From NCBI RefSeq assembly GCF_027625995.1, contig NZ_CP115396.1, forward strand, positions 4,030,501 through 4,094,500: 64,000 nt of DNA, in the 5' to 3' direction. Below are positions 1 to 64,000 of the stretch, piece after piece. Source of the stretch: Hymenobacter yonginensis (GTDB taxonomy: Bacteria; Bacteroidota; Bacteroidia; Cytophagales; Hymenobacteraceae). Position numbers and translations under genes: made by a program. The notes under the pieces were generated by a model that saw only the letters and a list, made by a program, of their open reading frames with translations, was not told where the DNA came from and searched no databases. How positions within the stretch are numbered: the stretch's first letter is position 1; every line of letters begins with the position of its first letter.

Positions 1-546
1 TTTGCCTTCTACACCTGGCGTTCTTCGCAGGACACCAAGGCGCAGGCCGTGATGTTCCAGGCCGTGAACTACTGGGAGGCTGACTCGCTGCAGAAGGCCA
101 TGAAAGGTGACGGCCAGAACCCCGGGCTGGAAACGGTAGCCAACGAGTACAGCGGCACCAAGGCCGGCAACCTCGCCAACTTCTACGCCGGTGTGGCCGC
201 CCTCAAGCAGGGCCAGTACAAAGCTGCCGCCGATTACCTCGAAGACTTCTCGTCCGACGATCTGCTGGTGCAGGCCCGCGCTTACTCGCTGCTCGGCGAC
301 GCCAACCTGGAGCTGAACAAGCCTCAGGAAGCTGCCGACTTCTACAGCAAGGCTGCCAACCACAACGCCAACGAGCAGTTCACGCCGGTGTACCTGCTGA
401 AGGAAGCCACCGCCCGCGAGCTAGCCAAAGACACGGAAGGCGCCCTCAAGGCCTACGACCGTATCATCACGGAGTACCCCGCCTCGTTTGAGGTGAACGA
501 GGCCCGCCAGTACAAGGCCCGCGTGGAAGCCCTGAGCGGCAAGTAG
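1..546 (+). CDS. TPR-containing protein, C-terminal part (5' end outside window)
   Basis: The frame is open from the first base, so the start lies upstream of the window. About 181 residues are visible. They form helical tetratricopeptide-like repeats, with alternating small and aromatic residues such as the ANFYAGVAALKQGQYKAAADYL unit pattern and later AYSLLGDANLELNKPQEAADFYSKA-type pairs. In Bacteroidota, TPR proteins of this kind are often membrane-anchored, with the repeats in the periplasm, but the anchor would be outside the window. It lies just upstream of ribH with a clear terminator between them, so it is probably the last gene of its unit. The exact partner is unknown. Confidence 0.8.
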   Translation, partial: FAFYTWRSSQDTKAQAVMFQAVNYWEADSLQKAMKGDGQNPGLETVANEYSGTKAGNLANFYAGVAALKQGQYKAAADYLEDFSSDDLLVQARAYSLLGDANLELNKPQEAADFYSKAANHNANEQFTPVYLLKEATARELAKDTEGALKAYDRIITEYPASFEVNEARQYKARVEALSGK

Positions 547-589
547 AACCGCAGATTTTGCAGAGTAAAAGGATTGCACATATAGCAGA

Positions 590-623
590 GGAAAGGACGG
601 TCCGGTACCGTCCTTTCCTTTTT
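590..623 (+). terminator. Rho-independent terminator after the TPR gene
   Basis: A perfect 12-bp stem (GGAAAGGACGGT, 590-601, with ACCGTCCTTTCC, 607-618) closes a 5-nt loop and is followed by five T residues. It lies 44 nt after the TPR stop codon. Confidence 0.85.
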
Positions 624-750
624 AATGCTCCCTGAGTGGCTTCGACTATTCTGCGTTCTGCGTGTTCAAGCCCAGGCCAACCAGCTAGCTCACCAGCCGG
701 CCTGTCTTTAAATCTGTGTAATTCCCTCTAATCAGCAAAATCTGCGATTC

Positions 751-1227
751 ATGGCGACTGCCCTTAAAAACCTGAGCGACTACAGCTCCGACCATTTCAT
801 CGATATTTCCGACAAGCGGTTCGGGCTGGTGGTGGCCGAGTGGAACCGCGAAATCACCGACACGCTGGCGCAGGGCGCCTACGATACGCTTATCAAGCAC
901 GGCGCCAAGGAAGAGAACATCTTCCGCAACACCGTGCCCGGTAGCTTCGAGCTGACGCTGGGCGCGCAGTTGCTGGCCCAGCACGAGCAGATTGATGCTG
1001 TCATCTGCCTGGGCGTGGTCATCAAAGGCGAAACCAAGCACGACGACTACATCTGCCACGCCGTGGCCAGCGGCATCACCAATGTGGGCCTCAAGTACAA
1101 TAAGCCCGTCATCTTCGGCCTCGTGACCACCAATACCCTGGAGCAGGCTTGGGACCGGGCCGGTGGCAAGCACGGCAACAAAGGCGTGGAAGGCGCCGTG
1201 GCGGCCATTCATATGCTAAGCTTCTGA
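751..1227 (+). CDS. ribH: 6,7-dimethyl-8-ribityllumazine synthase
   Basis: This enzyme condenses 5-amino-6-ribitylaminouracil with 3,4-dihydroxy-2-butanone 4-phosphate, the penultimate step of riboflavin synthesis, in the cytosol. The 158-residue length is normal for the family. Visible signatures are the substrate-binding W31-N32 pair, the VPGSFEL loop at 62-68, the GVVIKGETKHDDY segment with the catalytic His97, and the GNKGVEGA phosphate-binding region near 140. The start is the ATG at 751, followed directly by family-like sequence. No other riboflavin gene and no FMN riboswitch is seen next to it, so it appears to be a lone rib gene. Confidence 0.96.
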   Translation: MATALKNLSDYSSDHFIDISDKRFGLVVAEWNREITDTLAQGAYDTLIKHGAKEENIFRNTVPGSFELTLGAQLLAQHEQIDAVICLGVVIKGETKHDDYICHAVASGITNVGLKYNKPVIFGLVTTNTLEQAWDRAGGKHGNKGVEGAVAAIHMLSF

Positions 1228-1472
1228 GGCGAAGTCCGCGCAACGCCAAAAACCAGGCGCACACCAAGTGATTGTCAGACAAAAGCGTAGCTTTGCGCCC
1301 GAAAAAGGGGATAGGGCCCGTTGCGTTCAGGCAGATACTGCCTGCGGTGTAGGCACAGGGATAAACTAATTTCTGCAGCCTGCTGTTAGCGCAAACATCC
1401 GGACGGAGGCCCGCCACTTTTATCGTAGCATTTTCTCTCTCCCATTCTTAGTTTACTTTTTCTGACCCCGAC

Positions 1473-1856
1473 ATGAGTGACGAAACCATACGCTATTCCA
1501 GAGAGGATTTGGCTGAGTTTGAGCAAATCATTCAGGATAAGCTAACCGCCGCCCGCAAAGAAGTATCCTTCATCAAGGAAACCCTGAGCCGCAAAAACGA
1601 CTCGGGTACCGACAACACCGCCTCGTCGAGCAAGGTGCTGGAAGACGGCGCCGACACGGCCGAGAAGGAGAGCCTCAACCAGCTGGCTTCGCGCCAGATG
1701 AAGTTCATCCAGCAGCTCGAAAATGCGCTGGTGCGCATCAAGAACGGCACCTACGGCGTGTGCATCGGTACCGGCAAGCTGATTCCGAAAGAGCGGCTGC
1801 GCGCCGTACCGCACACCCAACACTCCATTGAAGCCAAAATGGCTCGTCGCGACTAG
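1473..1856 (+). CDS. DksA/TraR-family regulator with a decayed zinc finger
   Basis: DksA-type proteins insert a coiled coil into the secondary channel of RNA polymerase and modulate transcription, often with ppGpp. This 127-residue protein has a long helical hairpin (about 8-92) with the acidic tip motif DGADTA at 58-63, matching DxxDxA. The C-terminal globular segment has the characteristic TGKLIPKERLRAVPHTQHS-type sequence. Only one cysteine (Cys97) remains where the classical finger has four, so zinc binding is unlikely; this is common in Bacteroidota members. A TAGCTTTG box at 1288-1295 could be a distant promoter, but no -33 box is properly spaced. Its regulon cannot be read from the sequence. 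Confidence 0.88.
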   Translation: MSDETIRYSREDLAEFEQIIQDKLTAARKEVSFIKETLSRKNDSGTDNTASSSKVLEDGADTAEKESLNQLASRQMKFIQQLENALVRIKNGTYGVCIGTGKLIPKERLRAVPHTQHSIEAKMARRD

Positions 1857-1875
1857 TTCCGGCGGCTTTAGTACC

Positions 1876-1942
1876 AGCGCCCGGGTTTTCGGCCGGCCTT
1901 CCCCTGTTGTGGAAGTCAGGCCGTGAGCCCGGGCACTGTTTT
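1876..1942 (+). terminator. Possible terminator hairpin after the DksA-like gene
   Basis: GCCCGGG (1879-1885) pairs with CCCGGGC (1928-1934), with inner pairing of CGGCC/GGCCG and TTCC/GGAA and a short T-rich tail. The stem is interrupted and the T run is weak. Confidence 0.4.
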
Positions 1943-2039
1943 CTGGTTGGGTTCGTTAATATCGGGGCCCAACCGGCTATCTTACTGATACATCTGTTTT
2001 CACCTGTACCGTAGCGATACGGCACTCATCCTTGCAACC

Positions 2040-4022
2040 ATGGGCAAGAAGCACAATTCCGGCAATGCAGCCGGCGGCCGCGGCCGCACCGACCGTCCTT
2101 CCAGCAGCGCTGGCGGCTCCGGCTTTTATCAGAAATTCTCCGCTCCGCGTGGCGCGGGCAGTGGCTCGGCCGGCGAAGGCCGCCCCCCCCGCTTTGGCGG
2201 CGACCGTGACCGTTCGGGTGGCCGCTCCGGCGACGCGCCCCGCGGCGACTTCTCTTCGCGTCCTTCCTTCGGGCGTGGCCCCGCTGACCGCACGGGCGGC
2301 AGCGGCTTCGGCGGCCCCAAGAAATTTGGCAATGGCGGCGGCAGCTTTGGCGGCCGCAGCGAAGGGGGCTTCGGTGGTAACTCCCGCCCCCGCGACAACG
2401 GCGGCGACAGCCGTTCGTTTAGCAGCCGCCCTTCGGGTGGCCGCGACTTCGACCGGGGCGGCTCGCGCCGGGAAGACAGCCGCAGCGGCGGCTTCGGTGG
2501 CCCGCGCCGTGACAACGACGACCGCCGCAGCGGTGGTTTCGGAGGTGGTGGCCGTCGCGACGACGACCGCCGTGGTGGCTTCAACTCGACCCCGCGCCGC
2601 GACAACGACGACCGCCCGGTGCGGCCGTTTGAACCACGCAAAACCTGGGACGGCCAGCCTTACCGCCAGGAAGGCCGCCCGGCGGTGCCCCGCGGGGCTG
2701 CTGGTGAGCGGAACCGCAAGTTTGTGAAAGCCGACCCCAACCAGCCAACTGCCCCCACGGGCTACACGCCGCGCCCGGCCAGCTTCGAGCCGACCCCACG
2801 CCTAGAGGATGCCAAAGACCAGGGCCCGGACCGCGCTATCCGGCCGGCCCGCCCGTTTGATTTCCGCAGCCGTCCCGAGGGCCTCGACGCCGAGCGCCCC
2901 GCCAGCCCCCGCCCCGAGCGTGGCGCCGATTTCGGGGACCGGCCGCGTGGTGCGTTCAACGACCGCCGCGAGTCGGGCTTCAAGCCCCGCAGCACCGGCG
3001 AGCGTCCGGCCTTCGGCAACCGCAGCTTCAACGAGCGCTCGGAAGGTGGCTTCGGCAACCGCAACAGTGCCGACCGCCGCGAGCCCAGCCGTGGCGCCTC
3101 GGATGCCGACCGCGACGCCCGCCCGTATGGCACGCGCCCGGAGCGTCCGGCCCCCAAGCGTTTCGGCCATGACGCCTCCACGCCCAACCGTGCCGACAAG
3201 CTGAAGCGCGGCGAGGTGGCCGGCCAGGCCCCCGACTATAAAAACCTCAAGCATTACGAGGACGACAAAAGCCGCGGCAACAAGCGCCGCCGCGAAGAGG
3301 AAGACGTGAAAGGCGACGAGCTGCGCCTGAATCGCTACATCGCCAACGCGGGCGTTTGCTCGCGCCGTGAAGCCGACTCACTGATTGCAGCCGGCGAAAT
3401 CAAGGTGAACGGCGAAGTGGTGACGGAAATGGGCTACAAAGTGCAGCCTACCGACACCGTGCAGTACGGCAAAACCAACCTCAACCGCGAGAAGCTGGTG
3501 TACGTGCTGCTCAACAAGCCCAAAGACACCATCACGACCACCGAGGACCCCGAAGGCCGCCGCACGGTGATGGATCTGGTGAAGGAGTCATCGAAGGAGC
3601 GCATCTTCCCGGTGGGCCGCCTCGACCGCAACACCACGGGACTGCTGCTGTTCACCAACGACGGTGAGGTGGCGCAGAAACTTTCGCACCCTTCGCACCG
3701 CAACAAGAAGATCTACCAGGCTGAGTTGGACAAGCCGCTCACCGAGGAGCATCTGGGCATGATTGCGGCCGGCATTGAGCTGGAAGATGGCAAGGCTGAA
3801 GTGGACGACGTGGCCGTAGTGGCCGGAAACCCGCACTTTGTGGGCATCGAAATCCACATCGGACGGAACCGCATCGTGCGCCGCATCTTCGAGCACCTCG
3901 GCTACGACGTGGTGTCGCTGGATCGGGTGCAGTACGCGGGCCTCACCAAAAAGGACCTGCCACGCGGCAAGTGGCGCTTCCTCAACGAGAAGGAAGTGAT
4001 TCGCCTGAAGTATTTCATGTAA
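2040..4022 (+). CDS. RluB/RsuA-type pseudouridine synthase with a long disordered Gly/Arg-rich N-terminus
   Basis: The C-terminal third is a complete RsuA/RluB-family enzyme, which isomerises uridine to pseudouridine in rRNA. It has an S4 RNA-binding domain (about residues 427-490, LNRYIANAGVCSRREAD) and a catalytic domain with GRLDRNTTGLLLFTNDG, Asp529 being the expected catalytic residue, and the late GRNRIVRRIFEHLGY motif. The first roughly 400 residues are low-complexity, rich in Gly, Arg, Ser, Asp and Phe, with many RGG-, GGF- and RRDNDDR-like units. They look intrinsically disordered and RNA-binding. Such extensions occur in Bacteroidota homologues, but this one is very long. The ATG at 2040 begins MGKKHNSGN. 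The antisense and +1 open frames over the low-complexity part are shadows. Confidence 0.93.
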   Translation: MGKKHNSGNAAGGRGRTDRPSSSAGGSGFYQKFSAPRGAGSGSAGEGRPPRFGGDRDRSGGRSGDAPRGDFSSRPSFGRGPADRTGGSGFGGPKKFGNGGGSFGGRSEGGFGGNSRPRDNGGDSRSFSSRPSGGRDFDRGGSRREDSRSGGFGGPRRDNDDRRSGGFGGGGRRDDDRRGGFNSTPRRDNDDRPVRPFEPRKTWDGQPYRQEGRPAVPRGAAGERNRKFVKADPNQPTAPTGYTPRPASFEPTPRLEDAKDQGPDRAIRPARPFDFRSRPEGLDAERPASPRPERGADFGDRPRGAFNDRRESGFKPRSTGERPAFGNRSFNERSEGGFGNRNSADRREPSRGASDADRDARPYGTRPERPAPKRFGHDASTPNRADKLKRGEVAGQAPDYKNLKHYEDDKSRGNKRRREEEDVKGDELRLNRYIANAGVCSRREADSLIAAGEIKVNGEVVTEMGYKVQPTDTVQYGKTNLNREKLVYVLLNKPKDTITTTEDPEGRRTVMDLVKESSKERIFPVGRLDRNTTGLLLFTNDGEVAQKLSHPSHRNKKIYQAELDKPLTEEHLGMIAAGIELEDGKAEVDDVAVVAGNPHFVGIEIHIGRNRIVRRIFEHLGYDVVSLDRVQYAGLTKKDLPRGKWRFLNEKEVIRLKYFM

Positions 4023-4053
4023 TACGCAACCGCCGACCGGCGGTGTGGCTCTT

Positions 4054-4171
4054 AGTGGCGGGATGATGCGCGAATGATAGGAGAGAAGGAGGCGGTTTTG
4101 CCGGCATTAGCTGCCCGGCCCGACAGCCCGCCTGGCTCCTGCGGTGCGCATCGTCCCGCCACTTTTTTTTT
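4054..4171 (+). terminator. Long-stem terminator or structured RNA element
   Basis: An 18-bp stem with one G-U pair joins 4054-4071 (AGTGGCGGGATGATGCGC) to 4146-4163 and is followed by nine T residues. The 74-nt interior can itself fold (AGGAGGCGG with CCGCC...CCT; GCCGG with CCGGC). It is at least the terminator of the pseudouridine synthase gene. The enclosed fold could also make a small RNA, but I recognise no known family. Confidence 0.6.
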
Positions 4172-4195
4172 GTTCACCTTTCACGCTTACCTGAC

Positions 4196-4939
4196 TTGCG
4201 CACGTTTGCCCTTGATATTGGGAATACGGCCGTGAAATACGGCTGCTTCGACGGGCCGGTGCTGCTGGAAACGGCCACCGGCCAGACGGCGGCGCAGGTA
4301 ATGGCCGCCGTGGAGCGCCTGCAGCCGCAACATGCCATTGTGGCCTCGGTGGCGGAGCCTACCTCCGACTGGGCAGCTACGCTGCGCCGGCGCCTGCCGG
4401 GCACGGTGCTGGAGTTCAGTTCCGCCACCACGCCGCTGCCGCTGCGCAACGCCTACGCCACCCCGCACACGCTGGGCGCCGACCGGCTGGCGGCGGCCGT
4501 GGGTGCGGCCTGGCTGCGGCCCCACCAGCACATCCTGATTGTGGACGCCGGCACGGCCATCAAGTGCGACCTGGTGGAAGGTGGGCACACGTTTCGGGGG
4601 GGCAGCATTGCGCCGGGGCTGCACATGCGTTTTCGGGCCCTGCATACGTTTACGGGGCGCCTGCCGCTGGTGGAAATTCCCGCTGACGGTGCGGCCCCGC
4701 TGCCCCTCACCGGCGACGATACCACTTCGGCTATCCGAAGCGGGGTGCTCAATGGGGCCGTGGCCGAAGTGAACGGCTTCATTGCCAGCTACCAGGCGCA
4801 GTATCCGGGCCTCAGCGTGGTGCTGGCCGGCGGCGACGCTGCTTTTTTCCAACCCCGGCTGAAAGGCCCTATCTTTGGCATTCCGGAGCTCGTGCTGATT
4901 GGGCTCCACCGTATATTGGCATACAATGTTGAACTCTAA
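4196..4939 (+). CDS. coaX: Type III pantothenate kinase
   Basis: CoaX phosphorylates pantothenate, the first step of coenzyme A synthesis from vitamin B5. It belongs to the ASKHA fold and is insensitive to CoA feedback. Motifs are the N-terminal DIGNT phosphate loop (residues 6-10), GADRLAA near 97, and DAGTAIKCDLVEGGHTFRGG around 117-136. The length of 247 residues is typical. The start is a TTG at 4196; no ATG is available nearby, and the family sequence begins at once (MRTFALDIGNT). The 3' end overlaps the start of the next gene by 14 bp, indicating co-transcription. panC and panD of the same pathway lie at 26.8-28.0 kb. Confidence 0.94.
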   Translation: MRTFALDIGNTAVKYGCFDGPVLLETATGQTAAQVMAAVERLQPQHAIVASVAEPTSDWAATLRRRLPGTVLEFSSATTPLPLRNAYATPHTLGADRLAAAVGAAWLRPHQHILIVDAGTAIKCDLVEGGHTFRGGSIAPGLHMRFRALHTFTGRLPLVEIPADGAAPLPLTGDDTTSAIRSGVLNGAVAEVNGFIASYQAQYPGLSVVLAGGDAAFFQPRLKGPIFGIPELVLIGLHRILAYNVEL

Positions 4940-6269
4940 ATACGCCGGGCTGCTGGGCCTAACGCTGCTGAGCCTCGGGGCTGCCACGCGCGGCCAGGGC
5001 CAGGGCCTGGGCAATTCTCCTTATTCCCGCCTCGGGCTGGGCGACACGTACTTCAACGCGGGCGGTATCCGGCAGATGGGGATGGGCGGTGTCGGTATTT
5101 CGGCCCCCAACGGCACCCAGGTAAACGAGCTGAACCCGGCGCTGCTTTACTACATGAACCGCACGACGTGGGAGTTTGCGGCCGTAGGGCAGTACAAAAC
5201 CATCGAAAACAACCAGACGTCGCAGAAGACGGGCACCGGCAAGCTGAACTATCTGGCGCTGGCCGTTCCGCTTTCCAGCCGCTGGGGAGCAGCCATCGGC
5301 CTCAAGCCCTTCAGCTCCGTCGATTTCGAGTCGGTGGAGTCGCAGCGCGTCAACAACGACCCGACGCTGGCGCAGGTGGTGAAGCAGTACCGCGGCACCG
5401 GCGAGCTGTCGGAGGCCTACTTTGCGCAGGGTGTGCGGGTGGCCAAAGGCCTCTCGGTGGGCGTGGTAGCCTCCTATGTGTTTGGCAGCATTGACGTGAG
5501 CACCGGCACGCAGGTGGTGCCCGACGTGGTGAGCGAAAACGACGCGCTGGAAAAAACCGTCCTGCTCGACCACATTCACTACTCCGACTTCAAGTTCCGG
5601 GGCGGCGCCCAGTACCGCAGCAAGCTCAACAGCACCCTCAACTACAACCTGGGCGCAGTCTACAGCTTCCAGACCCAGCTCAACGGCGAGCGGAGCCTCA
5701 CGCTGGACCGCCAGGCCTTTGCCGGCAACCAGGTGGAGAGCCTCGTGCTGGAAAGCGGCGAAGGCTCGGCCAACCTGCCGGCGCTGGCTCAGTTCGGCGT
5801 CAGCCTCGACAACAACAAAAACTGGTCGGCGAGCCTGGACGTGGCCAACCAGCAGTGGTCGAAGTTCCGGGCGTTCAATGAGCGCGGCGGCACGGTGGGC
5901 GTGCCCCTGAACAACACGTGGCGCGCGGGCCTGGGCGGCGAGTTTGCCCCCGACCCGACTTCCGTGGATAAATACTTCCGGCGCGTGACGTACCGGGCCG
6001 GCGTATCGGTGGCCGAAATGCCCTACCGTCCCGGCGGGCAGGTGCTCTACGACCGGGCCGTGAGCTGGGGCTTCTCGTTCCCGGTGTCGGCCTCGGCGCT
6101 TGATGCCACCACGCTCAACATGGGCTTCACCTATGGCCGCCGCGGCAACACCGACGTGCAGCAGCTGAGCAGCGGCGCTACCGAGCGCAACATCCAGGAA
6201 AGCTACATCCGCGCCCAGCTGGGCATTTCGCTCAACAACCGCTGGTTTATCAAGCGTCGCATTGAATAA
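4926..6269 (+). CDS. Putative outer-membrane beta-barrel protein
   Basis: The start chosen is the ATG at 4926, giving MLNSKYAGLLGLTLLSLGAA, a good Sec signal peptide; the upstream ATG at 4899 would put a polar extension before it. The mature part begins near QGLGNSPYSRLGLGDT, then has a Gly-rich GGIRQMGMGGVGIS segment and many alternating amphipathic strands. It ends with an aromatic-flanked strand, as expected for an outer-membrane barrel of the FadL/OmpP1-like or PorV-like kind found in Bacteroidota. It overlaps coaX by 14 bp and is followed 7 nt later by lptC. The substrate is not evident. Confidence 0.8.
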   Translation: MLNSKYAGLLGLTLLSLGAATRGQGQGLGNSPYSRLGLGDTYFNAGGIRQMGMGGVGISAPNGTQVNELNPALLYYMNRTTWEFAAVGQYKTIENNQTSQKTGTGKLNYLALAVPLSSRWGAAIGLKPFSSVDFESVESQRVNNDPTLAQVVKQYRGTGELSEAYFAQGVRVAKGLSVGVVASYVFGSIDVSTGTQVVPDVVSENDALEKTVLLDHIHYSDFKFRGGAQYRSKLNSTLNYNLGAVYSFQTQLNGERSLTLDRQAFAGNQVESLVLESGEGSANLPALAQFGVSLDNNKNWSASLDVANQQWSKFRAFNERGGTVGVPLNNTWRAGLGGEFAPDPTSVDKYFRRVTYRAGVSVAEMPYRPGGQVLYDRAVSWGFSFPVSASALDATTLNMGFTYGRRGNTDVQQLSSGATERNIQESYIRAQLGISLNNRWFIKRRIE

Positions 6270-6276
6270 GCTGCCC

Positions 6277-6867
6277 ATGGCTGCCTGCTCGTTTCTGATT
6301 CCTGGCCGGCTGGGGCTGGTGGCGCTCTTGGCCGCCGGCCTGCTGGCGGCTGGCTGCCAGAAAAAGGACCCGGCCGCCAGCAAAAAGGAGGTGGAATACA
6401 AAGGCCCGCTGCTGGAAACCACCAACGTGCTGACGCTCTACAGCGACTCGGCCAAGCTGCAGATCAAATACACGGCCCCGCTGGAGCAGCAGTTCGAAAG
6501 CGGCGACAAGCTCTATCCCAAGGGCATCGACGTGACCTTCTACACTAAGGGCGGCGCCAAGGTGCTCAACACGCTGCGCGGCAACTATGGCCGCTACGAC
6601 AAGGCCAAAAACCTGTACCTGATCCGCGGCGACGTGCGCGTGAGCAACGTGGAGAAGCAGCAGTCGATGAAAACGGAGGAGATGTACTTCGACCAGAACA
6701 AGCAGCTGATCTACAACGACACCACCCAGCTCGTGCGCATCCAGACGCCCACCGAGGTGCTGACCGGCTACGGCCTCACGGCCAACCAGGACTTCTCGCG
6801 CTACACCATTCTCAAGCCGGAGGGCGTGTTCACCATCGACCAGGCTGCCACGCAGCCGGCGAAATAA
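6277..6867 (+). CDS. lptC: LptC-like LPS export lipoprotein
   Basis: LptC is the periplasmic linker that passes lipopolysaccharide from the LptB2FG transporter to LptA. The ATG at 6277 gives a lipoprotein signal (hydrophobic core VALLAAGLLAAG with Cys lipobox), whereas the in-frame TTG at 6262 overlaps the upstream stop codon. The mature 170-residue part has the repetitive beta-strand pattern of the LptC/OstA jellyroll, including repeated VLTLYSDSAKLQIKYTAPL and GVDV-like strands. Bacteroidota LptC proteins are commonly lipidated like this. The ATPase gene lptB is elsewhere in the window (14.2 kb). The gene begins 7 nt after the barrel gene, so both are probably one transcript. Confidence 0.82.
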   Translation: MAACSFLIPGRLGLVALLAAGLLAAGCQKKDPAASKKEVEYKGPLLETTNVLTLYSDSAKLQIKYTAPLEQQFESGDKLYPKGIDVTFYTKGGAKVLNTLRGNYGRYDKAKNLYLIRGDVRVSNVEKQQSMKTEEMYFDQNKQLIYNDTTQLVRIQTPTEVLTGYGLTANQDFSRYTILKPEGVFTIDQAATQPAK

Positions 6868-6876
6868 CCTGTTTGC

Positions 6877-7140
6877 ATGAAACGCTTCTGGAGTCCCGGC
6901 CTCGGGCGCACCATTCTGTTTTCGCTGGCCGTGGTGTCGTTTGTCATCGGCACTTACGAAACCGTCAGCCGCATCGACGACAAAAACGCCCTGCGCGACA
7001 ATTACTGGCTGTTCATGGTGTCGTTTTCGTGCGTGATGCTCTACCGCTACCTCAAGCCGGAGCCCGAGCCGAAAGCGCCCGCCAAGCAGCCGCCCCAGGC
7101 GCCTGCCAAGCCCGTACCCCGCAACAAGCGGCGCAGCTAG
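6877..7140 (+). CDS. Small two-helix membrane protein of unknown function
   Basis: This 87-residue protein has two hydrophobic segments (about 11-26, TILFSLAVVSFVIGTY, and 44-58, WLFMVSFSCVMLYRYL). They are followed by a Pro/Lys/Ala-rich cytosolic tail ending in a basic cluster (RNKRRS). It starts 9 nt after lptC and ends the operon before a hairpin. I do not recognise a family. Its position suggests a role linked to the envelope, which is inference only. Confidence 0.7.
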   Translation: MKRFWSPGLGRTILFSLAVVSFVIGTYETVSRIDDKNALRDNYWLFMVSFSCVMLYRYLKPEPEPKAPAKQPPQAPAKPVPRNKRRS

Positions 7141-7160
7141 CCCCAAATAGCCGCCGCCTG

Positions 7161-7204
7161 AAACAGCCTGCTGTCCTGCCCTTGCGCCGGATGGCAGGCT
7201 GTTT
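7161..7204 (+). terminator. Probable terminator of the coaX-lptC operon
   Basis: AAACAGCCTGC (7161-7171) pairs with GCAGGCTGTTT (7194-7204), an 11-bp perfect stem with a 22-nt loop and a short T run. It lies 20 nt after the small membrane protein gene. Confidence 0.6.
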
Positions 7205-7260
7205 TGGCATGATAGCCTAGCCTTCACTGACTCACCGGATTACCCAATCGGCCCATTGCC

Positions 7261-7291
7261 TTTGATTCTCCCGCGGATTCTGGTTATTTTG
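7261..7291 (+). promoter_or_regulatory. Bacteroidota-type promoter of the PpiD-like gene
   Basis: A -33 box TTTG (7261-7264) is followed after 19 nt by TTATTTTG (7284-7291), one mismatch from the TAnnTTTG -7 consensus. The ATG lies about 43 nt downstream. Confidence 0.6.
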
Positions 7292-7333
7292 CACCTCTTT
7301 CCGCTTTTTCAACCTGCGCTTTTTTACAAGTAA

Positions 7334-9454
7334 ATGGCATTAATTAACACGATTCGAGAAAAATCAGGCTGGGCCGTGGGCACTGTCGCCATCGGCATGC
7401 TCTTCTTCATCGTGGGCAGCGACCTTGTCGGGGGTAAAAACCGGCTTTTCAACCGCAACGAAAACGTGGTGGGCGAAGTAGCCGGCGAAAAAGTGGAGCT
7501 GGCCGATTTCAACAACACCCTGGAGCAGGCCAAGCAGAGCTTCGTGCAGCAGCAGGGCCGCCAGCCCGACGAGCAGACGATGGGCTACCTGCGCGACCAG
7601 GCCTGGAACCAGACCATCTACCGCATTGCCTTCCAGAAGGAGTTCGACAAGCTCGGCCTGTCGGTGTCCGACGACGAGCTGACCGACATGGTGCAGGGCA
7701 AGAACATCCACCCCAGCATCCGCCAGGCCTTCACCGACCAGCAGACCGGCCAGTTCGACCGCGCCAAAATCATTCAGTACCTGCAGGGCCTCGACAAGCT
7801 GCCGCCCGATGCGCAGGCTGCCTGGCGCAACTTCGAAGCCAACCTCGGCCCGGAGCGCGTAGGCCAGAAATACAACAACCTGCTCAAGCTGAGCACCTAC
7901 GTAACGTCGGCCGAAGCCAAGCGCTTCGATGAAGACCAGAACACCCGCGCTTCTATGCGCTACCTGTTCGTGCCTTACTTCTCCATCTCCGATTCGGCGG
8001 TGAAAGTAACTGACGACCAGCTGCAGGCCTACCTCGACAAGAACAAGGGCCGCTACAAAGTGGAAGACGGCCGCACCATCGAGTACGTGAGCATTCCGGT
8101 AACGGCTTCGGTGGAAGACAGCACCGCCGCCCGCCAGGCTGTCGATCAGCTGGCCACGCAGTTTGCCTCGGCTCCGAATGACTCGCTGTTCGTGAAGCTC
8201 AACTCCGACCAGCCGTACAGCGCTGCCTACGTGTCGCCGGCTGATATGCCGGAGAAGCTGCGCCAGCAGCTGCCGCTCACGGTGGGCAAGGTATACGGCC
8301 CGTTCTCGGAGAACGGTACCACCAGCCTCTTCAAAGTGACGGGTGCCAAAGCCGGTGCTCAGGCTGCCGCCCGCGCCAGCCACATCCTCATCAAGCCCGA
8401 AGGCACCACGCCGGAGGCTGATGCGGCGGCCAAAGTGAAAGCCACCGACATCCTCAACAAAATCAAAGGTGGCGCTGACTTCGCGGCTCTGGCCCGCCAG
8501 TTCGGCACCGACGGCACCACCGCCACCGGCGGCGACCTGGGCTGGTTCCAGCAGGGCCGCATGGTTCCGGAGTTCGAGAAAGCCGTATTCGGCGCCACCT
8601 CGGCTGGCCTGCTGCCCAGCCTCGTGAAAACGTCGTTCGGCTACCACATCGTAAAAATCACCGCACCTAAAACCAGCCAGACCTATCAGGTAGCTGCGGT
8701 GCAGAAGCGCATCACGCCTTCGGAAGCTACCAACGAAGCCGCCTACGCCAAGGCTCAGGCCCTAAAAGGTGAGATTACCGATCTGGAGTCGTTCCGCAAG
8801 GCGGTAGCCAAAGACAAAACCCTGCAGAAGCAGGAAGCCAAAGGCCTCGGCCGCGGCGAGCGGGCCGTAAACAACTTGCAGAACGCCCGCGAGATTGTGC
8901 GCTGGGCCTACGGCACGGCCGGTAAGGAAACCGCCATCGGCGATGTGTCCGAGGTGTTCGACATGGGCGACCAGTACGTTATTGCGGTCCTGACCGGCGA
9001 GCGGAGCAAAGGTACCGCCGACGTAGCCAGCCTGAAGCCTGAGCTGCAGGCCGCCGTGCGTAACGAAGAAAAGGCCAAGCAGATCATGGCCAAGCTGCAG
9101 GGTAAGACCGGCACGCTGGAGCAGATTGCCGCTACCTACGGCGCGCAGGCCCAGGTGAAAACGGCCGACAACGTGGTGCTGGGCACTGGCACCATTCCGG
9201 GCCTGGGCGGCGAGCCGCTGGCCGTGGGCAAGGTATTCGGCCTGAAAGCCGGGCAGAAGTCGGCCCCCATCCAGGGTGAGCAGGGCGTGCTGATTGTGGA
9301 GCCGGTGAGCGTGCAGAAGCCTGCCGCCGCCTCCGACGTAGCCGCCATCAAGAAGCAACTCATGGCCCAGCGCCAGAACCGCGCCGACGGCCTCATCTAC
9401 GAAGCCGTGAAAGCCAACGCCAACATCAAAGACGAGCGCAACAAGTTCTTCTAG
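7334..9454 (+). CDS. PpiD/SurA-like membrane-anchored peptidyl-prolyl isomerase
   Basis: This 706-residue foldase has one N-terminal transmembrane anchor (about 13-32, GWAVGTVAIGMLFFIVGSDL) and a periplasmic body. A SurA-N-like helical chaperone region follows the anchor. A parvulin domain spans about 346-443, with ASHILIK, GGDLGWFQQGRMVPEFEKAVF and SFGYHIVKI motifs. A second, decayed parvulin-like region may lie further C-terminal. Proteins of this type help outer-membrane and secreted proteins fold after Sec export. The gene stands alone, with its own promoter and a strong terminator. Confidence 0.92.
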   Translation: MALINTIREKSGWAVGTVAIGMLFFIVGSDLVGGKNRLFNRNENVVGEVAGEKVELADFNNTLEQAKQSFVQQQGRQPDEQTMGYLRDQAWNQTIYRIAFQKEFDKLGLSVSDDELTDMVQGKNIHPSIRQAFTDQQTGQFDRAKIIQYLQGLDKLPPDAQAAWRNFEANLGPERVGQKYNNLLKLSTYVTSAEAKRFDEDQNTRASMRYLFVPYFSISDSAVKVTDDQLQAYLDKNKGRYKVEDGRTIEYVSIPVTASVEDSTAARQAVDQLATQFASAPNDSLFVKLNSDQPYSAAYVSPADMPEKLRQQLPLTVGKVYGPFSENGTTSLFKVTGAKAGAQAAARASHILIKPEGTTPEADAAAKVKATDILNKIKGGADFAALARQFGTDGTTATGGDLGWFQQGRMVPEFEKAVFGATSAGLLPSLVKTSFGYHIVKITAPKTSQTYQVAAVQKRITPSEATNEAAYAKAQALKGEITDLESFRKAVAKDKTLQKQEAKGLGRGERAVNNLQNAREIVRWAYGTAGKETAIGDVSEVFDMGDQYVIAVLTGERSKGTADVASLKPELQAAVRNEEKAKQIMAKLQGKTGTLEQIAATYGAQAQVKTADNVVLGTGTIPGLGGEPLAVGKVFGLKAGQKSAPIQGEQGVLIVEPVSVQKPAAASDVAAIKKQLMAQRQNRADGLIYEAVKANANIKDERNKFF

Positions 9455-9475
9455 GCCTTGCCGCTCCGCAACAGG

Positions 9476-9505
9476 AAAGCCGCTTCTTCGGGAGCGGCTT
9501 TTTTT
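9476..9505 (+). terminator. Rho-independent terminator of the PpiD-like gene
   Basis: AAAGCCGCT (9476-9484) pairs with AGCGGCTTT (9493-9501) around an 8-nt loop and is followed by a T run. Confidence 0.85.
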
Positions 9506-9526
9506 GTGCGGTGGCAGGGCGGCAGG

Positions 9527-9643
9527 GTGTGGTGCCACGAGGTGCCGAAGGCCTCGTGGTACCACTACTCGTTGGACGACCACCAGCTGCGCCGTGCAAC
9601 GATAGTGGTGCCACAAGGCCTTCGGCAGCTCGTGGCACCACAC
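9527..9643. repeat. Nested inverted repeat with 41-bp arms
   Basis: The arms 9527-9567 and 9603-9643 are inverted copies with three mismatches. Each arm is itself palindromic (GTGGTGCCACGAGG...CCTCGTGGTACCAC), so the element can fold as one long hairpin or as two. It resembles other intergenic palindromic elements of the window in design, but not in sequence. Confidence 0.85.
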
Positions 9644-9720
9644 GGCCACCCCACTATTTTCCTGCGTACCTTGAAATGAATCCGACCTGGTAGCCGTTGC
9701 TGCTGAATAGCCCTGTTTGT

Positions 9721-11523
9721 ATGCGTCGTTTCCGTTTTGCTTTGTTTCTGATGCTGCTCTCGGCGCCGGCGGTGGCCCAGCAGGAGAGTGGCAATATCTC
9801 GCTGGCCAAAGAGTACACCCGTAAGGGCGAGCACGAAAAGGCGGCGTTCCTGTACGCCAAGCTGCCCACTAATGCTCAGCTGGCCTCCAACGTGCTGCCC
9901 GACTACCTGGAAACCCTGCAGCAGCTCAAGCGCTACAAAGACGCCGAAAAGCTGGTGAAACGGGCCCAAAAGGCGCACCCTGAGGAGCCCTACGGCGTGA
10001 CGTTGGGCGCGGTATACGCCGCCGCCGGCGACCAGGCCGCCGCCACCAAGCAGTACGAGCGGGTACTGAGCCAGCTCACGGCCCAGCAGGTGCTGCCCGT
10101 CGCGGCCGAGTTTCAGCGCCGCCAGTTGCCCGACTGGGCTGAGAAAACCTATCTGCGCGGCCGGGCGCTGTCCAAAACCGACACCGAATACGGCCCGCAG
10201 CTCATCCAGCTCTACACTCAAAGCGGCAACTCCGAGCGCCTGATGGCCGAAACCCTGCGCCTCGTGCAGGACGACGAGCGGCAATTGCCGTTCGTGCGCA
10301 ACATGCTGCAGAACTCGCTGCAGGATGAGAAGGGCTTTGAGGCGCTGGAACGGGAGCTGCTGAGCAGCGTGCAGAAATATCCCGAGCGCACCGTGTACAG
10401 CGAGCTGCTGCTGTGGCTACAGGTGCAGCGCCGCGACTTCACGGGGGCACTGGTGCAGGCCAAGGCCCTGGACCGCCGCGGCCGCACCGAGGGCAGCCGC
10501 GTGATGGAGTTGGCTGCCATTGCCCAGCAGAACAAAGACTACGAAAGCGCCATCGGCGGGTACGAATACGTGCTGCGCGAGTACCGCAGCGGCCCGTTCT
10601 ACGCCATGGCCCGGCAGCGGCTGGTGCAGACCCGCGAAGCCCAGGTGCGTGACACGTACCCGATTGAAACCGCCAAAATCCGCAGCCTGATAGGGGAGTA
10701 CCAGCAGGTGCTCACAGAGCTGGGCCGCACGCCCCAGACGGCCCCGGTGCTGCGTAGCATGGCCGTGCTGCACGCCTTCCAGCTAGACGAAAAGCCCGAA
10801 GGAATCAAGCTGCTGCAGGAGGTAATTGACATGCCCCGCGCCAGCCTCGACGTGGTGGATCAGGCTAAGATTGACCTGGCCGACATCTACCTGCTCCGCG
10901 CCGAGCCCTGGGAAGCCACGCTACTGTATTCGCAGGTGGAGAAGTCGCACAAAGACTCGCCGCTGGGCTACGAGGCCAAGCTCCGCAACGCCCGCCTGAG
11001 CTACTTCGCCGGCGACTTCAAGCTGGCCAAAAGCCACCTCGACATTCTGAAAGAAGCCACCACCCGCGAAATAGCCAACGACGCCATGCAGCTCTCGCTG
11101 CTCATCACCGACAACACCGCCCAGGACACCGCCGGCGTAGCCCTGCGCGACTACGCGGCCGTGGAGCAGCTGGTGTTCCAGAACAAGCTGCCCGAAGCTC
11201 TGCGCGGCCTCGATGCGCTGCTGCAGAAGTACCCCGGCCACGCCCTGCAGGACGAAGCTTGGCTGCTGAAAGCCCAGCTGCAGCGCCGCACCGGCGACTA
11301 CAAAGGCGCCGTGGGCACGCTGGAGAAAATCACGGCCAACCCCAAGTATGACGTGCTCAGCGACGATGCTCTGTTCCTGCTGGCTACCATTCAGGAAGAC
11401 AACCTGCAGGACAAGGAAGCCGCTAAAACCCTCTACAACCAGCTGCTGGTGAAATACCCCGGCAGCATCTACGTGGCCGAAGCCCGCAAGCACTTCCGCA
11501 AGCTCCGCGGCGACAGTTTGTAG
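9721..11523 (+). CDS. Secreted TPR-repeat protein
   Basis: The 600-residue product starts at the ATG at 9721 with a clear signal peptide (MRRFRFALFLMLLSAPAVAQ); the upstream TTG at 9697 would add a non-signal stretch. The rest is a solenoid of tetratricopeptide repeats, such as NISLAKEYTRKGEHEKAAFLY, PDYLETLQQLKRYKDAEKLV and the C-terminal DDALFLLATIQEDNLQDKEAA with LYNQLLVKYPGSIYVAEARKHFR. The terminal unit looks like YbgF/BamD-type repeats. It is probably a periplasmic scaffold or complex subunit. It precedes recJ on the same strand but is separated from it by a promoter and an antisense small ORF. Confidence 0.85.
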   Translation: MRRFRFALFLMLLSAPAVAQQESGNISLAKEYTRKGEHEKAAFLYAKLPTNAQLASNVLPDYLETLQQLKRYKDAEKLVKRAQKAHPEEPYGVTLGAVYAAAGDQAAATKQYERVLSQLTAQQVLPVAAEFQRRQLPDWAEKTYLRGRALSKTDTEYGPQLIQLYTQSGNSERLMAETLRLVQDDERQLPFVRNMLQNSLQDEKGFEALERELLSSVQKYPERTVYSELLLWLQVQRRDFTGALVQAKALDRRGRTEGSRVMELAAIAQQNKDYESAIGGYEYVLREYRSGPFYAMARQRLVQTREAQVRDTYPIETAKIRSLIGEYQQVLTELGRTPQTAPVLRSMAVLHAFQLDEKPEGIKLLQEVIDMPRASLDVVDQAKIDLADIYLLRAEPWEATLLYSQVEKSHKDSPLGYEAKLRNARLSYFAGDFKLAKSHLDILKEATTREIANDAMQLSLLITDNTAQDTAGVALRDYAAVEQLVFQNKLPEALRGLDALLQKYPGHALQDEAWLLKAQLQRRTGDYKGAVGTLEKITANPKYDVLSDDALFLLATIQEDNLQDKEAAKTLYNQLLVKYPGSIYVAEARKHFRKLRGDSL

Positions 11524-11541
11524 TGCGCGCGAGTGGCAGCC

Positions 11542-11615
11542 CGTCATTCCGAGTGCAGCGAGGAATCTCGCTAGTGTGCTAATCTTATCATGCTTCGCTT
11601 TGCTCTGCGTGATGC
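11542..11615. repeat. Degenerate copy of the GTCAT..GC palindromic repeat
   Basis: The segment GTCATTCCGAGTGCAGCGAGG..ATCTCGC and its partial partner ATGCTTCGCTTTGCTCTGCG resemble the long palindromes in the kdp and paa regions, but the arms no longer match well. Confidence 0.45.
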
Positions 11616-11625
11616 GACCTTCCGA

Positions 11626-11739
11626 CTACCTGAAAAACAAAAACATCAGCCCCAGGGCCACGATGAAAATCAGGTACATGAGCCCATCGGAGAGGACGTA
11701 CTGGCCGTATTTTCGGAAGAACTCGCGGAAGCTGGGCAT
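11626..11739 (-). CDS. 37-residue single-helix membrane protein
   Basis: An ATG at 11739 (minus strand) opens MPSFREFFRKYGQYVLSDG, followed by a hydrophobic helix (LMYLIFIVALGLMFLFF) and a stop after Arg37. A basic, aromatic amphipathic start followed by one membrane span is a common layout for bacterial membrane microproteins. A TACCTTTA box, one base from the -7 consensus, lies 4 nt before the ATG, so the transcript would have almost no leader. The gene is divergent from recJ. I know of no named family; the coding call rests on composition and promoter only. Confidence 0.5.
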   Translation of the reverse strand: MPSFREFFRKYGQYVLSDGLMYLIFIVALGLMFLFFR

Positions 11740-11784
11740 GGCTTAAAGGTACGACAACGGGGTGGCAGGGCGCGGTTTTCTTTG

Positions 11785-11792
11785 TACTTTTG
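11785..11792 (+). promoter_or_regulatory. -7 box of recJ
   Basis: TACTTTTG matches TAnnTTTG exactly, 33 nt before the recJ ATG. No TTG is found at the usual -33 distance. The TTG inside this box is not a credible recJ start. Confidence 0.5.
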
Positions 11793-11825
11793 AAGATAAC
11801 GCCTACCCGAGCCGCCCTATTTGTT

Positions 11826-13547
11826 ATGGAAAAACGATGGATTCGCAAGCCAGCCCCCGACGCTGAAAAAGTCCGGCACCTGGCCGACGCCCTGCGCGTT
11901 AAGGAAGCCATTGTAGCGCTGCTCTGCCAGCGCGAAATCAGCTCTTTCGAGGAAGCCCGCGCCTACTTCCGGCCCGACCTGAGCACCCTGCCCGACCCGC
12001 TGCTGATGCGCGACATGGACCGCGCCGTGGCTCGCCTGCGCGAAGCCCTGCACGCCGGCCAGAAGGTGCTCGTGTTCGGCGACTACGACGTGGACGGCAC
12101 CACCTCCGTGGCGCTGGTGTACAGCTTCCTGCTGCCGTATTTCGGCCCGGAGCGCATCGACTACTACATTCCGGACCGCTACAAAGAAGGCTACGGCGTG
12201 TCGGAGGCCGGCATCGACTTCGCGGCCGCCAACGACTACGCGCTGATTATTGCGCTGGACTGCGGCGTGAAATCGGTGGATAAGGTGGCCTACGCCAACG
12301 ACCGGGGCGTGGACTTCATCATCTGCGACCACCACTTGCCGGGCACCGAGCTACCAGCCGCCGTGGCCGTGCTCGACCCCAAGCGCGCCGACTGCCCTTA
12401 CCCGTTCAAGGAGCTGAGCGGCTGCGGCGTAGGCTTCAAGCTGATGCAGGCCTTTGCCGAAGACCAGGGCCTCGACGAAGCCCCGCTCTATGACCTGCTC
12501 GACCTGGTAGCTGTGAGCATTGCCGCGGATATCGTGCCGATTGTGGGCGAAAACCGCACGCTGGCCTACCACGGCCTGCGCCTGCTCAACGACCCCCAGC
12601 GCCCTCAACGCGCCGGCCTCGACGCCCTGCGCGAGCTGGCCGGCCTGCAAACCGCGGAGCTGAACATCAGCAGCCTGGTATTTGGCTTCGCGCCCCGCAT
12701 CAACGCTGCCGGCCGCATGGGCGACGCCAAACGCTCGGTGGCTATGCTGCTGGCCGGCAGCAAGCAGGAAGCCTTCGACAAGGCCGCCGTGGTGGATAAA
12801 ACCAACCAGGAGCGCCGCGGCTTCGATACCAGCATCACGAAGGAGGCCTTGGATATGATCGAGGCCGATGCGCTGTTCCAGGACGCCCACACCACGGTGC
12901 TGTTCAAGCAGGACTGGCACAAGGGCGTGGTGGGCATCGTGGCCTCGCGCTGCCTCGACAAGTACTACCGGCCCACCATCATCCTCACCGAAAGCAACGG
13001 CAAAGCCACCGGCTCGGCGCGCTCTGTGGCGGGCTTTGACGTGCACCAGGCTATTGAGGAGTGCGCCGATTTGCTCGACCAGTACGGAGGCCACATGTAC
13101 GCGGCCGGCCTCACGCTGCCCGTGGAAAACGTGCCTGCTTTCCGTGAGAAGTTCGAGCGGATAGTGGCGGGCCGCATCCGGCCGGAGCAGATGATTCCGC
13201 CCGTGGATATTGACGCCGAACTGCCGCTGCACGAGGTGACGCGCAATTTCCACAAGCTGCTGTGCCAGATGGAGCCTTTCGGGCCCGGCAACAGCAACCC
13301 CACCTTCATGGCCCGCAACGTGTACGCCGCCCCCGATTCGGCGCGCGTCGTGGGCAACTCGCACCTCAAGCTGGCCCTCACCCAGGACGGCCACCACGTC
13401 GTGGACGCCATCGGGTTTGGCCTGGCCGAGCACCTGCCCCAGATTCAGCAGGGCCAGCCGTTCAGTGTGTGCTACACGGTGGAAATCAACGAGTACCGCG
13501 GCGTAAAAACCCTGCAGCTCCGCGTGAAGGACATTCGCTGGGAGTAA
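11826..13547 (+). CDS. recJ: Single-stranded-DNA-specific exonuclease RecJ
   Basis: RecJ degrades single-stranded DNA 5' to 3' in recombination and mismatch repair. The 573-residue product has the DHH-family motifs: GDYDVDGTTS near 84, the aspartate at DCGVKS, and CDHHLPG near 167. A DHHA1 region near the GHMYAAGLTL segment and a C-terminal OB-like domain follow. The ATG at 11826 (MEKRWIRKPAPD) is preferred because the upstream in-frame TTG lies in the promoter box. The stop codon lies inside a large inverted repeat shared with the convergent DoxX gene. Confidence 0.96.
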   Translation: MEKRWIRKPAPDAEKVRHLADALRVKEAIVALLCQREISSFEEARAYFRPDLSTLPDPLLMRDMDRAVARLREALHAGQKVLVFGDYDVDGTTSVALVYSFLLPYFGPERIDYYIPDRYKEGYGVSEAGIDFAAANDYALIIALDCGVKSVDKVAYANDRGVDFIICDHHLPGTELPAAVAVLDPKRADCPYPFKELSGCGVGFKLMQAFAEDQGLDEAPLYDLLDLVAVSIAADIVPIVGENRTLAYHGLRLLNDPQRPQRAGLDALRELAGLQTAELNISSLVFGFAPRINAAGRMGDAKRSVAMLLAGSKQEAFDKAAVVDKTNQERRGFDTSITKEALDMIEADALFQDAHTTVLFKQDWHKGVVGIVASRCLDKYYRPTIILTESNGKATGSARSVAGFDVHQAIEECADLLDQYGGHMYAAGLTLPVENVPAFREKFERIVAGRIRPEQMIPPVDIDAELPLHEVTRNFHKLLCQMEPFGPGNSNPTFMARNVYAAPDSARVVGNSHLKLALTQDGHHVVDAIGFGLAEHLPQIQQGQPFSVCYTVEINEYRGVKTLQLRVKDIRWE

Positions 13548-13647
13548 CGCGAAGCTCCGCTTCGCGACGAGCGTAGCGAGTAGCCGGCGTTACAGCAGGC
13601 AGCGCAGTACTGCATACTCGCTCGTCGCAAAACAGCTTTTCGCGTTA
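13545..13647. repeat. Inverted repeat spanning the recJ and DoxX stop codons
   Basis: TAACGCGAAGCT... at 13545 is mirrored by ...AGCTTTTCGCGTTA ending at 13647, and an inner GCGACGAGCG..AGTA matches TACTCGCTCGTCGC. The TAA of recJ and the TAA of the convergent DoxX gene form its two outer ends. It likely works as a two-way terminator. The CGCGAAGCTCCGCTTCGCG core also resembles the stub at 38822. Confidence 0.65.
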
Positions 13648-14007
13648 CTTCCGCACCCACCACACCCAGGCCACCAGCACCGCCTGCAATGGCAGCCGAA
13701 GCCAAAGCGCCCACAGCGGCACCGCCAGGCCTGCGCCGTGGCTTTGCAGCATGTACACGTTGGCCGGAAACACGGCTATCAGCAGCAAAACCAGGCCCCA
13801 GGCGGCCCAGCGGCGGGTGGCGGGCAGCAGCAGCCCCAGGCCGCCGGCAATTTCGGCCACGCCGCTCAGGTACACCAGCAGCAGCGGCGCCGGCAGATAC
13901 GGCGGCACGATGCGCATGAAAGCGGCCGGCGCTACGAAATGGGTAATGCCAGCCCCCACAAACAGAAAGGCCAGCAGAAAGCGGCTTAAGCGGCGAAAAA
14001 CAGGCAT
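13645..14007 (-). CDS. DoxX-family membrane protein
   Basis: This 120-residue protein has four hydrophobic helices (about 6-22, 43-62, 68-86 and 96-116). The DoxX-type features are an early F.GAGITHFVAPAAFMRIVPPYLP region and the helix-2 signature LSGVAEIAGGLGLLLPATRRWAAWGL. DoxX proteins are quinone- or redox-associated inner-membrane proteins whose exact function varies. The gene is convergent with recJ and divergent from lptB, so it stands alone. Confidence 0.85.
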   Translation of the reverse strand: MPVFRRLSRFLLAFLFVGAGITHFVAPAAFMRIVPPYLPAPLLLVYLSGVAEIAGGLGLLLPATRRWAAWGLVLLLIAVFPANVYMLQSHGAGLAVPLWALWLRLPLQAVLVAWVWWVRK

Positions 14008-14135
14008 GGCAGGCGAAAGAGTTGCTCACAAGATACGCGCCGAAGTAGGTGGCGGCCGAAAGGCCCGACAATACGCATTCGGCAACCCGTTTTTTGCGTT
14101 GTAGGGCCGGGCGGCGTCAGGCCGCGCCGCTTCGT

Positions 14136-14143
14136 TACCTTTG
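14136..14143 (+). promoter_or_regulatory. -7 box of lptB
   Basis: TACCTTTG is an exact TAnnTTTG match only 7 nt before the lptB ATG, implying a very short leader. No well-placed -33 TTG is seen. Confidence 0.5.
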
Positions 14144-14150
14144 CCGCACG

Positions 14151-14882
14151 ATGATTCTCAGAGCTGAACACCTGGTTAAGAAGTACAAGGCCCGCACGGT
14201 CGTCAACGACATGTCGCTGCACGTGGAGCAGGGCGAAATTGTGGGGCTGCTGGGCCCGAACGGTGCCGGCAAAACCACCTCGTTCTACATGACTGTGGGC
14301 ATGGTGAAGCCTGACGGCGGACGCGTGTTTCTGGACGACCAGGAAATCACGAAGATGCCCATCTACCAGCGCGCCCGCCTCGGCATCGGCTACCTGGCCC
14401 AGGAGGCCAGCGTATTCCGCGACCTGAGCGTGGAGGAAAACATCCTGGCGGTGCTGCAGATGACCAAGATGCCCAAGCAGGAGCAGCTCGACAAAGTGGA
14501 GTCCCTACTCAACGAGTTCAGTTTGACCCACGTGCGCAAAAACCTGGGCAAGGTGCTGAGCGGCGGTGAGCGGCGGCGCACCGAAATAGCCCGCGCCCTG
14601 GCCGTCGACCCCAAATTCGTGCTGCTCGATGAGCCCTTTGCCGGCGTCGACCCGATTGCCACTGAGGAGATTCAAAGCATCGTGGCCCGGCTCAAGCACA
14701 AGAATATCGGCATCCTCATCACCGACCATGACGTCAACTCCACGCTCAGCATCGTGGACCGGGCTTATCTGCTTTTCGAGGGTAAGCTGCTGAAAGCCGG
14801 CACCGCCGAAGAGCTGGCCGCCGACGAAACCGTACGCCGCGTGTATCTGGGCAAGAATTTCGAGCTGAAACGCAAGCTGTAA
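14151..14882 (+). CDS. lptB: LPS export ABC transporter ATPase
   Basis: LptB is the cytosolic ATPase that powers LptFG to extract lipopolysaccharide from the inner membrane. The 243-residue length is exact for the family. Motifs are Walker [10 protein letters not shown] (about 34-42), Q-loop [18 protein letters not shown], signature [15 protein letters not shown], Walker [14 protein letters not shown] and the switch His in [10 protein letters not shown]. The ATG at 14151 directly follows the promoter box; an upstream in-frame ATG at 14049 would add an unrelated arginine-rich extension. LptC is encoded 8 kb upstream in a separate operon. Confidence 0.96.
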
Positions 14883-15071
14883 GCGCCGCATAGAAGGAGC
14901 TTACATAGCTTGCCAGCGTATGGAGGCTGCTGATCTGCGCCGGAGAATTCAGGCCAAGCAGATTGGTAATAGCCCAAACCCACGCGGCGCCCGGCCCGCC
15001 AGGGCAACCTTGCCAGCTGTAGTGAAGTAAGGAAAGCCGCTCAACTTCCTGTTCTATCTGTTCTCCTGCCT

Positions 15072-16595
15072 GTGATTAACGGCATACTCTCCTGGGCCGT
15101 TCAGCGCCGCTTAGCCAGCATCTACCACTTCCGCGACAACCCGATGGAGGTGCAGCACACCGTGCTGAAAGAGCTGCTGCACACAGCGCGTACCACGGAG
15201 TGGGGCCGCCGCTACGGTTTCGCCGACCGGCCCACGGCCGGCGAGTTTGCCCGGCGGGTGCCCGTGAGCAGCTACGAGCAGCTGGTGCCCGACTTAGAGC
15301 GGGTGATGCGTGGCGAGGCCGACGTGCTGTGGCCCGGCCGGGTGCAGTGGTTTGCCAAAAGCAGCGGCACCACCAACGCCCGTAGCAAGTACATCCCGGT
15401 CACGCGGGAAGCCCTGCACCAGTGCCACTACCGCGCCGGCCGCGACATGGTGGCGCTTTCCACCCTGCACTACCCCGAGGCACAACTGCTGGGCGGCAAA
15501 ACCCTCTCGCTGGGCGGCACGCACACCCCCAACCCGCTACGCCCCGAGGACCCCACGTCCCGCGCCGGCGACGTATCGGCTGTCATCATGCAGAACCTGC
15601 CTGCCTGGGCCGAGTATATTCGCACGCCGCCGCTGGAGCTGGCCTTGCTGGATGAATGGGAGGAGAAGATTGAGCGGATTGCGCGCCACGTGCAGCACCA
15701 GGACGTGCGCGCCCTAGCCGGCGTGCCCACCTGGATGATTGTGCTGCTGCGCCGCGTAACGGAGCTGGCCGGTGCCGCCAATATCACGGAAGTGTGGCCC
15801 AACCTGCGGCTGTTTCTGCACGGCGCCGTGGCGTTCGGGCCGTACCGGGAGCTGTTCCGGCAGCTGATTCCGGGCCCGCAGATGCAGTATCTGGAGGTTT
15901 ACAACGCTTCCGAAGGCTACCTGGCCCTGCAGGACGAGCCCGACTCCGAGGACCTGCTGCTGCTGCTCAACCACGGCATCTACTACGAATTTCTGCCCGC
16001 CGACCAGTGGGACGCTGCCGAGCCACAGACCGTGCCGCTGGAGGTCGTGGAGCTGGGAAAAAGCTATGCTCTCATCATCAGCACGAATGCGGGGCTGTGG
16101 CGCTATAAAATCGGGGATACGGTGCGCTTCACGAGCCTGCGTCCCTATCGCATCCGCATCACGGGCCGCACCAAGCACTTCCTGAATGCCTTTGGCGAAG
16201 AAGTGGTGGTGGAAAACGCCGAAGCCGCCATGGCCGCCGCCTGCCAGGCCACGGCCGCCACCGTGCGCGACTTCACCGCGGCCCCCATCTATTTCGCCGG
16301 CGCCGCCGACGGCTCCCGTGGGGGGCACCAGTGGCTGGTAGAGTTCCTGGCGCCGCCCCACGATGCCGCCCACTTCGCCGCCGTCCTCGACCAGACCCTG
16401 CGCCAGCTCAACTCCGACTACGACGCCAAGCGCCACCGCGACTTAGCGCTGGTGGCCCCCACGCTCACGGTAGCCGCGCCGGGGCAGTTTGAGCGGTGGC
16501 TGGCCCGCCGGGGCAAGCTGGGCGGCCAGCACAAAATACCCCGCCTGAGCAACTCCCGCGACCTGCTGGAGGAGATTCTGCGGGAAAGCGAGTAG
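15072..16595 (+). CDS. GH3-family acyl-adenylate/amidase-like protein
   Basis: The 507-residue protein matches bacterial members of the GH3 family, which in plants conjugate amino acids to hormones through acyl-adenylates. The ATP-binding motif FAKSSGTTNARSKYIPVT lies near 95-112, LEVYNASEGYLALQ near 276, and the YRIRITGRTKHFLNAFGEEVVVENAE hinge near 362. The start is a GTG at 15072, giving MINGILSWAVQRRL, a typical N-terminus for these proteins. The natural substrate of bacterial GH3 proteins is unknown. It stands alone between lptB and a small lipoprotein gene. Confidence 0.9.
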   Translation: MINGILSWAVQRRLASIYHFRDNPMEVQHTVLKELLHTARTTEWGRRYGFADRPTAGEFARRVPVSSYEQLVPDLERVMRGEADVLWPGRVQWFAKSSGTTNARSKYIPVTREALHQCHYRAGRDMVALSTLHYPEAQLLGGKTLSLGGTHTPNPLRPEDPTSRAGDVSAVIMQNLPAWAEYIRTPPLELALLDEWEEKIERIARHVQHQDVRALAGVPTWMIVLLRRVTELAGAANITEVWPNLRLFLHGAVAFGPYRELFRQLIPGPQMQYLEVYNASEGYLALQDEPDSEDLLLLLNHGIYYEFLPADQWDAAEPQTVPLEVVELGKSYALIISTNAGLWRYKIGDTVRFTSLRPYRIRITGRTKHFLNAFGEEVVVENAEAAMAAACQATAATVRDFTAAPIYFAGAADGSRGGHQWLVEFLAPPHDAAHFAAVLDQTLRQLNSDYDAKRHRDLALVAPTLTVAAPGQFERWLARRGKLGGQHKIPRLSNSRDLLEEILRESE

Positions 16596-16644
16596 GCCGC
16601 CCGGTGCTGGTATTCCAGCTTCATGGCCAATATCTTAGCCGAAG

Positions 16645-16664
16645 TGACGTTGCTATCAACGTCA
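16645..16664. promoter_or_regulatory. Short palindrome upstream of the MORN-type lipoprotein gene
   Basis: TGACGTTG and CAACGTCA are perfect 8-bp arms around CTAT, 18 nt before the next start codon. It could be an operator or a leader hairpin; no regulator is identified. Confidence 0.4.
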
Positions 16665-16682
16665 GGCTTATAGTATTGCTCT

Positions 16683-17171
16683 ATGCGTTGTGTCCTAGCT
16701 ATACTCACGATAACGGTAGCAATCAGCGGTTGCCGAATGCTGAAGGCTAAAGGCCCCGTCGGCTTCTGGTCAGACCACCGCTACGACCGTGACCTGCGGC
16801 CCCACGGTCCCTGGCGCACATATTATCCTGCGTCGGCGCGGCAGGTGTCTGGGCGGGAACGGTACCGGCACGGGCGCCTCGTGGGTACCTCCCGCTTCTA
16901 TGGCGCCAATGGCGTGCTGGAGCGCAAGGAAGTGTATGTTCGCGCTGCTGAAGGTCTGATGCGCATCACGTACTACCATCCCAACGGCCGCATCTGGCGC
17001 ACCGGGCAGGCGCGCATCGTAGCCGAGCCCGACGGTTCCCACTTCTACTGGTTCGGCGACTGGCCGGTGTACTCCGCTGCCGGCAAGGCCGAAAAGCTGG
17101 AGCACTACGAGGCCGGCAAGCTGGTAAGGGTGCTCCCCGCGGCCGCGCAGCCAGTGCTCCGCCCAAAGTAG
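16683..17171 (+). CDS. MORN-like repeat lipoprotein (YwqK-related)
   Basis: A short signal with a lipobox (LTITVAISGC, Cys17) begins this 162-residue protein. The mature part shows MORN-variant units of the YwqK kind, with Y-x-NG or Y-x-PNG spacing: GPWRTYYPASARQV, YRHGRLVGTSRFYGANGVLERKEVY, ITYYHPNGRIWRTGQ and HYEAGKLV. Such repeats form beta-hairpin sheets. Some database entries call relatives antitoxins, but nothing here (no toxin gene) supports that. It is probably an envelope lipoprotein. Confidence 0.75.
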   Translation: MRCVLAILTITVAISGCRMLKAKGPVGFWSDHRYDRDLRPHGPWRTYYPASARQVSGRERYRHGRLVGTSRFYGANGVLERKEVYVRAAEGLMRITYYHPNGRIWRTGQARIVAEPDGSHFYWFGDWPVYSAAGKAEKLEHYEAGKLVRVLPAAAQPVLRPK

Positions 17172-17332
17172 CATCTGGCCCCACAAAGCCCCGCAACAAA
17201 AGTCACCACCCGGGCTGCCTTTCCAAATAAGCCAATACGATAGAGCACATTGCGCGCTACAGCATAAAGCATGGTCCTCTACTCAGAAAAATCTATATAT
17301 TAGGGGATTCGTTATAGCTCACTGCTCCCACC

Positions 17333-17566
17333 GTGTCCGCTTCCGATTCCTCCCACCGCCCCTACGTTTCCCGCCGGAAACGCCGCCGTCTCTCCGAAGA
17401 AGTTCCGTTGCTCAGCAACCGCTCCATGTTAGGGCTGCTCGGCCTGCTGGTGCTGGGCCTGATTGTGAGTCTGGGCATCATTGCTGTACAGATGGCCGAC
17501 CCCGAAATCGAGACGACGGGCCAGCAGTACAGCGCGGCCCCAGCCACCAAAGCGGTGAGCCAGTAG
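17333..17566 (+). CDS. Small single-pass membrane protein of unknown function
   Basis: This 77-residue protein has a basic N-terminus (RPYVSRRKRRRLSEE), one transmembrane helix (about 33-53, LGLLGLLVLGLIVSLGIIAVQ) and a short polar tail. It would sit N-in, C-out. The start is a GTG at 17333. No family is recognised. The 161-nt gap before it holds no clear element. Confidence 0.6.
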   Translation: MSASDSSHRPYVSRRKRRRLSEEVPLLSNRSMLGLLGLLVLGLIVSLGIIAVQMADPEIETTGQQYSAAPATKAVSQ

Positions 17567-17592
17567 CCGGCTGATATACTACCGAATCCTGC

Positions 17593-18378
17593 TTATTGGT
17601 CGAAGGCGCCCATCAGGTTGCCTAGGATGCCGCCGCTTTCCTTCTGGGCGTTGCCGCCGGTAGGGGCCAGCGCCTGAATCAGCTTCTTCACGGGCATCGA
17701 CTGTAGCCACACGCGGCCGGTGCCGCGCAGCGTGGCCAGCATCAGGCCTTCCCCGCCGAAAATCATGGACTTGAGGCCCCCAGCGCGGGCAATACTGAAG
17801 TCGATGCCGGGCTCGAAGGCGACCACGCAGCCAGTGTCTACCCGCAGCAGCTCGTTGTTGAGGCGCTTCTCGATGACGGTGCCGCCCGCATGGATGAAGG
17901 CCTTGCCGTCGCCGGTAAGCTTCTGCAGAATGAACCCTTCACCGCCAAACAGGCCCGCGCCCAGCTTCTGGTTGAAGTGGATGCTGATGCGCGTACCGCG
18001 CGCGGCGGCCAGGAAGCCATCTTTCTGCACGATTAGGCCCTGTGGCAGCGTGCCTAAGTCCAGCGGGATGATGGTGCCGGGGTAGGGGGCCGAGAAGGCT
18101 ACTTTGCTCTTGCCGTAGCTGCCGCGGTGCGTGAAGTGCGTCATAAACAGCGACTCGCCCGTAATCAGGCGCGTGCCGGCCGAAAACAGCTTGCCCATCA
18201 AACCTTGGTCGGGCTCCGAGCCGTCGCCCATCTTGGTTTCAAACGCAATGGCTTCCTCCATGTACACCATGGCGCCCGCCTCGGCAATGACGGTTTCGTT
18301 GGGGTCCAGCTCCACTTCCAGCACCTGAATGTCGTTGCCCAGAATCTGGTAATCTACGTCGTGCGAGTTCATCGCCAT
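17593..18378 (-). CDS. AIM24/TIGR00266-family protein
   Basis: The 261-residue protein is a typical AIM24-family member, a compact beta-rich fold whose bacterial function is unknown. Recognisable segments are [22 protein letters not shown] near 20-41, [11 protein letters not shown] near 74, GLGTLPQG-like [20 protein letters not shown] and [21 protein letters not shown]. The C-terminal Gly-rich tail ([11 protein letters not shown]) is also usual. Two start codons lie two residues apart (18378 and 18372); either is possible. The gene reads alone on the minus strand. Confidence 0.9.
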
Positions 18379-18498
18379 GAGAGAATGAGTGAGGTGAAAA
18401 GGTGCCTCAAGTATAGCGAAAACGCAGGGCTTGTAGCATGGGCTTCAGCCGGTGCCGTGGGTTGCCCAGGTGGTAGCGCGTAAATAACCATCCTCACG

Positions 18499-18550
18499 AA
18501 AAAAGCCCTGCCGGCAGCAGGCTACGAACCTCCTGATGACAGGGCTTTTT
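18499..18550. terminator. Two-way terminator upstream of the AIM24 gene
   Basis: AAAAGCCCTG (18501-18510) pairs with CAGGGCTTTT (18540-18549), with A and T runs on both sides. On the minus strand it terminates the 18613-18996 gene. Confidence 0.8.
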
Positions 18551-18612
18551 GTAGGGGCTACTTGAGATGGTATCAGGCAGCTGACGGCACAGGCTGAAGC
18601 CTATGCTACATT

Positions 18613-18996
18613 TCATTCCTCGGGCAGCTCGGCGCGGGTGTCGGCGGCTTCGGCAGCGGCGTCGGGCTCGGCTTTCGCGCCTTTTTTGCGGCTCTCGCGG
18701 CTGGTGCGGCGCATAAAGTCCTCTTCCGACTCTTCCGGCTCGATGGCGGCGGCATCTTCCAGCGGAAACTCTTCGTCGTCTTCGGGCTTTTCGCCGAACT
18801 GGCCGTCGCGGTTCACCAGTTTCTTGTCGCGCACGTGGCGGTTGAGGAACTGGTTGATGTCTTCGATGGAATAGTTGGAGGTGATTTCGCCGAGCGGATT
18901 GACCTTGATTTCAAACCCCTCCAGCTCCTTATGCACGCGGGCTTTCTTCTCGGGGTCGTTCTTTTTCTTTTTCGGGCTGACGGGTTTCTTGGCCAT
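18613..18996 (-). CDS. Charged protein of unknown function
   Basis: The start is taken at the ATG at 18996 (MAKKPVSPKKKKND), giving 127 residues; the ORF extends upstream without family-like sequence. It has a lysine-rich N-terminus, a conserved-looking core (ELEGFEIKVNPLGEITSNYSIEDINQFLNRHVRDKKL) and an acidic, probably disordered C-terminal half. The core resembles a conserved Bacteroidota hypothetical protein that I cannot name. It lies downstream of gltX on the same strand, with a hairpin between. Confidence 0.7.
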   Translation of the reverse strand: MAKKPVSPKKKKNDPEKKARVHKELEGFEIKVNPLGEITSNYSIEDINQFLNRHVRDKKLVNRDGQFGEKPEDDEEFPLEDAAAIEPEESEEDFMRRTSRESRKKGAKAEPDAAAEAADTRAELPEE

Positions 18997-19045
18997 GATA
19001 AGCAGACGTAAGGCGTAGAGCGGCAAGCCGGCCGCCCCTGACACA

Positions 19046-19090
19046 CAGCGGGGCCGCTTCCTAGCATCACACTACGAAGCGGCCCCGCTG
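19046..19090 (-). terminator. 15-bp hairpin after gltX
   Basis: CAGCGGGGCCGCTTC (19046-19060) and GAAGCGGCCCCGCTG (19076-19090) are perfect inverted arms around a 15-nt loop. No T run follows, so it may be a processing or weak termination hairpin. Confidence 0.6.
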
Positions 19091-19131
19091 GCGGATACCA
19101 AACGTGCCCTAAACTTTATGGCCCGGCCTTG

Positions 19132-20670
19132 CTAAGCCGGCAGCGCCGCCACGGCGGCCTCAATACGCTCGGCGGTTTCCTGCGTGCCCAGAATGCTCAT
19201 GATAGCCATCAGGTCGGGGCCGGCGGCGGCACCCGTGACGGCCACGCGCAGGGCCTGCAGCACCTGGCCAAGCTTCAGGCCCTGGCCTTCCACTACCTGC
19301 GTGAGCAGGGCTTTGATGCCGTCGGGCGTAGTGTCGGGGGCGGTGGGCAGCTGGCGGGCAAACTCGGCGAGGGCGCCGGATACCTGGGCGTTCCACTTCT
19401 TGCTGATCACCTGCTCGTCGTAAGCGGAAGGGCGCTGGAAGAATAGCTGGGCCTCCTTGGCCAGGTCGGCGGGGAAGGTGGCGCGCTCTTTCACCAGAGC
19501 CGCAATCTGCTCAGCCTTATCGGCGGAAACCTCTAGGCCCTGGGCCTGCAGGTCGTGGATGAGATACTGGGCCAGCTCGGCGTCGGGCTTGGCGCGCAGG
19601 TACTGCTCGTTGTACCAGCGCACTTTGTTCTGGTCGAAACGGGCCGGGGACTTGCTCACCCGCTCAATCGAGAAGTTCTCAATCAGCTCGTCCATCGTGA
19701 ACAGCTCCTGCGTGGTGCCTGGGTTCCAGCCCAGGAAGGCCAGGAAGTTGATGAACGCCTCGGGCAGGTAGCCCGACTCGCGGTAGCCGCTGCTTACGGT
19801 TGGCTGGCCGTCGGCATCGGTGCCGTGGAATTCCAGCGGGAACACCGGGAAGCCGAGCTTGTCGCCGTCGCGCTTGCTGAGCTTGCCGGTGCCGTCGGGC
19901 TTCAGCAGCAGGGGCAGGTGGGCAAACTGCGGCATGGTGGCTTCCCAGCCCAGGTAGCGGTACAGCAACACGTGCAGCGGTGCCGAGGGCAGCCACTCTT
20001 CGCCCCGAATAACGTGCGTGATTTCCATCAGATGGTCGTCCACGATGTTGGCTAGGTGGTAGGTCGGCATGCCGTCCGATTTCATCAGCACCTTATCATC
20101 CACGGCCGAAGAATGCACCACCACCCAACCCCGGATGAGGTCGTTGAAGCGGATTTCTTCCTTGCGGGGCACTTTCAGGCGAATCACGTAGGGCGCACCG
20201 CTGTCCAGCAGCTGCTTCACCTCTTCGGCGGGCAGCGTGAGGGAGTTGCGCATCTGGGCGCGCGTGATGCTGTTGTACTGCGGGTTGGGCACCTTGGCGG
20301 CCGTCAGGCGGGCGCGCATGGCATCCAGGTCCTCGGCCGTATCAAACGCATAGTAGGCGTGGCCGCTGTCGATGAGCTGCTGGGCGTACTGGCGGTACAT
20401 GGGCTTCCGCTCGCTCTGGCGGTAGGGCGCGTGGGGGCCGCCCTGCTCAATTCCTTCGTCGATTTCGATGCCGCACCAGCGCAACGAGTCCATAATGTAC
20501 TGCTCGGCGCCAGGCACAAAGCGGTTTTGGTCGGTATCCTCAATGCGGAGCAGCATCTTGCCGCCCAGCTTGCGGGCCAGCAGGTAGTTATACAGCGCAG
20601 TGCGCACGCCGCCGATGTGCAGCGGCCCCGTGGGGCTGGGCGCAAAACGCACCCGTACTTCTCTTTCCAT
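19132..20670 (-). CDS. gltX: Glutamate--tRNA ligase
   Basis: A class I aminoacyl-tRNA synthetase that charges tRNA(Glu). The 512-residue product has the HIGH-type motif PTGPLHIGG at 12-20 and the KMSKS-type motif KLSKRDGDK near 260, followed by the helical anticodon-binding domain. The ATG at 20670 opens MEREVRVRFAPSPTGP, the standard N-terminus. I see no sign of a second, mischarging GluRS. Upstream on the same strand lies a repeat of the AGTAGCGCGAAC family. Confidence 0.97.
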   Translation of the reverse strand: MEREVRVRFAPSPTGPLHIGGVRTALYNYLLARKLGGKMLLRIEDTDQNRFVPGAEQYIMDSLRWCGIEIDEGIEQGGPHAPYRQSERKPMYRQYAQQLIDSGHAYYAFDTAEDLDAMRARLTAAKVPNPQYNSITRAQMRNSLTLPAEEVKQLLDSGAPYVIRLKVPRKEEIRFNDLIRGWVVVHSSAVDDKVLMKSDGMPTYHLANIVDDHLMEITHVIRGEEWLPSAPLHVLLYRYLGWEATMPQFAHLPLLLKPDGTGKLSKRDGDKLGFPVFPLEFHGTDADGQPTVSSGYRESGYLPEAFINFLAFLGWNPGTTQELFTMDELIENFSIERVSKSPARFDQNKVRWYNEQYLRAKPDAELAQYLIHDLQAQGLEVSADKAEQIAALVKERATFPADLAKEAQLFFQRPSAYDEQVISKKWNAQVSGALAEFARQLPTAPDTTPDGIKALLTQVVEGQGLKLGQVLQALRVAVTGAAAGPDLMAIMSILGTQETAERIEAAVAALPA

Positions 20671-20826
20671 AAGTCAGTCAGTTCGCGGCGTCTTCGGGAT
20701 AGAAAAACGCGCCGCAAAGATACGAGAGAGTAGCTGAGTAGTGGAGTAGCTGCGTAATTGTGCTGGCTGGCAGAACCACTTACTCACTGCTGTTACGCGG
20801 GGCGTCGGTTTCAGTGACGTTGGGGC

Positions 20827-20913
20827 AGTAGCGCGAACTTTGTAGTTCGCGTCTCCGCGCCGTTCAGATGATTTGAACGGCGCGGAGACGCGAACCACAA
20901 AGTTAGCGCTACT
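20827..20913. repeat. Palindromic repeat, AGTAGCGCGAAC family, copy 1
   Basis: About 87 bp: AGTAGCGCGAACTTTGTAG..TCTCCGCGCCGTTCA is mirrored by TGAACGGCGCGGAGA..CACAAAGTTAGCGCTACT around a short loop. Related copies are at 38881-38964 and 44743-44826. Confidence 0.9.
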
Positions 20914-20939
20914 CCCGCTTCCTAACAGCAGTTAATCAG

Positions 20940-21551
20940 CTACTCGATTACCAGGGCATACTTGGTGAGCAGGCCCGGCAGGCTGTGGCGCGAAAAGCGG
21001 GCCTGCCGCACCTCGTTTTGCTCGGGGTCTAGCTCCACGCCGTGGGCGGTCCGGAAATCGGTGCCCACCAGAATGCTCTGGCGGAAAATGGCGCGGGTGA
21101 GCTGGCAGTCGTCGAACACGGCTGCCGTCAGGTTGGCCTGCGAGAAATCCGCTTCCTGCAGCGAGCAACCCACGAAGCGAGTAGCCGGCAGGGCGCGGCC
21201 CAGAAACGACGCATAGTCCAGCTGGCACCTATCAAAATGCACCCCAAACAGCATATCACGGCAGGCGTGGAAGGGCAGGCCCAGCAGCTTGCAGCCCTCA
21301 AAGGCCACGTTTTGCAAAGCCGTTTGGCTGATGTTAGCGCCGGCCAGGTTGCAGTTCTCAAACAGACAGTCGCTGAACCGGATGCCGGCCAGATTGGCTT
21401 CGCTGAAGTCGATGTTGCGGAACCGGTATTCCTCGAACTCGCGCTGCCCGGCCAGGGCCGGCGGCAATGCCCGTTCCAGCACGTTTTCGGGCGGGAAGTA
21501 GGTGGGCCGGGCCAGTGGCTTCGGGGGCTTGGCAGAAGCAGGACGGCGCAT
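20940..21551 (-). CDS. Pentapeptide-repeat protein
   Basis: From the ATG at 21551 the product has 203 residues. A proline-rich start (MRRPASAKPPKPLARPTYFPP) is followed by pentapeptide repeats of the A(D/N)LXX kind: FRNIDFSEANLAGIRFSDCLFENCNLAGANIS, then FDRCQLDYASF, FVGCSLQEADFSQANLTAAVFDDCQLTRAIF. These build a right-handed beta-helix. Family roles range from gyrase mimicry to scaffolds, and the short repeat run here does not decide. Its ATG overlaps the stop of the upstream gene by one base (TGATG), so the two are translationally coupled. Confidence 0.85.
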   Translation of the reverse strand: MRRPASAKPPKPLARPTYFPPENVLERALPPALAGQREFEEYRFRNIDFSEANLAGIRFSDCLFENCNLAGANISQTALQNVAFEGCKLLGLPFHACRDMLFGVHFDRCQLDYASFLGRALPATRFVGCSLQEADFSQANLTAAVFDDCQLTRAIFRQSILVGTDFRTAHGVELDPEQNEVRQARFSRHSLPGLLTKYALVIE

Positions 21552-21736
21552 CAGTCGCGGTTGCGGAAGCTCAGCCACAACAGCAGCCCCACCAGCGTGA
21601 TGCCGCCCCGGATCAACAGCGAGGTGGAGGCGCCCCATTGCTCAATCCAGGTCAGAAACATGAATTTCATGCCCAGAAAAGGCAGCACCAACGACACCAG
21701 GCCTACCAAAAACAGGCCAAGTCCAAGTTCTTTCAT
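21551..21736 (-). CDS. Small two-helix membrane protein
   Basis: The 61-residue protein has two hydrophobic helices (about 3-22, ELGLGLFLVGLVSLVLPFLG, and 38-56, TSLLIRGGITLVGLLLWLS) and ends FRNRD. Its stop overlaps the start of the pentapeptide-repeat gene, so the pair is one operon. No family is recognised. Confidence 0.65.
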   Translation of the reverse strand: MKELGLGLFLVGLVSLVLPFLGMKFMFLTWIEQWGASTSLLIRGGITLVGLLLWLSFRNRD

Positions 21737-21781
21737 AACCAGCTGACAGAAAACGGAGAATAGCTACCGAAACTCAGAATA

Positions 21782-22171
21782 CTAGCCGGCCACGGCCACG
21801 CACGAAATTTCCACCTGCACGTCTTTGGGCAGGCGGCTTACTTCCACGGTTTCGCGGGCCGGGGCGTAGTCGGGGGTGAAGTAGCTGCCGTAGATTTCGT
21901 TGATCAGGCCGAAGTTGCCGAGGTCCTTCACAAAGATGCTGCACTTCACCACGTCGCGCAGCGTGAGGCCGGCCGCCTGCAGTACGGCTTGCAGGTTACG
22001 CATCACCTGGTTGGTTTCCTGGGCTACGTCGCCGCCGCCTACCACCTGGCCGGTTACGGAGTCGAGGGCAATCTGGCCGGAAACGTACACGGTAGCACCG
22101 GCCTGAATGGCTTGGCTGTAGGGCCCGATGGGAGCAGGGGCCTGGTTGGAATACACAACGGTATGGGGCAT
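21782..22171 (-). CDS. ridA: RidA-family reactive enamine/imine deaminase
   Basis: RidA hydrolyses reactive enamine/imine intermediates released by PLP enzymes such as threonine dehydratase. At 129 residues it has the complete family pattern: APAPIGPYSQAIQAGATVYVSGQIALD near 11-37, the late conserved arginine in ARETVEVSRLPKDVQVEISCVAVAG, and the Y-x-x-YF loop. It forms trimers with the active site between subunits. The gene lies between the pentapeptide unit and glmS on the same strand, but the glmS terminator separates it from glmS. Confidence 0.93.
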   Translation of the reverse strand: MPHTVVYSNQAPAPIGPYSQAIQAGATVYVSGQIALDSVTGQVVGGGDVAQETNQVMRNLQAVLQAAGLTLRDVVKCSIFVKDLGNFGLINEIYGSYFTPDYAPARETVEVSRLPKDVQVEISCVAVAG

Positions 22172-22278
22172 AGCGGAAGAAGAAAAGGGTGGGTTTGGAG
22201 GAGCTCTAAAGTAAGCGGAAAATATTGGCCGCCCGAGCCGCCACAGGCCGTAGACGGCAGAAAAACCAGCCAGAAAAC

Positions 22279-22312
22279 AAAAAAGTCCACCGGCCGGAGC
22301 CGATGGACTTTT
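22279..22312 (-). terminator. Rho-independent terminator of glmS
   Basis: Read on the minus strand, CAAAAGTCCATCGGC..GCCGGTGGACTTTTTT forms a stem with a run of T after it, 26 nt past the glmS stop codon. Confidence 0.8.
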
Positions 22313-22337
22313 GCAAATAGCAGGCTGAAAAAGCGCC

Positions 22338-24173
22338 TTATTCCACCGTCACCGATTTTGCCAGGTTACGGGGCTGATCCACGTTGCAGCCGCGCAGCAC
22401 GGCAATGTGGTAGCTCAGCAGCTGCAGCGGCACCACCGATACCAGCGGCACCAGCACCTCCGACGTATGGGGCACCTCAATCACGAACTCGGCCATGGCC
22501 GGAATAACCGTGTCGCCTTCCGTCACTACGGCAATGATGCGGCCTTTGCGGGCCTTCACCTCCTGGATGTTGCTCACCACTTTCTCGTACGAGCTGTCCT
22601 TGGTGGCAATTACTACCACGGGCATATTCTCGTCGATGAGGGCAATCGGGCCGTGCTTCATTTCAGCAGCCGGGTAGCCTTCAGCGTGGATGTAGCTGAT
22701 TTCCTTTAGCTTGAGCGCGCCTTCCAGCGCCACCGGGAAGTTGTAGCCGCGGCCCAGGTACAGGAAGTTCGGCACATCCTTGAACGTCTCAGCAATTTCC
22801 TTGATTTCGTCGTTGAGCAGCAGCGCCTTCTCGACTTTCGCCGGAATGTTGTTCAGCTCCACCATCAGCTCGCGCAGGCGGGTATCAGACAGGGCACCGC
22901 GCTTGTGGCCCACAATCATGGCCAGCAGCGTGAGCACCGTTACCTGCGCCGTGAAGGCCTTGGTCGAAGCCACCCCGATTTCCGGGCCGGCGTGCGTGTA
23001 GGCACCGGCGTCGGTAGCGCGGGCAATGCTGCTGCCTACCACGTTGCAGATCCCGAAGATGGTAGCGCCTTTGCTCTTGGCCAGCTCAATGGCGGCCAGC
23101 GTGTCGGCCGTTTCACCGCTCTGCGAAATAGCAATAACGATGTCGCGCTCCGTGATGATGGGGTTGCGGTAGCGGAACTCCGACGCGTACTCCACTTCCA
23201 CCGGAATGCGGGCCAGATCTTCGAGCAGATACTCGGCTACCAAACCAGCGTGCCACGAGGTGCCGCAGGCTACGATGATGATGCGGTCGGCGTTCATGAA
23301 CTTGCGCTCGTAGGCCCGGATGCCGCCCATGTTCAGGTGGCCGGCTTCCAGCTCCAGACGGCCGCGCATCGAGTCGAGGATGGAGCGGGGCTGCTCGAAA
23401 ATCTCCTTCAGCATGAAGTGCTCGTAGCCGCCTTTCTCAATGCTGTCGAGCGCCATTTCCAGCTTCTGGATGTAGGGCGTCTGTTGCACATCTTCCTTGG
23501 AACGGATGTCGAGCTTGCCGTCTTTGATAACCGCAATTTCGTAGTCGTTCACATAAATCACCTCGTTGGTGTACTCGATGATGGGCGTGGCGTCCGAAGC
23601 CAAGAAGTACTCATTCTTGCCGACCCCAATTACCAGCGGCGAGCCTTTACGGGCGGCAATCAGCTGGTTGGGCTCGTCGCGGCTCAGCACCACAATGGCG
23701 TAGGCCCCTACTACTTCGTGCAGCGCCAGGCGAACGGCTTCCTCCAGCGTACAGTGCTGCTGCTTCTGAATTTCCTCAATTAGGTTCACGAAAACCTCCG
23801 TGTCGGTATCCGAGTGGAACACGTGGCCCTGCTGCTGCAAATGCTCTTTCAGCGCGGCATAGTTCTCAATGATGCCATTGTGAATGATGGCAATGCGCTC
23901 CGACGTGGAGTAGTGCGGGTGGGCGTTGGAGTCGTTAGGCTCACCGTGGGTAGCCCAGCGCGTGTGGCCCATGCCAATCTGCGCCTGTGTGTCTTTGCCT
24001 TGCAGGAAGGCTTCCAGCTCAGCTACCTTCCCTTTTTTCTTGTAGACATTAAGCGAACCGTTCAGCAGCGCTACGCCGGCCGAGTCATAGCCCCGGTATT
24101 CGAGGCGGTGCAGGCCTTTAAGAATGATCGGGCAGGCTTCGCGGTGACCGATATAAGCAACAATTCCGCACAT
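22338..24173 (-). CDS. glmS: Glutamine--fructose-6-phosphate aminotransferase (isomerising)
   Basis: GlmS makes glucosamine-6-phosphate, the entry to peptidoglycan and LPS amino sugars. The start is the ATG at 24173 because the mature enzyme must begin Met-Cys2 (MCGIVAYIGHREA), Cys2 being the glutaminase nucleophile; the longer frame to 24257 is not credible. The 611-residue product has an N-terminal Ntn glutaminase domain (HTRWATHGEPND near 86) and two SIS isomerase domains (CGTSWHAGLVAEYLLE and SQSGETADTLAAIELAKSKGA, then LGRGYNFPVALEGALKLKEISY). No glmS ribozyme-like leader is seen. Confidence 0.97.
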   Translation of the reverse strand: MCGIVAYIGHREACPIILKGLHRLEYRGYDSAGVALLNGSLNVYKKKGKVAELEAFLQGKDTQAQIGMGHTRWATHGEPNDSNAHPHYSTSERIAIIHNGIIENYAALKEHLQQQGHVFHSDTDTEVFVNLIEEIQKQQHCTLEEAVRLALHEVVGAYAIVVLSRDEPNQLIAARKGSPLVIGVGKNEYFLASDATPIIEYTNEVIYVNDYEIAVIKDGKLDIRSKEDVQQTPYIQKLEMALDSIEKGGYEHFMLKEIFEQPRSILDSMRGRLELEAGHLNMGGIRAYERKFMNADRIIIVACGTSWHAGLVAEYLLEDLARIPVEVEYASEFRYRNPIITERDIVIAISQSGETADTLAAIELAKSKGATIFGICNVVGSSIARATDAGAYTHAGPEIGVASTKAFTAQVTVLTLLAMIVGHKRGALSDTRLRELMVELNNIPAKVEKALLLNDEIKEIAETFKDVPNFLYLGRGYNFPVALEGALKLKEISYIHAEGYPAAEMKHGPIALIDENMPVVVIATKDSSYEKVVSNIQEVKARKGRIIAVVTEGDTVIPAMAEFVIEVPHTSEVLVPLVSVVPLQLLSYHIAVLRGCNVDQPRNLAKSVTVE

Positions 24174-24213
24174 AAGTAGGGAAGCAAAAGAGAGTTTCGT
24201 GAAAAAATGGCAG

Positions 24214-24249
24214 TGAGCCGCGGCATAGCAAATGCTATGCCGCGGCTCA
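24214..24249 (-). terminator. Terminator of the DUF4270 gene
   Basis: TGAGCCGCGGCATAGCA and TGCTATGCCGCGGCTCA are perfect 17-bp arms around AA. On the minus strand a run of six T follows 6 nt later. Confidence 0.85.
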
Positions 24250-24272
24250 GCAGACATAAAAGCAAAGCAAAG

Positions 24273-25838
24273 TTAGCGCAGCTGCGAGTAGTATACGCGG
24301 AGCTTAATGTTGTTAGCATCCAGTACGGCCCGGTCCAGGCTGAGGCCATAGGAATTGCGCAGCGACGGCGACAGAATAAACGCCGCTGGTGAAACGCCGC
24401 CCAGCTTATCATACACGTACGCCTGCACGTAACCAGTCATGATCATGCTGAAGTTCTGGTTGGCATCCGACAGCGTGTAAAGGCGACCGTTGGCAGCATT
24501 CTGGTAATACCCTAGCTTATTCGTCGCATCGTCTACAATAGACGACAAACCCGCACCTGTTTGTGGAACACCATCGCGTAGGACAATGCGCTCCACCCGG
24601 GTATTGAGCAGAGGGCGGTAAAGCGACTGGTTATTGGCGTTAACTTCGTACAAGAAGCTACTATCCGGCAGCGAAAACAGCAGGTTAGCATAGGGCCGTA
24701 CCGGAATCAATAGCTCGGCGCGGTTAATGGCAATAGCCGGGTTGCCATTGGCCTGCGGGGCTGCCAGGCCGCGCAGTATCTCGAGGCCCGGAATTTCAAG
24801 CTTGGCCCCGAAACCGTTGCCACCCTGCATGTATACCAAGCCATTCGTTTCAGATGCCGCCACCGACTGCGTAGCGCCAGCTGGGCCGCCCAACCGGCTC
24901 AGAGGAGAGCCGGTTGGCAACTCGTTGGTCACCTGCGTGAAGTACCGCGGGGCGTCGTTAATCGTCAGCCGGGTCCAGCTGCCTTTGCTGAACGGAATGC
25001 TGTAGCGGCCGCTGAGCTGGCCGGTGTTTTTCTTGTTCGTGTAACGGTAGTAGAATACAGCCCGCGTCGTTACAGCGGCCCGCAGCCCTACTACGGCCGT
25101 ATTGAAGTCGGCCGCCGGCTGCAGCGCAATACCTTTCCAGAGGCCATCCAGCGCAGCCTGGTTGAAGCCGGTCGCTTTAAGGCGCTCGAAAACGGTGGTG
25201 GCCAGCGTCGACGTCTGCCCGCCGCCATGCAGCTTCAGGCGCACCGTGCGGTCGGGCACCGTCACCTGAGTTCGATTAGGCTTCGTGCCGACCGAGTCTT
25301 TGCGGGTGCCGTTGAGACGAGCGGAAAGCCCACGGGCTATTTCCGGGCCTAAGGCTACCGAGGAGGACGAGTTGTAAGTGGTCCGGTCGTCCAGGGGCTG
25401 CGCCAACTGATACACATTCACCCGCAGCGGCGTAGCAGAAGAACCCGACACCTCATCAAACGGCATCTCCAGCACCAGCGAGTCCAGGATGGCGTTGGGG
25501 GCCACGACCGTTTCGGCCCGTTTCACCTCGGTTGGGAGCGAGTCTACCGCCAGCGGCCGCAGCTTCAAGTTCAGAAACGCCGTAGCGGCGGTGGAGCCTA
25601 GCACGTTTTCGCGCACCCGGCCTACCAGAAACCGGTCGGCTTTCTGCGTTTCGGTGGAGTCGCGCAGGACGGTAGAGGCCGTTACAGGGAAGTCGCGGTA
25701 TTGGGTATCGGCATTTGCGGTGCCAGGTAATTCCACGCCCAGATCGTTGGCGTCTTCGCAACCGGCCGCCGTAAACAGCAGCGTTGCGGAAAGAAGGGAA
25801 ACCGACGCGAGCCGGCAGGCACTAATTGGCCAATTCAT
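24273..25838 (-). CDS. DUF4270-family lipoprotein
   Basis: The 521-residue product starts at 25838 with a lipoprotein signal (LASVSLLSATLLFTAAGC, Cys27) and the acidic +2 region EDANDLGVELPG, as in DUF4270 proteins of Bacteroidota. The body is beta-rich, with repeated strands such as ILDSLVLEMPF and AELLIPVRPYANLLFSLPDSSFLYEV. Function is unknown; surface or outer-membrane location is likely. It overlaps the glycogen-synthase-like gene by 17 bp, a pairing I recall from other Bacteroidota. It ends before a strong hairpin. Confidence 0.85.
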   Translation of the reverse strand: MNWPISACRLASVSLLSATLLFTAAGCEDANDLGVELPGTANADTQYRDFPVTASTVLRDSTETQKADRFLVGRVRENVLGSTAATAFLNLKLRPLAVDSLPTEVKRAETVVAPNAILDSLVLEMPFDEVSGSSATPLRVNVYQLAQPLDDRTTYNSSSSVALGPEIARGLSARLNGTRKDSVGTKPNRTQVTVPDRTVRLKLHGGGQTSTLATTVFERLKATGFNQAALDGLWKGIALQPAADFNTAVVGLRAAVTTRAVFYYRYTNKKNTGQLSGRYSIPFSKGSWTRLTINDAPRYFTQVTNELPTGSPLSRLGGPAGATQSVAASETNGLVYMQGGNGFGAKLEIPGLEILRGLAAPQANGNPAIAINRAELLIPVRPYANLLFSLPDSSFLYEVNANNQSLYRPLLNTRVERIVLRDGVPQTGAGLSSIVDDATNKLGYYQNAANGRLYTLSDANQNFSMIMTGYVQAYVYDKLGGVSPAAFILSPSLRNSYGLSLDRAVLDANNIKLRVYYSQLR

Positions 25839-26643
25839 TATAGAGTGCGTAGTAAGAGGTTAGTAGGTTTTCGTCGGCTCCTACCTGCCCGATCTGTTTG
25901 TTCTTCTTGTTCTGCGAGTACTCGGTGAAGATGGCGTTCAGGTTGTCGCTAAAGTCTTCGTCCGATTTCACGATGGTATCAGCGTATTCCATGCCGATTT
26001 TGATGAAGCCACCAAAGTCAGCCGTCTTCAGGCCAGCCAGCATGTCGTCATCAATATCCAGCATTTTAGCTTTTTCGATGATATCGCCGCCAAATTTGTG
26101 GTCGAATTCGTTGTTGTAAATCGTGAATACCGACTTGGCATCCTTGAAAATCGGGTCCTTCTTGTAGGTCGTTTTCAGGTACATCGGAATCAGGCCCGTC
26201 ATCCAGTCGTTGCAGTGCACGATGTCAGGAGCCCAGCCTAGCTTCTTCACGGTTTCCAACACCCCTTTGCAGAAGAAGATAGCCCGCTCGTCGTTGTCGG
26301 CGTGGAACTTGTCGTTCTTATCAACAAGTACCGACTTGCGGTGGAAATAGTCTTCATTATCAATGAAGTACACCTGCAGCTTTGCGTTCGGGATGGAAGC
26401 CACCTTGATGATGAGCGGCTTCTCATCTTCGCCTACGGCAATGTTGATGCCGGAGAGGCGTACTACTTCATGGAGCCGGTTTTTCCGCTCGTTGATGATG
26501 CCGAAGCGGGGAACGAAAATGCGGATTTCCATCCCCATTTCCTGCATGCCCTGAGGCAGGCGCCGCAAAAATTCCGCTACTTTGGTGGTCTGCAAAAACG
26601 GATCAATCTCCGTAGCCGCGTAGAGGATTCTCAACTTGGACAT
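25822..26643 (-). CDS. GT5 N-terminal-domain protein (glycogen/starch synthase-like)
   Basis: This protein of 273 residues corresponds only to the N-terminal half of GT5 glycogen synthases: KLRILYAATEIDPFLQTTKVAEFLRRLPQ with the Lys of the ADP-glucose site changed in context, PDIVHCNDWMTGLIPMYLK and SVFTIYNNEF. The C-terminal domain with the E-x7-E catalytic region is absent; the gene ends at residue 273 with family-like sequence throughout, so it is not a frameshift remnant. Bacteroidota carry such single-domain proteins. The ATG at 26643 follows a clear promoter. A catalytic role is doubtful. Confidence 0.85.
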   Translation of the reverse strand: MSKLRILYAATEIDPFLQTTKVAEFLRRLPQGMQEMGMEIRIFVPRFGIINERKNRLHEVVRLSGINIAVGEDEKPLIIKVASIPNAKLQVYFIDNEDYFHRKSVLVDKNDKFHADNDERAIFFCKGVLETVKKLGWAPDIVHCNDWMTGLIPMYLKTTYKKDPIFKDAKSVFTIYNNEFDHKFGGDIIEKAKMLDIDDDMLAGLKTADFGGFIKIGMEYADTIVKSDEDFSDNLNAIFTEYSQNKKNKQIGQVGADENLLTSYYALYNELAN

Positions 26644-26690
26644 ATCAGTCAGAAAAGGGTAGTTGGGGAAAGGCAACACGTTGGGGAGCA

Positions 26691-26721
26691 CAAAATTAAA
26701 CAAATTTGGGCGAAAATTCAA
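26691..26721 (-). promoter_or_regulatory. Promoter of the GT5-DUF4270 operon
   Basis: On the minus strand TTG (26721-26719) is followed after 20 nt by TAATTTTG (26698-26691), an exact TAnnTTTG match, about 48 nt before the ATG. Confidence 0.7.
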
Positions 26722-26762
26722 CTAAACCCCTCTGGGGCCTGTCCAACAAGGCTACTACATCG

Positions 26763-27608
26763 ATGGAGATACTGCACACGGCTGCCGCGTTGCATGCATA
26801 CACAGAAAATTGCCGGCGCGCCGGTCAGCGCCTGGGCCTGGTGCCTACCATGGGCGCGCTTCATGCCGGCCACCTGCAGCTGGTGCAGGCCGCCGCTGCC
26901 GCCTGCGACGTGGTGGTGGTCAGCATTTTTGTGAACCCCACCCAGTTCAACAACCCCGACGACTTCCGGCTCTACCCGCGGCTGCCCGAGGCCGACGCCG
27001 CCCTGCTGGGCCCGGCCGGCTGCACCGTGCTGTTTCTGCCGTCGGTGGAGGAGATGTATCCGCAGCCCTCGGTGTTGCACTTTGACTTCGGGCCGCTGGA
27101 GCGGGTGATGGAGGGCGCGCACCGGCCCGGGCATTTCAACGGCGTCGCTACGGTGGTCAGCAAACTGTTTCATATGTGCCGGCCGCATCAGGCCTACTTC
27201 GGCCAGAAAGACTGGCAGCAGGTGGCCATTGTGCGGCAGCTGGTGCAGGACCTGTCGTTTGATCTGGAGCTGGTGTCGTTCCCGACCGTGCGCGAGCCGG
27301 ATGGGCTGGCTATGTCTTCGCGTAACCGGCGACTGTCGACGGAGGCGCGGGCGGTGGCGCCGCGCCTCTACGAGGCCCTGGAGCAGGCCGCGGCCGGTGT
27401 GCGCAGCGGCGTAGCGCCAACCCAAGTGCAGCAGCAGGCCGCGGCCTACATCATGGCAGAGCCGGCCTTCACGCTGGAATACTTTGAGGTGGCTGATGCC
27501 CAGACCCTGCAGCCAGTGGAAGCCTGGGAACCGGGCCGCTCGGTGGTGCTGTGCCTAGCCGCGCATCTGGGCGGCGTGCGCCTGATCGACAACGTAGTGG
27601 TAGAGTAA
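26763..27608 (+). CDS. panC: Pantoate--beta-alanine ligase
   Basis: PanC joins pantoate and beta-alanine using ATP to make pantothenate. The 281-residue product has the HIGH-like motif [15 protein letters not shown] at 27-41, [11 protein letters not shown] near 58-68, [17 protein letters not shown] and YFGQKDWQQ (Lys and Gln of the ATP/pantoate site), and MSSRNRRLS (the KMSKS-like loop). The start is the ATG at 26763 ([10 protein letters not shown]); an upstream in-frame start would extend through the divergent promoter. panD follows on the same strand, so the two beta-alanine-linked steps are adjacent. Confidence 0.96.
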
Positions 27609-27648
27609 CCCTGCTGGCAACCGGCGGGCTTCCCCATCTGCGGGTTTG

Positions 27649-27656
27649 TATCTTTG
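27649..27656 (+). promoter_or_regulatory. -7 box of panD
   Basis: TATCTTTG matches TAnnTTTG exactly, 28 nt before the panD ATG. It would let panD be expressed independently of panC. No -33 TTG is found at the normal distance. Confidence 0.5.
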
Positions 27657-27684
27657 CCGCCCTATTCGTCATTTGCTTTTTTTC

Positions 27685-28032
27685 ATGCACATCGAGGTCC
27701 TCAAATCGAAGATTCACCGCGTTAAGGTCACGCAGGCCGAGCTGCACTATGTAGGCAGCATCACCATCGACGAAGACCTGCTGGACGCGGCCAACATGGT
27801 GGAAAACGAGAAGGTCACCATTGTCAATATCAACAATGGCGAGCGGTTCGAGACGTATACCATCAAGGGCGAACGGGGCTCGGGCATGATCTGCCTGAAC
27901 GGCCCGGCTGCCCGCCGCGTAGCCGTGGGTGACATCGTCATCATCATTTCCTACGCCCTCATCGACTTTTCCGAAGCCCGGGCGCATCAGCCCACCATCA
28001 TCTTCCCGGACCAGCACAACCGACTGGTTTAA
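27685..28032 (+). CDS. panD: Aspartate 1-decarboxylase
   Basis: PanD makes beta-alanine from aspartate using a pyruvoyl cofactor formed by self-cleavage. The 115-residue precursor begins [20 protein letters not shown] and has the cleavage site at Gly24-Ser25 in HYVGSITID, with Lys9, His11 and Tyr22 also in place. [17 protein letters not shown] and the late LNGPAARR segment complete the double-psi barrel. The ATG at 27685 is favoured by that spacing; the frame extends further upstream but into the promoter box. Confidence 0.97.
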
Positions 28033-28052
28033 TGGCTAAAAGGCTGCATTGT

Positions 28053-28098
28053 TAAATGGTTGGCTGTTGCGGGGTTTTTCGTAACAGCCAACCATTTA
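28053..28098. terminator. 16-bp hairpin after panD
   Basis: TAAATGGTTGGCTGTT (28053-28068) pairs perfectly with AACAGCCAACCATTTA (28083-28098); the loop contains GGGGTTTTT. It lies 20 nt past panD. Confidence 0.7.
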
Positions 28099-28126
28099 GC
28101 TATTACCTATTTCAACAGTTTCGTTA

Positions 28127-29197
28127 GTGAAGCAACTTCTAAACATTCTCAAATACGCCCTGCTGCTATCCGTTTCGGGGCTGCTGATGTGGTATGCCGT
28201 GCGCGGCCAGGACTTGAGCCGCATCGTGGACACGGTGCAGGGAGCCAACTACTGGTGGCTGATGCTCACGATGGTGCTGTCGGTGCTGGGCTACCTGAGC
28301 CGGGCCTACCGCTGGAAGATGCAGCTCGACCCCACCGTAACCGGCTCGAAACCGGCTTTCTGGGACGTGTACCACGCCATGATGGTCGGCAACCTGGCCA
28401 ACATGGTGCTGCCCGGGCGGGTAGGCGAGGTGGTCCGCTGCTCGCTACTGCAGCGTACTAGCAAGGTGCCGGTGCAGGTGTCCTTGGGCACCGTGATTAC
28501 CGAGCGCATCATCGACGTGCTGGTGCTGCTGGGTTTGCTGAGCACGGTGCTGCTGCTCGATTTCAAGACGTTCTGGGGCTTCGCCGATACCTACCTGCTG
28601 CAGGGCAAGGCCGATGCACTGGCCCGCAACCGCAATGCCCTGGTGGCAGCGGCCGTGGTGGCCCTGCTTGCGCTGCTGATTTCCGGCTACCTGCTGTGGC
28701 GCAACCTGGAGCGGCTGCGCCAGAACACCGTGTTCAACAAGATGCTGAGCTTCGTGAAAGGTTTGCTGGCGGGCGTATTCAGCATCGTGCGCATGCCCAA
28801 TAAAGGCGCTTTCCTGCTGCACACGTTCTTCACGTGGCTGGTCTACTACCTCATGGATTACCTGGTGTTTTTCGCCTTCCCCGAAACCTACGACTTGGGC
28901 ATGCGGGCAGCGTTGGCAGTTCTCACCTTTGGGGCCTTCGGGATGGCCGCGCCGGTGCAGGGCGGCATTGGGGTGTTCCACCTGCTAGTGCAGAGCACTT
29001 TGCTCGTATACGGCATCAGCAAGGAAGGCGGCATTGCCTACGCCCTGGTGGTGCACGGCGCCCAGACGCTGCTGGTGGTGCTGATGGGCGGCATCAGTTT
29101 CCTGCTGAGCATGATGAAATCGGGGCAGCTGGCGCGCCGTGGCGCTGTGCTGCCTCTCGAAACTACTGAGCTACCTGCCGATGTGGAGCAAAGATAA
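28127..29197 (+). CDS. LPG-synthase-TM-like (YbhN/UPF0104) integral membrane protein
   Basis: The 356-residue protein has about eight hydrophobic helices and the signatures of the lysylphosphatidylglycerol-synthase transmembrane (flippase-like) family: YRWKMQLDP, MMVGNLANMVLPGRVGEVVRCSLL near 81-104, and the Gly/Pro-rich FGMAAPVQGGIGVFHLL near 265. Without the aminoacyl-transferase half it is thought to act in lipid or glycolipid movement, but this is family inference. The start is a GTG at 28127. Its 3' end overlaps rfaE2 by 17 bp, linking it to heptose/LPS supply. Confidence 0.88.
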   Translation: MKQLLNILKYALLLSVSGLLMWYAVRGQDLSRIVDTVQGANYWWLMLTMVLSVLGYLSRAYRWKMQLDPTVTGSKPAFWDVYHAMMVGNLANMVLPGRVGEVVRCSLLQRTSKVPVQVSLGTVITERIIDVLVLLGLLSTVLLLDFKTFWGFADTYLLQGKADALARNRNALVAAAVVALLALLISGYLLWRNLERLRQNTVFNKMLSFVKGLLAGVFSIVRMPNKGAFLLHTFFTWLVYYLMDYLVFFAFPETYDLGMRAALAVLTFGAFGMAAPVQGGIGVFHLLVQSTLLVYGISKEGGIAYALVVHGAQTLLVVLMGGISFLLSMMKSGQLARRGAVLPLETTELPADVEQR

Positions 29198-29660
29198 AAT
29201 CCTGACCCGTGCCCAGCTGCTGCCGGTAGTGGCGGCCTGGAAAGCCGAAGGCCAGCGCGTCGTATTCACCAACGGCTGCTTTGATCTGCTGCACCTGGGC
29301 CACGTTGACTACCTGGAGAAGGCGCGCCACCTCGGCGACAAGCTGGTGCTGGGCCTCAACACCGACGCCTCCGTTAGCCGCCTCAAGCCCGGCCGGCCCC
29401 TGCAGGACGAAATGGCACGTGCCCGCATTCTGGCGTCGCTTTTGTTTGTGGATGCCGTAGTGCTCTTCGATGAGCAAACCCCGCTGGCCCTGATTGAAGC
29501 CGTGCTGCCCGACATCCTGGTGAAAGGCGACGACTACCCGATCAGTGGAATTGTAGGCCACGAAGTGGTGTTGCAAAATGGCGGGCAGGTGCTGACCGTG
29601 CCGCTGGTGGCCGGCTACAGCACCTCGCGCATCGTCGAGCGAATCCTGACGGGCGCGTAG
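29181..29660 (+). CDS. rfaE2: D-glycero-beta-D-manno-heptose 1-phosphate adenylyltransferase
   Basis: This nucleotidyltransferase makes ADP-heptose for the LPS inner core. The 159-residue product is the stand-alone C-terminal domain of HldE: TNGCFDLLHLGHVDYLEKAR (GxFDxxHxGH) near 26-45, then LGLNTDASVSRLKPGRP and the late VPLVAGYSTSRIVERI. The ATG at 29181 (MWSKDKILTRAQL) lies inside the 3' end of the upstream membrane-protein gene. The kinase half of HldE is not in this window. Confidence 0.94.
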   Translation: MWSKDKILTRAQLLPVVAAWKAEGQRVVFTNGCFDLLHLGHVDYLEKARHLGDKLVLGLNTDASVSRLKPGRPLQDEMARARILASLLFVDAVVLFDEQTPLALIEAVLPDILVKGDDYPISGIVGHEVVLQNGGQVLTVPLVAGYSTSRIVERILTGA

Positions 29661-29757
29661 CTGCCGGTTCTGGTGGGTTGTGGGGGAGGCGTAAGTCTTC
29701 CAACCGTCAGAATGGCAGCCGGCTACCGTTCTTCACCCTCTTCCATCCCTCTCACCA

Positions 29758-30450
29758 ATGTACAGTATGAATCCGGCCTATATCATCGTTCTGCTCACCA
29801 TGCTGGCCAGCTGGCTGATCCAGCGCCGCCTGCAAAGCAAGTTTGAGCAGTACTCGCGGGTGGGCCTGCAAAACGGCCTCTCCGGCCGGCAGATTGCCGA
29901 GTTGATGCTGGCCGACCACGGCATTACCGACGTGCGCGTCATCAGCACCGAAGGCCGCCTGACCGATCACTACAACCCCGCCGACAAAACCGTGAACCTG
30001 AGCGAAGCCGTGTTTGCCGAGCGCAGTGCCGCTGCCGCCGCCGTAGCGGCTCACGAGTGCGGCCACGCCGTGCAGCACGCCACCGCCTACAGCGCTTTGC
30101 AGTTCCGCTCGGCCATGGTGCCGGCCCTGAGCGCCGTGTCCAAGTTCATGCCCATTCTGCTGTTTCTGGGCGTGATTATGCTGCGTACCACGCCGCTGCC
30201 GCTGGGCATTGGTGTAGCCTTCTTCGCCCTTACCACGCTGTTTAGCTTCGTGACGCTGCCTGTGGAGTTTGACGCCTCCAAGCGGGCCCTGGCCTGGATG
30301 GACAAGCGCAACATCGTAACGCCGCAAGAACACGTGATGGCCAAAGACGCTCTGAAATGGGCGGCCATGACCTACGTGGTAGCGGCGCTGGGCTCCCTGG
30401 CAACGCTGTTCTACTACGCCACCCTGCTCATGGGCCGCCGCCGCGACTAA
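29758..30450 (+). CDS. YugP-type zinc metallopeptidase
   Basis: The 230-residue membrane protein has an HEXXH-type zinc site in VAAHECGHAVQHAT near residues 96-109 and the conserved preceding segment DHYNPADKTVNLSEAVF. Membrane helices lie at the N-terminus (AYIIVLLTMLASWLI), near 123-165 (two spans) and at the C-terminus. The later FDASKRALAWMDK supplies family-conserved acidic and basic residues. Substrates of YugP-type peptidases are unknown. A second ATG three codons on (29767) is possible. Confidence 0.92.
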   Translation: MYSMNPAYIIVLLTMLASWLIQRRLQSKFEQYSRVGLQNGLSGRQIAELMLADHGITDVRVISTEGRLTDHYNPADKTVNLSEAVFAERSAAAAAVAAHECGHAVQHATAYSALQFRSAMVPALSAVSKFMPILLFLGVIMLRTTPLPLGIGVAFFALTTLFSFVTLPVEFDASKRALAWMDKRNIVTPQEHVMAKDALKWAAMTYVVAALGSLATLFYYATLLMGRRRD

Positions 30451-30583
30451 CCGTTCGGGCTGGATTTCCGGCCGCTTGCCTGTTGCCGGCCCGCTGGCAA
30501 ACAAAATAGCGGGTCTGCAGCTTTTCAGGCCGGATTCCGGTAAAAAATCCGGGCGGCGCGCCCAATCTGCCGAATCTGCGCTT

Positions 30584-30591
30584 TAATTTTG
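30584..30591 (+). promoter_or_regulatory. -7 box of the acyl-CoA dehydrogenase gene
   Basis: TAATTTTG is an exact TAnnTTTG match, 67 nt before the ATG. No clear -33 TTG is present. Confidence 0.45.
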
Positions 30592-30658
30592 AGGACAGTT
30601 TGGCTGCGGTGCAGCCAATATGCTCTGACGTTTTCCCCATCCCACCTCCCCTTACCGC

Positions 30659-31798
30659 ATGGATTTCCAGCTCACCGAAGAACAACTCGCCGTGCAGGCG
30701 GCCGCCCGCGACTTTGCCCAGAACGAACTCTGGGACGGCGTGATTGAGCGCGACGAACACCAGAAGTTTCCTGCCGAACAGATCAAGAAAATGGGCGAGC
30801 TGGGCTTCATGGGCATGATGGTAAGCCCCGAGTACGGCGGCGGCGGCATGGACACCGTGAGCTACGTGCTGGCCATGGAGGAAATCAGCAAAGTGGATGC
30901 TTCGTGCTCGGTTATCATGAGCGTGAACAACTCGCTGGTGTGCTGGGGCCTAGAGAAATACGGCACCGAGGAGCAGAAGCGCAGGTACCTGCCTGGCCTC
31001 ACGTCCGGCGAAATCATCGGTGCCTTTGCTCTGAGCGAGCCCGAAGCCGGCTCCGACGCTACTAGCCAGCGCACCACCGCCGAAGACAAAGGTGACTACT
31101 ACCTGCTCAACGGCACCAAAAACTGGATTACCAACGGCACCACGGCCTCGGTGTACCTCGTAGTGGCCCAGACCAACCCCGAGCTGAAGCACCGCGGCAT
31201 CAACGTGCTGATTGTGGAGAAGGGCATGGAAGGCTTCCAGACCGCTCCCAAGGAAAACAAGCTCGGCATTCGCGGCTCTGATACCTGCTCGCTGCTGTTC
31301 ACCGACGTGAAAGTGCCCAAGGCCAACCGCATCGGTGAGGACGGCTTCGGCTTCAAGTTTGCCATGCAGGTGTTAGCCGGTGGCCGCATCGGTATTGCGG
31401 CGCAGGCGCTGGGCATTGCGTCTGGCTCGTATGAGCTGGCCCTGAAGTACTCCAAGGAGCGTAAGGCCTTTGGCGTGCCGATTTCGCAGCACCAGGCCAT
31501 CCAGTTCAAGCTGGCTGATATGGCTACCAACATCGACGCGGCCCGTCTGCTGTGCCTGCAGGCTGCTCACGACAAGGATTCCGGCCAGGATTTCGCCAAG
31601 TCGGGTGCCATGGCCAAGCTGTTTGCCTCGAAAGTAGCCATGGATACCTCCGTGGAGGCCGTACAGGTGCACGGCGGCTACGGCTTCGTGAAGGAATACC
31701 ACGTAGAGCGCATGATGCGCGACGCCAAAATCACCCAGATTTACGAAGGCACTTCGGAGATTCAGAAAATTGTAATCTCTCGGGAAATTCTGAAGTAG
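30659..31798 (+). CDS. Short-chain-type acyl-CoA dehydrogenase
   Basis: This FAD enzyme introduces the 2,3-double bond into acyl-CoA thioesters during beta-oxidation and passes electrons to ETF. The 379 residues follow the family layout: N-terminal helical domain (MDFQLTEEQLAVQAAARDFA), FAD-binding GAFALSEPEAGSDATSQ near 120-136 and NGTKNWITNG, and the C-terminal helical domain with ERKAFGVPISQHQAIQFKLADM and QVHGGYGFVKEYHVERMMRDAKITQIYEGTSE. The Glu in YEGTSEIQK is the expected catalytic base. It is monocistronic with a good terminator. The product could feed the CoA steps also used by the paa pathway. Confidence 0.95.
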   Translation: MDFQLTEEQLAVQAAARDFAQNELWDGVIERDEHQKFPAEQIKKMGELGFMGMMVSPEYGGGGMDTVSYVLAMEEISKVDASCSVIMSVNNSLVCWGLEKYGTEEQKRRYLPGLTSGEIIGAFALSEPEAGSDATSQRTTAEDKGDYYLLNGTKNWITNGTTASVYLVVAQTNPELKHRGINVLIVEKGMEGFQTAPKENKLGIRGSDTCSLLFTDVKVPKANRIGEDGFGFKFAMQVLAGGRIGIAAQALGIASGSYELALKYSKERKAFGVPISQHQAIQFKLADMATNIDAARLLCLQAAHDKDSGQDFAKSGAMAKLFASKVAMDTSVEAVQVHGGYGFVKEYHVERMMRDAKITQIYEGTSEIQKIVISREILK

Positions 31799-31833
31799 CA
31801 GGCGAATTGCCTAAAAGTCAGAAGTATTGCATT

Positions 31834-31870
31834 AAACCCAGTCGAATTTCGGCTGGGTTTTTCGTTTTTG
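31834..31870 (+). terminator. Terminator of the acyl-CoA dehydrogenase gene
   Basis: AAACCCAG (31834-31841) pairs with CTGGGTTT (31853-31860), followed by TTCGTTTTT. Confidence 0.75.
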
Positions 31871-31956
31871 TGAATTTTTATATCTTAATTTGCATTACAT
31901 AAGTCCGGCCACCCCCAATACCGGGTTTACCTCAGTACCCAACCTGCCCTACGAAG

Positions 31957-32880
31957 ATGGAAGATTACAATAAAGTGATAGAGTCGCTTGGCGTACGCTA
32001 CATAAAAGCGAAGAATTTGGTGCTGCAGCAGCCGTTCACGGTGCGCAACTCCTACGATGTCGGCAACAACCTGATTCTGCTGCACAAAGGCCGTATTACG
32101 TTCGGTGAGGAAGAGCAGGTGGTAGAAGAAGGCGAAATGCTCTTCATCCCCGGTGGCCGTGCTACCAAGGTGAACTATGGTGATTCGGCCGGCAAGGTTA
32201 TCACCAACGACGACCTGATCAGCAACAAAGACAAGTTCTTCCACTCCAACTCCGACCTCGACCTGATCGGGGATGCTGAAGAGAGCCACTCGTTCGTGAG
32301 CTTTGAGGCCAAGGTGTTCGATTCGGTGAACTTCTTTGCCTCGCTGGACGTGCCGGCGTTCCTGATTTCCAACAACTCCAAGCTGGGCAACCTCATCATC
32401 AAGGTGGTGGAGGAGAGCCTGCAGGAGCTGCCCGGCCGCGAGCGGCTGATTACGATTTACACCGAGAACATCGTGGTGGAAATCGTGCGCTACATCCTCA
32501 AAAACAAGATGTTTGTAGAGCAGCTGGCTACCAACAGCACCTACTTCAAGGACCCGCGCCTGATCGACCTGTTCAACTACATCAAGGAGAACATCGGCGG
32601 CGACCTGTCCAACAAAGTGCTCAGCAACGTGGCCAACGTGAGCGAGGACTATGTGGGGCAGTATTTCAAGATGCTCACCGGCATCAACCCCCAGGATTAC
32701 ATAGAGTACCAGCGTATGGAGCGCGCCGTATTCCTGCTGCGCACCACTAAGAAGAGCATCCGCGACATCGGCAAAGAAGTCGGCTATAAGGACACGGCGT
32801 ACTTCTGCCGTCGCTTTAAAATGATGTTCGGGATTCCGGCCGGCAAGATGCGCCGCCGCGAATCGGCCATGAATATCTAA
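31957..32880 (+). CDS. AraC-family transcriptional regulator
   Basis: The 307-residue protein has a C-terminal double helix-turn-helix of the AraC type (about 205-300): SNVANVSEDYVGQYFKMLTGINPQDYIEYQRMERAVFLLRTT and SIRDIGKEVGYKDTAYFCRRFKMMFGIPAGKMRR. The N-terminal part is cupin-like (LLHKGRITFGEEEQVVEEGEMLFIPGGRATKV), suggesting it senses a small molecule or is a constitutive regulator. It is lower in GC than the genes around it. Its target genes cannot be read from the sequence; neighbours are metabolic or membrane genes on both strands. Confidence 0.92.
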   Translation: MEDYNKVIESLGVRYIKAKNLVLQQPFTVRNSYDVGNNLILLHKGRITFGEEEQVVEEGEMLFIPGGRATKVNYGDSAGKVITNDDLISNKDKFFHSNSDLDLIGDAEESHSFVSFEAKVFDSVNFFASLDVPAFLISNNSKLGNLIIKVVEESLQELPGRERLITIYTENIVVEIVRYILKNKMFVEQLATNSTYFKDPRLIDLFNYIKENIGGDLSNKVLSNVANVSEDYVGQYFKMLTGINPQDYIEYQRMERAVFLLRTTKKSIRDIGKEVGYKDTAYFCRRFKMMFGIPAGKMRRRESAMNI

Positions 32881-32910
32881 GCTTCAGCAGCGCCATTATT
32901 GGCGGTTTTT

Positions 32911-32958
32911 GCAACAAAAAGCCCCTTGCTACTGAAGTAGCAAGGGGCTTTTTGTTGC
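32911..32958. terminator. Two-way terminator between the AraC and GGGP synthase genes
   Basis: A perfect 22-bp stem (32911-32932 with 32937-32958; core AAAAAGCCCCTTGCTAC) around the loop TGAA, with A/T runs on both sides. It serves two convergent genes. Confidence 0.9.
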
Positions 32959-33004
32959 TATGGGCGGCCGGAGCCGGGTGGTACTCTGCGGGTGCGGCGC
33001 TGGG

Positions 33005-33772
33005 CTACGCTACGTCGGCCACGGTGTTGAACGATTGCACTACACGGGATACTTCGCCCAGAAACTCCGGGTTCTTCTCTACCTGGTTGCCGACTACAAT
33101 GACATCGGCTCCGGCGGCAAGGGCGGCCTGGGCTTTATCGGCAGTATTGATGCCGCCCCCCACGATGATGGGTACGTCGACGGCCTGGCGTACGGCCCGG
33201 ATGGTGGCTGCCGACACCGGGTACATGGCGCCGCTGCCTCCGTCGAGATACATCAGGCGCAGGCCAAGCTGCTCGCCGGCCATGGCCGTGCAGGCGGCAA
33301 TGGTGGGTTTGTCGTAGGGGAGGGGCGTGGTGCCGCTCATGTAGCTGGCCGTGGTCTGGCGGCCGGTATCTACGAGCAGGTAGCCGGTGGGCAGAATCTG
33401 CAGGTTGCTTTGGCGCAGCAGCGGCGCTGCAATGACGTGTTGCCCGATCAGAAACTCTGGGTTGCGCCCTGAAATTAGGCTCAGCAGCAGAATCCCGTCG
33501 GCCTGCGGATCGAGGTGCAGGCTATGACTGGGAAAAAGCAGCACCGGCACCGCCGAATGCTGCTTAATCTGCTGGATGAGGGCAGTCTGGTGCGAGTTCA
33601 TCACCAGACTGCCGCCCACAAAGAAATAATCTACCGGGTGCGTTTCGCTTAGCGCCAGCACCTTGCGGCAGCCTGCTTCAGTCAGATTATCAGGGTCGAG
33701 CAGGATAGCCAGGGATTTGCGGCCGTGGGAGCGGCGCTTGCTGAGGCCATCATAGAGGCTGGTGAGGCGCAT
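33005..33772 (-). CDS. Geranylgeranylglyceryl phosphate synthase-like protein (PcrB/GGGPS family)
   Basis: This TIM-barrel prenyltransferase family joins a polyprenyl diphosphate to glycerol-1-phosphate; Bacteroidota carry members of it. The 255-residue product starts at the ATG at 33772 (MRLTSLYDGLSKR). Visible motifs are LAILLDPDNLTEAGC near 18-32, FFVGGSLVM, LLFPSHSLHL, MYLDGGSGAMYPV near 180 and VGGGINTADKAQAALAAGADVIVVG at the phosphate site. The product in vivo is not known from sequence. It overlaps the upstream membrane-protein gene by 23 bp, so the three minus-strand genes to 34901 form one operon. Confidence 0.92.
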   Translation of the reverse strand: MRLTSLYDGLSKRRSHGRKSLAILLDPDNLTEAGCRKVLALSETHPVDYFFVGGSLVMNSHQTALIQQIKQHSAVPVLLFPSHSLHLDPQADGILLLSLISGRNPEFLIGQHVIAAPLLRQSNLQILPTGYLLVDTGRQTTASYMSGTTPLPYDKPTIAACTAMAGEQLGLRLMYLDGGSGAMYPVSAATIRAVRQAVDVPIIVGGGINTADKAQAALAAGADVIVVGNQVEKNPEFLGEVSRVVQSFNTVADVA

Positions 33773-34508
33773 TCGCGTCGTCGTGGTGATAAGTAAAGTC
33801 GATGTCCCGGGTTTCCGGCTCCGCTGGAGAGGTTGCAAGGTCGGGATTTTTGAGCATCGGCAAATACTCATGCACTTTTTTGGCTACTATCCCCATCAAC
33901 AGGGCCGAAGCCTGGGCTACCAGCATCTTGCCGGTGTCGGACTGCATGAAGGCGCGGAACGTATCGGCCACGATAGAAGAAGCCGCGGCCGGTGCTGGCT
34001 CATGCGGGGCATACGCTGCCTGCCGGGCCGGCGCATACGACGACGGTGCAGTGGCGCTGACAGGCTGGAACGGGTCATGCGAAGCATCGTCGTCGGAGGA
34101 GGCCAGGGGCATGGCGTGGTATACGTCGGGGGCTAGCTGGGCTCGCTCGTGGTGGGTTGGCTGCTGGCCGCGGTCGGCGTGGTGGCCGGTGCTGAAGCCC
34201 AGGTCGTCGGCAGCGAAGCCGGACAGGGCCTGGCGGTTTTTGCGCAGCGAACGGCTGGAGGCTTTGCCGGGCAGGCCCTGCGGAGCCGGGCCGCCACGCA
34301 GCACCTTGTCCTTCTTGCCGCCAAACGCCTTCGACAGCAGCCACGCACCGGCCAGAATGCCGGCCCCGATGGCCACGTACTTGCTGGCTTGCTGGGTTTT
34401 CTCCTTTATCTCCTCCACGTCGCCCATCAGGGCGCGCTCGTATTCCAGCTTCTGGCGCTCCAGAAACTCTTTTTCGTCTTCAAACAAAGGGTTGGTCAGT
34501 TCGGCCAT
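33750..34508 (-). CDS. YtxH-like single-pass membrane protein of unknown function
   Basis: The 252-residue protein begins with a charged helical segment (MAELTNPLFEDEKEFLERQKLEYERALM), then one hydrophobic helix (about 46-62, VAIGAGILAGAWLLSKAFG). A long Ala/Pro/Ser/His-rich, probably disordered linker follows, then a second hydrophobic segment (MLVAQASALLMGIVAKKVHEYL). Short helix-GG-KK patterns resemble YtxH-type proteins. It lies between a holin-superfamily-like gene and the GGGP synthase with overlapping or close spacing, suggesting a membrane- or lipid-linked role. This is inference. Confidence 0.65.
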   Translation of the reverse strand: MAELTNPLFEDEKEFLERQKLEYERALMGDVEEIKEKTQQASKYVAIGAGILAGAWLLSKAFGGKKDKVLRGGPAPQGLPGKASSRSLRKNRQALSGFAADDLGFSTGHHADRGQQPTHHERAQLAPDVYHAMPLASSDDDASHDPFQPVSATAPSSYAPARQAAYAPHEPAPAAASSIVADTFRAFMQSDTGKMLVAQASALLMGIVAKKVHEYLPMLKNPDLATSPAEPETRDIDFTYHHDDANAPHQPL

Positions 34509-34514
34509 GTCGGA

Positions 34515-34901
34515 TTAGGCTTGACGTTTGTCGGATTTGTAGATGGTGTTGTCGAGCAGCTTATCGGCCACGCCCTGAAATACTTTCTTATCAACGCCTA
34601 CTAGAAACACAATCAGCAGCACCAGATAGAAGCCGGCCACGATGCCAAAGCCCCAGTAGGAGCTGTCCAGCTGCTCGTTGAGCAGCAGGGCAATAAACAG
34701 GTTCAGGAACAGGAAGAACACCAGCCCGATGCCTGCCATAGCCGCGCCGTGCATGGTGCCCACCATGGCCACTTTCACTTTCTGCTGTACTTCCAGCCGC
34801 GCCAGGTCGATGCGGGTATCCAGATACCCCTTTAGGTTGCCGATGATATTGTCGGTGCGGGGCGTTTTAGTAGCGTCGTCGTCGTCGGAGAAAAGGCCCA
34901 T
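34515..34901 (-). CDS. Holin-superfamily-III-like (phage-holin-family) membrane protein
   Basis: The 128-residue protein has the family layout of Actinobacterial-holin-X-type proteins: an N-terminal charged region (DNIIGNLKGYLDTRIDLARLEVQQKVK) and two hydrophobic helices (about 54-72, MAGIGLVFFLFLNLFIALLL, and 84-102, GFGIVAGFYLVLLIVFLVG). Despite the name, these are ordinary chromosomal proteins and no phage genes are nearby. It ends 6 nt before the next minus-strand gene, heading the operon. Confidence 0.8.
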   Translation of the reverse strand: MGLFSDDDDATKTPRTDNIIGNLKGYLDTRIDLARLEVQQKVKVAMVGTMHGAAMAGIGLVFFLFLNLFIALLLNEQLDSSYWGFGIVAGFYLVLLIVFLVGVDKKVFQGVADKLLDNTIYKSDKRQA

Positions 34902-35049
34902 GAGCGGGAGATAATTTGCGGAAAACCATGTTTGGAAAAAAGGCCCTGAACTCCGGGCCCCTGGCCTGGTTTTCAGATAGCCCCTTCATACGGGAAAACC
35001 GTGCGCGTGTCTGAAACCCGGCGTATTTTTACCCGCAAGCAGCTGCATC

Positions 35050-36189
35050 TTGAGCCAGAATCATTACCACGTATTAGGCATAGCCGCCACCGCCACCGCC
35101 ACCGACGTGAAGCGCGCCTACAAGCGGCTGGCCGTGGAGCTGCACCCCGACAAGCACGGCGGCAGCGCCTTGTACGAGGAGCGGTTTAAGGCCGTGGCCG
35201 TGGCCTACGGGGTGCTGGGCGACCCCCAGCGCCGCGCCGCCTACGACCAGCAGCTGCGCCAAGCCGCCCAACGCGCCGCCGAGCAGCAGCGGCAGCAGCA
35301 GTACCGCGCCCCCACGCAGCACGTGTACGGGGTGCCCATGCCGCCGCCGGCGCCCCTGCGCACCCGGCGGCCGGCCGGCTCCGGCGAGCGACACTACCGC
35401 ACCATTCCCAAGCAGCGCCGCTTTACGCGCCGCGACTATTTGCTCACGTTTGGGCTGCTGGCCGCCATTCTGGCGTTTGTGCTGGGGGGCAAGCTGATCA
35501 TGGACCACGTAACGGCCGTCAGCAACTACGAGGATGGCCTACGGGCATACCGCCGGGCGCGGTGGTCGGCGGCGCACGCCTACTTCACGCAGGCGCTGCA
35601 CTTCAAGCCCGAGTTCGGGGCCGCGCTGCGGCGCCGGGGCGAGATTGAGCAGCTCATCAACCGCGACTATGCCGCCGCCCGCGCCGACTACGAAGCCGCC
35701 CTGACCGATGCCGAGCCGGTTGCCGAGCGGGCCCATCTGCTGTTTCGGGTGGGGCAGTGCCTGGCGGGCCTTGGCGAGGCGGAGGCTGCCGAGCAGAGCT
35801 TCACCGTGTCGCTGGCGCTGGATTCCACGCAGAGCACGGCCTGGCTGGCCCGGGGGGAGGTGCGCCTGTTTGAGCAGCAGACCTTCGAGAAGGCTGCCGA
35901 AGACCTGAGTACCGGCCTGCGCCTGCGTACCCGCGCCGGGCGCCCGCTGCCCCTCAAATACCTGACGTACCGGGGCCTGGCCTACTACAAAATGCAAGAC
36001 CTGACCCAGGCCCGCGCCGACTATCGCCAAGTGTTGGAAGCCAATCCAAAAAATGGGCAGGTGCATTTTCTGCTGGGCCGGCTGGCGCAGCAGGAAGGCA
36101 ACGCCCCGGCCGCCTGCGAGTTTTTCGAGCGGGCCGTGCGCCTCGGCTACACCTACGCCGACGAGGCCCGCCGTCAGAATTGCCCCTGA
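35050..36189 (+). CDS. Membrane-anchored J-domain protein with C-terminal TPR repeats
   Basis: The 379-residue protein starts with a J domain (about 4-68, YHVLGIAATATATDVKRAYKRLAVELHPDKHGG), including the HPD motif that stimulates DnaK. A Gln/Pro-rich linker, a single transmembrane helix (about 128-150, LLTFGLLAAILAFVLGGKLI) and TPR repeats (about 160-379) follow. The topology implied is J domain in the cytosol and TPRs outside the membrane. The TTG at 35050 is the only start that keeps the full J domain. It is a monocistronic gene flanked by hairpins. The client is unknown. Confidence 0.85.
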   Translation: MSQNHYHVLGIAATATATDVKRAYKRLAVELHPDKHGGSALYEERFKAVAVAYGVLGDPQRRAAYDQQLRQAAQRAAEQQRQQQYRAPTQHVYGVPMPPPAPLRTRRPAGSGERHYRTIPKQRRFTRRDYLLTFGLLAAILAFVLGGKLIMDHVTAVSNYEDGLRAYRRARWSAAHAYFTQALHFKPEFGAALRRRGEIEQLINRDYAAARADYEAALTDAEPVAERAHLLFRVGQCLAGLGEAEAAEQSFTVSLALDSTQSTAWLARGEVRLFEQQTFEKAAEDLSTGLRLRTRAGRPLPLKYLTYRGLAYYKMQDLTQARADYRQVLEANPKNGQVHFLLGRLAQQEGNAPAACEFFERAVRLGYTYADEARRQNCP

Positions 36190-36195
36190 GTTTAG

Positions 36196-36230
36196 TTTTT
36201 CGTTGTCAGTACAGTTCTGACAACGAAAAA
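36196..36230. repeat. Palindrome after the J-domain gene
   Basis: TTTTTCGTTGTCAG (36196-36209) and CTGACAACGAAAAA (36217-36230) are perfect arms. Together with the following ACAACGAGCAACTGACAAC it resembles the repeat at 50052-50128. Confidence 0.7.
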
Positions 36231-36263
36231 CAGACAACGAGCAACTGACAACTACTATCAACC

Positions 36264-36300
36264 AAAAAAAGCGCCTTCCCAGCCGGGAAGGCGCTTTTTT
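36264..36300. terminator. Two-way terminator between J-domain and fasciclin genes
   Basis: AAAAAAGCGCCTTCCC pairs with GGGAAGGCGCTTTTTT around AGCC. It serves both convergent genes. Confidence 0.88.
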
Positions 36301-36324
36301 GCTGGTGTCGAAACACCGGTTGGA

Positions 36325-36897
36325 TTAGGGCATCAGAACTTTGTCGATTACGTGAATCACGCCGTTGCTCTGAGTCACATCGTAGGTGGAGATGGTCGAG
36401 ACGTTGCCTTTCTCGTCAACCAGCACTACGTTTTTGGGGCCGTTCATCATGGCTTTCAGAGTGCCGCCGCTTACGGTTTTGAGGCTGGCGGTGCCTTTGC
36501 CGGCTTTGATGGCGGCCATAATCTTGTCGGCGGTCATGTTGCCGGCTACCACGTGGTAGGTCAGGATTTTGGTGAGGGTCGCCTTGTTCTCGGGTTTCAC
36601 CAGCGTTTCAACGGTGCCGGCTGGTAGGGCGCTGAAGGCGGCGTTGGTAGGAGCGAATACCGTGAAAGGACCTTTGCCCTGCAGGGTTTCCACGAGGCCG
36701 GCGGCTTTCACAGCAGCTACCAGTGTGGTGTGGTCGGCCGAGTTGACGGCGTTTTCCACAATGTTCTTATTCGGGTACATGGCCTGGCCGCCCACCGATA
36801 CGGTGCCGGGCGTCATCTTGGCCTGAGCCTGAGCCGAAGAAACCGAAGCAGCGCCCATAAAGGCCATTACAGCGAAAGAAAGAAGGGTCTTTTTCAT
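36325..36897 (-). CDS. Secreted fasciclin (FAS1) domain protein
   Basis: The 190-residue product has a signal peptide ([20 protein letters not shown]...AQA) and one FAS1 domain: [38 protein letters not shown] (H1 box region), then [24 protein letters not shown] and the late [19 protein letters not shown] (H2 box). FAS1 domains mediate adhesion or extracellular binding. It lies downstream of the kdp-linked histidine kinase, behind a terminator, and probably has its own promoter in the 170-nt gap. Confidence 0.95.
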
Positions 36898-37001
36898 AAT
36901 CAGGGAAGAAAGAAGAAGGGGGGTGGTTGATTTGAAAGCACTTACGCCCCTGCCTGGATAATTGGATTTATCGGACGTGAAAAATATTTTGACGTAGCGC
37001 T

Positions 37002-37029
37002 AAAAGCAGCCCGTAAGTGCGTGGGCTGC
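37002..37029 (-). terminator. Terminator of the kinase end of the potassium island
   Basis: On the minus strand GCAGCCC..GGGCTGC is a 7-bp stem followed by TTTTA, 41 nt past the histidine kinase stop. Confidence 0.6.
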
Positions 37030-37069
37030 TGCATAAACTGGGGAGGTGCTCCACCAGCGCGCTGCCCAC

Positions 37070-38818
37070 TCAGCCTGCCACCGGCAGCGTGAAGCGGAAG
37101 GTGCTGCCGGTGCCCAGCTCGCTTTCCACCCACAGCTGCCCGCCCTGGCTGCCGATGAACTCGCGGGCAATGCTCAGGCCCAGGCCCGAGCCGCCGCGGT
37201 AGCCGGTTTTGTCGGGAATCTGCACGAAGCGCTGGAAGATTTTTTCCTGGTACTGGGGCGCAATGCCGGGGCCGTGGTCCTGCACCAGCACCTCCACCTG
37301 CTGCCCGCCCGGGGCCAGCGCCGCCCGAATGTGCAGCTGCCCCTGCTCGGGCGAATAGCGGATGCCGTTGGCCAGCAGGTTCAGTAGCACCCAGGTGGTT
37401 TTCTCGATGTCGGCGCGCACGGGGGGCAGCTCGGCTGGCACCTGGATGTCGAGGGTGAGCTGCTTGGGCTGGAGCTGGAGCTGAATGGTATCGGCGGCGA
37501 ACTGCACGATGTCGCGCACCTGGGTGGGCTGGAAGTTGAGCTGGATGTTGCCCGATTCCAGCCGCGACACGTCAATCAGCTCGCCCACCAGCTTCAGCAG
37601 CCGCTGGTTTTCCTGCTTGATGGTGGCCAGAATGCGCTGCTGCTCCTCGTTTACGGAGCCCACTTTGCCGTTCTGCAGCAGCTTCAGGCTGAAGTTGATG
37701 CTGGACAGCGGCGTTTTCAACTCATGCGACACCGTGGCCAGGAAGTTCGACTTGGCCTGGTCCAGCTTCTTGAACTCCGACACGTTGTGCAGGGTGAGGA
37801 TAGAGCCCACGAATTCCATCTTATCCAGCGCCTCGTTGAAGCTGATGACGTCGTTCACGGCCACGCGGTAGTACACTTCCTCGTCGTTGCGGGCCAGGGT
37901 GAGCACCGGGGCGGCCTCCTGGGGGCGCTGGGCGGCGGGCGTATCGAGGTGGCGCAGCAGCTCCCGGAACAGGTCGTTGTGGCGGGCTACTTCGTCGGCC
38001 GGCTGGCCCAGCAACCCGGCAGCCGGTTGGCCCAATAGCTCGGCCGCAACGGGGTTCACCAGCAGCACCCGGCGGTGCTCGTCCACCAGCAGCAGGCCCT
38101 CATCGAGGTTGTTCACGATGCTGGCGGCGCGGTTGCGCTCGGCCATCAACTGGGCCAGCGTGGAGGTACGGTAGTCCTGCAGCTGCACCAACATGCGGTT
38201 GAAGGCCCGCGCCACGGTGCCAAACTCGTCGTGGCTTTCCACCGGAATGGAGGACGAGTAATCCTGGTTGGTGGCGTTTTCGATGCTGGCCGTGAGCTTG
38301 CGCAGGCCCCCCACGGCCGCCTCGGGCACGCTCAGCACAAACAGCAACGAGGTCAGCAGGGCGAAGGTGAGCAACGCCAGCACGTAGCGTTGCTGCTGAG
38401 TGGCGGTGCGGTTGGCGGCTTCGTTTTTACGGGTGAGGGCCTGGGTGTTCAGGTCAATCATGCGGTAGGTGAGCGTGCGGAGCTGGGCGGCGTTAGCGGC
38501 CTGGGGCAGCCGCTCGTAGCGGGCCAGCGTGGCCGTGAGGCTATCCACCACCGCCTGCTCACCCACTTCCGTTACGTTGCCGGCCTCGCGGGTGAGGGCC
38601 TCCCGGAAGCTGGCCAACGCCACCGGCGGCGCGGTCTGCACGCTGTCCAGGGCGCGCAGCATGCGCTGGCCCAGCTCTACGGAGTAGAAGTTGTCCTGCA
38701 GCACGTTGCGCGCCGTGCGGTCGAGGCGGTTGAGCGAGAAAAGGGTAAACGCACTCACCCCCAGCAGCAGCAGCAGCATGGTGACGAAGGCCAGGGTGAT
38801 TTTGGTTTTGAGGTTCAT
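37070..38818 (-). CDS. HAMP-PAS sensor histidine kinase of the kdp cluster
   Basis: The 582-residue kinase has a first transmembrane helix (about 8-29), a periplasmic four-helix sensor (about 30-145), a second helix (about 148-170), a HAMP domain, a PAS domain (about 235-345), a HisKA dimerisation domain with SHELKTP (His near 366) and an HATPase_c domain with N, G1 (DHGPGI) and G2 (GGSGLGLSIA) boxes. It is the last gene of the potassium island. It could supply the kinase activity missing from the separate KdpD and drive the sigma-54 regulator at 51 kb; that link is inferred from position. Confidence 0.92.
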   Translation of the reverse strand: MNLKTKITLAFVTMLLLLLGVSAFTLFSLNRLDRTARNVLQDNFYSVELGQRMLRALDSVQTAPPVALASFREALTREAGNVTEVGEQAVVDSLTATLARYERLPQAANAAQLRTLTYRMIDLNTQALTRKNEAANRTATQQQRYVLALLTFALLTSLLFVLSVPEAAVGGLRKLTASIENATNQDYSSSIPVESHDEFGTVARAFNRMLVQLQDYRTSTLAQLMAERNRAASIVNNLDEGLLLVDEHRRVLLVNPVAAELLGQPAAGLLGQPADEVARHNDLFRELLRHLDTPAAQRPQEAAPVLTLARNDEEVYYRVAVNDVISFNEALDKMEFVGSILTLHNVSEFKKLDQAKSNFLATVSHELKTPLSSINFSLKLLQNGKVGSVNEEQQRILATIKQENQRLLKLVGELIDVSRLESGNIQLNFQPTQVRDIVQFAADTIQLQLQPKQLTLDIQVPAELPPVRADIEKTTWVLLNLLANGIRYSPEQGQLHIRAALAPGGQQVEVLVQDHGPGIAPQYQEKIFQRFVQIPDKTGYRGGSGLGLSIAREFIGSQGGQLWVESELGTGSTFRFTLPVAG

Positions 38819-38821
38819 GGG

Positions 38822-38964
38822 CAGTAGCGCGAAGCTCTGCTTCGCGTATGGTTGAGCAAGGGGCAGCGGGCTGGCGGGGTAGTAGCGCGAACTTTGCGGT
38901 TCGCGCCCCCGCGCCGTTCGGATATATATCGTTCTGGGGCGCGAACTACAAAGTTCGCGCTACT
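38822..38964. repeat. AGTAGCGCGAA-family repeats: a stub plus a full palindromic copy (copy 2)
   Basis: A short copy (38823-38847, AGTAGCGCGAAGCTCTGC..) precedes a full copy at 38881-38964, whose outer arms AGTAGCGCGAACTTTG and CAAAGTTCGCGCTACT pair. It lies between kdpD and the kinase gene. Confidence 0.88.
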
Positions 38965-38983
38965 GTCCGGGCGCAAAAGCAGA

Positions 38984-40147
38984 TCAGTAACTCACCAGAA
39001 ACACGTCCACATCCAGCGGGGAGCGGGCTACGGAGCGGATGAGGCGGCGCGTGACGCCGGGGCGCAGCAGGCGCTGCCACCAGCTTTTCTCGCTGGTGAC
39101 GCCGCAAATCAGCAGCGTGACGCCTTTTTCCTGGGCTACGCGCAGGATTTCGGGCACCGCGTCGGTGGCTTTCACGCGCAAAATCTGGCCGCCCAGCTCG
39201 GTGGTGAGCTGCAGGTTGTTGAGCAGGTGGCGCTGGGTGGCTAGGTTGATGCGGTCGGCCGATTCGCGGGGCGTCTGTACGTAGAGTACGGCCCAGGAGG
39301 CGGCCGAGAGGCGGTCGGCGAGGCGGCTGGTTTTGCGGATGATTTCCTTGGCTGCCGGGGCGTTGGCGTTGATGCAGGCCAGCAGGCGGTCCTGGTTGCG
39401 GCGCTCGGGCGCTACGGGCGCGGCCCCGCCGCCGTCGGTTTCAATCTGGCGGCTGATGAGGTTGGCGGTTTCGCGCACGGCCAGCTGGCGCAGCTGCAGC
39501 AGGTTTTCGGCCTGAAAGAAGTTCTGCAAAGCCGTGGGCACCTTGGCCGCATCGTAGATTTTGCCTTCTTCCAAGCGGGCGCGCAGCTCGCCCACGGTCA
39601 GGTCCACGTTCACTACTTCGTCGGCCTGCTTCAGTACCTGGTCGGGCACGCGCTCCGTCACGTCGGTGCCGGTGATGCGCAGTACCTGGTCGTGCAGGCT
39701 TTCGAGGTGCTGAATGTTGACGGCCGTGAGCACCGAAATACCGGCCCGCACCAGCTGCTCCACGTCCTGCCAGCGTTTCTCGTTTTCGGAGCCGGGCACG
39801 TTGGTGTGGGCCAGCTCATCCACCACCACCACCGAGGGCCGGCGCTGCAGAATGCCCTGCACATCCAGTTCCTCCAGCATGCGGCCCTTGTAGAAGATGT
39901 GCTTGCGCGGCACGGTGGGCAGGTCGCGCAGCTGGGCCACGGTGCCGGGGCGGCCGTGGGTTTCCACGTAGCCCAGCACCACATCCACGCCGTGGGCGCG
40001 CAGCTCGTGGGCCTCCTGCAGCAGGCGGTAGGTTTTGCCCACGCCGGCGGCCAGCCCCAGGTACACCTTCAGCCGCCCGCGCCGCCGCTGCTGCACTAGC
40101 CGCAGAAACCGCTCAGCCGATTGGTCGCGCTGTTGGTCGTCGTTCAT
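38984..40147 (-). CDS. kdpD: Stand-alone KdpD N-terminal/USP protein lacking a kinase domain
   Basis: The 387 residues match the cytosolic front part of KdpD only. They include the KdpD domain with Walker A GLAAGVGKTY (31-40) and Walker B PSVVVVDELAHTN near 104-116, ETHGRPGTVAQL, then a universal-stress-protein-like domain ending SPLDVDVFLVSY. The membrane helices and histidine kinase of E. coli KdpD are absent, and the protein ends cleanly. It sits beside kup and a complete HAMP-PAS kinase. It may sense K+ or c-di-AMP-like signals and act on the kinase in trans; that is inference. Confidence 0.9.
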   Translation of the reverse strand: MNDDQQRDQSAERFLRLVQQRRRGRLKVYLGLAAGVGKTYRLLQEAHELRAHGVDVVLGYVETHGRPGTVAQLRDLPTVPRKHIFYKGRMLEELDVQGILQRRPSVVVVDELAHTNVPGSENEKRWQDVEQLVRAGISVLTAVNIQHLESLHDQVLRITGTDVTERVPDQVLKQADEVVNVDLTVGELRARLEEGKIYDAAKVPTALQNFFQAENLLQLRQLAVRETANLISRQIETDGGGAAPVAPERRNQDRLLACINANAPAAKEIIRKTSRLADRLSAASWAVLYVQTPRESADRINLATQRHLLNNLQLTTELGGQILRVKATDAVPEILRVAQEKGVTLLICGVTSEKSWWQRLLRPGVTRRLIRSVARSPLDVDVFLVSY

Positions 40148-40150
40148 CGG

Positions 40151-40316
40151 TGAAATGGTGAGGTGGTGAAATGGTGAGTTTGATGTTCGATTGGCGCGAG
40201 TTGGACCGGTCGGCCGGCTACGTTATTTATTCTGGTTTTTCTGGAGGCAGCAGCATGATGCGCCTGATCGAGCCTCAGGCGCGACAGACTCACCATTTCA
40301 CCACCTCACCATTTCA
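40151..40316. repeat. Perfect 29-bp inverted repeat enclosing 108 nt
   Basis: 40151-40179 (TGAAATGGTGAGGTGGTG..) and 40288-40316 are exact inverted copies. Between them is a non-repeated stretch with a small GCGCCTGA..TCAGGCGC hairpin. The arms also contain direct TGAAATGGTGAG repeats. The element lies between kdpD and kup. Confidence 0.9.
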
Positions 40317-40319
40317 CAG

Positions 40320-42269
40320 CTAGTCCCGCTGCAACTGCAGCTCGGGGCGGGCGGGCATGTGCAGGGGCACGTTTTCAATGACGAAGGAGCTGTTGTCGAG
40401 GCCGAAGCTTTCGGTTTCGGAGGCACCGAGGCGCTTCAGCCAGCCGTGCAGGCGCAGGGCCAGCCGCTGCCAGCCGCGCAGCAGGTACTCATAGGGCAAG
40501 GTTTTGTTGAGAATCACGAACTGGAAGTCGCCGGTAACGTCCTGGCCGCGCAGGCTTTCGTAGCGGCTGGTGATGTCCACTTCCCCGTTGCGCACCAGCT
40601 CCGACACCACCTGCCGGAACATGTAGTTGAGGGCGTGGTCGATGCGGAAACCCAAGTAGAAATCAATGCGCACCAACTCATTGGGCAGCACGTGCGTGAC
40701 GTGGTAGCGGCGGGTGTACGGGTCGTCGGTGGTGTGCACGTGGATGAGGTAGTACACATCGGCCCGCTTGGGGCGCTTCTTGAAGATGCTGTGGATGATG
40801 CCGTTTTCCACCTGCCGCGCGTCGTCCGACTTGGTGAGGTACACCAGGTGGGTGGCGTACTTGGGCACTGAGGCGTCGTTGCTGAGCTCCTGCAGCAGCG
40901 GCAGGTAATCGGCCAGCGGGGTGAATTCGGTGAGGTCGTTGCGCACGCGCTGGCCCACAATCCAGCTCAGCATCACCAGCAGAATCACCGCCCCCAGCAG
41001 CACCGAAAGCCAGCCGCCGTGGGTGAACTTGGCCAGGTTGGCCACCAGGTACGAGCCCTCGATGAGCACGTAGGTGCCAATCAGCAGCGCAATCCAGACC
41101 GGATTGACGCGGCGCATACGCAGGTAAAACGCCAGCAGGGCCGTGGTCATGAGCATGGTCACCGTCACGGCCAGCCCAAAGGCCGCCTCCATGTTGCCCG
41201 ACTCGCGGAAGTACAGCACCACGCCCACGCAGCCGGCGCACAGCAGCCAGTTCAGGCTCGGCACGTAGGCCTGCCCGCGCAGCTCGGTAGGGTAATCGAC
41301 CTTCACCTTGGGCCAGAAATGCAGGCGCAGCGCCTCAATCACCAGCGTAAACGAACCCGAAATGAGGGCCTGCGAGGCAATGATGGTCGCCAGCGTGCAC
41401 AGCCCAATAGCCGGCAGTAGCGCCCACTGCGGAATTAGGAGAAAAAACAGGTTCTGCTCGCCCAGCGGCGGGCCCAGGTGTTGCAGCAGCCACGCCCCTT
41501 GCCCCAGGTAGTTGAGCAGCAGGCAGGTTTTCACGAACGTCCACGACAGGTAGATGTTGGGCCGGCCCACGTGGCCCATGTCGGCGTACAGGGCCTCGGC
41601 GCCGGTGCTGCACAGGAAAATGGAGCCCAGCAGCCAGAACGCGCCCGGCACCTGCGTGACCATGTGCAGGGCGTAGTAGGGATTGAAGGCGCGCAGAATG
41701 CTCAGGTCCTGCCCCAGATGGTACACGCCCAGCACAGCCAGCATCGAGAAAAACACCGTCATGACGGGCCCGAACAGCTTGCCGATGATCTGGGTGCCGA
41801 ACTGCTGAAACGCAAACAGCGCCACCAGAATCCCGATGACGATGGGCACCGTGTTGAGGCCGGGCCGGAGGATGCGCAGCCCCTCAATGGCCGAGGCCAC
41901 CGAAATGGGCGGGGTAATGATGCCGTCGGCCAGCAGGGCGGCGGCCCCTACAATGGCTACCAGGTAGAGGCGGCGCACCGGTAGCCGCCGCAGCCGGGCG
42001 TACAGGGCCAGAATGCCACCCTCGCCGTGGTTGTCGGCGCGCAGGGCAATGAGCACGTACTTCACCGTGGTGAGCAGCGTGAGCGTCCAGATAACACAGG
42101 AAATGGTGCCCAGCACCACGTCCTCCGTCACGGGCCGGCTGGCAAACACCCCGCGCACCGTGTACAGCGGCGAGGTGCCAATGTCCCCGTACACAATGCC
42201 CAGGGCCACCAGCACCCCGGCCGGGGTGGCGCGCCGCAGCGCTGCCGAGGAAGAAGATGAAGTTGTCAT
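40320..42269 (-). CDS. kup: KUP-type potassium uptake protein
   Basis: A 649-residue low-affinity K+/H+ symporter. The N-terminus has the family motif ALGIVYGDIGTSPLYT near 22-37, and about twelve hydrophobic helices follow, with GEGGILALYA and STGAEALYADMGHVGRPNIYLSW. The C-terminal cytosolic domain (about 450-649) is complete. Its presence inside the kdp island pairs constitutive low-affinity uptake with the high-affinity Kdp pump. It begins 31 nt after the upstream HAMP-protein gene, so they are probably co-transcribed. Confidence 0.96.
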   Translation of the reverse strand: MTTSSSSSAALRRATPAGVLVALGIVYGDIGTSPLYTVRGVFASRPVTEDVVLGTISCVIWTLTLLTTVKYVLIALRADNHGEGGILALYARLRRLPVRRLYLVAIVGAAALLADGIITPPISVASAIEGLRILRPGLNTVPIVIGILVALFAFQQFGTQIIGKLFGPVMTVFFSMLAVLGVYHLGQDLSILRAFNPYYALHMVTQVPGAFWLLGSIFLCSTGAEALYADMGHVGRPNIYLSWTFVKTCLLLNYLGQGAWLLQHLGPPLGEQNLFFLLIPQWALLPAIGLCTLATIIASQALISGSFTLVIEALRLHFWPKVKVDYPTELRGQAYVPSLNWLLCAGCVGVVLYFRESGNMEAAFGLAVTVTMLMTTALLAFYLRMRRVNPVWIALLIGTYVLIEGSYLVANLAKFTHGGWLSVLLGAVILLVMLSWIVGQRVRNDLTEFTPLADYLPLLQELSNDASVPKYATHLVYLTKSDDARQVENGIIHSIFKKRPKRADVYYLIHVHTTDDPYTRRYHVTHVLPNELVRIDFYLGFRIDHALNYMFRQVVSELVRNGEVDITSRYESLRGQDVTGDFQFVILNKTLPYEYLLRGWQRLALRLHGWLKRLGASETESFGLDNSSFVIENVPLHMPARPELQLQRD

Positions 42270-42300
42270 GCCCGCAAACTACACGTGAAAGGCCGGCAAC

Positions 42301-43179
42301 TCAACCGGCCTGCCCGTTGGCCAGCTCATCGGCGGTGCGCTGGAGCTGCCGGGCCTGCCGCTGCAGCTGGGTGGCCAGGTGGCGGCGGCGGGTCAGGTCG
42401 TCGGCTGCATCGGGCGCGGAGCCGGGGCGCAGGTGGCTGGTTACTAAGTCGAGGGGGCCGCTGGAGTCGATGCGGGGCGTGCCGTCGGCGGTTTCGTAGC
42501 CTTCGAGGCGGCGGGCCATGTCGTTGAAGGCCTGGGCCACGGGCGCAAACTCGTCGTGGGCGCGCACGGGCAGGCGCTGGTCGTAGTGGCCCTCGGCTAC
42601 CCGCCGGATGCCGGCCGTCAGCTCCTCTACCGGCCGGGTGAGGTAATCAGGGAAGCTGAAGATAAAGGAAACCGTAGCCAGAATGCCCAGCGTAGCCAGC
42701 AGCCCCAGCGTGCCGATGGTGCGGTTGGCAATGCGGCGGGTGCGCAGGCTTTGCTGCTCAATGGCCCGCAGATTCAGGGTAGCCACCCGGCCCACCTGCC
42801 CGCGCACCTGTTGGTAGAGGCCGGCCGGCGCGGCGGCCTGGGCGGCGTACTGCCCAAACGAGGCCGCCAGCGAATCGGCCAGCTCCTGCTCGCCGGGCTC
42901 GGTGATGTTGCCCTGTTCGGCCCGCAGGCTGCGCCGGAAGGTGGCCTCGGCCCGGACTACTTCAGCAGCTGGCCCCGCCCGCCGCGCCTCCCGCACATCC
43001 GACAACGCATCGGACATGGCCCGGGCGTAGGCCACCGAGCGGTAGTTGTCCTGCAACGTAGCGGCCGAGCTGCGCGAGAGTTGGTAGAGGAAGTACGCCC
43101 CCACCCCGCTCAGCAGCAGAATAATCACGAACAGAAAGCTCAGGCCCAGCGTGAGGCGGGCTTTGATGGTACGGGCCAT
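42301..43179 (-). CDS. Kinase-less HAMP sensor protein, paralogue of the cluster's histidine kinase
   Basis: The 292-residue product (ATG at 43179, MARTIKARLTLGL) has two membrane helices (about 8-30 and 155-175) around a four-helix periplasmic sensor, then a HAMP domain (about 176-235) and a short coiled tail. It matches the N-terminal half of the kinase at 37070-38818 segment by segment (for example LQDN(Y/F).SV, the GN(I/V)TE.GEQ stretch and ESHDEFGTVARAFNRM versus RAHDEFAPVAQAFNDM). No PAS, HisKA or ATPase domain follows. It may be a modulator or competitor of the kinase. Confidence 0.85.
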   Translation of the reverse strand: MARTIKARLTLGLSFLFVIILLLSGVGAYFLYQLSRSSAATLQDNYRSVAYARAMSDALSDVREARRAGPAAEVVRAEATFRRSLRAEQGNITEPGEQELADSLAASFGQYAAQAAAPAGLYQQVRGQVGRVATLNLRAIEQQSLRTRRIANRTIGTLGLLATLGILATVSFIFSFPDYLTRPVEELTAGIRRVAEGHYDQRLPVRAHDEFAPVAQAFNDMARRLEGYETADGTPRIDSSGPLDLVTSHLRPGSAPDAADDLTRRRHLATQLQRQARQLQRTADELANGQAG

Positions 43180-43353
43180 GATGCGTGGTAAGCTAAAGGG
43201 TGAAACCATTGCCCAGCCGCCGAACGGCTGGTAGTGAGTACTGGGTAGTTAGTATTGAGTGTTTGGCATTTGTATCTTTAATAAAGCGCTGTCTTACAAA
43301 TAATTAACATTACTACTCTTTGAAGCTATTCAGGAAGTCGTAAGTAATCAACA

Positions 43354-43450
43354 GCACGTCATGCTGAGCTTGTCGAAGCATCTCTACCGCTTCGCCAGAT
43401 AGTATGCAACGAAGCGGTAGAGATGCTTCGACAAGCTCAGCATGACGTGC
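43354..43450. repeat. GTCATGCTGAGC-family palindrome, copy 1 (perfect 41-bp arms)
   Basis: Arms 43354-43394 and 43410-43450 are exact inverted copies (GCACGTCATGCTGAGC...) around a 15-nt loop. It lies downstream of the porin gene. Confidence 0.95.
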
Positions 43451-43472
43451 TTTTCAAGTTCCCAAACACGCT

Positions 43473-44582
43473 CTAAAACGACAGCGCGATGCTGCTGGTG
43501 AGGTTGCCGTAGTTGCGGGTGGGGTTGCCGTTGCGGTCCGTCAGGAAGGGCTGGCGGCCGTGGAAGGTGCGGCCCTCTACCCGAAACGTCACGTTGCTGG
43601 TGGGCGCGTAGTCGAGGTTGAGCGAGGCGGCCTGCACCTTGAAATCGGTGGCGGCGGCTACCGGCGAAATGGAGCTGATGATGACGCCCCGGTCGGCGTT
43701 GTAGTACTCGGCGCGGGCGGCGGCGGTCCACTTATCGGCCAGCTTGTAGCGCACGAAGGCCGCGCCGGTGTGCCAGGTATCGGCCTTGCCGCCGCGTTGC
43801 TCGCTTTCCTGCTTGCCCACGTCGAACACCAGGGCCAGGCTGAGGCGGTCGGTGGCGGCGTAGCTCACGTAGAAATCGTGGAAGTAGCGGCGGCGGCGCA
43901 CCGAGTCCTGGGGCTGCTCGTTGCCGTAGAAGGTGCTGCTGTTGATGAGCAGCTTATCGGTGGGCTTCCACTGAATCTGGGTGCCCACAGCTTTAGCCTG
44001 GTTGTTTTCGCGGATGTTCTGCCAGCCGTTGAGTACCAGCCCGGTCAGCGTCAGCTTGGGGCTCACCTCGTAGGTCAGCCGCGCCCCGGCCTCGTAGTAC
44101 GGCGAGTTTTCAGCCATCAGGGAGCGGGTCAGCGTCCAGTTGTCCTTGCTGATAGCCGACTCAAACCCGATGTGCGAGCCGAAAATGCCCACGTCGAGCC
44201 AGGCTTTTTTGAAGGGGCGGAAACCCGCGTAGGCCTCGTAGAGGTGTTTGAGCACTTGGTCTTCAGCCGCGTAGTTGGCCGATACGTAGGTGCCCGCGTG
44301 CAGGCCCAGGGCCCCGCGCACCTGCCCATTGTCGTAGCGCAGACCGATAACGGCGTTGTTCACCGTAAACTCGTTCTGGCGGTTGTGCGAGTACAGGAAG
44401 CCGGGCCGCTGGTTGGTGGCCGCGTGCTTGAAATCATAGCCATAGTAGCCATCCACAAACCCGTAGGTAGTAAGCGGATTGGCCGGAGCCGCCGCAGCTG
44501 CCGTGGAATCGGGCGCGGTTTGGGCCATAGCAGCCGAAGCCGTGAGCAGTGCAGTAGCGGTAAAAAGAACCAGTGGTTTCAT
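43473..44582 (-). CDS. Outer-membrane porin (BBP2/OmpL-like) of the kdp cluster
   Basis: The ATG at 44582 gives a signal peptide (MKPLVLFTATALLTASAAMA) and a 369-residue product. The mature part begins with an Ala-rich linker and NPLTTYGFVDGYYGYDF. Then come paired amphipathic strands typical of an outer-membrane barrel, such as VIGLRYDNGQVRGALGLHAG, ARLTYEVSPKLTLTGLVLNGWQ, DFYVSYAATDRLSLALVFDVG. It ends on the Phe-terminal strand SSIALSF, the usual C-terminal recognition signal for barrel insertion. Its place just after kdpC suggests an outer-membrane route for K+ or other cations. The longer frame upstream of 44582 runs through repeats. Confidence 0.88.
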   Translation of the reverse strand: MKPLVLFTATALLTASAAMAQTAPDSTAAAAAPANPLTTYGFVDGYYGYDFKHAATNQRPGFLYSHNRQNEFTVNNAVIGLRYDNGQVRGALGLHAGTYVSANYAAEDQVLKHLYEAYAGFRPFKKAWLDVGIFGSHIGFESAISKDNWTLTRSLMAENSPYYEAGARLTYEVSPKLTLTGLVLNGWQNIRENNQAKAVGTQIQWKPTDKLLINSSTFYGNEQPQDSVRRRRYFHDFYVSYAATDRLSLALVFDVGKQESEQRGGKADTWHTGAAFVRYKLADKWTAAARAEYYNADRGVIISSISPVAAATDFKVQAASLNLDYAPTSNVTFRVEGRTFHGRQPFLTDRNGNPTRNYGNLTSSIALSF

Positions 44583-44603
44583 TGGGAGAGAAAGAATGCG
44601 GAG

Positions 44604-44662
44604 GACCTCACCCCCCGGCTCCCGGTTCGCTTGATGCGCGAAGCTTCGGGGAGAGGGGGAAC
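44604..44662. repeat. CCTCACCCCC-type repeat, copy 1
   Basis: CCTCACCCCCCGGCTCCC..GGGGAGAGGGGG is a decayed copy of the C/G-rich hairpin element seen three more times in the paa cluster. Confidence 0.5.
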
Positions 44663-44742
44663 CTGACGTTTTTTGATCAGGCGGGTGGCGGGGAAGTAAT
44701 ACGGAATTGAGGATGTAAAGCAACGAAAACGAGCCGGGAGGC

Positions 44743-44826
44743 AGTAGCGCGAACTGTGTAGTTCGCGCCCCAGAACGACAATCGTTGCAACGGCGCGGGG
44801 GCGCGAACTACAAAGTTCGCGCTACT
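44743..44826. repeat. AGTAGCGCGAAC-family palindrome, copy 3
   Basis: AGTAGCGCGAACTGTGTAG.. is mirrored by ..CTACAAAGTTCGCGCTACT. It lies between the tentative small ORF and the porin gene. Confidence 0.9.
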
Positions 44827-44836
44827 GGCTATTGCC

Positions 44837-44971
44837 TCAGGCTACCAGTTGCAGCAGCAGCCACAGCAGCGCCAGGGCCAGCAGGGTGTAGCCGGGGCGG
44901 AAGCGGCGGCCACGGTGCCGGTGGGCCCGCAGCCGCCAGTGGGCGCGGGCCCGGTGCGCGGAGGCAGCCAC
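44837..44971 (-). CDS. Tentative 44-residue membrane peptide directly after kdpC
   Basis: A GTG at 44971, in the same frame as kdpC and one codon past its stop, opens an Arg/His-rich stretch (AASAHRARAHWRLRAHRHRG) followed by a hydrophobic helix (YTLLALALLWLLLQLVA) and a TGA. It could be a small kdp accessory peptide, a read-through tail of KdpC, or chance, since GC-rich DNA gives many such frames. Nothing but composition and position supports coding. Confidence 0.3.
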   Translation of the reverse strand: MAASAHRARAHWRLRAHRHRGRRFRPGYTLLALALLWLLLQLVA

Positions 44972-44974
44972 CGG

Positions 44975-45535
44975 CTAGCGGTTCTGCAGGGCGTCGAGGG
45001 CCACGTTCAGGCGCAGCACGTTCACCCGGTCGGGGCCGAAGGCGCTGTGCTGGGTGTGCTCCGTTACCAGGGCCTGCACCTTGGCGGCAGCGAGGTTGCG
45101 GGCTTTGGCCACGCGGGCTACCTGCACGGCGGCGGCGGCCGGCGAGAGGTGCGGGTCGAGGCCCGAGCCGGAGGCGGTGAGCAGCTCGGCCGGTACCTGG
45201 GCCTTGGTTACGCCGGGGTTCTGTACCAGAAACGTATCGAGGCGGGCCTGCACGGTGGCCAGGTAGTCGGGGTTGCTGGGGCCTTTGTTGGAGCCGGCCG
45301 AGCCGGCGGCGTTGTAATCCACGGCCGAAGGGCGGCCCTGGAAGTATTCGGGCCGGGTGAAGTTCTGGCCCACGTTATCGTAGCCTACCACGCGGCCCTT
45401 GTGGCTGATGGTTTCGCCCTGCCCGCCGGCCGGGGCCAGCTGGGCACCGGCCCACACCATCACGGGGTAAATTAGGCAGCAGATAACCAGCAGCACAAGG
45501 GTCAGGCGGAATGCGGGAAGCAGGTTCTGTTTCAT
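44975..45535 (-). CDS. kdpC: Potassium-transporting ATPase subunit C
   Basis: KdpC is the small single-span subunit that stabilises the KdpFABC high-affinity K+ pump. The 186-residue product starts at the ATG at 45535 (MKQNLLPAFRLTLVLLVICCLIYPVMVW), with one N-terminal helix. Conserved parts are QNFTRPEYFQGRPSAVDYNAAGSAGSN, LTASGSGLDPHLSPAAA and VNVLRLNVALD. The start used avoids the in-frame extension through a repeat. It follows kdpB, with a long palindrome in between. Confidence 0.95.
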   Translation of the reverse strand: MKQNLLPAFRLTLVLLVICCLIYPVMVWAGAQLAPAGGQGETISHKGRVVGYDNVGQNFTRPEYFQGRPSAVDYNAAGSAGSNKGPSNPDYLATVQARLDTFLVQNPGVTKAQVPAELLTASGSGLDPHLSPAAAAVQVARVAKARNLAAAKVQALVTEHTQHSAFGPDRVNVLRLNVALDALQNR

Positions 45536-45553
45536 GTTGATTTTATGTTGTTT

Positions 45554-45659
45554 GTCATGCTGAGCTTGCCGAAGCATCTCTACCGCTTCGTTGAGTTGGT
45601 ATTGAATACTACTGCGGTAGAGATGCTTCGACTTCGCCTCCGGCTCCGCTCAGCATGAC
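45554..45659. repeat. GTCATGCTGAGC-family palindrome, copy 2
   Basis: Arms around 45554-45590 (GTCATGCTGAGCTTGCCG..) and 45616-45659 pair with an insertion near the right end. It sits between kdpB and kdpC. Confidence 0.85.
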
Positions 45660-45690
45660 GTTCTTTTTTATCTGTTCAAACGTCAGCTTG

Positions 45691-47739
45691 CTACAAAAAC
45701 AGCCCCACCACCAGGTCAATGACCTTGATGCCAATGAAGGGGACGATGACACCGCCCAGGCCGTACACCAGCAGGTTGCGGCGCAGCAGGGCCGAGGCCC
45801 CGATGGGCTTGTAGGACACCCCGCGCAGCGCCAGCGGCACCAGCAGCGGAATAATCACGGCGTTGAAAATCACGGCCGAGAGAATGGCCGACTGCGGCGA
45901 CTTCAGGCCCATGATGTTGAGCGCGCCCAGGGCCGGAATGGCCACCATGAACAGCGCGGGCACAATGGCGAAGTACTTGGCTACGTCGTTGGCAATGCTG
46001 AAGGTGGTGAGCGTGCCGCGCGTCATCAGCAGCTGCTTCCCAATTTCCACCACCTCAATGAGCTTGGTGGGGTCGTTGTCGAGGTCCACCATGTTGCCGG
46101 CCTCTTTGGCGGCCTGAGTGCCCGAGTTCATGGCCACTCCCACGTCGGCCTGGGCCAGGGCGGGGGCGTCGTTGGTGCCGTCGCCCATCATGGCCACCAG
46201 CTTGCCTTGCTGCTGCTCGCGGCGGATGTAGGTCATCTTATCCTCGGGCTTGGCCTCAGCAATGAAGTCATCCACGCCGGCTTTTTCGGCAATAAACTTG
46301 GCCGTGAGCGGGTTGTCGCCGGTTACCATCACGGTTTTGATGCCCATTTTGCGCAGGCGCTCAAACCGCTCCTGAATGCCGGGCTTGATGATGTCCTGCA
46401 GCTCCACCACGCCCAGCACCTGGTCGTTCTGGCTGACCACCAGCGGGGTGCCGCCGTTGCTGGCAATGGCCTCCACGCGCTGGGTGGTTTCCTGGGGGAA
46501 GGGCTGGTTGGCGCGGGCGGCCAGCTGCCGGATGGCGTCGGAAGCGCCCTTGCGCAGGCGGGTGCCGTCGGGCAGCGTCACGCCCGAGCTGCGGGTTTCG
46601 GCCGTGAACTTGATCAGCTCAGCGCCCTGCAGGCGGGTGCGCAGACCGGCCACGTCGGAGCGGCGGGTTTCGCCGGCCAGCTCCACAATGCTCTTGCCCT
46701 CGGGCGTTTCGTCGGTGAGCGAGGCCAGGGTGGCGGCCTCTACCATCTGAGCCTCCGTGATGCCGGGCGCGGGCCAGAAGTGGGTGGCTTTGCGGTTGCC
46801 GATGGTGATGGTGCCGGTTTTATCGAGCAGCAGCACGTCGATGTCGCCGGCCGTTTCCACGGCTTTGCCGCTTTTGGTGATGACGTTGGCCCGCAGGGCG
46901 CGGTCCATGCCCGCAATGCCGATGGCCGAGAGCAGCCCGCCGATGGTGGTCGGAATCAGGCACACAAACAGGGCAATGAAGGCCGAAATGGCAATGGGCG
47001 TGTTGGAGTACTCGGCAAACGGGGCCAGCGTCACGCACACCAGCACAAACACCAGCGTAAACCCGGCCAGCAGAATGGTAAGGGCAATTTCGTTGGGCGT
47101 TTTCTGCCGCGAAGCGCCTTCCACCAAGGCAATCATCTTGTCCAGAAACGACTCGCCAGGGGCCGTCGTCACCACCACCTTAATGCGGTCCGACAGCACC
47201 TTGGTCCCGCCCGTCACGCTGGACTTATCCCCGCCGGCCTCCCGAATCACCGGGGCCGACTCGCCCGTAATGGCCGACTCGTCAATGGTAGCCAGGCCCT
47301 CGATAATCTCCCCGTCGGTGGGGATGATTTCGCCGGCTTCCACCAGGAAAATCTGGCCTTTCTGGAGCTGGGAGGAGGAAACCGACGACTCCTGACCGTT
47401 GGCATCAAGCACGCGGGCGGGCGTTTCCTCGCGGGTTTTGCGCAGGCTTTCGGCCTGGGCCTTGCCGCGGGCTTCGGCAATGGCCTCGGCGAAATTGGCG
47501 AACAGCAACGTCAGGAACAGCACCACAAACACGGTGAAGTTGTAGCCGAACGAGCCCTGGGCGGCATCGGGCTTCACCAGCAGCCCCAGCGTCACGAGCA
47601 GCATCACCACCGTCCCGATTTCCACGGTGAACATCACCGGGTTGCGGAACATGATGCGCGGGTCTAGCTTCACGAACGCCTGTTTCACGGCCTCCGACAC
47701 CAGCGCGGGTTGAAAGAGAGATTGAGATTTAGTTGACAT
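45691..47739 (-). CDS. kdpB: Potassium-transporting ATPase ATP-binding subunit
   Basis: KdpB is the P-type ATPase subunit of the KdpFABC pump. The 682-residue product has the phosphorylation motif DKTGT near 305, the TGE(S) loop ([14 protein letters not shown] near 160), KxxPxxI-like GMAxL regions and the hinge [36 protein letters not shown]. Seven or so membrane helices are visible. It is separated from kdpA by a 600-bp stretch carrying an opposite-strand gene, which is unusual for a kdp operon. Confidence 0.97.
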
Positions 47740-47881
47740 TGGGAGTTGAGAAGAAAGAGATTAGAATGAGTTGCAGATATGCCTGAACTCGTCTCATTGC
47801 CAGAATACTAGTTGCTATTAATTGCTGCCTCTGGGCACTTACTTTGTGTATCTGAAAATAGCTTTGTATAGACTCGTAGTT

Positions 47882-48313
47882 ATGTGCGAATTATCTATTA
47901 ATGTCAGCTCACTAAAAGGAGAATTTGAAGGCCACACCGAAATTGATATTTCGGGTACCACTGCTGATTTTCTGAGCTTCTCCTACTGCCTGACTGAATT
48001 CCCAACGAAAGAATTTTCACTCAGACAAAGACCTACTATTTACTATCCTATATCATTACACCACCTGTCATTAGAGTTGGTTGACCAGTCAAATCAGCTG
48101 ATTACAATGCAGATAGAGGGTGTAGGTTTCAAGATTACAGGTGACCTAGAAGCATTCCAGAAACTGAGGAGCTTTTTAGAAAGTCTATCTAACCTGAGAC
48201 CCGGTGAGCATTTCCATCTTGATTGGTTTGCAGACGAAGATTTACTGGCACCAGCAACTACTATTTCGTCTTTCATCTTTTCAGTTCTGGCAGAAGACCA
48301 GAGCAGGATCTGA
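47882..48313 (+). CDS. AT-rich hypothetical protein inserted between kdpA and kdpB
   Basis: From the ATG at 47882 (MCELSINVSSLKGEFEGH) the product has 143 residues; an upstream in-frame start at 47822 is less likely. It looks like an alpha/beta protein with regular beta strands (TEIDISGTTADFLSF, LELVDQSNQLITMQIEGVGFKITGD) and the late motif PGEHFHLDWFADEDLLAPAT. I recall a family of stand-alone small proteins with that HFHLD..L..PT motif, possibly immunity-like, but cannot name it safely. The codon and base use is clearly AT-richer than the flanking kdp genes and the gene runs against the operon, both signs of horizontal gain. Confidence 0.75.
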   Translation: MCELSINVSSLKGEFEGHTEIDISGTTADFLSFSYCLTEFPTKEFSLRQRPTIYYPISLHHLSLELVDQSNQLITMQIEGVGFKITGDLEAFQKLRSFLESLSNLRPGEHFHLDWFADEDLLAPATTISSFIFSVLAEDQSRI

Positions 48314-48341
48314 CCCACTACTCAATACTCCCTACTCGATA

Positions 48342-50042
48342 CTAGTAGAGCGAGAAATGCTCGGCCAGCGGCCCCAACGCCAGGGCCGGGAAGAAGGCCA
48401 GGGCGGCAATGATGACGATTACGGCCAGTACCATCACCCCGAAGGTGGCCGTGTCGGCGGGCAGGGTGCCGGCGCTTTCGGGCACGTACTTCTTGCGGGC
48501 CAGCAGGCCGGCAATGGCGACCGGGCCCACGATGGGCAGGAAGCGGGCCAGCAGCAGCACTACGCCGGTGCTGATGTTCCACCAGGGCGTGTTGTCGCCG
48601 AGGCCCTCGAAGCCGGAGCCGTTGTTGGCCGAGGCGGAGGTGAACTCATACAGCATCTCGGAGAAGCCGTGGTAGCCGGGGTTGGCCAGCCAGCCGCTGT
48701 ACTCGGTGGGGTTGCCGGCGTAGAGGTGGGCCGTGAGGGCCGTGCCGGCCAGAATCAGCAGCGGGTGCAGCAGCGTCACGATGACGGCAATTTTCATCTC
48801 GCGGGCCTCAATTTTCTTGCCCAGCAGCTCGGGCGTGCGGCCCACCATCAGGCCGGCAATGAACACGGCAATAATCAGGTAGGCGAAGAAGTTGAGCAAA
48901 CCCACCCCGCAGCCGCCGTAGAAGGCGTTGGTCATCATGCCCAGCATCTGGCTCATGCCCGAAATCGGCATAAACGAGTCATGCATGGAGTTCACCGAGC
49001 CGCAGCTGATGATGGTGTTGGTGATGCTCCAGTAAGCCGAAGCCGCCGCCCCGAGGCGGATTTCCTTGCCCTCCATAGCCCCCAGCGCCTGGTCGACGCC
49101 GAGCTTGGCAATGGCGGGGTTGCCGTGCATCTCGTAGTACACCGTGGGGGCCAGCAGGGCCACAAAGCCCACCGTCATCACCCCGAAAATCATGTAGGCC
49201 AGCTTGCGGCGCTTCAGGTAGAAGCCCAGCGCAAACACCATGGCAATAGGGATAATCACCAGGGCAATGTTCTCGACGGCGTTGGTGATAAAGTTGGGGT
49301 TTTCGAGGGGGTGGGCCGAGTTGGCCCCGTAGAAACCGCCCCCGTTGGTGCCCAGCTCCTTGATAGCCACCATGGCGGCCACCGGCCCGCGGCTCACCGC
49401 CACCGAGTCGCCCTGCAAGGAAATCAGCTCCTGCTTGCCCTGCAGTGTCATGGGCGTGCCGTTGAAGGCCAGGATGAGGGCAATCAGCAGCGAACCGGGC
49501 AGCAGCAGGCGGGTGAGGCTCTTCACGAAGTAGTCGTAGAAGTTGCCCAGCTTCTCGGTGGTGCGCGTCTGGAGGGCGTTGAACACCACCACGGCCGCCG
49601 CAATACCAGTCGCGGCACTCACGAACTGCAGGAAGGTAATCACCACAATCTGGGAGAGATACGACAGGCCCGACTCGCCGGAATAGTGCTGCAGGTTGCA
49701 GTTCACCAGAAAGGAAATGGCCGTGTTGAAAGCCAGATCAGGCGACATCGAGGGGTTGCCGTCGGGGTTGAGCGGCAGGCTGCCCTGGGTGCACAGCACC
49801 AGCATGGCCAGCAGGAACCACACCAGGTTGATGGTGAGCAGCGCCACCATGTGCTGCTGCCACGTCATCTCGCGGCGGGCATCAATGCCCGAGAGCCGGT
49901 AGATGCCATTCTCGACGGGCCGCATGAAGTCGAGCAGGTTCTTTTCGCCCCGGAACACCCGGGCCAGATACGCGCCCAGCGGCAGGGCCAGCACCAGCGT
50001 GATGAGGTATATTCCGCCGATGCTGAGTAGTTCGTTGTTCAT
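48342..50042 (-). CDS. kdpA: Potassium-transporting ATPase subunit A
   Basis: KdpA is the channel-like subunit that selects K+. The ATG at 50042 (MNNELLSIGGIYLIT) gives 566 residues; the longer frame runs through an upstream repeat. Four selectivity-filter-like loops are visible (FLVNCNLQHYSGESGLS near 110, IKELGTNGGGFYGANSAHP near 215, NTIISCGSVNSMHDSF and TSASANNGSGFEG). About ten membrane helices are predicted. It follows kdpF, as in most kdp operons. Confidence 0.97.
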   Translation of the reverse strand: MNNELLSIGGIYLITLVLALPLGAYLARVFRGEKNLLDFMRPVENGIYRLSGIDARREMTWQQHMVALLTINLVWFLLAMLVLCTQGSLPLNPDGNPSMSPDLAFNTAISFLVNCNLQHYSGESGLSYLSQIVVITFLQFVSAATGIAAAVVVFNALQTRTTEKLGNFYDYFVKSLTRLLLPGSLLIALILAFNGTPMTLQGKQELISLQGDSVAVSRGPVAAMVAIKELGTNGGGFYGANSAHPLENPNFITNAVENIALVIIPIAMVFALGFYLKRRKLAYMIFGVMTVGFVALLAPTVYYEMHGNPAIAKLGVDQALGAMEGKEIRLGAAASAYWSITNTIISCGSVNSMHDSFMPISGMSQMLGMMTNAFYGGCGVGLLNFFAYLIIAVFIAGLMVGRTPELLGKKIEAREMKIAVIVTLLHPLLILAGTALTAHLYAGNPTEYSGWLANPGYHGFSEMLYEFTSASANNGSGFEGLGDNTPWWNISTGVVLLLARFLPIVGPVAIAGLLARKKYVPESAGTLPADTATFGVMVLAVIVIIAALAFFPALALGPLAEHFSLY

Positions 50043-50051
50043 CTTGGTTGA

Positions 50052-50128
50052 GTTGCCGGTTGCCGGTTGCCAGTTACCAGTTGTCAATCGTCGAACGACC
50101 TGACAACGGGCAACGGGTAACGGGCAAC
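50052..50128. repeat. Inverted GTTGCC/GGCAAC-type repeat between kdpF and kdpA
   Basis: GTTGCCGGTTGCCGGTTGCC..GTTGTCA is loosely mirrored by TGACAACGGGCAACGGGTAACGGGCAAC. It is related in style to the 36196-36250 repeat. Confidence 0.65.
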
Positions 50129-50132
50129 AGAA

Positions 50133-50213
50133 TTAGAATTTCTCCGGGCGCAGCAGCACGTAGCAGAGGTAGCCGAACGTGGCGAGGGAGAGGAAAAACA
50201 GGGTGACCATCAT
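50133..50213 (-). CDS. kdpF: KdpF small membrane subunit
   Basis: The 26-residue peptide MMVTLFFLSLATFGYL... ending LLRPEKF is a single hydrophobic helix with the C-terminal L(L/I)RPEKF signature typical of KdpF, which stabilises the Kdp complex. It lies just upstream of kdpA. It may start at the second of two ATG codons (50210). Confidence 0.92.
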   Translation of the reverse strand: MMVTLFFLSLATFGYLCYVLLRPEKF

Positions 50214-50225
50214 GGCGCGACAGGG

Positions 50226-50321
50226 TTAGATCTGGTCGAAGAAATCGACGGACTTGTAGAAGAGCCAGAAACCGGCCAGGCCGGCGGCCGTGAGCACGGG
50301 AATCATCAGGAGCGGAGCCAT
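50226..50321 (-). CDS. 31-residue membrane microprotein upstream of kdpF
   Basis: An ATG at 50321 opens MAPLLMIPVLTAAGLAGFWL followed by FYKSVDFFDQI and a stop. This is one hydrophobic helix with an aromatic, charged C-terminus. It begins 24 nt after the upstream gene and ends 12 nt before kdpF, so it fits in the operon. A KdpF-like role or duplicate origin is possible, since the size and layout match KdpF while the C-terminal signature differs. Confidence 0.75.
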   Translation of the reverse strand: MAPLLMIPVLTAAGLAGFWLFYKSVDFFDQI

Positions 50322-50345
50322 TGGCAAAGCGGAAAAGCAGCGGCC

Positions 50346-50699
50346 CTAGGGCAGCATGGTGGTGTGCGGATAGTGGTAAGTCTGGTAGAGGCGGCTGGGC
50401 ATAAGCTGACGGGCTAGCTGGTTGCCGTAAGTGCTGCCATCGAGGTGCAGGCAGTGCAGGTACACGTTTTCGATGGCGCGGGCCAGGTAGGCGTCGCCCT
50501 GGCGCAGCAGGCGGTCGGCCACCTCGAAGCAGCGTTTGAGCAGGGCCAGCTGGCCGGCCTCGGCGGCTTCGCGGGTGAAGGTGGCAAAGCAGCTCAGCTG
50601 CCGGTACAGGCTCTGGCGCGTGGCCGGCACCTGCAGTTCCGCCCCCAGTTCGGGGAAGCTTTCCAGCAATAGGGTGGCGGTTTCGGAAGAAGAAGTCAT
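50346..50699 (-). CDS. Small helical protein at the head of the kdp operon
   Basis: The 117-residue protein is predominantly helical and soluble (SETATLLLESFPELGAELQ, GQLALLKRCFEVADRLLRQGDAYLARAIENVYLHCLHLDG, QLMPSRLYQTYH). No membrane span or catalytic motif is seen. It may belong to a DUF7674-like family, but I am not sure. It is the first gene downstream of the regulator-to-operon gap and probably co-transcribed with the small peptide, kdpF and kdpA. A regulatory or assembly role is inference. Confidence 0.75.
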   Translation of the reverse strand: MTSSSETATLLLESFPELGAELQVPATRQSLYRQLSCFATFTREAAEAGQLALLKRCFEVADRLLRQGDAYLARAIENVYLHCLHLDGSTYGNQLARQLMPSRLYQTYHYPHTTMLP

Positions 50700-50890
50700 C
50701 TGACGAGATGAAAAGAAGTGGAACGGGTCCGTGAGTGAGCCGTGCGTCGGCGGGGCATGGCGCTGGGCTGGTTGTCAGGCACCCCAGCGCCGGCCCCGGT
50801 TCGGTCCGTTTGCCGAATCGACGAATGGCTCGGGCGGCTTCTTGCCAATCCAGGCCCACATCCGGCCAGTACCCACTATTTTCATCACAT

Positions 50891-50909
50891 CGACCTGATT
50901 ATCAGGTCG
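50891..50909. promoter_or_regulatory. Perfect 19-bp palindrome, probable operator
   Basis: CGACCTGAT and ATCAGGTCG are exact 9-bp arms around a central T, about 190 nt before the first kdp-operon gene. The size and symmetry fit a binding site for the NtrC-like regulator encoded next door, or a leader hairpin. Confidence 0.5.
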
Positions 50910-50952
50910 AAATATTTTCACCTCTTGCCTGCCTCACACATCGGGCACAAAA

Positions 50953-50999
50953 AAACCGGGTCATTCTGACCCGGTGTGGCGGTCAGAATAACCCGGTTT
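50953..50999 (-). terminator. Terminator of the sigma-54 response regulator gene
   Basis: AAACCGGGTCATTCTGACC (50953-50971) pairs with 50981-50999 with one mismatch. On the minus strand a long T run follows. Confidence 0.85.
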
Positions 51000-51012
51000 G
51001 GTAGAGTGCTTG

Positions 51013-51087
51013 TGTCCCAGGGCTTCAGCCCTGGGACGCGCAGGCAGCGTCGTTCAACGACGAGACGCAAGATGTTGCGTCTCTACA
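51013..51087. repeat. Hairpin plus GAGACGCAA-type repeat, copy 1
   Basis: GTCCCAGGGCTT/AGCCCTGGGAC (51013-51036) is a perfect hairpin. GAGACGCAAGATGTTGCGTCTC (51062-51083) is palindromic and reaches into the last codons of the regulator gene. Confidence 0.8.
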
Positions 51088-52435
51088 GCCCATACTCCTG
51101 AATCTTGCGGTAGAGCGTTTTGGTACCGATGCCGAGCTGGCGGGCGGCTTCCATCTTGTTGCCACCGGTATCGTGGAGCACCTGGCGGATCTGGCGCTTT
51201 TCCAGGGTGCGCAGGCTGTTGTCGGAGGCTTCGTCGGTGGTGGGGGCGGCGGGCAGGTAGTGGAACTCGGCGGGCAGGTCGTCGGTGGTGAGCGTGTCGC
51301 CATCGGCGAGGATGGCGGCGCGTTCCAGCACATTTTTCAGCTCCCGCACATTGCCACGCCAGTCGTGGCGGCGCAGCTGCTCCAGCACCTCGGGCTCCAG
51401 GCCGCGCAGGCGGCGGCGCAGCTTGCCTGCAAAGAATTGGAGGAAGTACTCAGCCAGCAGCGGCACGTCCTCGCGCCGCTCGTTCAGGCCCGGCACCGGC
51501 ACCGTAAACACGGCTAAGCGGTAGTACAAATCGGGCCGGAAGTGGCCGGCTTCGGCTTCCTGGCGCAGGTTGCGGTTAGTGGCGGCCACGATGCGCACGT
51601 TCACGCTGGTAGGGCGGGTGTCGCCGAGCTTGGTGAACTGCTGGGTTTCCAGCACCCGGAGGAACTTGGCCTGCACGTTCAGCTCCAGCTCCCCGATTTC
51701 GTCCAGAAACAAGGTGCCGCCGTTGGCTTCTTCCAGCAGACCCTTCTTATCCGTCAAAGCCCCCGTAAACGCGCCCTTCTTGTAACCAAACAGCTCCGAT
51801 TCCAGCAAATCCTTGGGAAAAGCCGAGCAGTTGACGGCCACAAACGGCTTGCTGCGGCGCGGACTGGCCTGGTGAATGGCCTGGGCAAACAGCTCTTTGC
51901 CCGCGCCGGTGGGGCCTTCCAGCAGCACAGTGCTGTCGGTGGGGGCGGCGCGCTCGGCCAGCTTGCGGGCCTGCAGCAGCGCCCCGGAGCGGCCAATCAT
52001 GCTGTCGAAGCTGTACTGAGCGCCTACTTTCTTTTCCAGGTCGGCCACGCGGCGCTGCAGGCGGGCTTTTTCGGCGGCGCGGTCCACTACCACTAGCAGC
52101 TGGTCATCGGAGTCGCCCTTGGTGAGGTAGTCGAAGGCGCCCTCCTTCATGGCCCGCACGCCGTCGGGAATGGTGCCGTAGGCGGTCATCAGAATGACTT
52201 CGGCCAGCGGAGCCACCTGCTTGTAGCGCGGCAGCAGGTCGAGGCCGTAGCCGTCGGGCAGCTTCACGTCGCTCAGAACCACCAGCACGTCCTCGGCGTA
52301 ATGGCGCAGCAGTTCCAGGCCGCGGCGGGCGTCGGGGGCCTGCAGCACGGTGTAGTCTTCCAGCTCCAGCACCCGGGCCAGCATCTGGCGCAGGCTGGTT
52401 TCGTCGTCGATGAGCAGCAGGGTTCCGTTGGGCAT
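51083..52435 (-). CDS. Sigma-54-dependent response regulator (NtrC family) of the kdp cluster
   Basis: The 450-residue product starts at the ATG at 52435 (MPNGTLLLIDDETS). It has a receiver domain with acidic pair D10-D11 and phospho-acceptor Asp56 (VVLSDVKLPDGYG), an AAA+ domain with Walker A EGPTGAGKE near 172, the sigma-54-contacting GAFTGA loop and Walker B GGTLFLDEIGEL, and a C-terminal Fis-type helix-turn-helix (GGNKMEAARQLGIGTKTLYRKI). In place of an OmpR-type KdpE, it likely drives kdp from a sigma-54 promoter. The kinase gene lies 12 kb away at the other end of the cluster. Confidence 0.95.
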   Translation of the reverse strand: MPNGTLLLIDDETSLRQMLARVLELEDYTVLQAPDARRGLELLRHYAEDVLVVLSDVKLPDGYGLDLLPRYKQVAPLAEVILMTAYGTIPDGVRAMKEGAFDYLTKGDSDDQLLVVVDRAAEKARLQRRVADLEKKVGAQYSFDSMIGRSGALLQARKLAERAAPTDSTVLLEGPTGAGKELFAQAIHQASPRRSKPFVAVNCSAFPKDLLESELFGYKKGAFTGALTDKKGLLEEANGGTLFLDEIGELELNVQAKFLRVLETQQFTKLGDTRPTSVNVRIVAATNRNLRQEAEAGHFRPDLYYRLAVFTVPVPGLNERREDVPLLAEYFLQFFAGKLRRRLRGLEPEVLEQLRRHDWRGNVRELKNVLERAAILADGDTLTTDDLPAEFHYLPAAPTTDEASDNSLRTLEKRQIRQVLHDTGGNKMEAARQLGIGTKTLYRKIQEYGL

Positions 52436-52557
52436 GGGCGGGCAGCAGTAGGAGGGAAGCGCCACGAAGGTAGCCGCCCGGCCGCTAGGCGCGAAACCAC
52501 CGGCAACTCGCACGGGCTCCGGAAAGCGCCGCCGCTACCGAAACCACCCAAAAACAG

Positions 52558-52593
52558 CCCGGCCGAAGCAGAAATAAATCCGCTTCGGCCGGG
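52558..52593 (-). terminator. Hairpin with T run upstream of the regulator gene
   Basis: CCCGGCCGAAGC and GCTTCGGCCGGG are perfect 12-bp arms; on the minus strand GGGCTGTTTTT follows. It lies upstream of the regulator's ATG, so it could be an attenuator or a stray terminator. Confidence 0.55.
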
Positions 52594-52902
52594 GTAGAAA
52601 TTCGATAACCAACTCTCAACCCGCAGAAGCAGGGAATGTGGTTTTCGGTGAACAGGAACCGGACGGGGTGGGGCAGACGTCCGGGTAATCACTGTGGGAA
52701 TTTGCTACCACCCGGCGGGGGGGATTCACCGTGTGATAGCCGGAACAATATTAAGCAAAGAATCCGGGCCGGCATGGTGAGTATCTGCTTTTTAGGTGAG
52801 TATTCACTCACTTATAATCTCTCATAAATACGTAAGTGATTTGTTTATAGATATTTGAACAAATCAGGTGGAAAGCCAAAAGCCGGAATTTTGTAAGTGG
52901 TT

Positions 52903-52922
52903 CAACTAACGAATGTTTGTTT
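52903..52922. promoter_or_regulatory. Putative TetR operator in the tetR promoter
   Basis: CAACTAACGAATGTTTGTTT shares the AACTAACGA half-site with the palindrome at 55001-55020 before paaA. It overlaps the -33 box of the tetR promoter. Confidence 0.55.
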
Positions 52923-52946
52923 GGAGCTCAACGCTACGTACTTTTG
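52916..52946 (+). promoter_or_regulatory. Promoter of the tetR gene
   Basis: TTTG (52916-52919), then exactly 19 nt, then TACTTTTG (52939-52946), a perfect Bacteroidota -33/-7 pair. The ATG of tetR lies 98 nt downstream. Confidence 0.75.
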
Positions 52947-53043
52947 ATGGCCTTGCGAATGAGTTGTTGGTGGTTTCCTAGACCGGGTGAAACGGTTGTC
53001 GGGCTGCTCAGCACTTACATGCAGATGGTGCTACTTTCCATTC

Positions 53044-53634
53044 ATGGCCAAAAAAACCAAGTCCAATAAGCGCCAGATTATTCTGGAAGAAGCCGCCAAG
53101 CTGTTCAAGGCCCGCGGCTTCAGCGGTGCCTCCATGCGGGAGCTGGGCGCGCAGGTGGGCATGGAGGCGGCCAGCATGTACAACCACATCAGCTCCAAAG
53201 ACGAGCTGCTCGACCACATCTGCTTCCACGTTTCCGATACCTATATCTCGCAACTGGCCGAGATTGAGCGCACCGAAGCCTCGTACGTCGACAAGATCAA
53301 GGCCCTGATCCGCCTGCACATCCGCCTGATGGTTGAAGACGGCGCAGCCGTGTCGGTGGCCAACAACGACTGGAAGTACCTGCCCGAGCCGCGCCTGACC
53401 GAGTTCAAGGAAGCCCGCAAGAACTACGAGAAAGGCTTCGCGGCCCTCATCGAGCAGGGCATCGAAGCCGGCGAGCTGCAGCCCGTAAACGTGTCGGTGG
53501 CCCTGTTTACCATTCTGTCGGCGGTGCGCTGGGTGGAACTGTGGTACCGCCCGGGCCGCGGCGTCACGGCCGAGGAGCTCGAAGAAAACATCATCACCAT
53601 GCTCCTGTCGGGGCTGAGGAAACAGGATTTATAG
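53044..53634 (+). CDS. TetR-family regulator of the phenylacetate cluster (PaaR-like)
   Basis: The 196-residue product (ATG at 53044, MAKKTKSNKRQIILEEAAKLF) has the N-terminal TetR helix-turn-helix with ARGFSGASMRELGAQVGMEAASMYNHISSKDEL. An all-helical ligand-binding domain follows (VDKIKALIRLHIRLMVEDG.., ISALRWVELWYRPGRG-type segment near the end). It is adjacent to paaE and reads with the paa genes. Related operator sequences precede its own gene and paaA, so it probably represses both and is relieved by phenylacetyl-CoA, as in known PaaR proteins. The ligand is inferred. Confidence 0.92.
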   Translation: MAKKTKSNKRQIILEEAAKLFKARGFSGASMRELGAQVGMEAASMYNHISSKDELLDHICFHVSDTYISQLAEIERTEASYVDKIKALIRLHIRLMVEDGAAVSVANNDWKYLPEPRLTEFKEARKNYEKGFAALIEQGIEAGELQPVNVSVALFTILSAVRWVELWYRPGRGVTAEELEENIITMLLSGLRKQDL

Positions 53635-53636
53635 GG

Positions 53637-53737
53637 CTTAGTGCTTGGTGCCTGGTGCTTAGGTCGTTCTAGCAATGAAGATAAGAGCGGACAAAGCCCC
53701 AGTCACTAAGCACCATGCACCATGCACGAAGCACTAA
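53637..53737. repeat. TTAGTGCTT/AAGCACTAA-type inverted repeat
   Basis: CTTAGTGCTTGGTGCCTGG.. at the left is loosely mirrored by ..CCATGCACGAAGCACTAA at the right around about 50 nt of unrelated sequence. It lies between tetR and paaE. Confidence 0.6.
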
Positions 53738-53741
53738 AAAA

Positions 53742-54821
53742 ATGAGCCGCTTTCATACGCTTAAAGTCAAGAGCATCACCCGCGAAACGCCCGACTGCGT
53801 GAGCGTGGCGCTGGATGTGCCCGCCGAGCTGCGCGACACGTTCCGGTTCCGGCAGGGCCAGTACCTCACGTTTCGGCGGCACCTGAACGGCGAGGAAGTG
53901 CGCCGCAGCTACTCCATATGTAGCAGCCCGCTGGAGGGTGAGTGGCGCGTGGCCATCAAGCAGGTGCCGGAAGGGCGCTTTTCCACCCACGCCGTGCAGC
54001 AGTTGAGCGTGGGCGACGAGCTGGAGGTGATGCCGCCGATGGGCCATTTCACTACCGAACTGCACACCGACCAAGCCAAACAGTACGTGCTGTTCGCGGC
54101 CGGTTCGGGCATCACGCCGGTGCTGTCCATCCTGAAAACGGTGCTGCTGACCGAGCCCAATAGCCGCGTGACGCTTATTTACGGCAACCGGGGCCGCAAT
54201 TCCATCATCTTTAAGGAAGAAATCGAGGGCCTGAAAAACCGATTTCTGCAGCGCCTGAGCGTGTACCACGTGCTCAGCCGCGAGCAGGGTGATACTGACC
54301 TGCTGTTCGGCCGCATCGACGGCGCCAAAGCCCGCGTGTTCCTCGACAAGATTATCCCGGCCCAGAAAATCGACGAGGTGTTTCTGTGCGGGCCCGAGGA
54401 GATGATTCTGGAGGTGAAAAGCGTACTGCTGGAAGCCGGCGTTGCACCCGAGAAGGTGCATTTCGAGCTGTTTGCCTCGGCCGCTGGCGCCCAGAAAGCC
54501 GCCGCCCGGCAGGCCCAGCGCCCCGCCGGCCAAGACGACAAGCACAGCCAGGTAACGGTGCAGCTGGAAGGCACGAAGCGCGTGCTGGAAATGTCGTACT
54601 ACGGCGACACGATTCTGGACGCGGTGCTCGAAACCGGGGCCGACGCGCCGTATTCGTGCAAAAACGGCATGTGTAGCACCTGCCGCTGCCGCGTGACGGA
54701 AGGCACCGTGGAAATGGACGTGAACTACTCGCTTTCCGAAAAGGAAGTGGCCCAGGGCTACGTCCTCAGCTGCCAGGCCCGCCCCACCTCAGAACGGGTA
54801 GTGGTGGATTTCGACCAGTAA
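53742..54821 (+). CDS. paaE: Phenylacetyl-CoA epoxidase reductase subunit
   Basis: PaaE supplies electrons from NADPH to the PaaABC oxygenase. The 359-residue product (ATG at 53742, MSRFHTLKVKSITRE) has an FAD domain (RRSYSICSSP, near 50-60), an NAD(P) domain (VLFAAGSGITPVLSILKTVL near 116-135 and CGPEEMI) and a C-terminal 2Fe-2S ferredoxin domain with CKNGMCSTCRC...SCQ, four cysteines in place. In most operons paaE is last of paaABCDE; here it precedes paaA. The upstream ATG at 53715 lies in a repeat and is less likely. Confidence 0.95.
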   Translation: MSRFHTLKVKSITRETPDCVSVALDVPAELRDTFRFRQGQYLTFRRHLNGEEVRRSYSICSSPLEGEWRVAIKQVPEGRFSTHAVQQLSVGDELEVMPPMGHFTTELHTDQAKQYVLFAAGSGITPVLSILKTVLLTEPNSRVTLIYGNRGRNSIIFKEEIEGLKNRFLQRLSVYHVLSREQGDTDLLFGRIDGAKARVFLDKIIPAQKIDEVFLCGPEEMILEVKSVLLEAGVAPEKVHFELFASAAGAQKAAARQAQRPAGQDDKHSQVTVQLEGTKRVLEMSYYGDTILDAVLETGADAPYSCKNGMCSTCRCRVTEGTVEMDVNYSLSEKEVAQGYVLSCQARPTSERVVVDFDQ

Positions 54822-54840
54822 TCGATGGCCTCGTAAATAG

Positions 54841-54955
54841 AACGTCATGCTGAGCTTGCCGAAGCATCTCGCGTGCTGACGTTGTAATACTAATTTGATT
54901 ACTGCTGCACGCGAGATGTTTCGACTACGCTTTCAGCTTCGCTCAGCATGACGTT
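54841..54955. repeat. GTCATGCTGAGC-family palindrome, copy 3
   Basis: AACGTCATGCTGAGCTTGCC.. and ..GCTCAGCATGACGTT are the arm ends; the middle arms (CGCGTGCTGACG region) pair with mismatches. It lies between paaE and paaA. Confidence 0.85.
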
Positions 54956-54994
54956 CTTTTAAGATGCTGCAGGCCAGCAGCCCAAATTTTTCCT

Positions 54995-55020
54995 TACATT
55001 TAACTAACGATTGTTAGTTA
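54995..55020 (+). promoter_or_regulatory. paaA promoter with overlapping TetR-type operator
   Basis: TACATTTA (54995-55002, one mismatch to TAnnTTTG) is overlapped by TAACTAACGATTGTTAGTTA (55001-55020), a 20-bp palindrome with one mismatched pair. The half-site AACTAACGA also occurs in the tetR promoter. A bound repressor there would block initiation; the -33 box is not clear. Confidence 0.65.
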
Positions 55021-55037
55021 ACCTTTGTTGAAGGCGC

Positions 55038-55994
55038 ATGGAAACCCTAGAACTCACCCAGGAAGAACAGTTTCAGGCCCGCATTGATGCCGATGTGCGC
55101 ATCGAGCCCAAGGACTGGATGCCCGAGGCGTACCGCAAGACGCTGATCCGGCAGATTTCGCAGCACGCGCACTCCGAGCTGGTCGGCATGCTGCCTGAAG
55201 GCAACTGGATTACCCGTGCCCCTTCGCTGAAGCGTAAATCCATCTTGCTGGCCAAGGTGCAGGACGAAGCCGGCCACGGCCTCTACCTCTACTCGGCTGC
55301 CGAAACCCTGGGCACCACCCGCGACCAGATGCTGGCCGACCTGCACTCGGGCAAAGCCAAATACAGCAGCATCTTCAACTATCCCACCCTGAGCTGGGCC
55401 GATATGGGCTGCGTGGGCTGGCTGGTAGATGGCGCCGCCATTCTGAACCAGGTGCCGTTGTGCCGCACCAGCTACGGCCCCTACGCCCGCGCCATGGTGC
55501 GCGTGTGCAAGGAGGAAAGCTTCCACCAACGCCAGGGCTTCGAGATTATGCAGACCCTGTGCGAAGGCGCGCCCGAGCAGAAAGCCATGGCCCAGGAAGC
55601 CCTCAACCGCTGGTGGTGGCCCACGCTGATGATGTTCGGCCCCGCCGACGCCGACTCGCCCAACACCGAGCAGAGCATGAAGTGGCGCATCAAGCGCTTC
55701 ACCAACGACGAGCTGCGCCAGAAATTCGTGGACATGATGGTGCCCCAGGCCGAGTTCCTGGGCCTCACGGTACCCGATGAGAAGGTGCGCTGGAACGAGG
55801 AGCGCCAGGCCTACGATTTCGGTGAGGTGAACTGGGAGGAGTTCTGGAACGTGGTGAAAGGCAACGGCCTCTGCAACCAGGAACGCCTGCAGGCCCGCGT
55901 AGATGCCTGGGAAGAAGGTGCCTGGGTGCGCGAAGCCGCCCTGGCCCACGCCGCCAAACGCGCCGGCCGCGAGTTGGCCAAGTCGGCCGCGTAG
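55038..55994 (+). CDS. paaA: Phenylacetyl-CoA epoxidase subunit A
   Basis: PaaA is the catalytic di-iron subunit of the PaaABCE monooxygenase that epoxidises the ring of phenylacetyl-CoA. The 318-residue product has the ferritin-like metal-binding helices: [20 protein letters not shown] near 71-90 and [16 protein letters not shown] near 157-172 (E and H ligands). RRW-like [18 protein letters not shown] follows. The start at 55038 ([17 protein letters not shown]) directly follows the operator-containing promoter. Confidence 0.97.
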
Positions 55995-56014
55995 GGACAA
56001 GCTTTGATTTTCAG

Positions 56015-56115
56015 GAACGTCATGCAGAGCGGAGCGAAGCATCTCGCGTGCTGACGTTGCAAGAGTACTCCAGCGTCAGCACGCGAGATGCTTCGCTCCG
56101 CTCTGCATGACGTTC
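56015..56115. repeat. GTCATGC-family palindrome, copy 4 (perfect 42-bp arms)
   Basis: Arms 56015-56056 and 56074-56115 are exact inverted copies around a 17-nt loop. The arms read GAACGTCATGCAGAGCGG, a variant of the family. It lies between paaA and paaB. Confidence 0.95.
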
Positions 56116-56128
56116 TACTAAGCACAAA

Positions 56129-56419
56129 ATGATGACGCAACAAGAATGGCCGCTGTGGGAAGTTTTTATCCGCAGCAAACAGGGCCTCGACCATAAGCAC
56201 GTGGGCAGCCTCCACGCCGCCGATGCCGCCATGGCCATCCAGAACGCCCGCGACGTGTACACGCGCCGCCTCGAAGGCGTGAGCATCTGGGTGGTGGAAA
56301 GCACGCACGTGCACGCCTCCAACCCCGACGACGCGGCCGCTTTCTACGAGCCCGCCAACGACAAAATCTACCGCCATCCGACCTTCTACCAAGTGCCGGA
56401 TTCCATCAAGCACATGTAA
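56129..56419 (+). CDS. paaB: Phenylacetyl-CoA epoxidase subunit B
   Basis: PaaB is the small subunit that links the PaaA-PaaC pairs. The 96-residue product matches the family throughout: WPLWEVFIRSKQGLDHKHVGSLHAADAAMAIQNARDVYTRR, then VWVVxS-like IWVVESTHVHASNPDD and the end PTFYQVPDSIKHM. paaC begins 3 nt after its stop, so the two are tightly coupled, while a palindrome separates it from paaA. Confidence 0.96.
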   Translation: MMTQQEWPLWEVFIRSKQGLDHKHVGSLHAADAAMAIQNARDVYTRRLEGVSIWVVESTHVHASNPDDAAAFYEPANDKIYRHPTFYQVPDSIKHM

Positions 56420-56422
56420 CCG

Positions 56423-57223
56423 ATGACGGACGACTTCACGCCCACGCCGGCCCTGGCCACTGTCACCGAAACGCAGCGGCAGCTGCTGCCCTTCGTGTTG
56501 CAGCTGGCCGATACCAGCCTGATTCTGGCCCACCGCCTGAGCGAATGGTGCGGCCACGGCCCCATTCTGGAGCAGGATCTGGCCATGGCCAACATTGCGC
56601 TGGATCTGCTGGGCGAGGCCCGCAGCTACTACCAGTACGCCGCCGAGCTGGAAGGCCAGGGCCGCACCGAGGACGACCTGGCCTACCTGCGGCCCGCCGT
56701 GGAGTACCGCAACCCGCTGCTGGTGGAGCAGCCCAACCAGGATTTCGCCCACACCATCGTGCGGCAGTTTCTCTACGACGCCTTCCACTACCACCTGCTG
56801 CTTCAACTCCAGCAGGGCCCCGATGCCCACCTGGCAGCCATTGCCGAGAAATCGGTGAAGGAGGCGGCCTACCACATCAAATGGAGCTCGGAGTGGGTGA
56901 TTCGCCTCGGCGACGGCACCGATGAAAGCCGGCGGCGCATCGAGAAGGCCATCCGCAACCTGTGGCGCTTCGGCGGCGAGCTGACCACGCCCACCGCCAC
57001 CGAGCACACCCTGCAAGCCGCCGGCCTCGTGCCCGACTACGCCCCGCTGCAGCAGCAGATACACGCCCACGTTGCGCGCGTATTCGAGGAAGCCACCCTG
57101 CCCGTGCCGGAAAACGTGTTTGCCCAGCAAGGCGGCAAAGACGGCCGCCACTCCGAGCACCTGGGCTACCTGCTGGCCGAGTTGCAATACATGCAGCGGA
57201 CGTATCCGGGCATGCAGTGGTAG
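56423..57223 (+). CDS. paaC: Phenylacetyl-CoA epoxidase subunit C
   Basis: PaaC is the structural partner of PaaA in the epoxidase. The 266-residue product shows the family features: LADTSLILAHRLSEWCGHGPILEQDLAMANIALDLLGEARSYYQYAAELEG near 27-78, QPNQDFAHTIVRQFLYDAFHYHLLLQL, KEAAYHIKWSSEWVIRLGDGTDESRRR and GRHSEHLGYLLAELQYMQRTYPG at the end. It lacks the full di-iron ligand set, as PaaC does. It starts 3 nt after paaB. Confidence 0.96.
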   Translation: MTDDFTPTPALATVTETQRQLLPFVLQLADTSLILAHRLSEWCGHGPILEQDLAMANIALDLLGEARSYYQYAAELEGQGRTEDDLAYLRPAVEYRNPLLVEQPNQDFAHTIVRQFLYDAFHYHLLLQLQQGPDAHLAAIAEKSVKEAAYHIKWSSEWVIRLGDGTDESRRRIEKAIRNLWRFGGELTTPTATEHTLQAAGLVPDYAPLQQQIHAHVARVFEEATLPVPENVFAQQGGKDGRHSEHLGYLLAELQYMQRTYPGMQW

Positions 57224-57234
57224 ACTAACTAGCC

Positions 57235-57340
57235 CGTCATGCTGAGCTTGCCGAAGCATCTCTACCGCTGACTACATCAGTCGTGAGGACGAAGCGGTAG
57301 AGATGCTTCGACTTCGCCTCCGGCTACGCTCAGCATGACG
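57235..57340. repeat. GTCATGCTGAGC-family palindrome, copy 5
   Basis: CGTCATGCTGAGCTTGCCG.. and ..CGCTCAGCATGACG are the outer ends; the right arm carries an insertion (CTTCGCCTCCGGCTACG). It lies between paaC and paaD. Confidence 0.88.
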
Positions 57341-57358
57341 TTCTGACTTTCATCCTCT

Positions 57359-57874
57359 ATGTCCTACCAACCCCACGTAATGCCCACCGAAGCACAGATC
57401 TGGCAGCTGCTGGAAGAGGTTTCCGACCCCGAGGTGCCGGTGCTCAGCATCCTGGATCTGGGCATTGTGCGCGGGGTGCGGCTGGAGGGCGAGCAGGTGC
57501 ACGTCACCATCACGCCCACCTACTCGGGCTGCCCAGCCATGAACACCATTGCCACCGAAATCCGGCTGCGGCTGCTAGCCGAGGGTCTCACCCAGGTGCA
57601 CATTCACAACCAGCTCAGCCCCGCTTGGACCACCGACTGGATGAGCCAGGCCGGCCGCCAGAAGCTGGAAGACTACGGCATTGCCCCGCCCGTGGATGGC
57701 ACCGCCACCGGCCACGTCCTCAACCTGTTCGGGGCCGATACGGCCGTGCGCTGCCCGCTCTGCAAGTCCACCCACACCCACTTAGTCAGCCAGTTCGGCT
57801 CCACCGCCTGCAAAGCCCACTACCAGTGCGACGACTGCCTGGAGCCGTTCGACTACTTCAAGTGCCACGCGTGA
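57359..57874 (+). CDS. paaD: Phenylacetyl-CoA epoxidase maturation factor PaaD
   Basis: PaaD is thought to help assemble metal or Fe-S centres of the epoxidase. The 171-residue product has the MIP18/DUF59 domain (EVSDPEVPVLSILDLGIVRGV, TPTYSGCPAM with the conserved Cys) and the C-terminal zinc-ribbon-like segment with CPLCKSTHTHLVSQFGSTACKAHYQCDDC...C typical of PaaD. It is flanked by palindromes on both sides but is in the normal order A-B-C-D. Confidence 0.95.
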   Translation: MSYQPHVMPTEAQIWQLLEEVSDPEVPVLSILDLGIVRGVRLEGEQVHVTITPTYSGCPAMNTIATEIRLRLLAEGLTQVHIHNQLSPAWTTDWMSQAGRQKLEDYGIAPPVDGTATGHVLNLFGADTAVRCPLCKSTHTHLVSQFGSTACKAHYQCDDCLEPFDYFKCHA

Positions 57875-57890
57875 TGCAACTGGTATAAGA

Positions 57891-58010
57891 ACGTCATGCT
57901 CCATCTGGCGTCCGCTTGCCGAAGCATCTCGCGTGCTGACGTTGCAACGGTAATCCAACGTCAGCATGCGAGATGCTTCGACTTCGCCTCCGGCTACGCT
58001 CAGCATGACG
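57891..58010. repeat. GTCATGCT-family palindrome, copy 6 (with internal variation)
   Basis: ACGTCATGCT is followed by CCATCTGGCGTCCG in place of the usual GAG before CTTGCCGAAGCATCTCGCG. The right end ..CTCAGCATGACG matches the family. It lies between paaD and paaG. Confidence 0.85.
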
Positions 58011-58046
58011 GCCGTTTTTCATCCTGTCCCACCCTACTCCCGAACT

Positions 58047-58832
58047 ATGTCCGAAACTTCCTCCCTACTCTTCTCCCTCGAAGCCGGCGTGGCCACTATC
58101 CGCTTCAACCGGCCGCAGGTGTTCAACAGCGTCAACAAGGAAGTGGCCCTGGCCTTACAGCAGCGGCTGCGCGAGTGCCAGCAGAACCCCGAGGTGCGCG
58201 CCGTACTGCTCACCGGCACCGGCAAAGCCTTCTGCGCGGGCCAGGATCTGGCGGAAATCACCGGCCCCGACAGCCCCGAGGTAGCCGAGATTGTGGAGCA
58301 GCTCTACAACCCCATCGTGGAGTTGATTCGGGCCCTGGACAAGCCGGTAGTAGCGGCCGTGAACGGTGTGGCCGCCGGCGCGGGTGCCAACCTGGCCCTG
58401 GCCTGCGACATCGTGGTGGCCCGCGAATCGGCCTCGTTTATTCAGGCGTTCAGCAAAATCGGGCTGATTCCCGACAGCGCCGGCACCTACTTCCTGCCCC
58501 GCCTCATTGGCCTGCAACGCGCCACCGCCCTGATGATGACCGGCGACAAAGTATCGGCCCCGGAAGCCGTGCAGATGGGCATGATCTATAAGGCCTTCCC
58601 CGACGACCAGTTCGACGCCGAAGTAGATGCCCTGACCCGTAAGCTGGCCGCCATGCCCACCAAGGGCCTCGCCTACACCAAGCAGCTGCTCAACGGCACC
58701 TTCTCCAACACCCTCACCCAGCAGCTGCGCGCCGAAGCGGACTACCAGCTCCGCGCCGGCAGCACCGCCGACTACAAAGAGGGCGTATCGGCCTTCATGG
58801 AAAAGCGCCAGCCGACGTTTACGGGGCAGTAG
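58047..58832 (+). CDS. paaG: 2-(1,2-epoxy-1,2-dihydrophenyl)acetyl-CoA isomerase (enoyl-CoA hydratase family)
   Basis: PaaG converts the ring epoxide into the oxepin-CoA for ring opening. The 261-residue crotonase-fold protein starts at the ATG at 58047 (MSETSSLLFSLEAGV). Motifs are AFCAGQDLAEITG (oxyanion hole), GVAAGAGANLALACDIVVA and SFIQAFSKIGLIPDSAGTYFLPRL, close to PaaG rather than PaaF, and the late YKEGVSAFMEKRQPTFTGQ. No separate paaF hydratase gene is seen in the window, so this one or another crotonase may do both steps. Confidence 0.9.
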   Translation: MSETSSLLFSLEAGVATIRFNRPQVFNSVNKEVALALQQRLRECQQNPEVRAVLLTGTGKAFCAGQDLAEITGPDSPEVAEIVEQLYNPIVELIRALDKPVVAAVNGVAAGAGANLALACDIVVARESASFIQAFSKIGLIPDSAGTYFLPRLIGLQRATALMMTGDKVSAPEAVQMGMIYKAFPDDQFDAEVDALTRKLAAMPTKGLAYTKQLLNGTFSNTLTQQLRAEADYQLRAGSTADYKEGVSAFMEKRQPTFTGQ

Positions 58833-58844
58833 AACAAGTATTGT

Positions 58845-58952
58845 ACGGCGTAGAGACGCAATATTTTGCGTCTCATCATTGCTGATGTTGTTAAGCCCCA
58901 CGGTTCCGGGCGGTTCAACGACGAGACGCAAAATATTGCGTCTCTACGCCGT
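58845..58952. repeat. GTAGAGACGCAA-type palindromic repeat, copy 2
   Basis: ACGGCGTAGAGACGCAATAT.. is mirrored by ..ATATTGCGTCTCTACGCCGT, and each half also has an internal GAGACGCAA/TTGCGTCTC hairpin. It lies between paaG and paaH. Confidence 0.88.
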
Positions 58953-58978
58953 TCACCTGAGTACTAAGCACTAAAAGA

Positions 58979-60154
58979 ATGACCATCGGAATTATCGGGA
59001 GCGGGGCTATGGGGGCGGGGATTGCGCAGGTGGTGGCCCAGGCCGGCCACCCGGTGCGCCTGCTCGATCAGAACACGGCCGCGCTGGAACGGGCCGTAGC
59101 CGGCATCCGTGGCGGATTGCAGAAGCTCGCGGAGAAAGGCAAAATCACCCCGGAAGCGGCTGAAGCCGCTACGGCCCGCGTGCAGCCCACCACCGACATC
59201 AACCAGTTTGCCGACTGCGGGCTGGTGCTGGAAGCCATTGTGGAGGACCTGGGCGTGAAGCAACAGTTGTTCCGGGAAGTGGAGCTAGTGGTGTCGGAAA
59301 CCTGCGTTTTGGCCTCCAATACGTCCTCGTTGTCGATTGCCAGCATTGCGGCGGCCTGCCAGCGGCCCGAGCGATTTATCGGCATCCACTTCTTCAACCC
59401 GGCCCCGCTGATGCAGCTGGTGGAAATCATTCCGGCGGTGCAGACCCGCGCTGGGCTGGCCGAGGAAATCCGCCAGCTGGTGCAGAGCTGGGGCAAGCTG
59501 CCGGTGCTGTGCAAAGACACGCCGGGCTTTATCGTGAACCGCGTGGCGCGGCCCTTCTACGGCGAGGCCATCCGGCTGCTGGAGGAGGGCGTGGCCGACA
59601 TGGCTACCATCGACTGGGCCCTGACCGAACTGGGCGGCTTCCGAATGGGGCCGTTTGCGCTGATGGATTTCATCGGCCACGACGTCAACTACCGCGTCAC
59701 GGAGTCGGTGTTTACCTCGTTCTTCTTCGACCCGCGCTACAAGCCCAGCTTCACCCAGAAACGCCTGTTCGAGGCTGGCTACTACGGCCGTAAATCGGGC
59801 CGCGGCTTCTACGATTACCGCCCCGGCGCCACCCCGCCCGAACCCACCCGCGACGAAGCCCTGGGCCGGTACATCGTGCAGCGCGTGCTGGCCATGCTCA
59901 TTAACGAAGCCGCCGATGCGCTGGCCCTGAATGTAGCTTCCCGCCAGGACCTGGAGCTGGCCATGACCAAGGGCGTAAACTACCCCAAAGGGCTGCTGGC
60001 CTGGGCCGACGAGCTGGGCCTGCAGAACGTGCTGACCACCCTCGACGACCTCTACGCCGACTACCACGAGGACCGCTACCGCGCCAGCCCGCTGCTGCGC
60101 CGCCTCGTCCGCTCCGGCCACACGTTTGCCCAGCATGAGCCAGCCGCCCGCTAG
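58979..60154 (+). CDS. paaH: 3-hydroxyadipyl-CoA dehydrogenase
   Basis: PaaH oxidises 3-hydroxyadipyl-CoA to 3-oxoadipyl-CoA with NAD+. The 391-residue product has the Rossmann motif GIIGSGAMGAGIAQVVAQAGH at 4-24, NTSSLSIASIAAACQRPERFIGIHFFNPAPLMQLVEII with the catalytic His, and KDTPGFIVNRVARPFYGEAIRLLEEGVA. A second C-terminal domain copy (KGVNYPKGLLAWADELG near 330) is also present, as in PaaH. The start is the ATG at 58979. It overlaps paaI by 20 bp, so both are co-translated. Confidence 0.94.
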   Translation: MTIGIIGSGAMGAGIAQVVAQAGHPVRLLDQNTAALERAVAGIRGGLQKLAEKGKITPEAAEAATARVQPTTDINQFADCGLVLEAIVEDLGVKQQLFREVELVVSETCVLASNTSSLSIASIAAACQRPERFIGIHFFNPAPLMQLVEIIPAVQTRAGLAEEIRQLVQSWGKLPVLCKDTPGFIVNRVARPFYGEAIRLLEEGVADMATIDWALTELGGFRMGPFALMDFIGHDVNYRVTESVFTSFFFDPRYKPSFTQKRLFEAGYYGRKSGRGFYDYRPGATPPEPTRDEALGRYIVQRVLAMLINEAADALALNVASRQDLELAMTKGVNYPKGLLAWADELGLQNVLTTLDDLYADYHEDRYRASPLLRRLVRSGHTFAQHEPAAR

Positions 60155-60572
60155 CGCCGCCGTGCAGCGCGCCGAAGCCGTGAAAGACCAGATGCTGCAG
60201 CACGACGCCTTCAGCCACTGGCTGGGGCTGGAAGTGCAGGAAATGGGCCCCGGCTACTGCCGTCTGCAGTTTCGGGTGCGCCCCGAGATGCTCAACGGCT
60301 TCGGCATTCTGCACGGCGGCGTGGCCTTCGCCGCCGCCGACTCGGCCTTTGCCTTCGCCTGCAACAGCCACGGCCGCCAGAGCGTGGCCCTCAGCGCCAC
60401 CATCGACTACCTCGAACCCGGCCGCCCCGATGACCTCATCACCGTGGAAGCCCGCGAGGAAAGCCTCAAGCACAAAATCGGGGTGTACCAGCTGCGCCTC
60501 ACCAACCAGCACGACACCCCGCTGGCCCTGTTCAAAGGCACCGCCTACCGGACGAGCAAGGAGGTGCTGTGA
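60135..60572 (+). CDS. paaI: Hydroxyphenylacetyl-CoA thioesterase
   Basis: PaaI is a hotdog-fold thioesterase that removes dead-end CoA thioesters formed by the epoxidase. The 145-residue product (ATG at 60135, MSQPPASAAVQRAE) has GFGILHGGVAFAAADSAFAFACNS near 51-74 with the catalytic acidic residue, and SATIDYLEPGRPDDLITVEA later. The in-frame TTG upstream is less likely. It is followed by a C/G-rich repeat before paaJ. Confidence 0.92.
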   Translation: MSQPPASAAVQRAEAVKDQMLQHDAFSHWLGLEVQEMGPGYCRLQFRVRPEMLNGFGILHGGVAFAAADSAFAFACNSHGRQSVALSATIDYLEPGRPDDLITVEAREESLKHKIGVYQLRLTNQHDTPLALFKGTAYRTSKEVL

Positions 60573-60627
60573 GAACGTAAGAGCCAACCAACTAAACCAT
60601 TCCTTTCCACTGGCACTGCCCAATCGT

Positions 60628-60674
60628 CCGGCTCCCCTTCTCCTTTTCCGGAGAGGGGGCCGGGGGGTGAGGCG
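60628..60674. repeat. CCTCACCCCC-type repeat, copy 2
   Basis: CCGGCTCCCCTTCTCC.. pairs with GGAGAGGGGGCCGGGGGGTGAGG. It lies between paaI and paaJ. Confidence 0.55.
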
Positions 60675-60701
60675 AACCGCCAGAACGACCCCACCCACCC
60701 C

Positions 60702-61907
60702 ATGACCCAAGCCTACCTCATCGACGGAATCCGGACGCCCATCGGCAACTTTGGCGGTACGCTCTCGGCCGTGCGGCCCGACGACCTGGCGGCCCACGCC
60801 ATCCGGGAGCTGCTGCGCCGCCACCCCAGCCTCGACCCCGCCGCCGTGGCCGATGTGCTGCTGGGCTGCGCCAACCAAGCCGGCGAGGACAACCGCAACG
60901 TGGCCCGCATGGCCCTGCTGCTGGCCGGCCTGCCTACCACCGTGCCCGGCGAAACCGTGAACCGCCTTTGCGCCTCCGGCCTCTCGGCCAGCATTGCCGC
61001 CGCCCGCGCCATCCGCAGCGGCGACGGTGACCTGTTCATCTCGGGCGGGGTGGAAAACATGACCCGTGCCCCGCTAGTGGTATCCAAGCCCAGCAAAGGC
61101 TTCGGCACTGACTCGCAGATGTACGATTCCAGCTTCGGCTGGCGCTTCATCAACCCCCAGCTGCAGGCTCTCTACGGCACCGACGCCATGGGCGAAACTG
61201 CCGAGAACCTGGTGGACCAGTACCATATCAGCCGCGACGACCAGGACCAGTTTGCGCTCCACTCGCAGCAGAAAGCCGCCGCCGCCCAACAGGCCGGCCG
61301 CCTGGCCGAGGAAATTGCGCCGGTACCCATTCCGCAGCGCAAGGGCGAACCGCTGCTTTTCGCCGCAGATGAGTTTTTGAAGCCCGACACCAGCCTCGAA
61401 GGCCTCGGCAAGCTGCGTCCGGCTTTCCGCAAAACCGGCACCGTCACGGCCGGCAACGCCTCCGGCCTCAACGACGGCGCGGCAGCTCTGCTGCTGGCGT
61501 CGGAAGACGGCATCAAGCAGCACAACCTCACGCCGCTGGCCCGTATCGTGAGCATGGGCGTGGCCGGCGTGGAGCCGCGCATTATGGGCATCGGCCCGGT
61601 GCCGGCCAGCCAGCAGGCCCTGCAGAAGGCCGGCCTCACCCTCAACGACATCGATGTAATCGAGCTGAACGAGGCCTTCGCGGCCCAAAGTCTGGCCTGC
61701 CTGCGCGCCCTGCACCTCGCCGACAACGACCCGCGCGTGAACCCCAACGGCGGCGCCATTGCCCTGGGCCACCCGCTGGGCATGAGCGGCGCCCGCATCC
61801 TCAACGCCGCCGCCCGCGAGCTGCACCGCCAGCACAAGCGCTACGCCCTCGTGACCATGTGCATCGGCGTGGGCCAGGGCTACGCGGTAGTGCTGGAGCG
61901 GGCGTAA
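60702..61907 (+). CDS. paaJ: 3-oxoadipyl-CoA thiolase
   Basis: PaaJ cleaves 3-oxoadipyl-CoA to succinyl-CoA and acetyl-CoA, the last step of the pathway. The 401-residue thiolase has the acyl-enzyme Cys in [19 protein letters not shown] near 90, [12 protein letters not shown] and the His and Cys of [17 protein letters not shown] and TMCIGVGQG. Its start is the ATG at 60702 ([19 protein letters not shown]). The long gap after it is filled by repeats. Confidence 0.95.
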
Positions 61908-62003
61908 CCTCACCCCCTAGCCCCCTCTCCAAAAGAGAGGGGGAACTAGCTTTTAGTTTTCTAGAGCTAGTTCCCCTCCTTGGAAAGGAGGGGTTAGGGG
62001 TGG
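61908..62003. repeat. CCTCACCCCC-type composite repeat, copy 3
   Basis: CCTCACCCCCTAGCCCCC.. is mirrored by ..GGGGTTAGGGG, with an inner hairpin GGGGAACTAGCT/AGCTAGTTCCCC and further short C/G-rich stems. It fills the first part of the paaJ-paaZ gap. Confidence 0.8.
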
Positions 62004-62066
62004 TTGACGACGTTAGAACGACGCACAAAAGAGCCGTTTGCGTTAGTTTGCGAAACCCAAGCACGA

Positions 62067-62166
62067 TGTAGAGACGCGACACTTCGCGTCTCCCGTTGAA
62101 CGACCCGAAACCGCACGACCCCAACAACCTCAGCAATGACGAGACGCAAGATATTGCGTCTCTACA
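62067..62166. repeat. GTAGAGACGC-type palindromic repeat, copy 3
   Basis: GTAGAGACGCGACACTTCGCG.. at the left and GAGACGCAAGATATTGCG.. at the right are mirrored over about 100 nt. It lies in the paaJ-paaZ gap. Confidence 0.8.
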
Positions 62167-62204
62167 CCCCAAACTTCCCACCCACAAACCTCACAACCCG
62201 CCCA

Positions 62205-62257
62205 GCTAGAAAACTAGTCCCCCTCTCCCCAAGGAGAGGGGGCTAGGGGGTGAGGTC
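62205..62257. repeat. CCTCACCCCC-type repeat, copy 4
   Basis: GAAAACTAGTCCCCCTCTCC..GGAGAGGGGGCTAGGGGGTGAGG is a near-complete hairpin of the family, just before paaZ. Confidence 0.75.
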
Positions 62258-62271
62258 CTCCAAATCCACCA

Positions 62272-64000
62272 ATGGCACAACTACTCGAAAACTACGCCCT
62301 GGGCCGCTGGACGGCGGGCTCCGGCGACCAGCACGAACTCTACGACGCCTCCACCGGCGAGGTGGTAGCCATTGCCGACGGCGAGGGGCTCGACTTCGCG
62401 GCCATGCTCGACTACGGCCGCCGCGTGGGCAACCCCGTGCTGCGCCGCATGACCTTCCACGAGCGAGGCCGCATGCTCAAGGCCCTAGCCCTGCACCTCG
62501 ACAGCAAAAAGGAGGATTTCTACACCCTCAGCTACCGCAGCGGCGCCACCCGCGCTGACTCCTGGATTGACATCGAAGGCGGCATCGGCAACCTGTTCGC
62601 CAATGCCTCCCTGCGCCGCAAATTCCCCGATACGCCGTTCTACGCCGAGTCGGACCCGATTGCGCTGTCGAAGGCCGGCAACTTCATGGGCCACCACCTG
62701 ATGGTGCCCAAGGAGGGCGTGGCCGTGCACATCAACGCCTACAACTTCCCCATCTGGGGCATGCTGGAGAAGATTGCCGTGAACCTGCTGGCGGGTATGC
62801 CGGCCATCGTGAAGCCGGCTTTGCCCTCGGCTTACCTCACGGAGGCCGTAGTGCGCGAAATCATCCGGTCGGGCATTCTGCCGGAGGGCGCGCTGCAGTT
62901 GGTGGTGGGCACGGGCCACGGCCTGCTCGAGCACGTCACGTACCAGGACGTCGTCACGTTTACGGGCTCGGCGGAAACCGGCCGCAAGCTCAAGGGCCAC
63001 CCGCGCATTCTGGCCGAGTCGGTGCCGTTCAACATGGAGGCCGACTCGCTGAACGCCGCCGTGCTGGGCCCCGACGCCGTGCCCGGCACCGTGGAGTTTG
63101 ACCTGTTCATCAAGGAAGTACGCAAGGAAATGACGGCCAAAGCCGGGCAGAAATGCACCGCCATCCGCCGCATCATCGTGCCCGAGAACCTAGTGGAAGA
63201 TGTGCAGATTGCCCTGGGCAAAGCCCTGGCCCAGACCACCGTGGGCCATCCGCAGGCCGAGGGCGTACGCATGGGCGCCCTGGCCGGCCTCGATCAGGTG
63301 AAGCGCGTGCGCGAGCAGGTGCAGCGCCTGGCCCAGAATACGCCCATCGTGTACGGCGACTTGGACAACGTACAGGTTATCGGCGGCGACTGCAAAACCG
63401 GCGCGTTCATGTCGCCGATTGTGCTGCTGAACTCCGAGCCGTTCAAGTTCACCGACTCGCACGAAATCGAGGCCTTCGGGCCGGTGAGCACGCTGATGCC
63501 CTACAAGAACGTGGGCGAAGCCATCGAGCTGGCCAACATGGGCCGCGGGTCGCTGGTGTGCTCGGTGGCCACCAACAGTCCCGCCACCGCCACCGAGTTT
63601 GTGCTGGGCGCGGCCACGCACCACGGTCGCATTCTGGTGCTCAACGGCGAGGTTGCCAAGGAAAGCACTGGTCACGGCTCGCCACTGCCGCTGCTGGTGC
63701 ACGGCGGCCCCGGCCGGGCCGGCGGCGGCCAGGAAATGGGCGGTCTGCGCGGCGTGGAGCACTTCATGCAGCGCGTGGCCATCCAGGGCTCGCCCAGCAT
63801 GATTACGGCCATCACCCAGGTGTACCAGCCCAAGGCCAAACAGATCGAGAAGGACAAGCACCCCTTCCAGCACTACTTCGAGGAGCTGGAAATCGGGCAG
63901 ACTTACACCACCCACCGCCACACCGTGTCGGAGGCCGACATCACCAACTTCGCGCAGGTATCGGGCGACAATTTCTACGCCCACGTCGACGCCACTTCCC
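62272..64000 (+). CDS. paaZ: Oxepin-CoA hydrolase / 3-oxo-5,6-dehydrosuberyl-CoA semialdehyde dehydrogenase (3' end outside window)
   Basis: PaaZ opens the oxepin ring with its hotdog hydratase domain and oxidises the aldehyde with its ALDH domain. The frame is open from the ATG at 62272 (MAQLLENYALGRWTAG) to the window end, 576 codons. The ALDH part is nearly complete: AYNFPIWGMLEKIAVNLLAGMPAIVKPA, VTFTGSAETGRK near 230, ESVPFNMEADSLNA (the catalytic Glu site), AGQKCTAIRRI (catalytic Cys near 294) and FGPVSTLMPY. The visible C-terminal part HYFEELEIGQTYTTHRHTVSEADITNFAQVSGDN is the start of the hotdog domain. No stop appears. Confidence 0.97.
   Translation, partial: MAQLLENYALGRWTAGSGDQHELYDASTGEVVAIADGEGLDFAAMLDYGRRVGNPVLRRMTFHERGRMLKALALHLDSKKEDFYTLSYRSGATRADSWIDIEGGIGNLFANASLRRKFPDTPFYAESDPIALSKAGNFMGHHLMVPKEGVAVHINAYNFPIWGMLEKIAVNLLAGMPAIVKPALPSAYLTEAVVREIIRSGILPEGALQLVVGTGHGLLEHVTYQDVVTFTGSAETGRKLKGHPRILAESVPFNMEADSLNAAVLGPDAVPGTVEFDLFIKEVRKEMTAKAGQKCTAIRRIIVPENLVEDVQIALGKALAQTTVGHPQAEGVRMGALAGLDQVKRVREQVQRLAQNTPIVYGDLDNVQVIGGDCKTGAFMSPIVLLNSEPFKFTDSHEIEAFGPVSTLMPYKNVGEAIELANMGRGSLVCSVATNSPATATEFVLGAATHHGRILVLNGEVAKESTGHGSPLPLLVHGGPGRAGGGQEMGGLRGVEHFMQRVAIQGSPSMITAITQVYQPKAKQIEKDKHPFQHYFEELEIGQTYTTHRHTVSEADITNFAQVSGDNFYAHVDATS

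Follow-up and report, generated by a model that had tools for sequence, protein, structure and literature searches.

How the KdpFABC potassium pump is switched on in bacteria with a KdpD that carries no histidine kinase domains is the question raised by a gene cluster in a 64,000-nucleotide stretch of Hymenobacter yonginensis DNA (contig NZ_CP115396.1, positions 4,030,501 to 4,094,500; hereafter, the window). In the sections of Silberberg et al. (2024, PMC11018627) drawn on here, Bacteroidota are among the phyla named as having mainly this short form of KdpD, and transcriptional control is left open for species in which 'no separate HK was identified' and no riboswitch either. The parts of the cluster were located as follows (window coordinates).

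37070..38818, minus strand: sensor histidine kinase, 582 aa, sensor-HAMP-PAS-HisKA-HATPase_c (ORF, Pfam, and structure model)
38984..40147, minus strand: short KdpD, 387 aa, KdpD and USP domains (ORF and Pfam; mechanism after the sections of PMC11018627 drawn on here)
40320..42269, minus strand: Kup potassium uptake protein, found in this operon among only some relatives
42301..43209, minus strand: sensor and HAMP protein without a kinase domain, paralogue of the front half of the kinase
43473..44723, minus strand: BBP2-type outer-membrane porin, a frequent member of this operon
44975..45577, minus strand: KdpC
45691..47739, minus strand: KdpB with TGES motif
48342..50087, minus strand: KdpA
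50133..50213, minus strand: KdpF, 26 aa
50226..50321, minus strand: one-helix microprotein, 31 aa, preceding KdpF
50346..50699, minus strand: DUF7674 protein, 117 aa
50843..50858, minus strand: sigma-54-like -24/-12 element, GG-N10-GC, with TTGGCA at -12
50959..50993, minus strand: tandem dyad, a pair of half-matching palindromes spaced 22 bp from each other, of which GGGTCAGAATGACCC is the second; predicted enhancer for the regulator
51083..52513, minus strand: NtrC-type response regulator with receiver, sigma-54 AAA domain with GAFTGA, and Fis-type HTH (helix GIGTKTLYRK)

The answer that we consider likely, from sequence comparison, is that two modules replace the KdpDE system of E. coli, with the kinase and NtrC-type regulator devoted to transcription and the short KdpD to shut-off. 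The job of E. coli KdpD would probably be divided between two tools: the assembled pump would be turned off by a small protein, and the pump genes would be turned on by a sensor and regulator of their own. Judged by gene order, this split arrangement of potassium-pump control is widespread across Bacteroidota. In the mechanism proposed, the kinase would respond to a cue in the periplasm or membrane, with low K+ the likeliest, and phosphorylate the regulator. The regulator would bind the tandem dyad and activate RNA polymerase carrying sigma-54 at the -24/-12 element. The transcribed unit would include the DUF7674 gene, the microprotein, kdpFABC, the porin, Kup, and KdpD as well as the kinase, presumably as one operon with positive feedback. 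When K+ is ample, the short KdpD, acting as a Walker-type serine kinase, would phosphorylate the TGES serine of KdpB and shut off the pump, as its motifs suggest. The transcription and shut-off modules would share a gene cluster and would not require physical contact.

The sequence-only reading had described a KdpD and USP protein of 387 aa that ends cleanly, and the open reading frame bears this out. When 61 same-genus genomes were searched, KdpD was detected in 43, with one match each, in frames of 392-479 aa; the clean end is, therefore, genuine. One same-genus short KdpD (G046) was found to have an internal TAG. The KdpD domain scored 303 bits over residues 22-229, and the Usp domain scored 22.6 bits over residues 256-373, slightly below the 24-bit Pfam cut-off. 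Among solved structures, a profile built from 25 short KdpDs matched a KdpD domain (2r8r, 283 bits) and a KdpD-USP protein (7ji4, 42 bits). The NCBIfam model NF038185 (KdpD_non_kinase) matched the window protein with 361 bits over nearly its full profile, under the curated cut-off of 550, and the protein was not assigned there. TGES is kept in 180 of 182 KdpB-like genes, including that of the window, whose TGES serine we take to be the counterpart of E. coli S162.

The same reading had called this KdpD "kinase-less", which holds for the histidine kinase domains (neither HisKA nor HATPase was detected by Pfam) but not for the atypical serine kinase described in the sections of PMC11018627 drawn on here, the motifs of which are intact. 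According to those sections, the KdpD domain is an atypical serine kinase that inhibits KdpB, and phosphorylation of the KdpB serine by KdpD was demonstrated for E. coli and Deinococcus geothermalis. The window protein has Walker A (G31-K38) and Walker B (D110/E111), each of which was found in 159 of 160 short KdpDs, and a Y follows the Walker A GKT (the adenine-holding pair of E. coli is W39/R190). The window KdpD is, therefore, predicted from these motifs to be an atypical serine kinase acting on KdpB.

As to the shut-off signal, the c-di-AMP-binding motif of Firmicutes KdpD-USP proteins, (A/G/C)XSXSX2N(Y/F) (PMC8214093), was present in 0 of 160 short KdpD USP domains, and a diadenylate cyclase was not found in 23 of 24 short-KdpD genomes of families f7, f10, and f14. 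That the cyclase was not found in Flavobacterium- and Chryseobacterium-type genomes suggests a shut-off signal other than c-di-AMP there. It is quite unlikely that, where c-di-AMP is absent in Bacteroidota, the sensor kinase or the sensor-HAMP copy additionally gates the serine kinase activity of the short KdpD; if so, a single periplasmic sensor would turn on the kdp genes and free the finished pump from inhibition, and the tandem kinase of E. coli would be reassembled out of separate proteins.

The neighboring gene was found to encode the full kinase that had been proposed, with HAMP, PAS, HisKA, and HATPase_c all above the Pfam cut-off. Its sensor is a helical periplasmic region of ~130 aa flanked by two membrane helices, with invariant residues N43, T83, E84, E87, and N124; four sensor helices were seen in the predicted structure, while fold comparison returned matches dominated by kinase cores and barely probed the sensor itself. 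The protein encoded at 42301-43209, which was overlooked earlier, has a sensor 32% identical to that of the kinase, plus a HAMP domain. The regulator, located across kdpFABC from KdpD as previously noted, has the REC, AAA (with GAFTGA), and Fis HTH composition of the NtrC type, and RpoN was detected in 13 of 13 genomes.

Gene order was examined in short-KdpD loci with full flanks (35 genus, 48 class/phylum, and 52 named), and the association of KdpD and kinase was found to extend to relatives. A histidine kinase gene lies less than 500 bp after the short KdpD in 35/35, 48/48, and 50/52 loci, respectively, with the kinase at 0.8 and 1.2 kb in the two exceptions. A sigma-54 regulator is within the locus in 34/35, 45/48, and 42/52; of the four missing from the genus and class/phylum sets, three sit just beyond the fetched stretch, and no regulator was detected in the sequence covered for 10 of the 52 named loci and one further locus (L081). 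Loci with a full-length KdpD had a sigma-54 regulator in 0/17 cases and a KdpE-sized receiver gene in 19/20. In the regulator tree, a single clade (SH-aLRT 100) unites the 27 kdp regulators included with 17 of 19 paralogous regulators and contains none of the 12 background regulators, and the kinases cluster the same way (support 97). On the paralogue stretches, the regulator adjoins the sensor gene in 18/20, counting two with a porin in between and one with the kinase broken into two frames; two of 10 Kup modules had no regulator within the stretch. Gene order and trees, with the dyads and promoter-like element described below, support the view that the HAMP-PAS kinase and sigma-54 regulator act as a cognate pair for kdp; this part of the three-part system in trans proposed earlier is thus supported, while an obligate KdpD part is not.

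The cue itself allows another account, possible though clearly less probable, in which KdpD and the kinase are mere neighbors and the pair responds to a cue other than K+, such as envelope stress, osmolarity, or a different ion, kdp being one target. The sensor weakly resembles KinB of Pseudomonas (profile matches to three KinB sequences, E 0.005-0.015), a phosphate-binding sensor according to PMC8534201, and a third paralogue group (L226, L228, and L244) is near ABC-transporter or OmpA-family genes rather than K+ genes, so that K+ is a presumed signal. Counter to this account, copies of the pair with a similar tandem accompany both Kdp and Kup, which are K+ uptake systems unrelated to each other.

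An obligate relay, in which the short KdpD reads K+ and acts in trans on the kinase and through it on the sigma-54 regulator, appears unlikely. Outside the genus, the gap between KdpD and kinase is shorter than any other measured in the cluster (median 5 bp; ≤4 bp in 46/112), and where diadenylate cyclase was not found, a c-di-AMP input of the D. geothermalis type is unlikely, such that another input would be needed. However, the gap measures 165 bp in the window, with a median of 145 bp for the genus, and nine of 18 KdpD-negative genus genomes retain the sensor kinase, with Kup adjoining in eight of the nine and the regulator in seven. KdpD instead goes with the pump, as KdpA was detected in 12/12 KdpD-positive genomes and intact KdpA in 0/18 KdpD-negative ones. 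Because these nine Hymenobacter-type genomes without KdpD keep the kinase, we prefer two modules over an obligate relay, and the pair seems independent of KdpD. A complete KdpD elsewhere in the genome was also considered in relatives: no second KdpD was found (single match per genome in 43/43 positive genus genomes), and DUF4118 was detected in 0/9 genomes. A canonical KdpDE system, with a kinase-bearing KdpD beside a KdpE-type regulator, was not found in the window or in the relatives examined.

For the two-module reading, the predicted target site lies in the regulator-kdpA gap, which in the window holds both the tandem dyad and sigma-54-like element. Tandem dyads scoring at least 11 of 12 were found in 37 of 75 such gaps (shuffles mean 0.8, max 2) and 18 of 45 named gaps (mean 0.65, max 3); of the 38 among the 75 gaps that score <11 for the TCA-type tandem, 18 carry a CTAGC dyad, and the others do not clearly carry either type. 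TTGGCA was detected 3′ of the dyad in 34/51 (shuffles mean 1.1, max 5), and a strict -24/-12 plus dyad in only 14/75 gaps (mean 0.5, max 2). The -12 half is degenerate across loci; in Flavobacterium-type loci, it reads TTTTGGC, and thus the spacing is one base longer or the C is lost. A promoter scan of the 450 bp before kdpA found little, the sigma-54-like element being further upstream. Within the genus, regulators with GGGTCA dyads have the helix GIGTKTLYRK (15/15) and those with CTAGC dyads G[IV]A[LH]TTLYRK (18/18), a correspondence that depends on one or two switches; outside the genus, near-identical helix letters (IALTTLYRK) accompany a CTTTCA-type dyad (L052 and L069), which means that the dyad is not determined by the helix alone. 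A similar tandem (score at least 10) is located between regulator and kinase in 7/8 Kup modules vs 1/8 other paralogue modules. The window dyad folds as a hairpin with a T-run, and a T-run follows the tandem in 24/37 kdp gaps; the tandem may, therefore, double as terminator of the regulator transcript. That it is a terminator only, with kdp constitutive or under an ordinary promoter, is very improbable in view of the dyad core and 19-23 bp spacing conserved across families, the T-run in 0/7 Kup-module tandems, the covariation of dyad and helix in the genus, and a dyad density of 0.65 per kb in gaps vs 0.045 per kb in the remainder of these loci.

The kinase-regulator pair thus offers a concrete candidate for kdpFABC switch-on in short-KdpD species, the question left open in the sections of PMC11018627 drawn on here, and a proposal for kdp activation in Bacteroidota without KdpE. 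The candidate is widespread in Bacteroidota, its genes are named, and both a binding site and a promoter are predicted for it; genomes of the genus that lack KdpD but have the sensor kinase next to Kup provide a natural control set.

Compared with known systems, the cluster shares with E. coli KdpD/KdpE the same pump and the same KdpD and USP domains, but E. coli KdpD is a single tandem protein that also includes membrane and GAF sensor domains. E. coli KdpE is OmpR-type. KinB/AlgB of Pseudomonas aeruginosa appears similar in its helical periplasmic sensor (by weak sequence match only) and its NtrC-type AlgB, but governs alginate. A close precedent is already known in Desulfovibrio vulgaris, where DVU3334, presumably a sigma-54 type regulator, and a split kinase are at their own kdp operon. 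In the parts of the 2011 report used here (PMC3333781), the response regulator DVU3334 has its own kdp operon as a target, and DVU3334-3339 likewise combine kdpFABC and regulator with a kinase split into a KdpD/UspA gene and an HK gene; the differences are the phylum and two more regulators that also target the operon. Deinococcus radiodurans similarly has a truncated KdpD in the pump operon with kinase and regulator separate (kdpD-N/SK/RR), but according to the portions of Dani et al. (2017, PMC5716572) used here, its regulator is 23.9% identical to KdpE and its kinase is presented as KdpD's C-terminal half. The short KdpD of D. geothermalis, as presented in the sections of PMC11018627 drawn on here, likewise consists of KdpD and USP only, with Walker A and B conserved; our cluster differs in having a kinase and a sigma-54 regulator assigned to it, in lacking the Firmicutes c-di-AMP motif, and in that no diadenylate cyclase was found in several families.

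The kdp cluster of the window lies on the minus strand, opening with an NtrC-type sigma-54 response regulator and closing with a sensor-HAMP-PAS-HisKA-HATPase histidine kinase:

52513-51083, minus: NtrC-type regulator, first of the cluster
50993-50959, minus: tandem dyad (two palindromes), predicted regulator site
50858-50843, minus: sigma-54-like element TGGGCCTGGATTGGCA
50699-50346, minus: DUF7674 protein, first gene after a 383-bp gap behind the regulator
50321-50226, minus: 31-aa microprotein, one helix, between DUF7674 and KdpF
50213-50133, minus: KdpF
after KdpF, minus: KdpA, KdpB, KdpC, BBP2 porin, sensor+HAMP protein, Kup and short KdpD, in this order
42301-43209, minus: sensor+HAMP protein without a kinase, between porin and Kup
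40147-38984, minus: short KdpD (KdpD domain plus USP)
38818-37070, minus: sensor kinase, last of the cluster

The window ORFs confirmed the coordinates and domains that the sequence-only reading had given for KdpD and the kinase. The window KdpD shares 80% identity with H. telluris KdpD (L145), and the kinase is 98% identical to that of G001, the closest of the genomes compared (29% of sampled 31-mers shared); both point to Hymenobacter as the probable source genus. The DUF7674 family scored above cut-off in 8 of 20 genomes and, by coordinates, was at the kdp locus in six of these eight. The microprotein matched nothing in Pfam or NCBIfam at E 1; a small ORF (26-31 aa) whose composition looked similar by eye was present in 11 of 12 gaps inspected. 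The six copies of the sensor+HAMP protein in genus loci formed one clade in the tree, and the window copy may be a decoy or partner of the kinase.

To place this arrangement, 195 loci were annotated (the window, 114 from genus, class and phylum genome sets, and 80 from named records, the named set overlapping the others in part and close relatives being non-independent rows); 26 with short flanks and two without a KdpD frame were dropped from the locus counts. The kinase was found within 500 bp after the short KdpD in 35/35 genus, 48/48 class/phylum and 50/52 named Bacteroidota loci, and the sigma-54 regulator within 34/35, 45/48 and 42/52 of these loci, respectively; in three of the four genus and class/phylum loci with none inside, it lay just beyond the stretch. 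None of 17 full-length KdpD loci carried a sigma-54 regulator, and 19 of 20 had a receiver gene the size of KdpE behind KdpD; among the 11 loci with a mid-length KdpD, nine had a sigma-54 regulator and eight an upstream sensor-type kinase. Since the sigma-54 AAA family gave only 6-25 matches per genome (20 genomes searched), a regulator beside a KdpD locus by chance would be rare, an estimated 1% or so. Kinases of only 479 aa were seen at three kdp loci (L080, L181 and L186, two from Bacteroides records); L080 lacks the greater part of the periplasmic sensor and, judging from length, the other two presumably do so as well.

A profile of the kinase's sensor (A3) was used to find paralogues in genus genomes. 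Strong matches were found in 9 of the 18 KdpD-negative genomes, and second matching copies occurred in several KdpD-positive ones. The regulator adjoined the sensor gene in 18 of 20 paralogue stretches (porin between in two, regulator facing in one and after the sensor gene in two; kinase split into two frames in one), and the remaining two had no regulator within the stretch. Kup followed the kinase in nine of the 20; a tenth Kup module (L047) lies upstream of a kdp operon, and eight of these ten modules come from genomes without KdpD. Intact KdpA was detected in none of the 18 KdpD-negative genus genomes, two of which retained fragments, and in all 12 KdpD-positive genomes searched. In quick trees with long background branches, 27 kdp and 17 paralogous regulators formed one clade (SH-aLRT 100) holding none of 12 background regulators, and the kinases grouped likewise (support 97); the paralogous regulators of L234 and L235 were placed with other phyla outside this clade. 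Taken together, the paralogue stretches, KdpA distribution and trees indicate, at the level of sequence comparison, that kinase and regulator are a self-standing two-component system duplicated as a pair, and that KdpD goes with the pump. In G002, kdpA fragments (C126:60988-61951) lie ~12 kb away from a regulator-kinase pair. Short KdpDs with sigma-54 regulators were also observed beyond Bacteroidota, in L212 and L216 (Planctomycetota) and L221 (Myxococcota), whose regulators clustered with those of family f9, outside the main clade.

Candidate regulatory sites were identified between regulator and kdpA. TCA-N3-TGA palindromes were present in 54 of 75 gaps (shuffles: mean 5.9, maximum 11), often paired in tandem at a spacing of 19-23 bp; tandem scores of at least 11 of 12 were reached in 37/75 gaps (shuffles: mean 0.8, maximum 2) and in 18/45 gaps of the named set (mean 0.65, maximum 3). 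TTGGCA followed downstream in 34 of 51 dyad loci (shuffles: mean 1.1, maximum 5), 76-121 bp from the dyad for most listed positions, and an earlier TGGCA at 33 was listed for seven dyad loci; RpoN was found in 13/13 genomes. The window tandem is able to fold as a terminator; no T-run followed the tandem in seven Kup-module tandems. CTAGC-N5-GCTAG or a shorter form replaces the TCA-type dyad in 18 of 34 genus gaps, the full form being counted in 18/34 genus gaps versus 0 in shuffles and in 0/41 other gaps. The regulator helix was GIGTKTLYRK in 15/15 GGGTCA-dyad genus loci and G[IV]A[LH]TTLYRK in 18/18 CTAGC-dyad genus loci. L033 (genus) was unclassed in the first dyad classing though its helix is GIGTKTLYRK, and was GGGTCA by a second pattern, which left L046 unclassed. 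Counting against the helix/dyad match, L052 and L069 (outside the genus) have nearly the CTAGC-type helix, yet a CTTTCA-type dyad. On the HTH-free regulator tree, the CTAGC label required two changes, one of them forced; thus, the co-change of dyad and helix represents one or two events.

Because Kdp and Kup genes both neighbour copies of the pair, genomic context points to K+ as its signal; a third paralogue group, near ABC-transporter and OmpA-family genes, counts against this reading. The sensor is predicted as four helices by a structure model, has invariant residues N43, T83, E84, E87 and N124 (36 rows), and weakly matches KinB, entries so named in PMC8534201. Diadenylate cyclase was present in 34/34 genomes of the window's genus, where c-di-AMP is a possible shut-off signal. 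The enzyme was detected in 0/12 genomes of family f14, 0/6 of f10 and 1/6 of f7; members of f14 and f10 have KdpDs up to 98% identical to named Flavobacterium and Chryseobacterium KdpDs.

The description of the short KdpD as kinase-less was not borne out: Silberberg et al. 2024 (PMC11018627) describe the KdpD domain as an atypical serine kinase, with KdpB S162 as the residue phosphorylated via Walker A and B, and short KdpD+USP forms as the main form in Bacteroidota. Walker residues were conserved in a 25-row alignment, Walker A and Walker B were each found in 159/160 short KdpDs, TGES was retained in 180/182 KdpB-like genes, and the adenine-holding tryptophan of E. coli KdpD was replaced by tyrosine or phenylalanine in the alignment rows shown. 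We infer that Bacteroidota short KdpDs may phosphorylate KdpB as serine kinases. An internal TAG was noted within one KdpD frame (L114; G046 C1:2199740-2200363). In L101 and L106 of family f9, the KdpD C-terminal domain is PTS EIIA-2 (81 and 65 bits); since PtsN (EIIA-Ntr) is a binding partner of E. coli KdpD (PMC8534201), these proteins have the appearance of natural KdpD-PtsN fusions. Diadenylate cyclase was found in none of six f9 genomes.

Overall, the arrangement is real and conserved, and the mechanism proposed for it, a kinase-regulator pair that would switch on the pump genes apart from a short KdpD that would inhibit the pump, is supported by comparison. According to a 2011 report (PMC3333781), Desulfovibrio vulgaris DVU3334 regulates its own kdpFABC operon, and the kdp kinase of this organism appears split into a K+-sensor/UspA gene and an HK gene. 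Our literature searches found no comparable report for Bacteroidota. The DVU3334 system is the nearest precedent; it supports the proposed mechanism and makes the arrangement less new.
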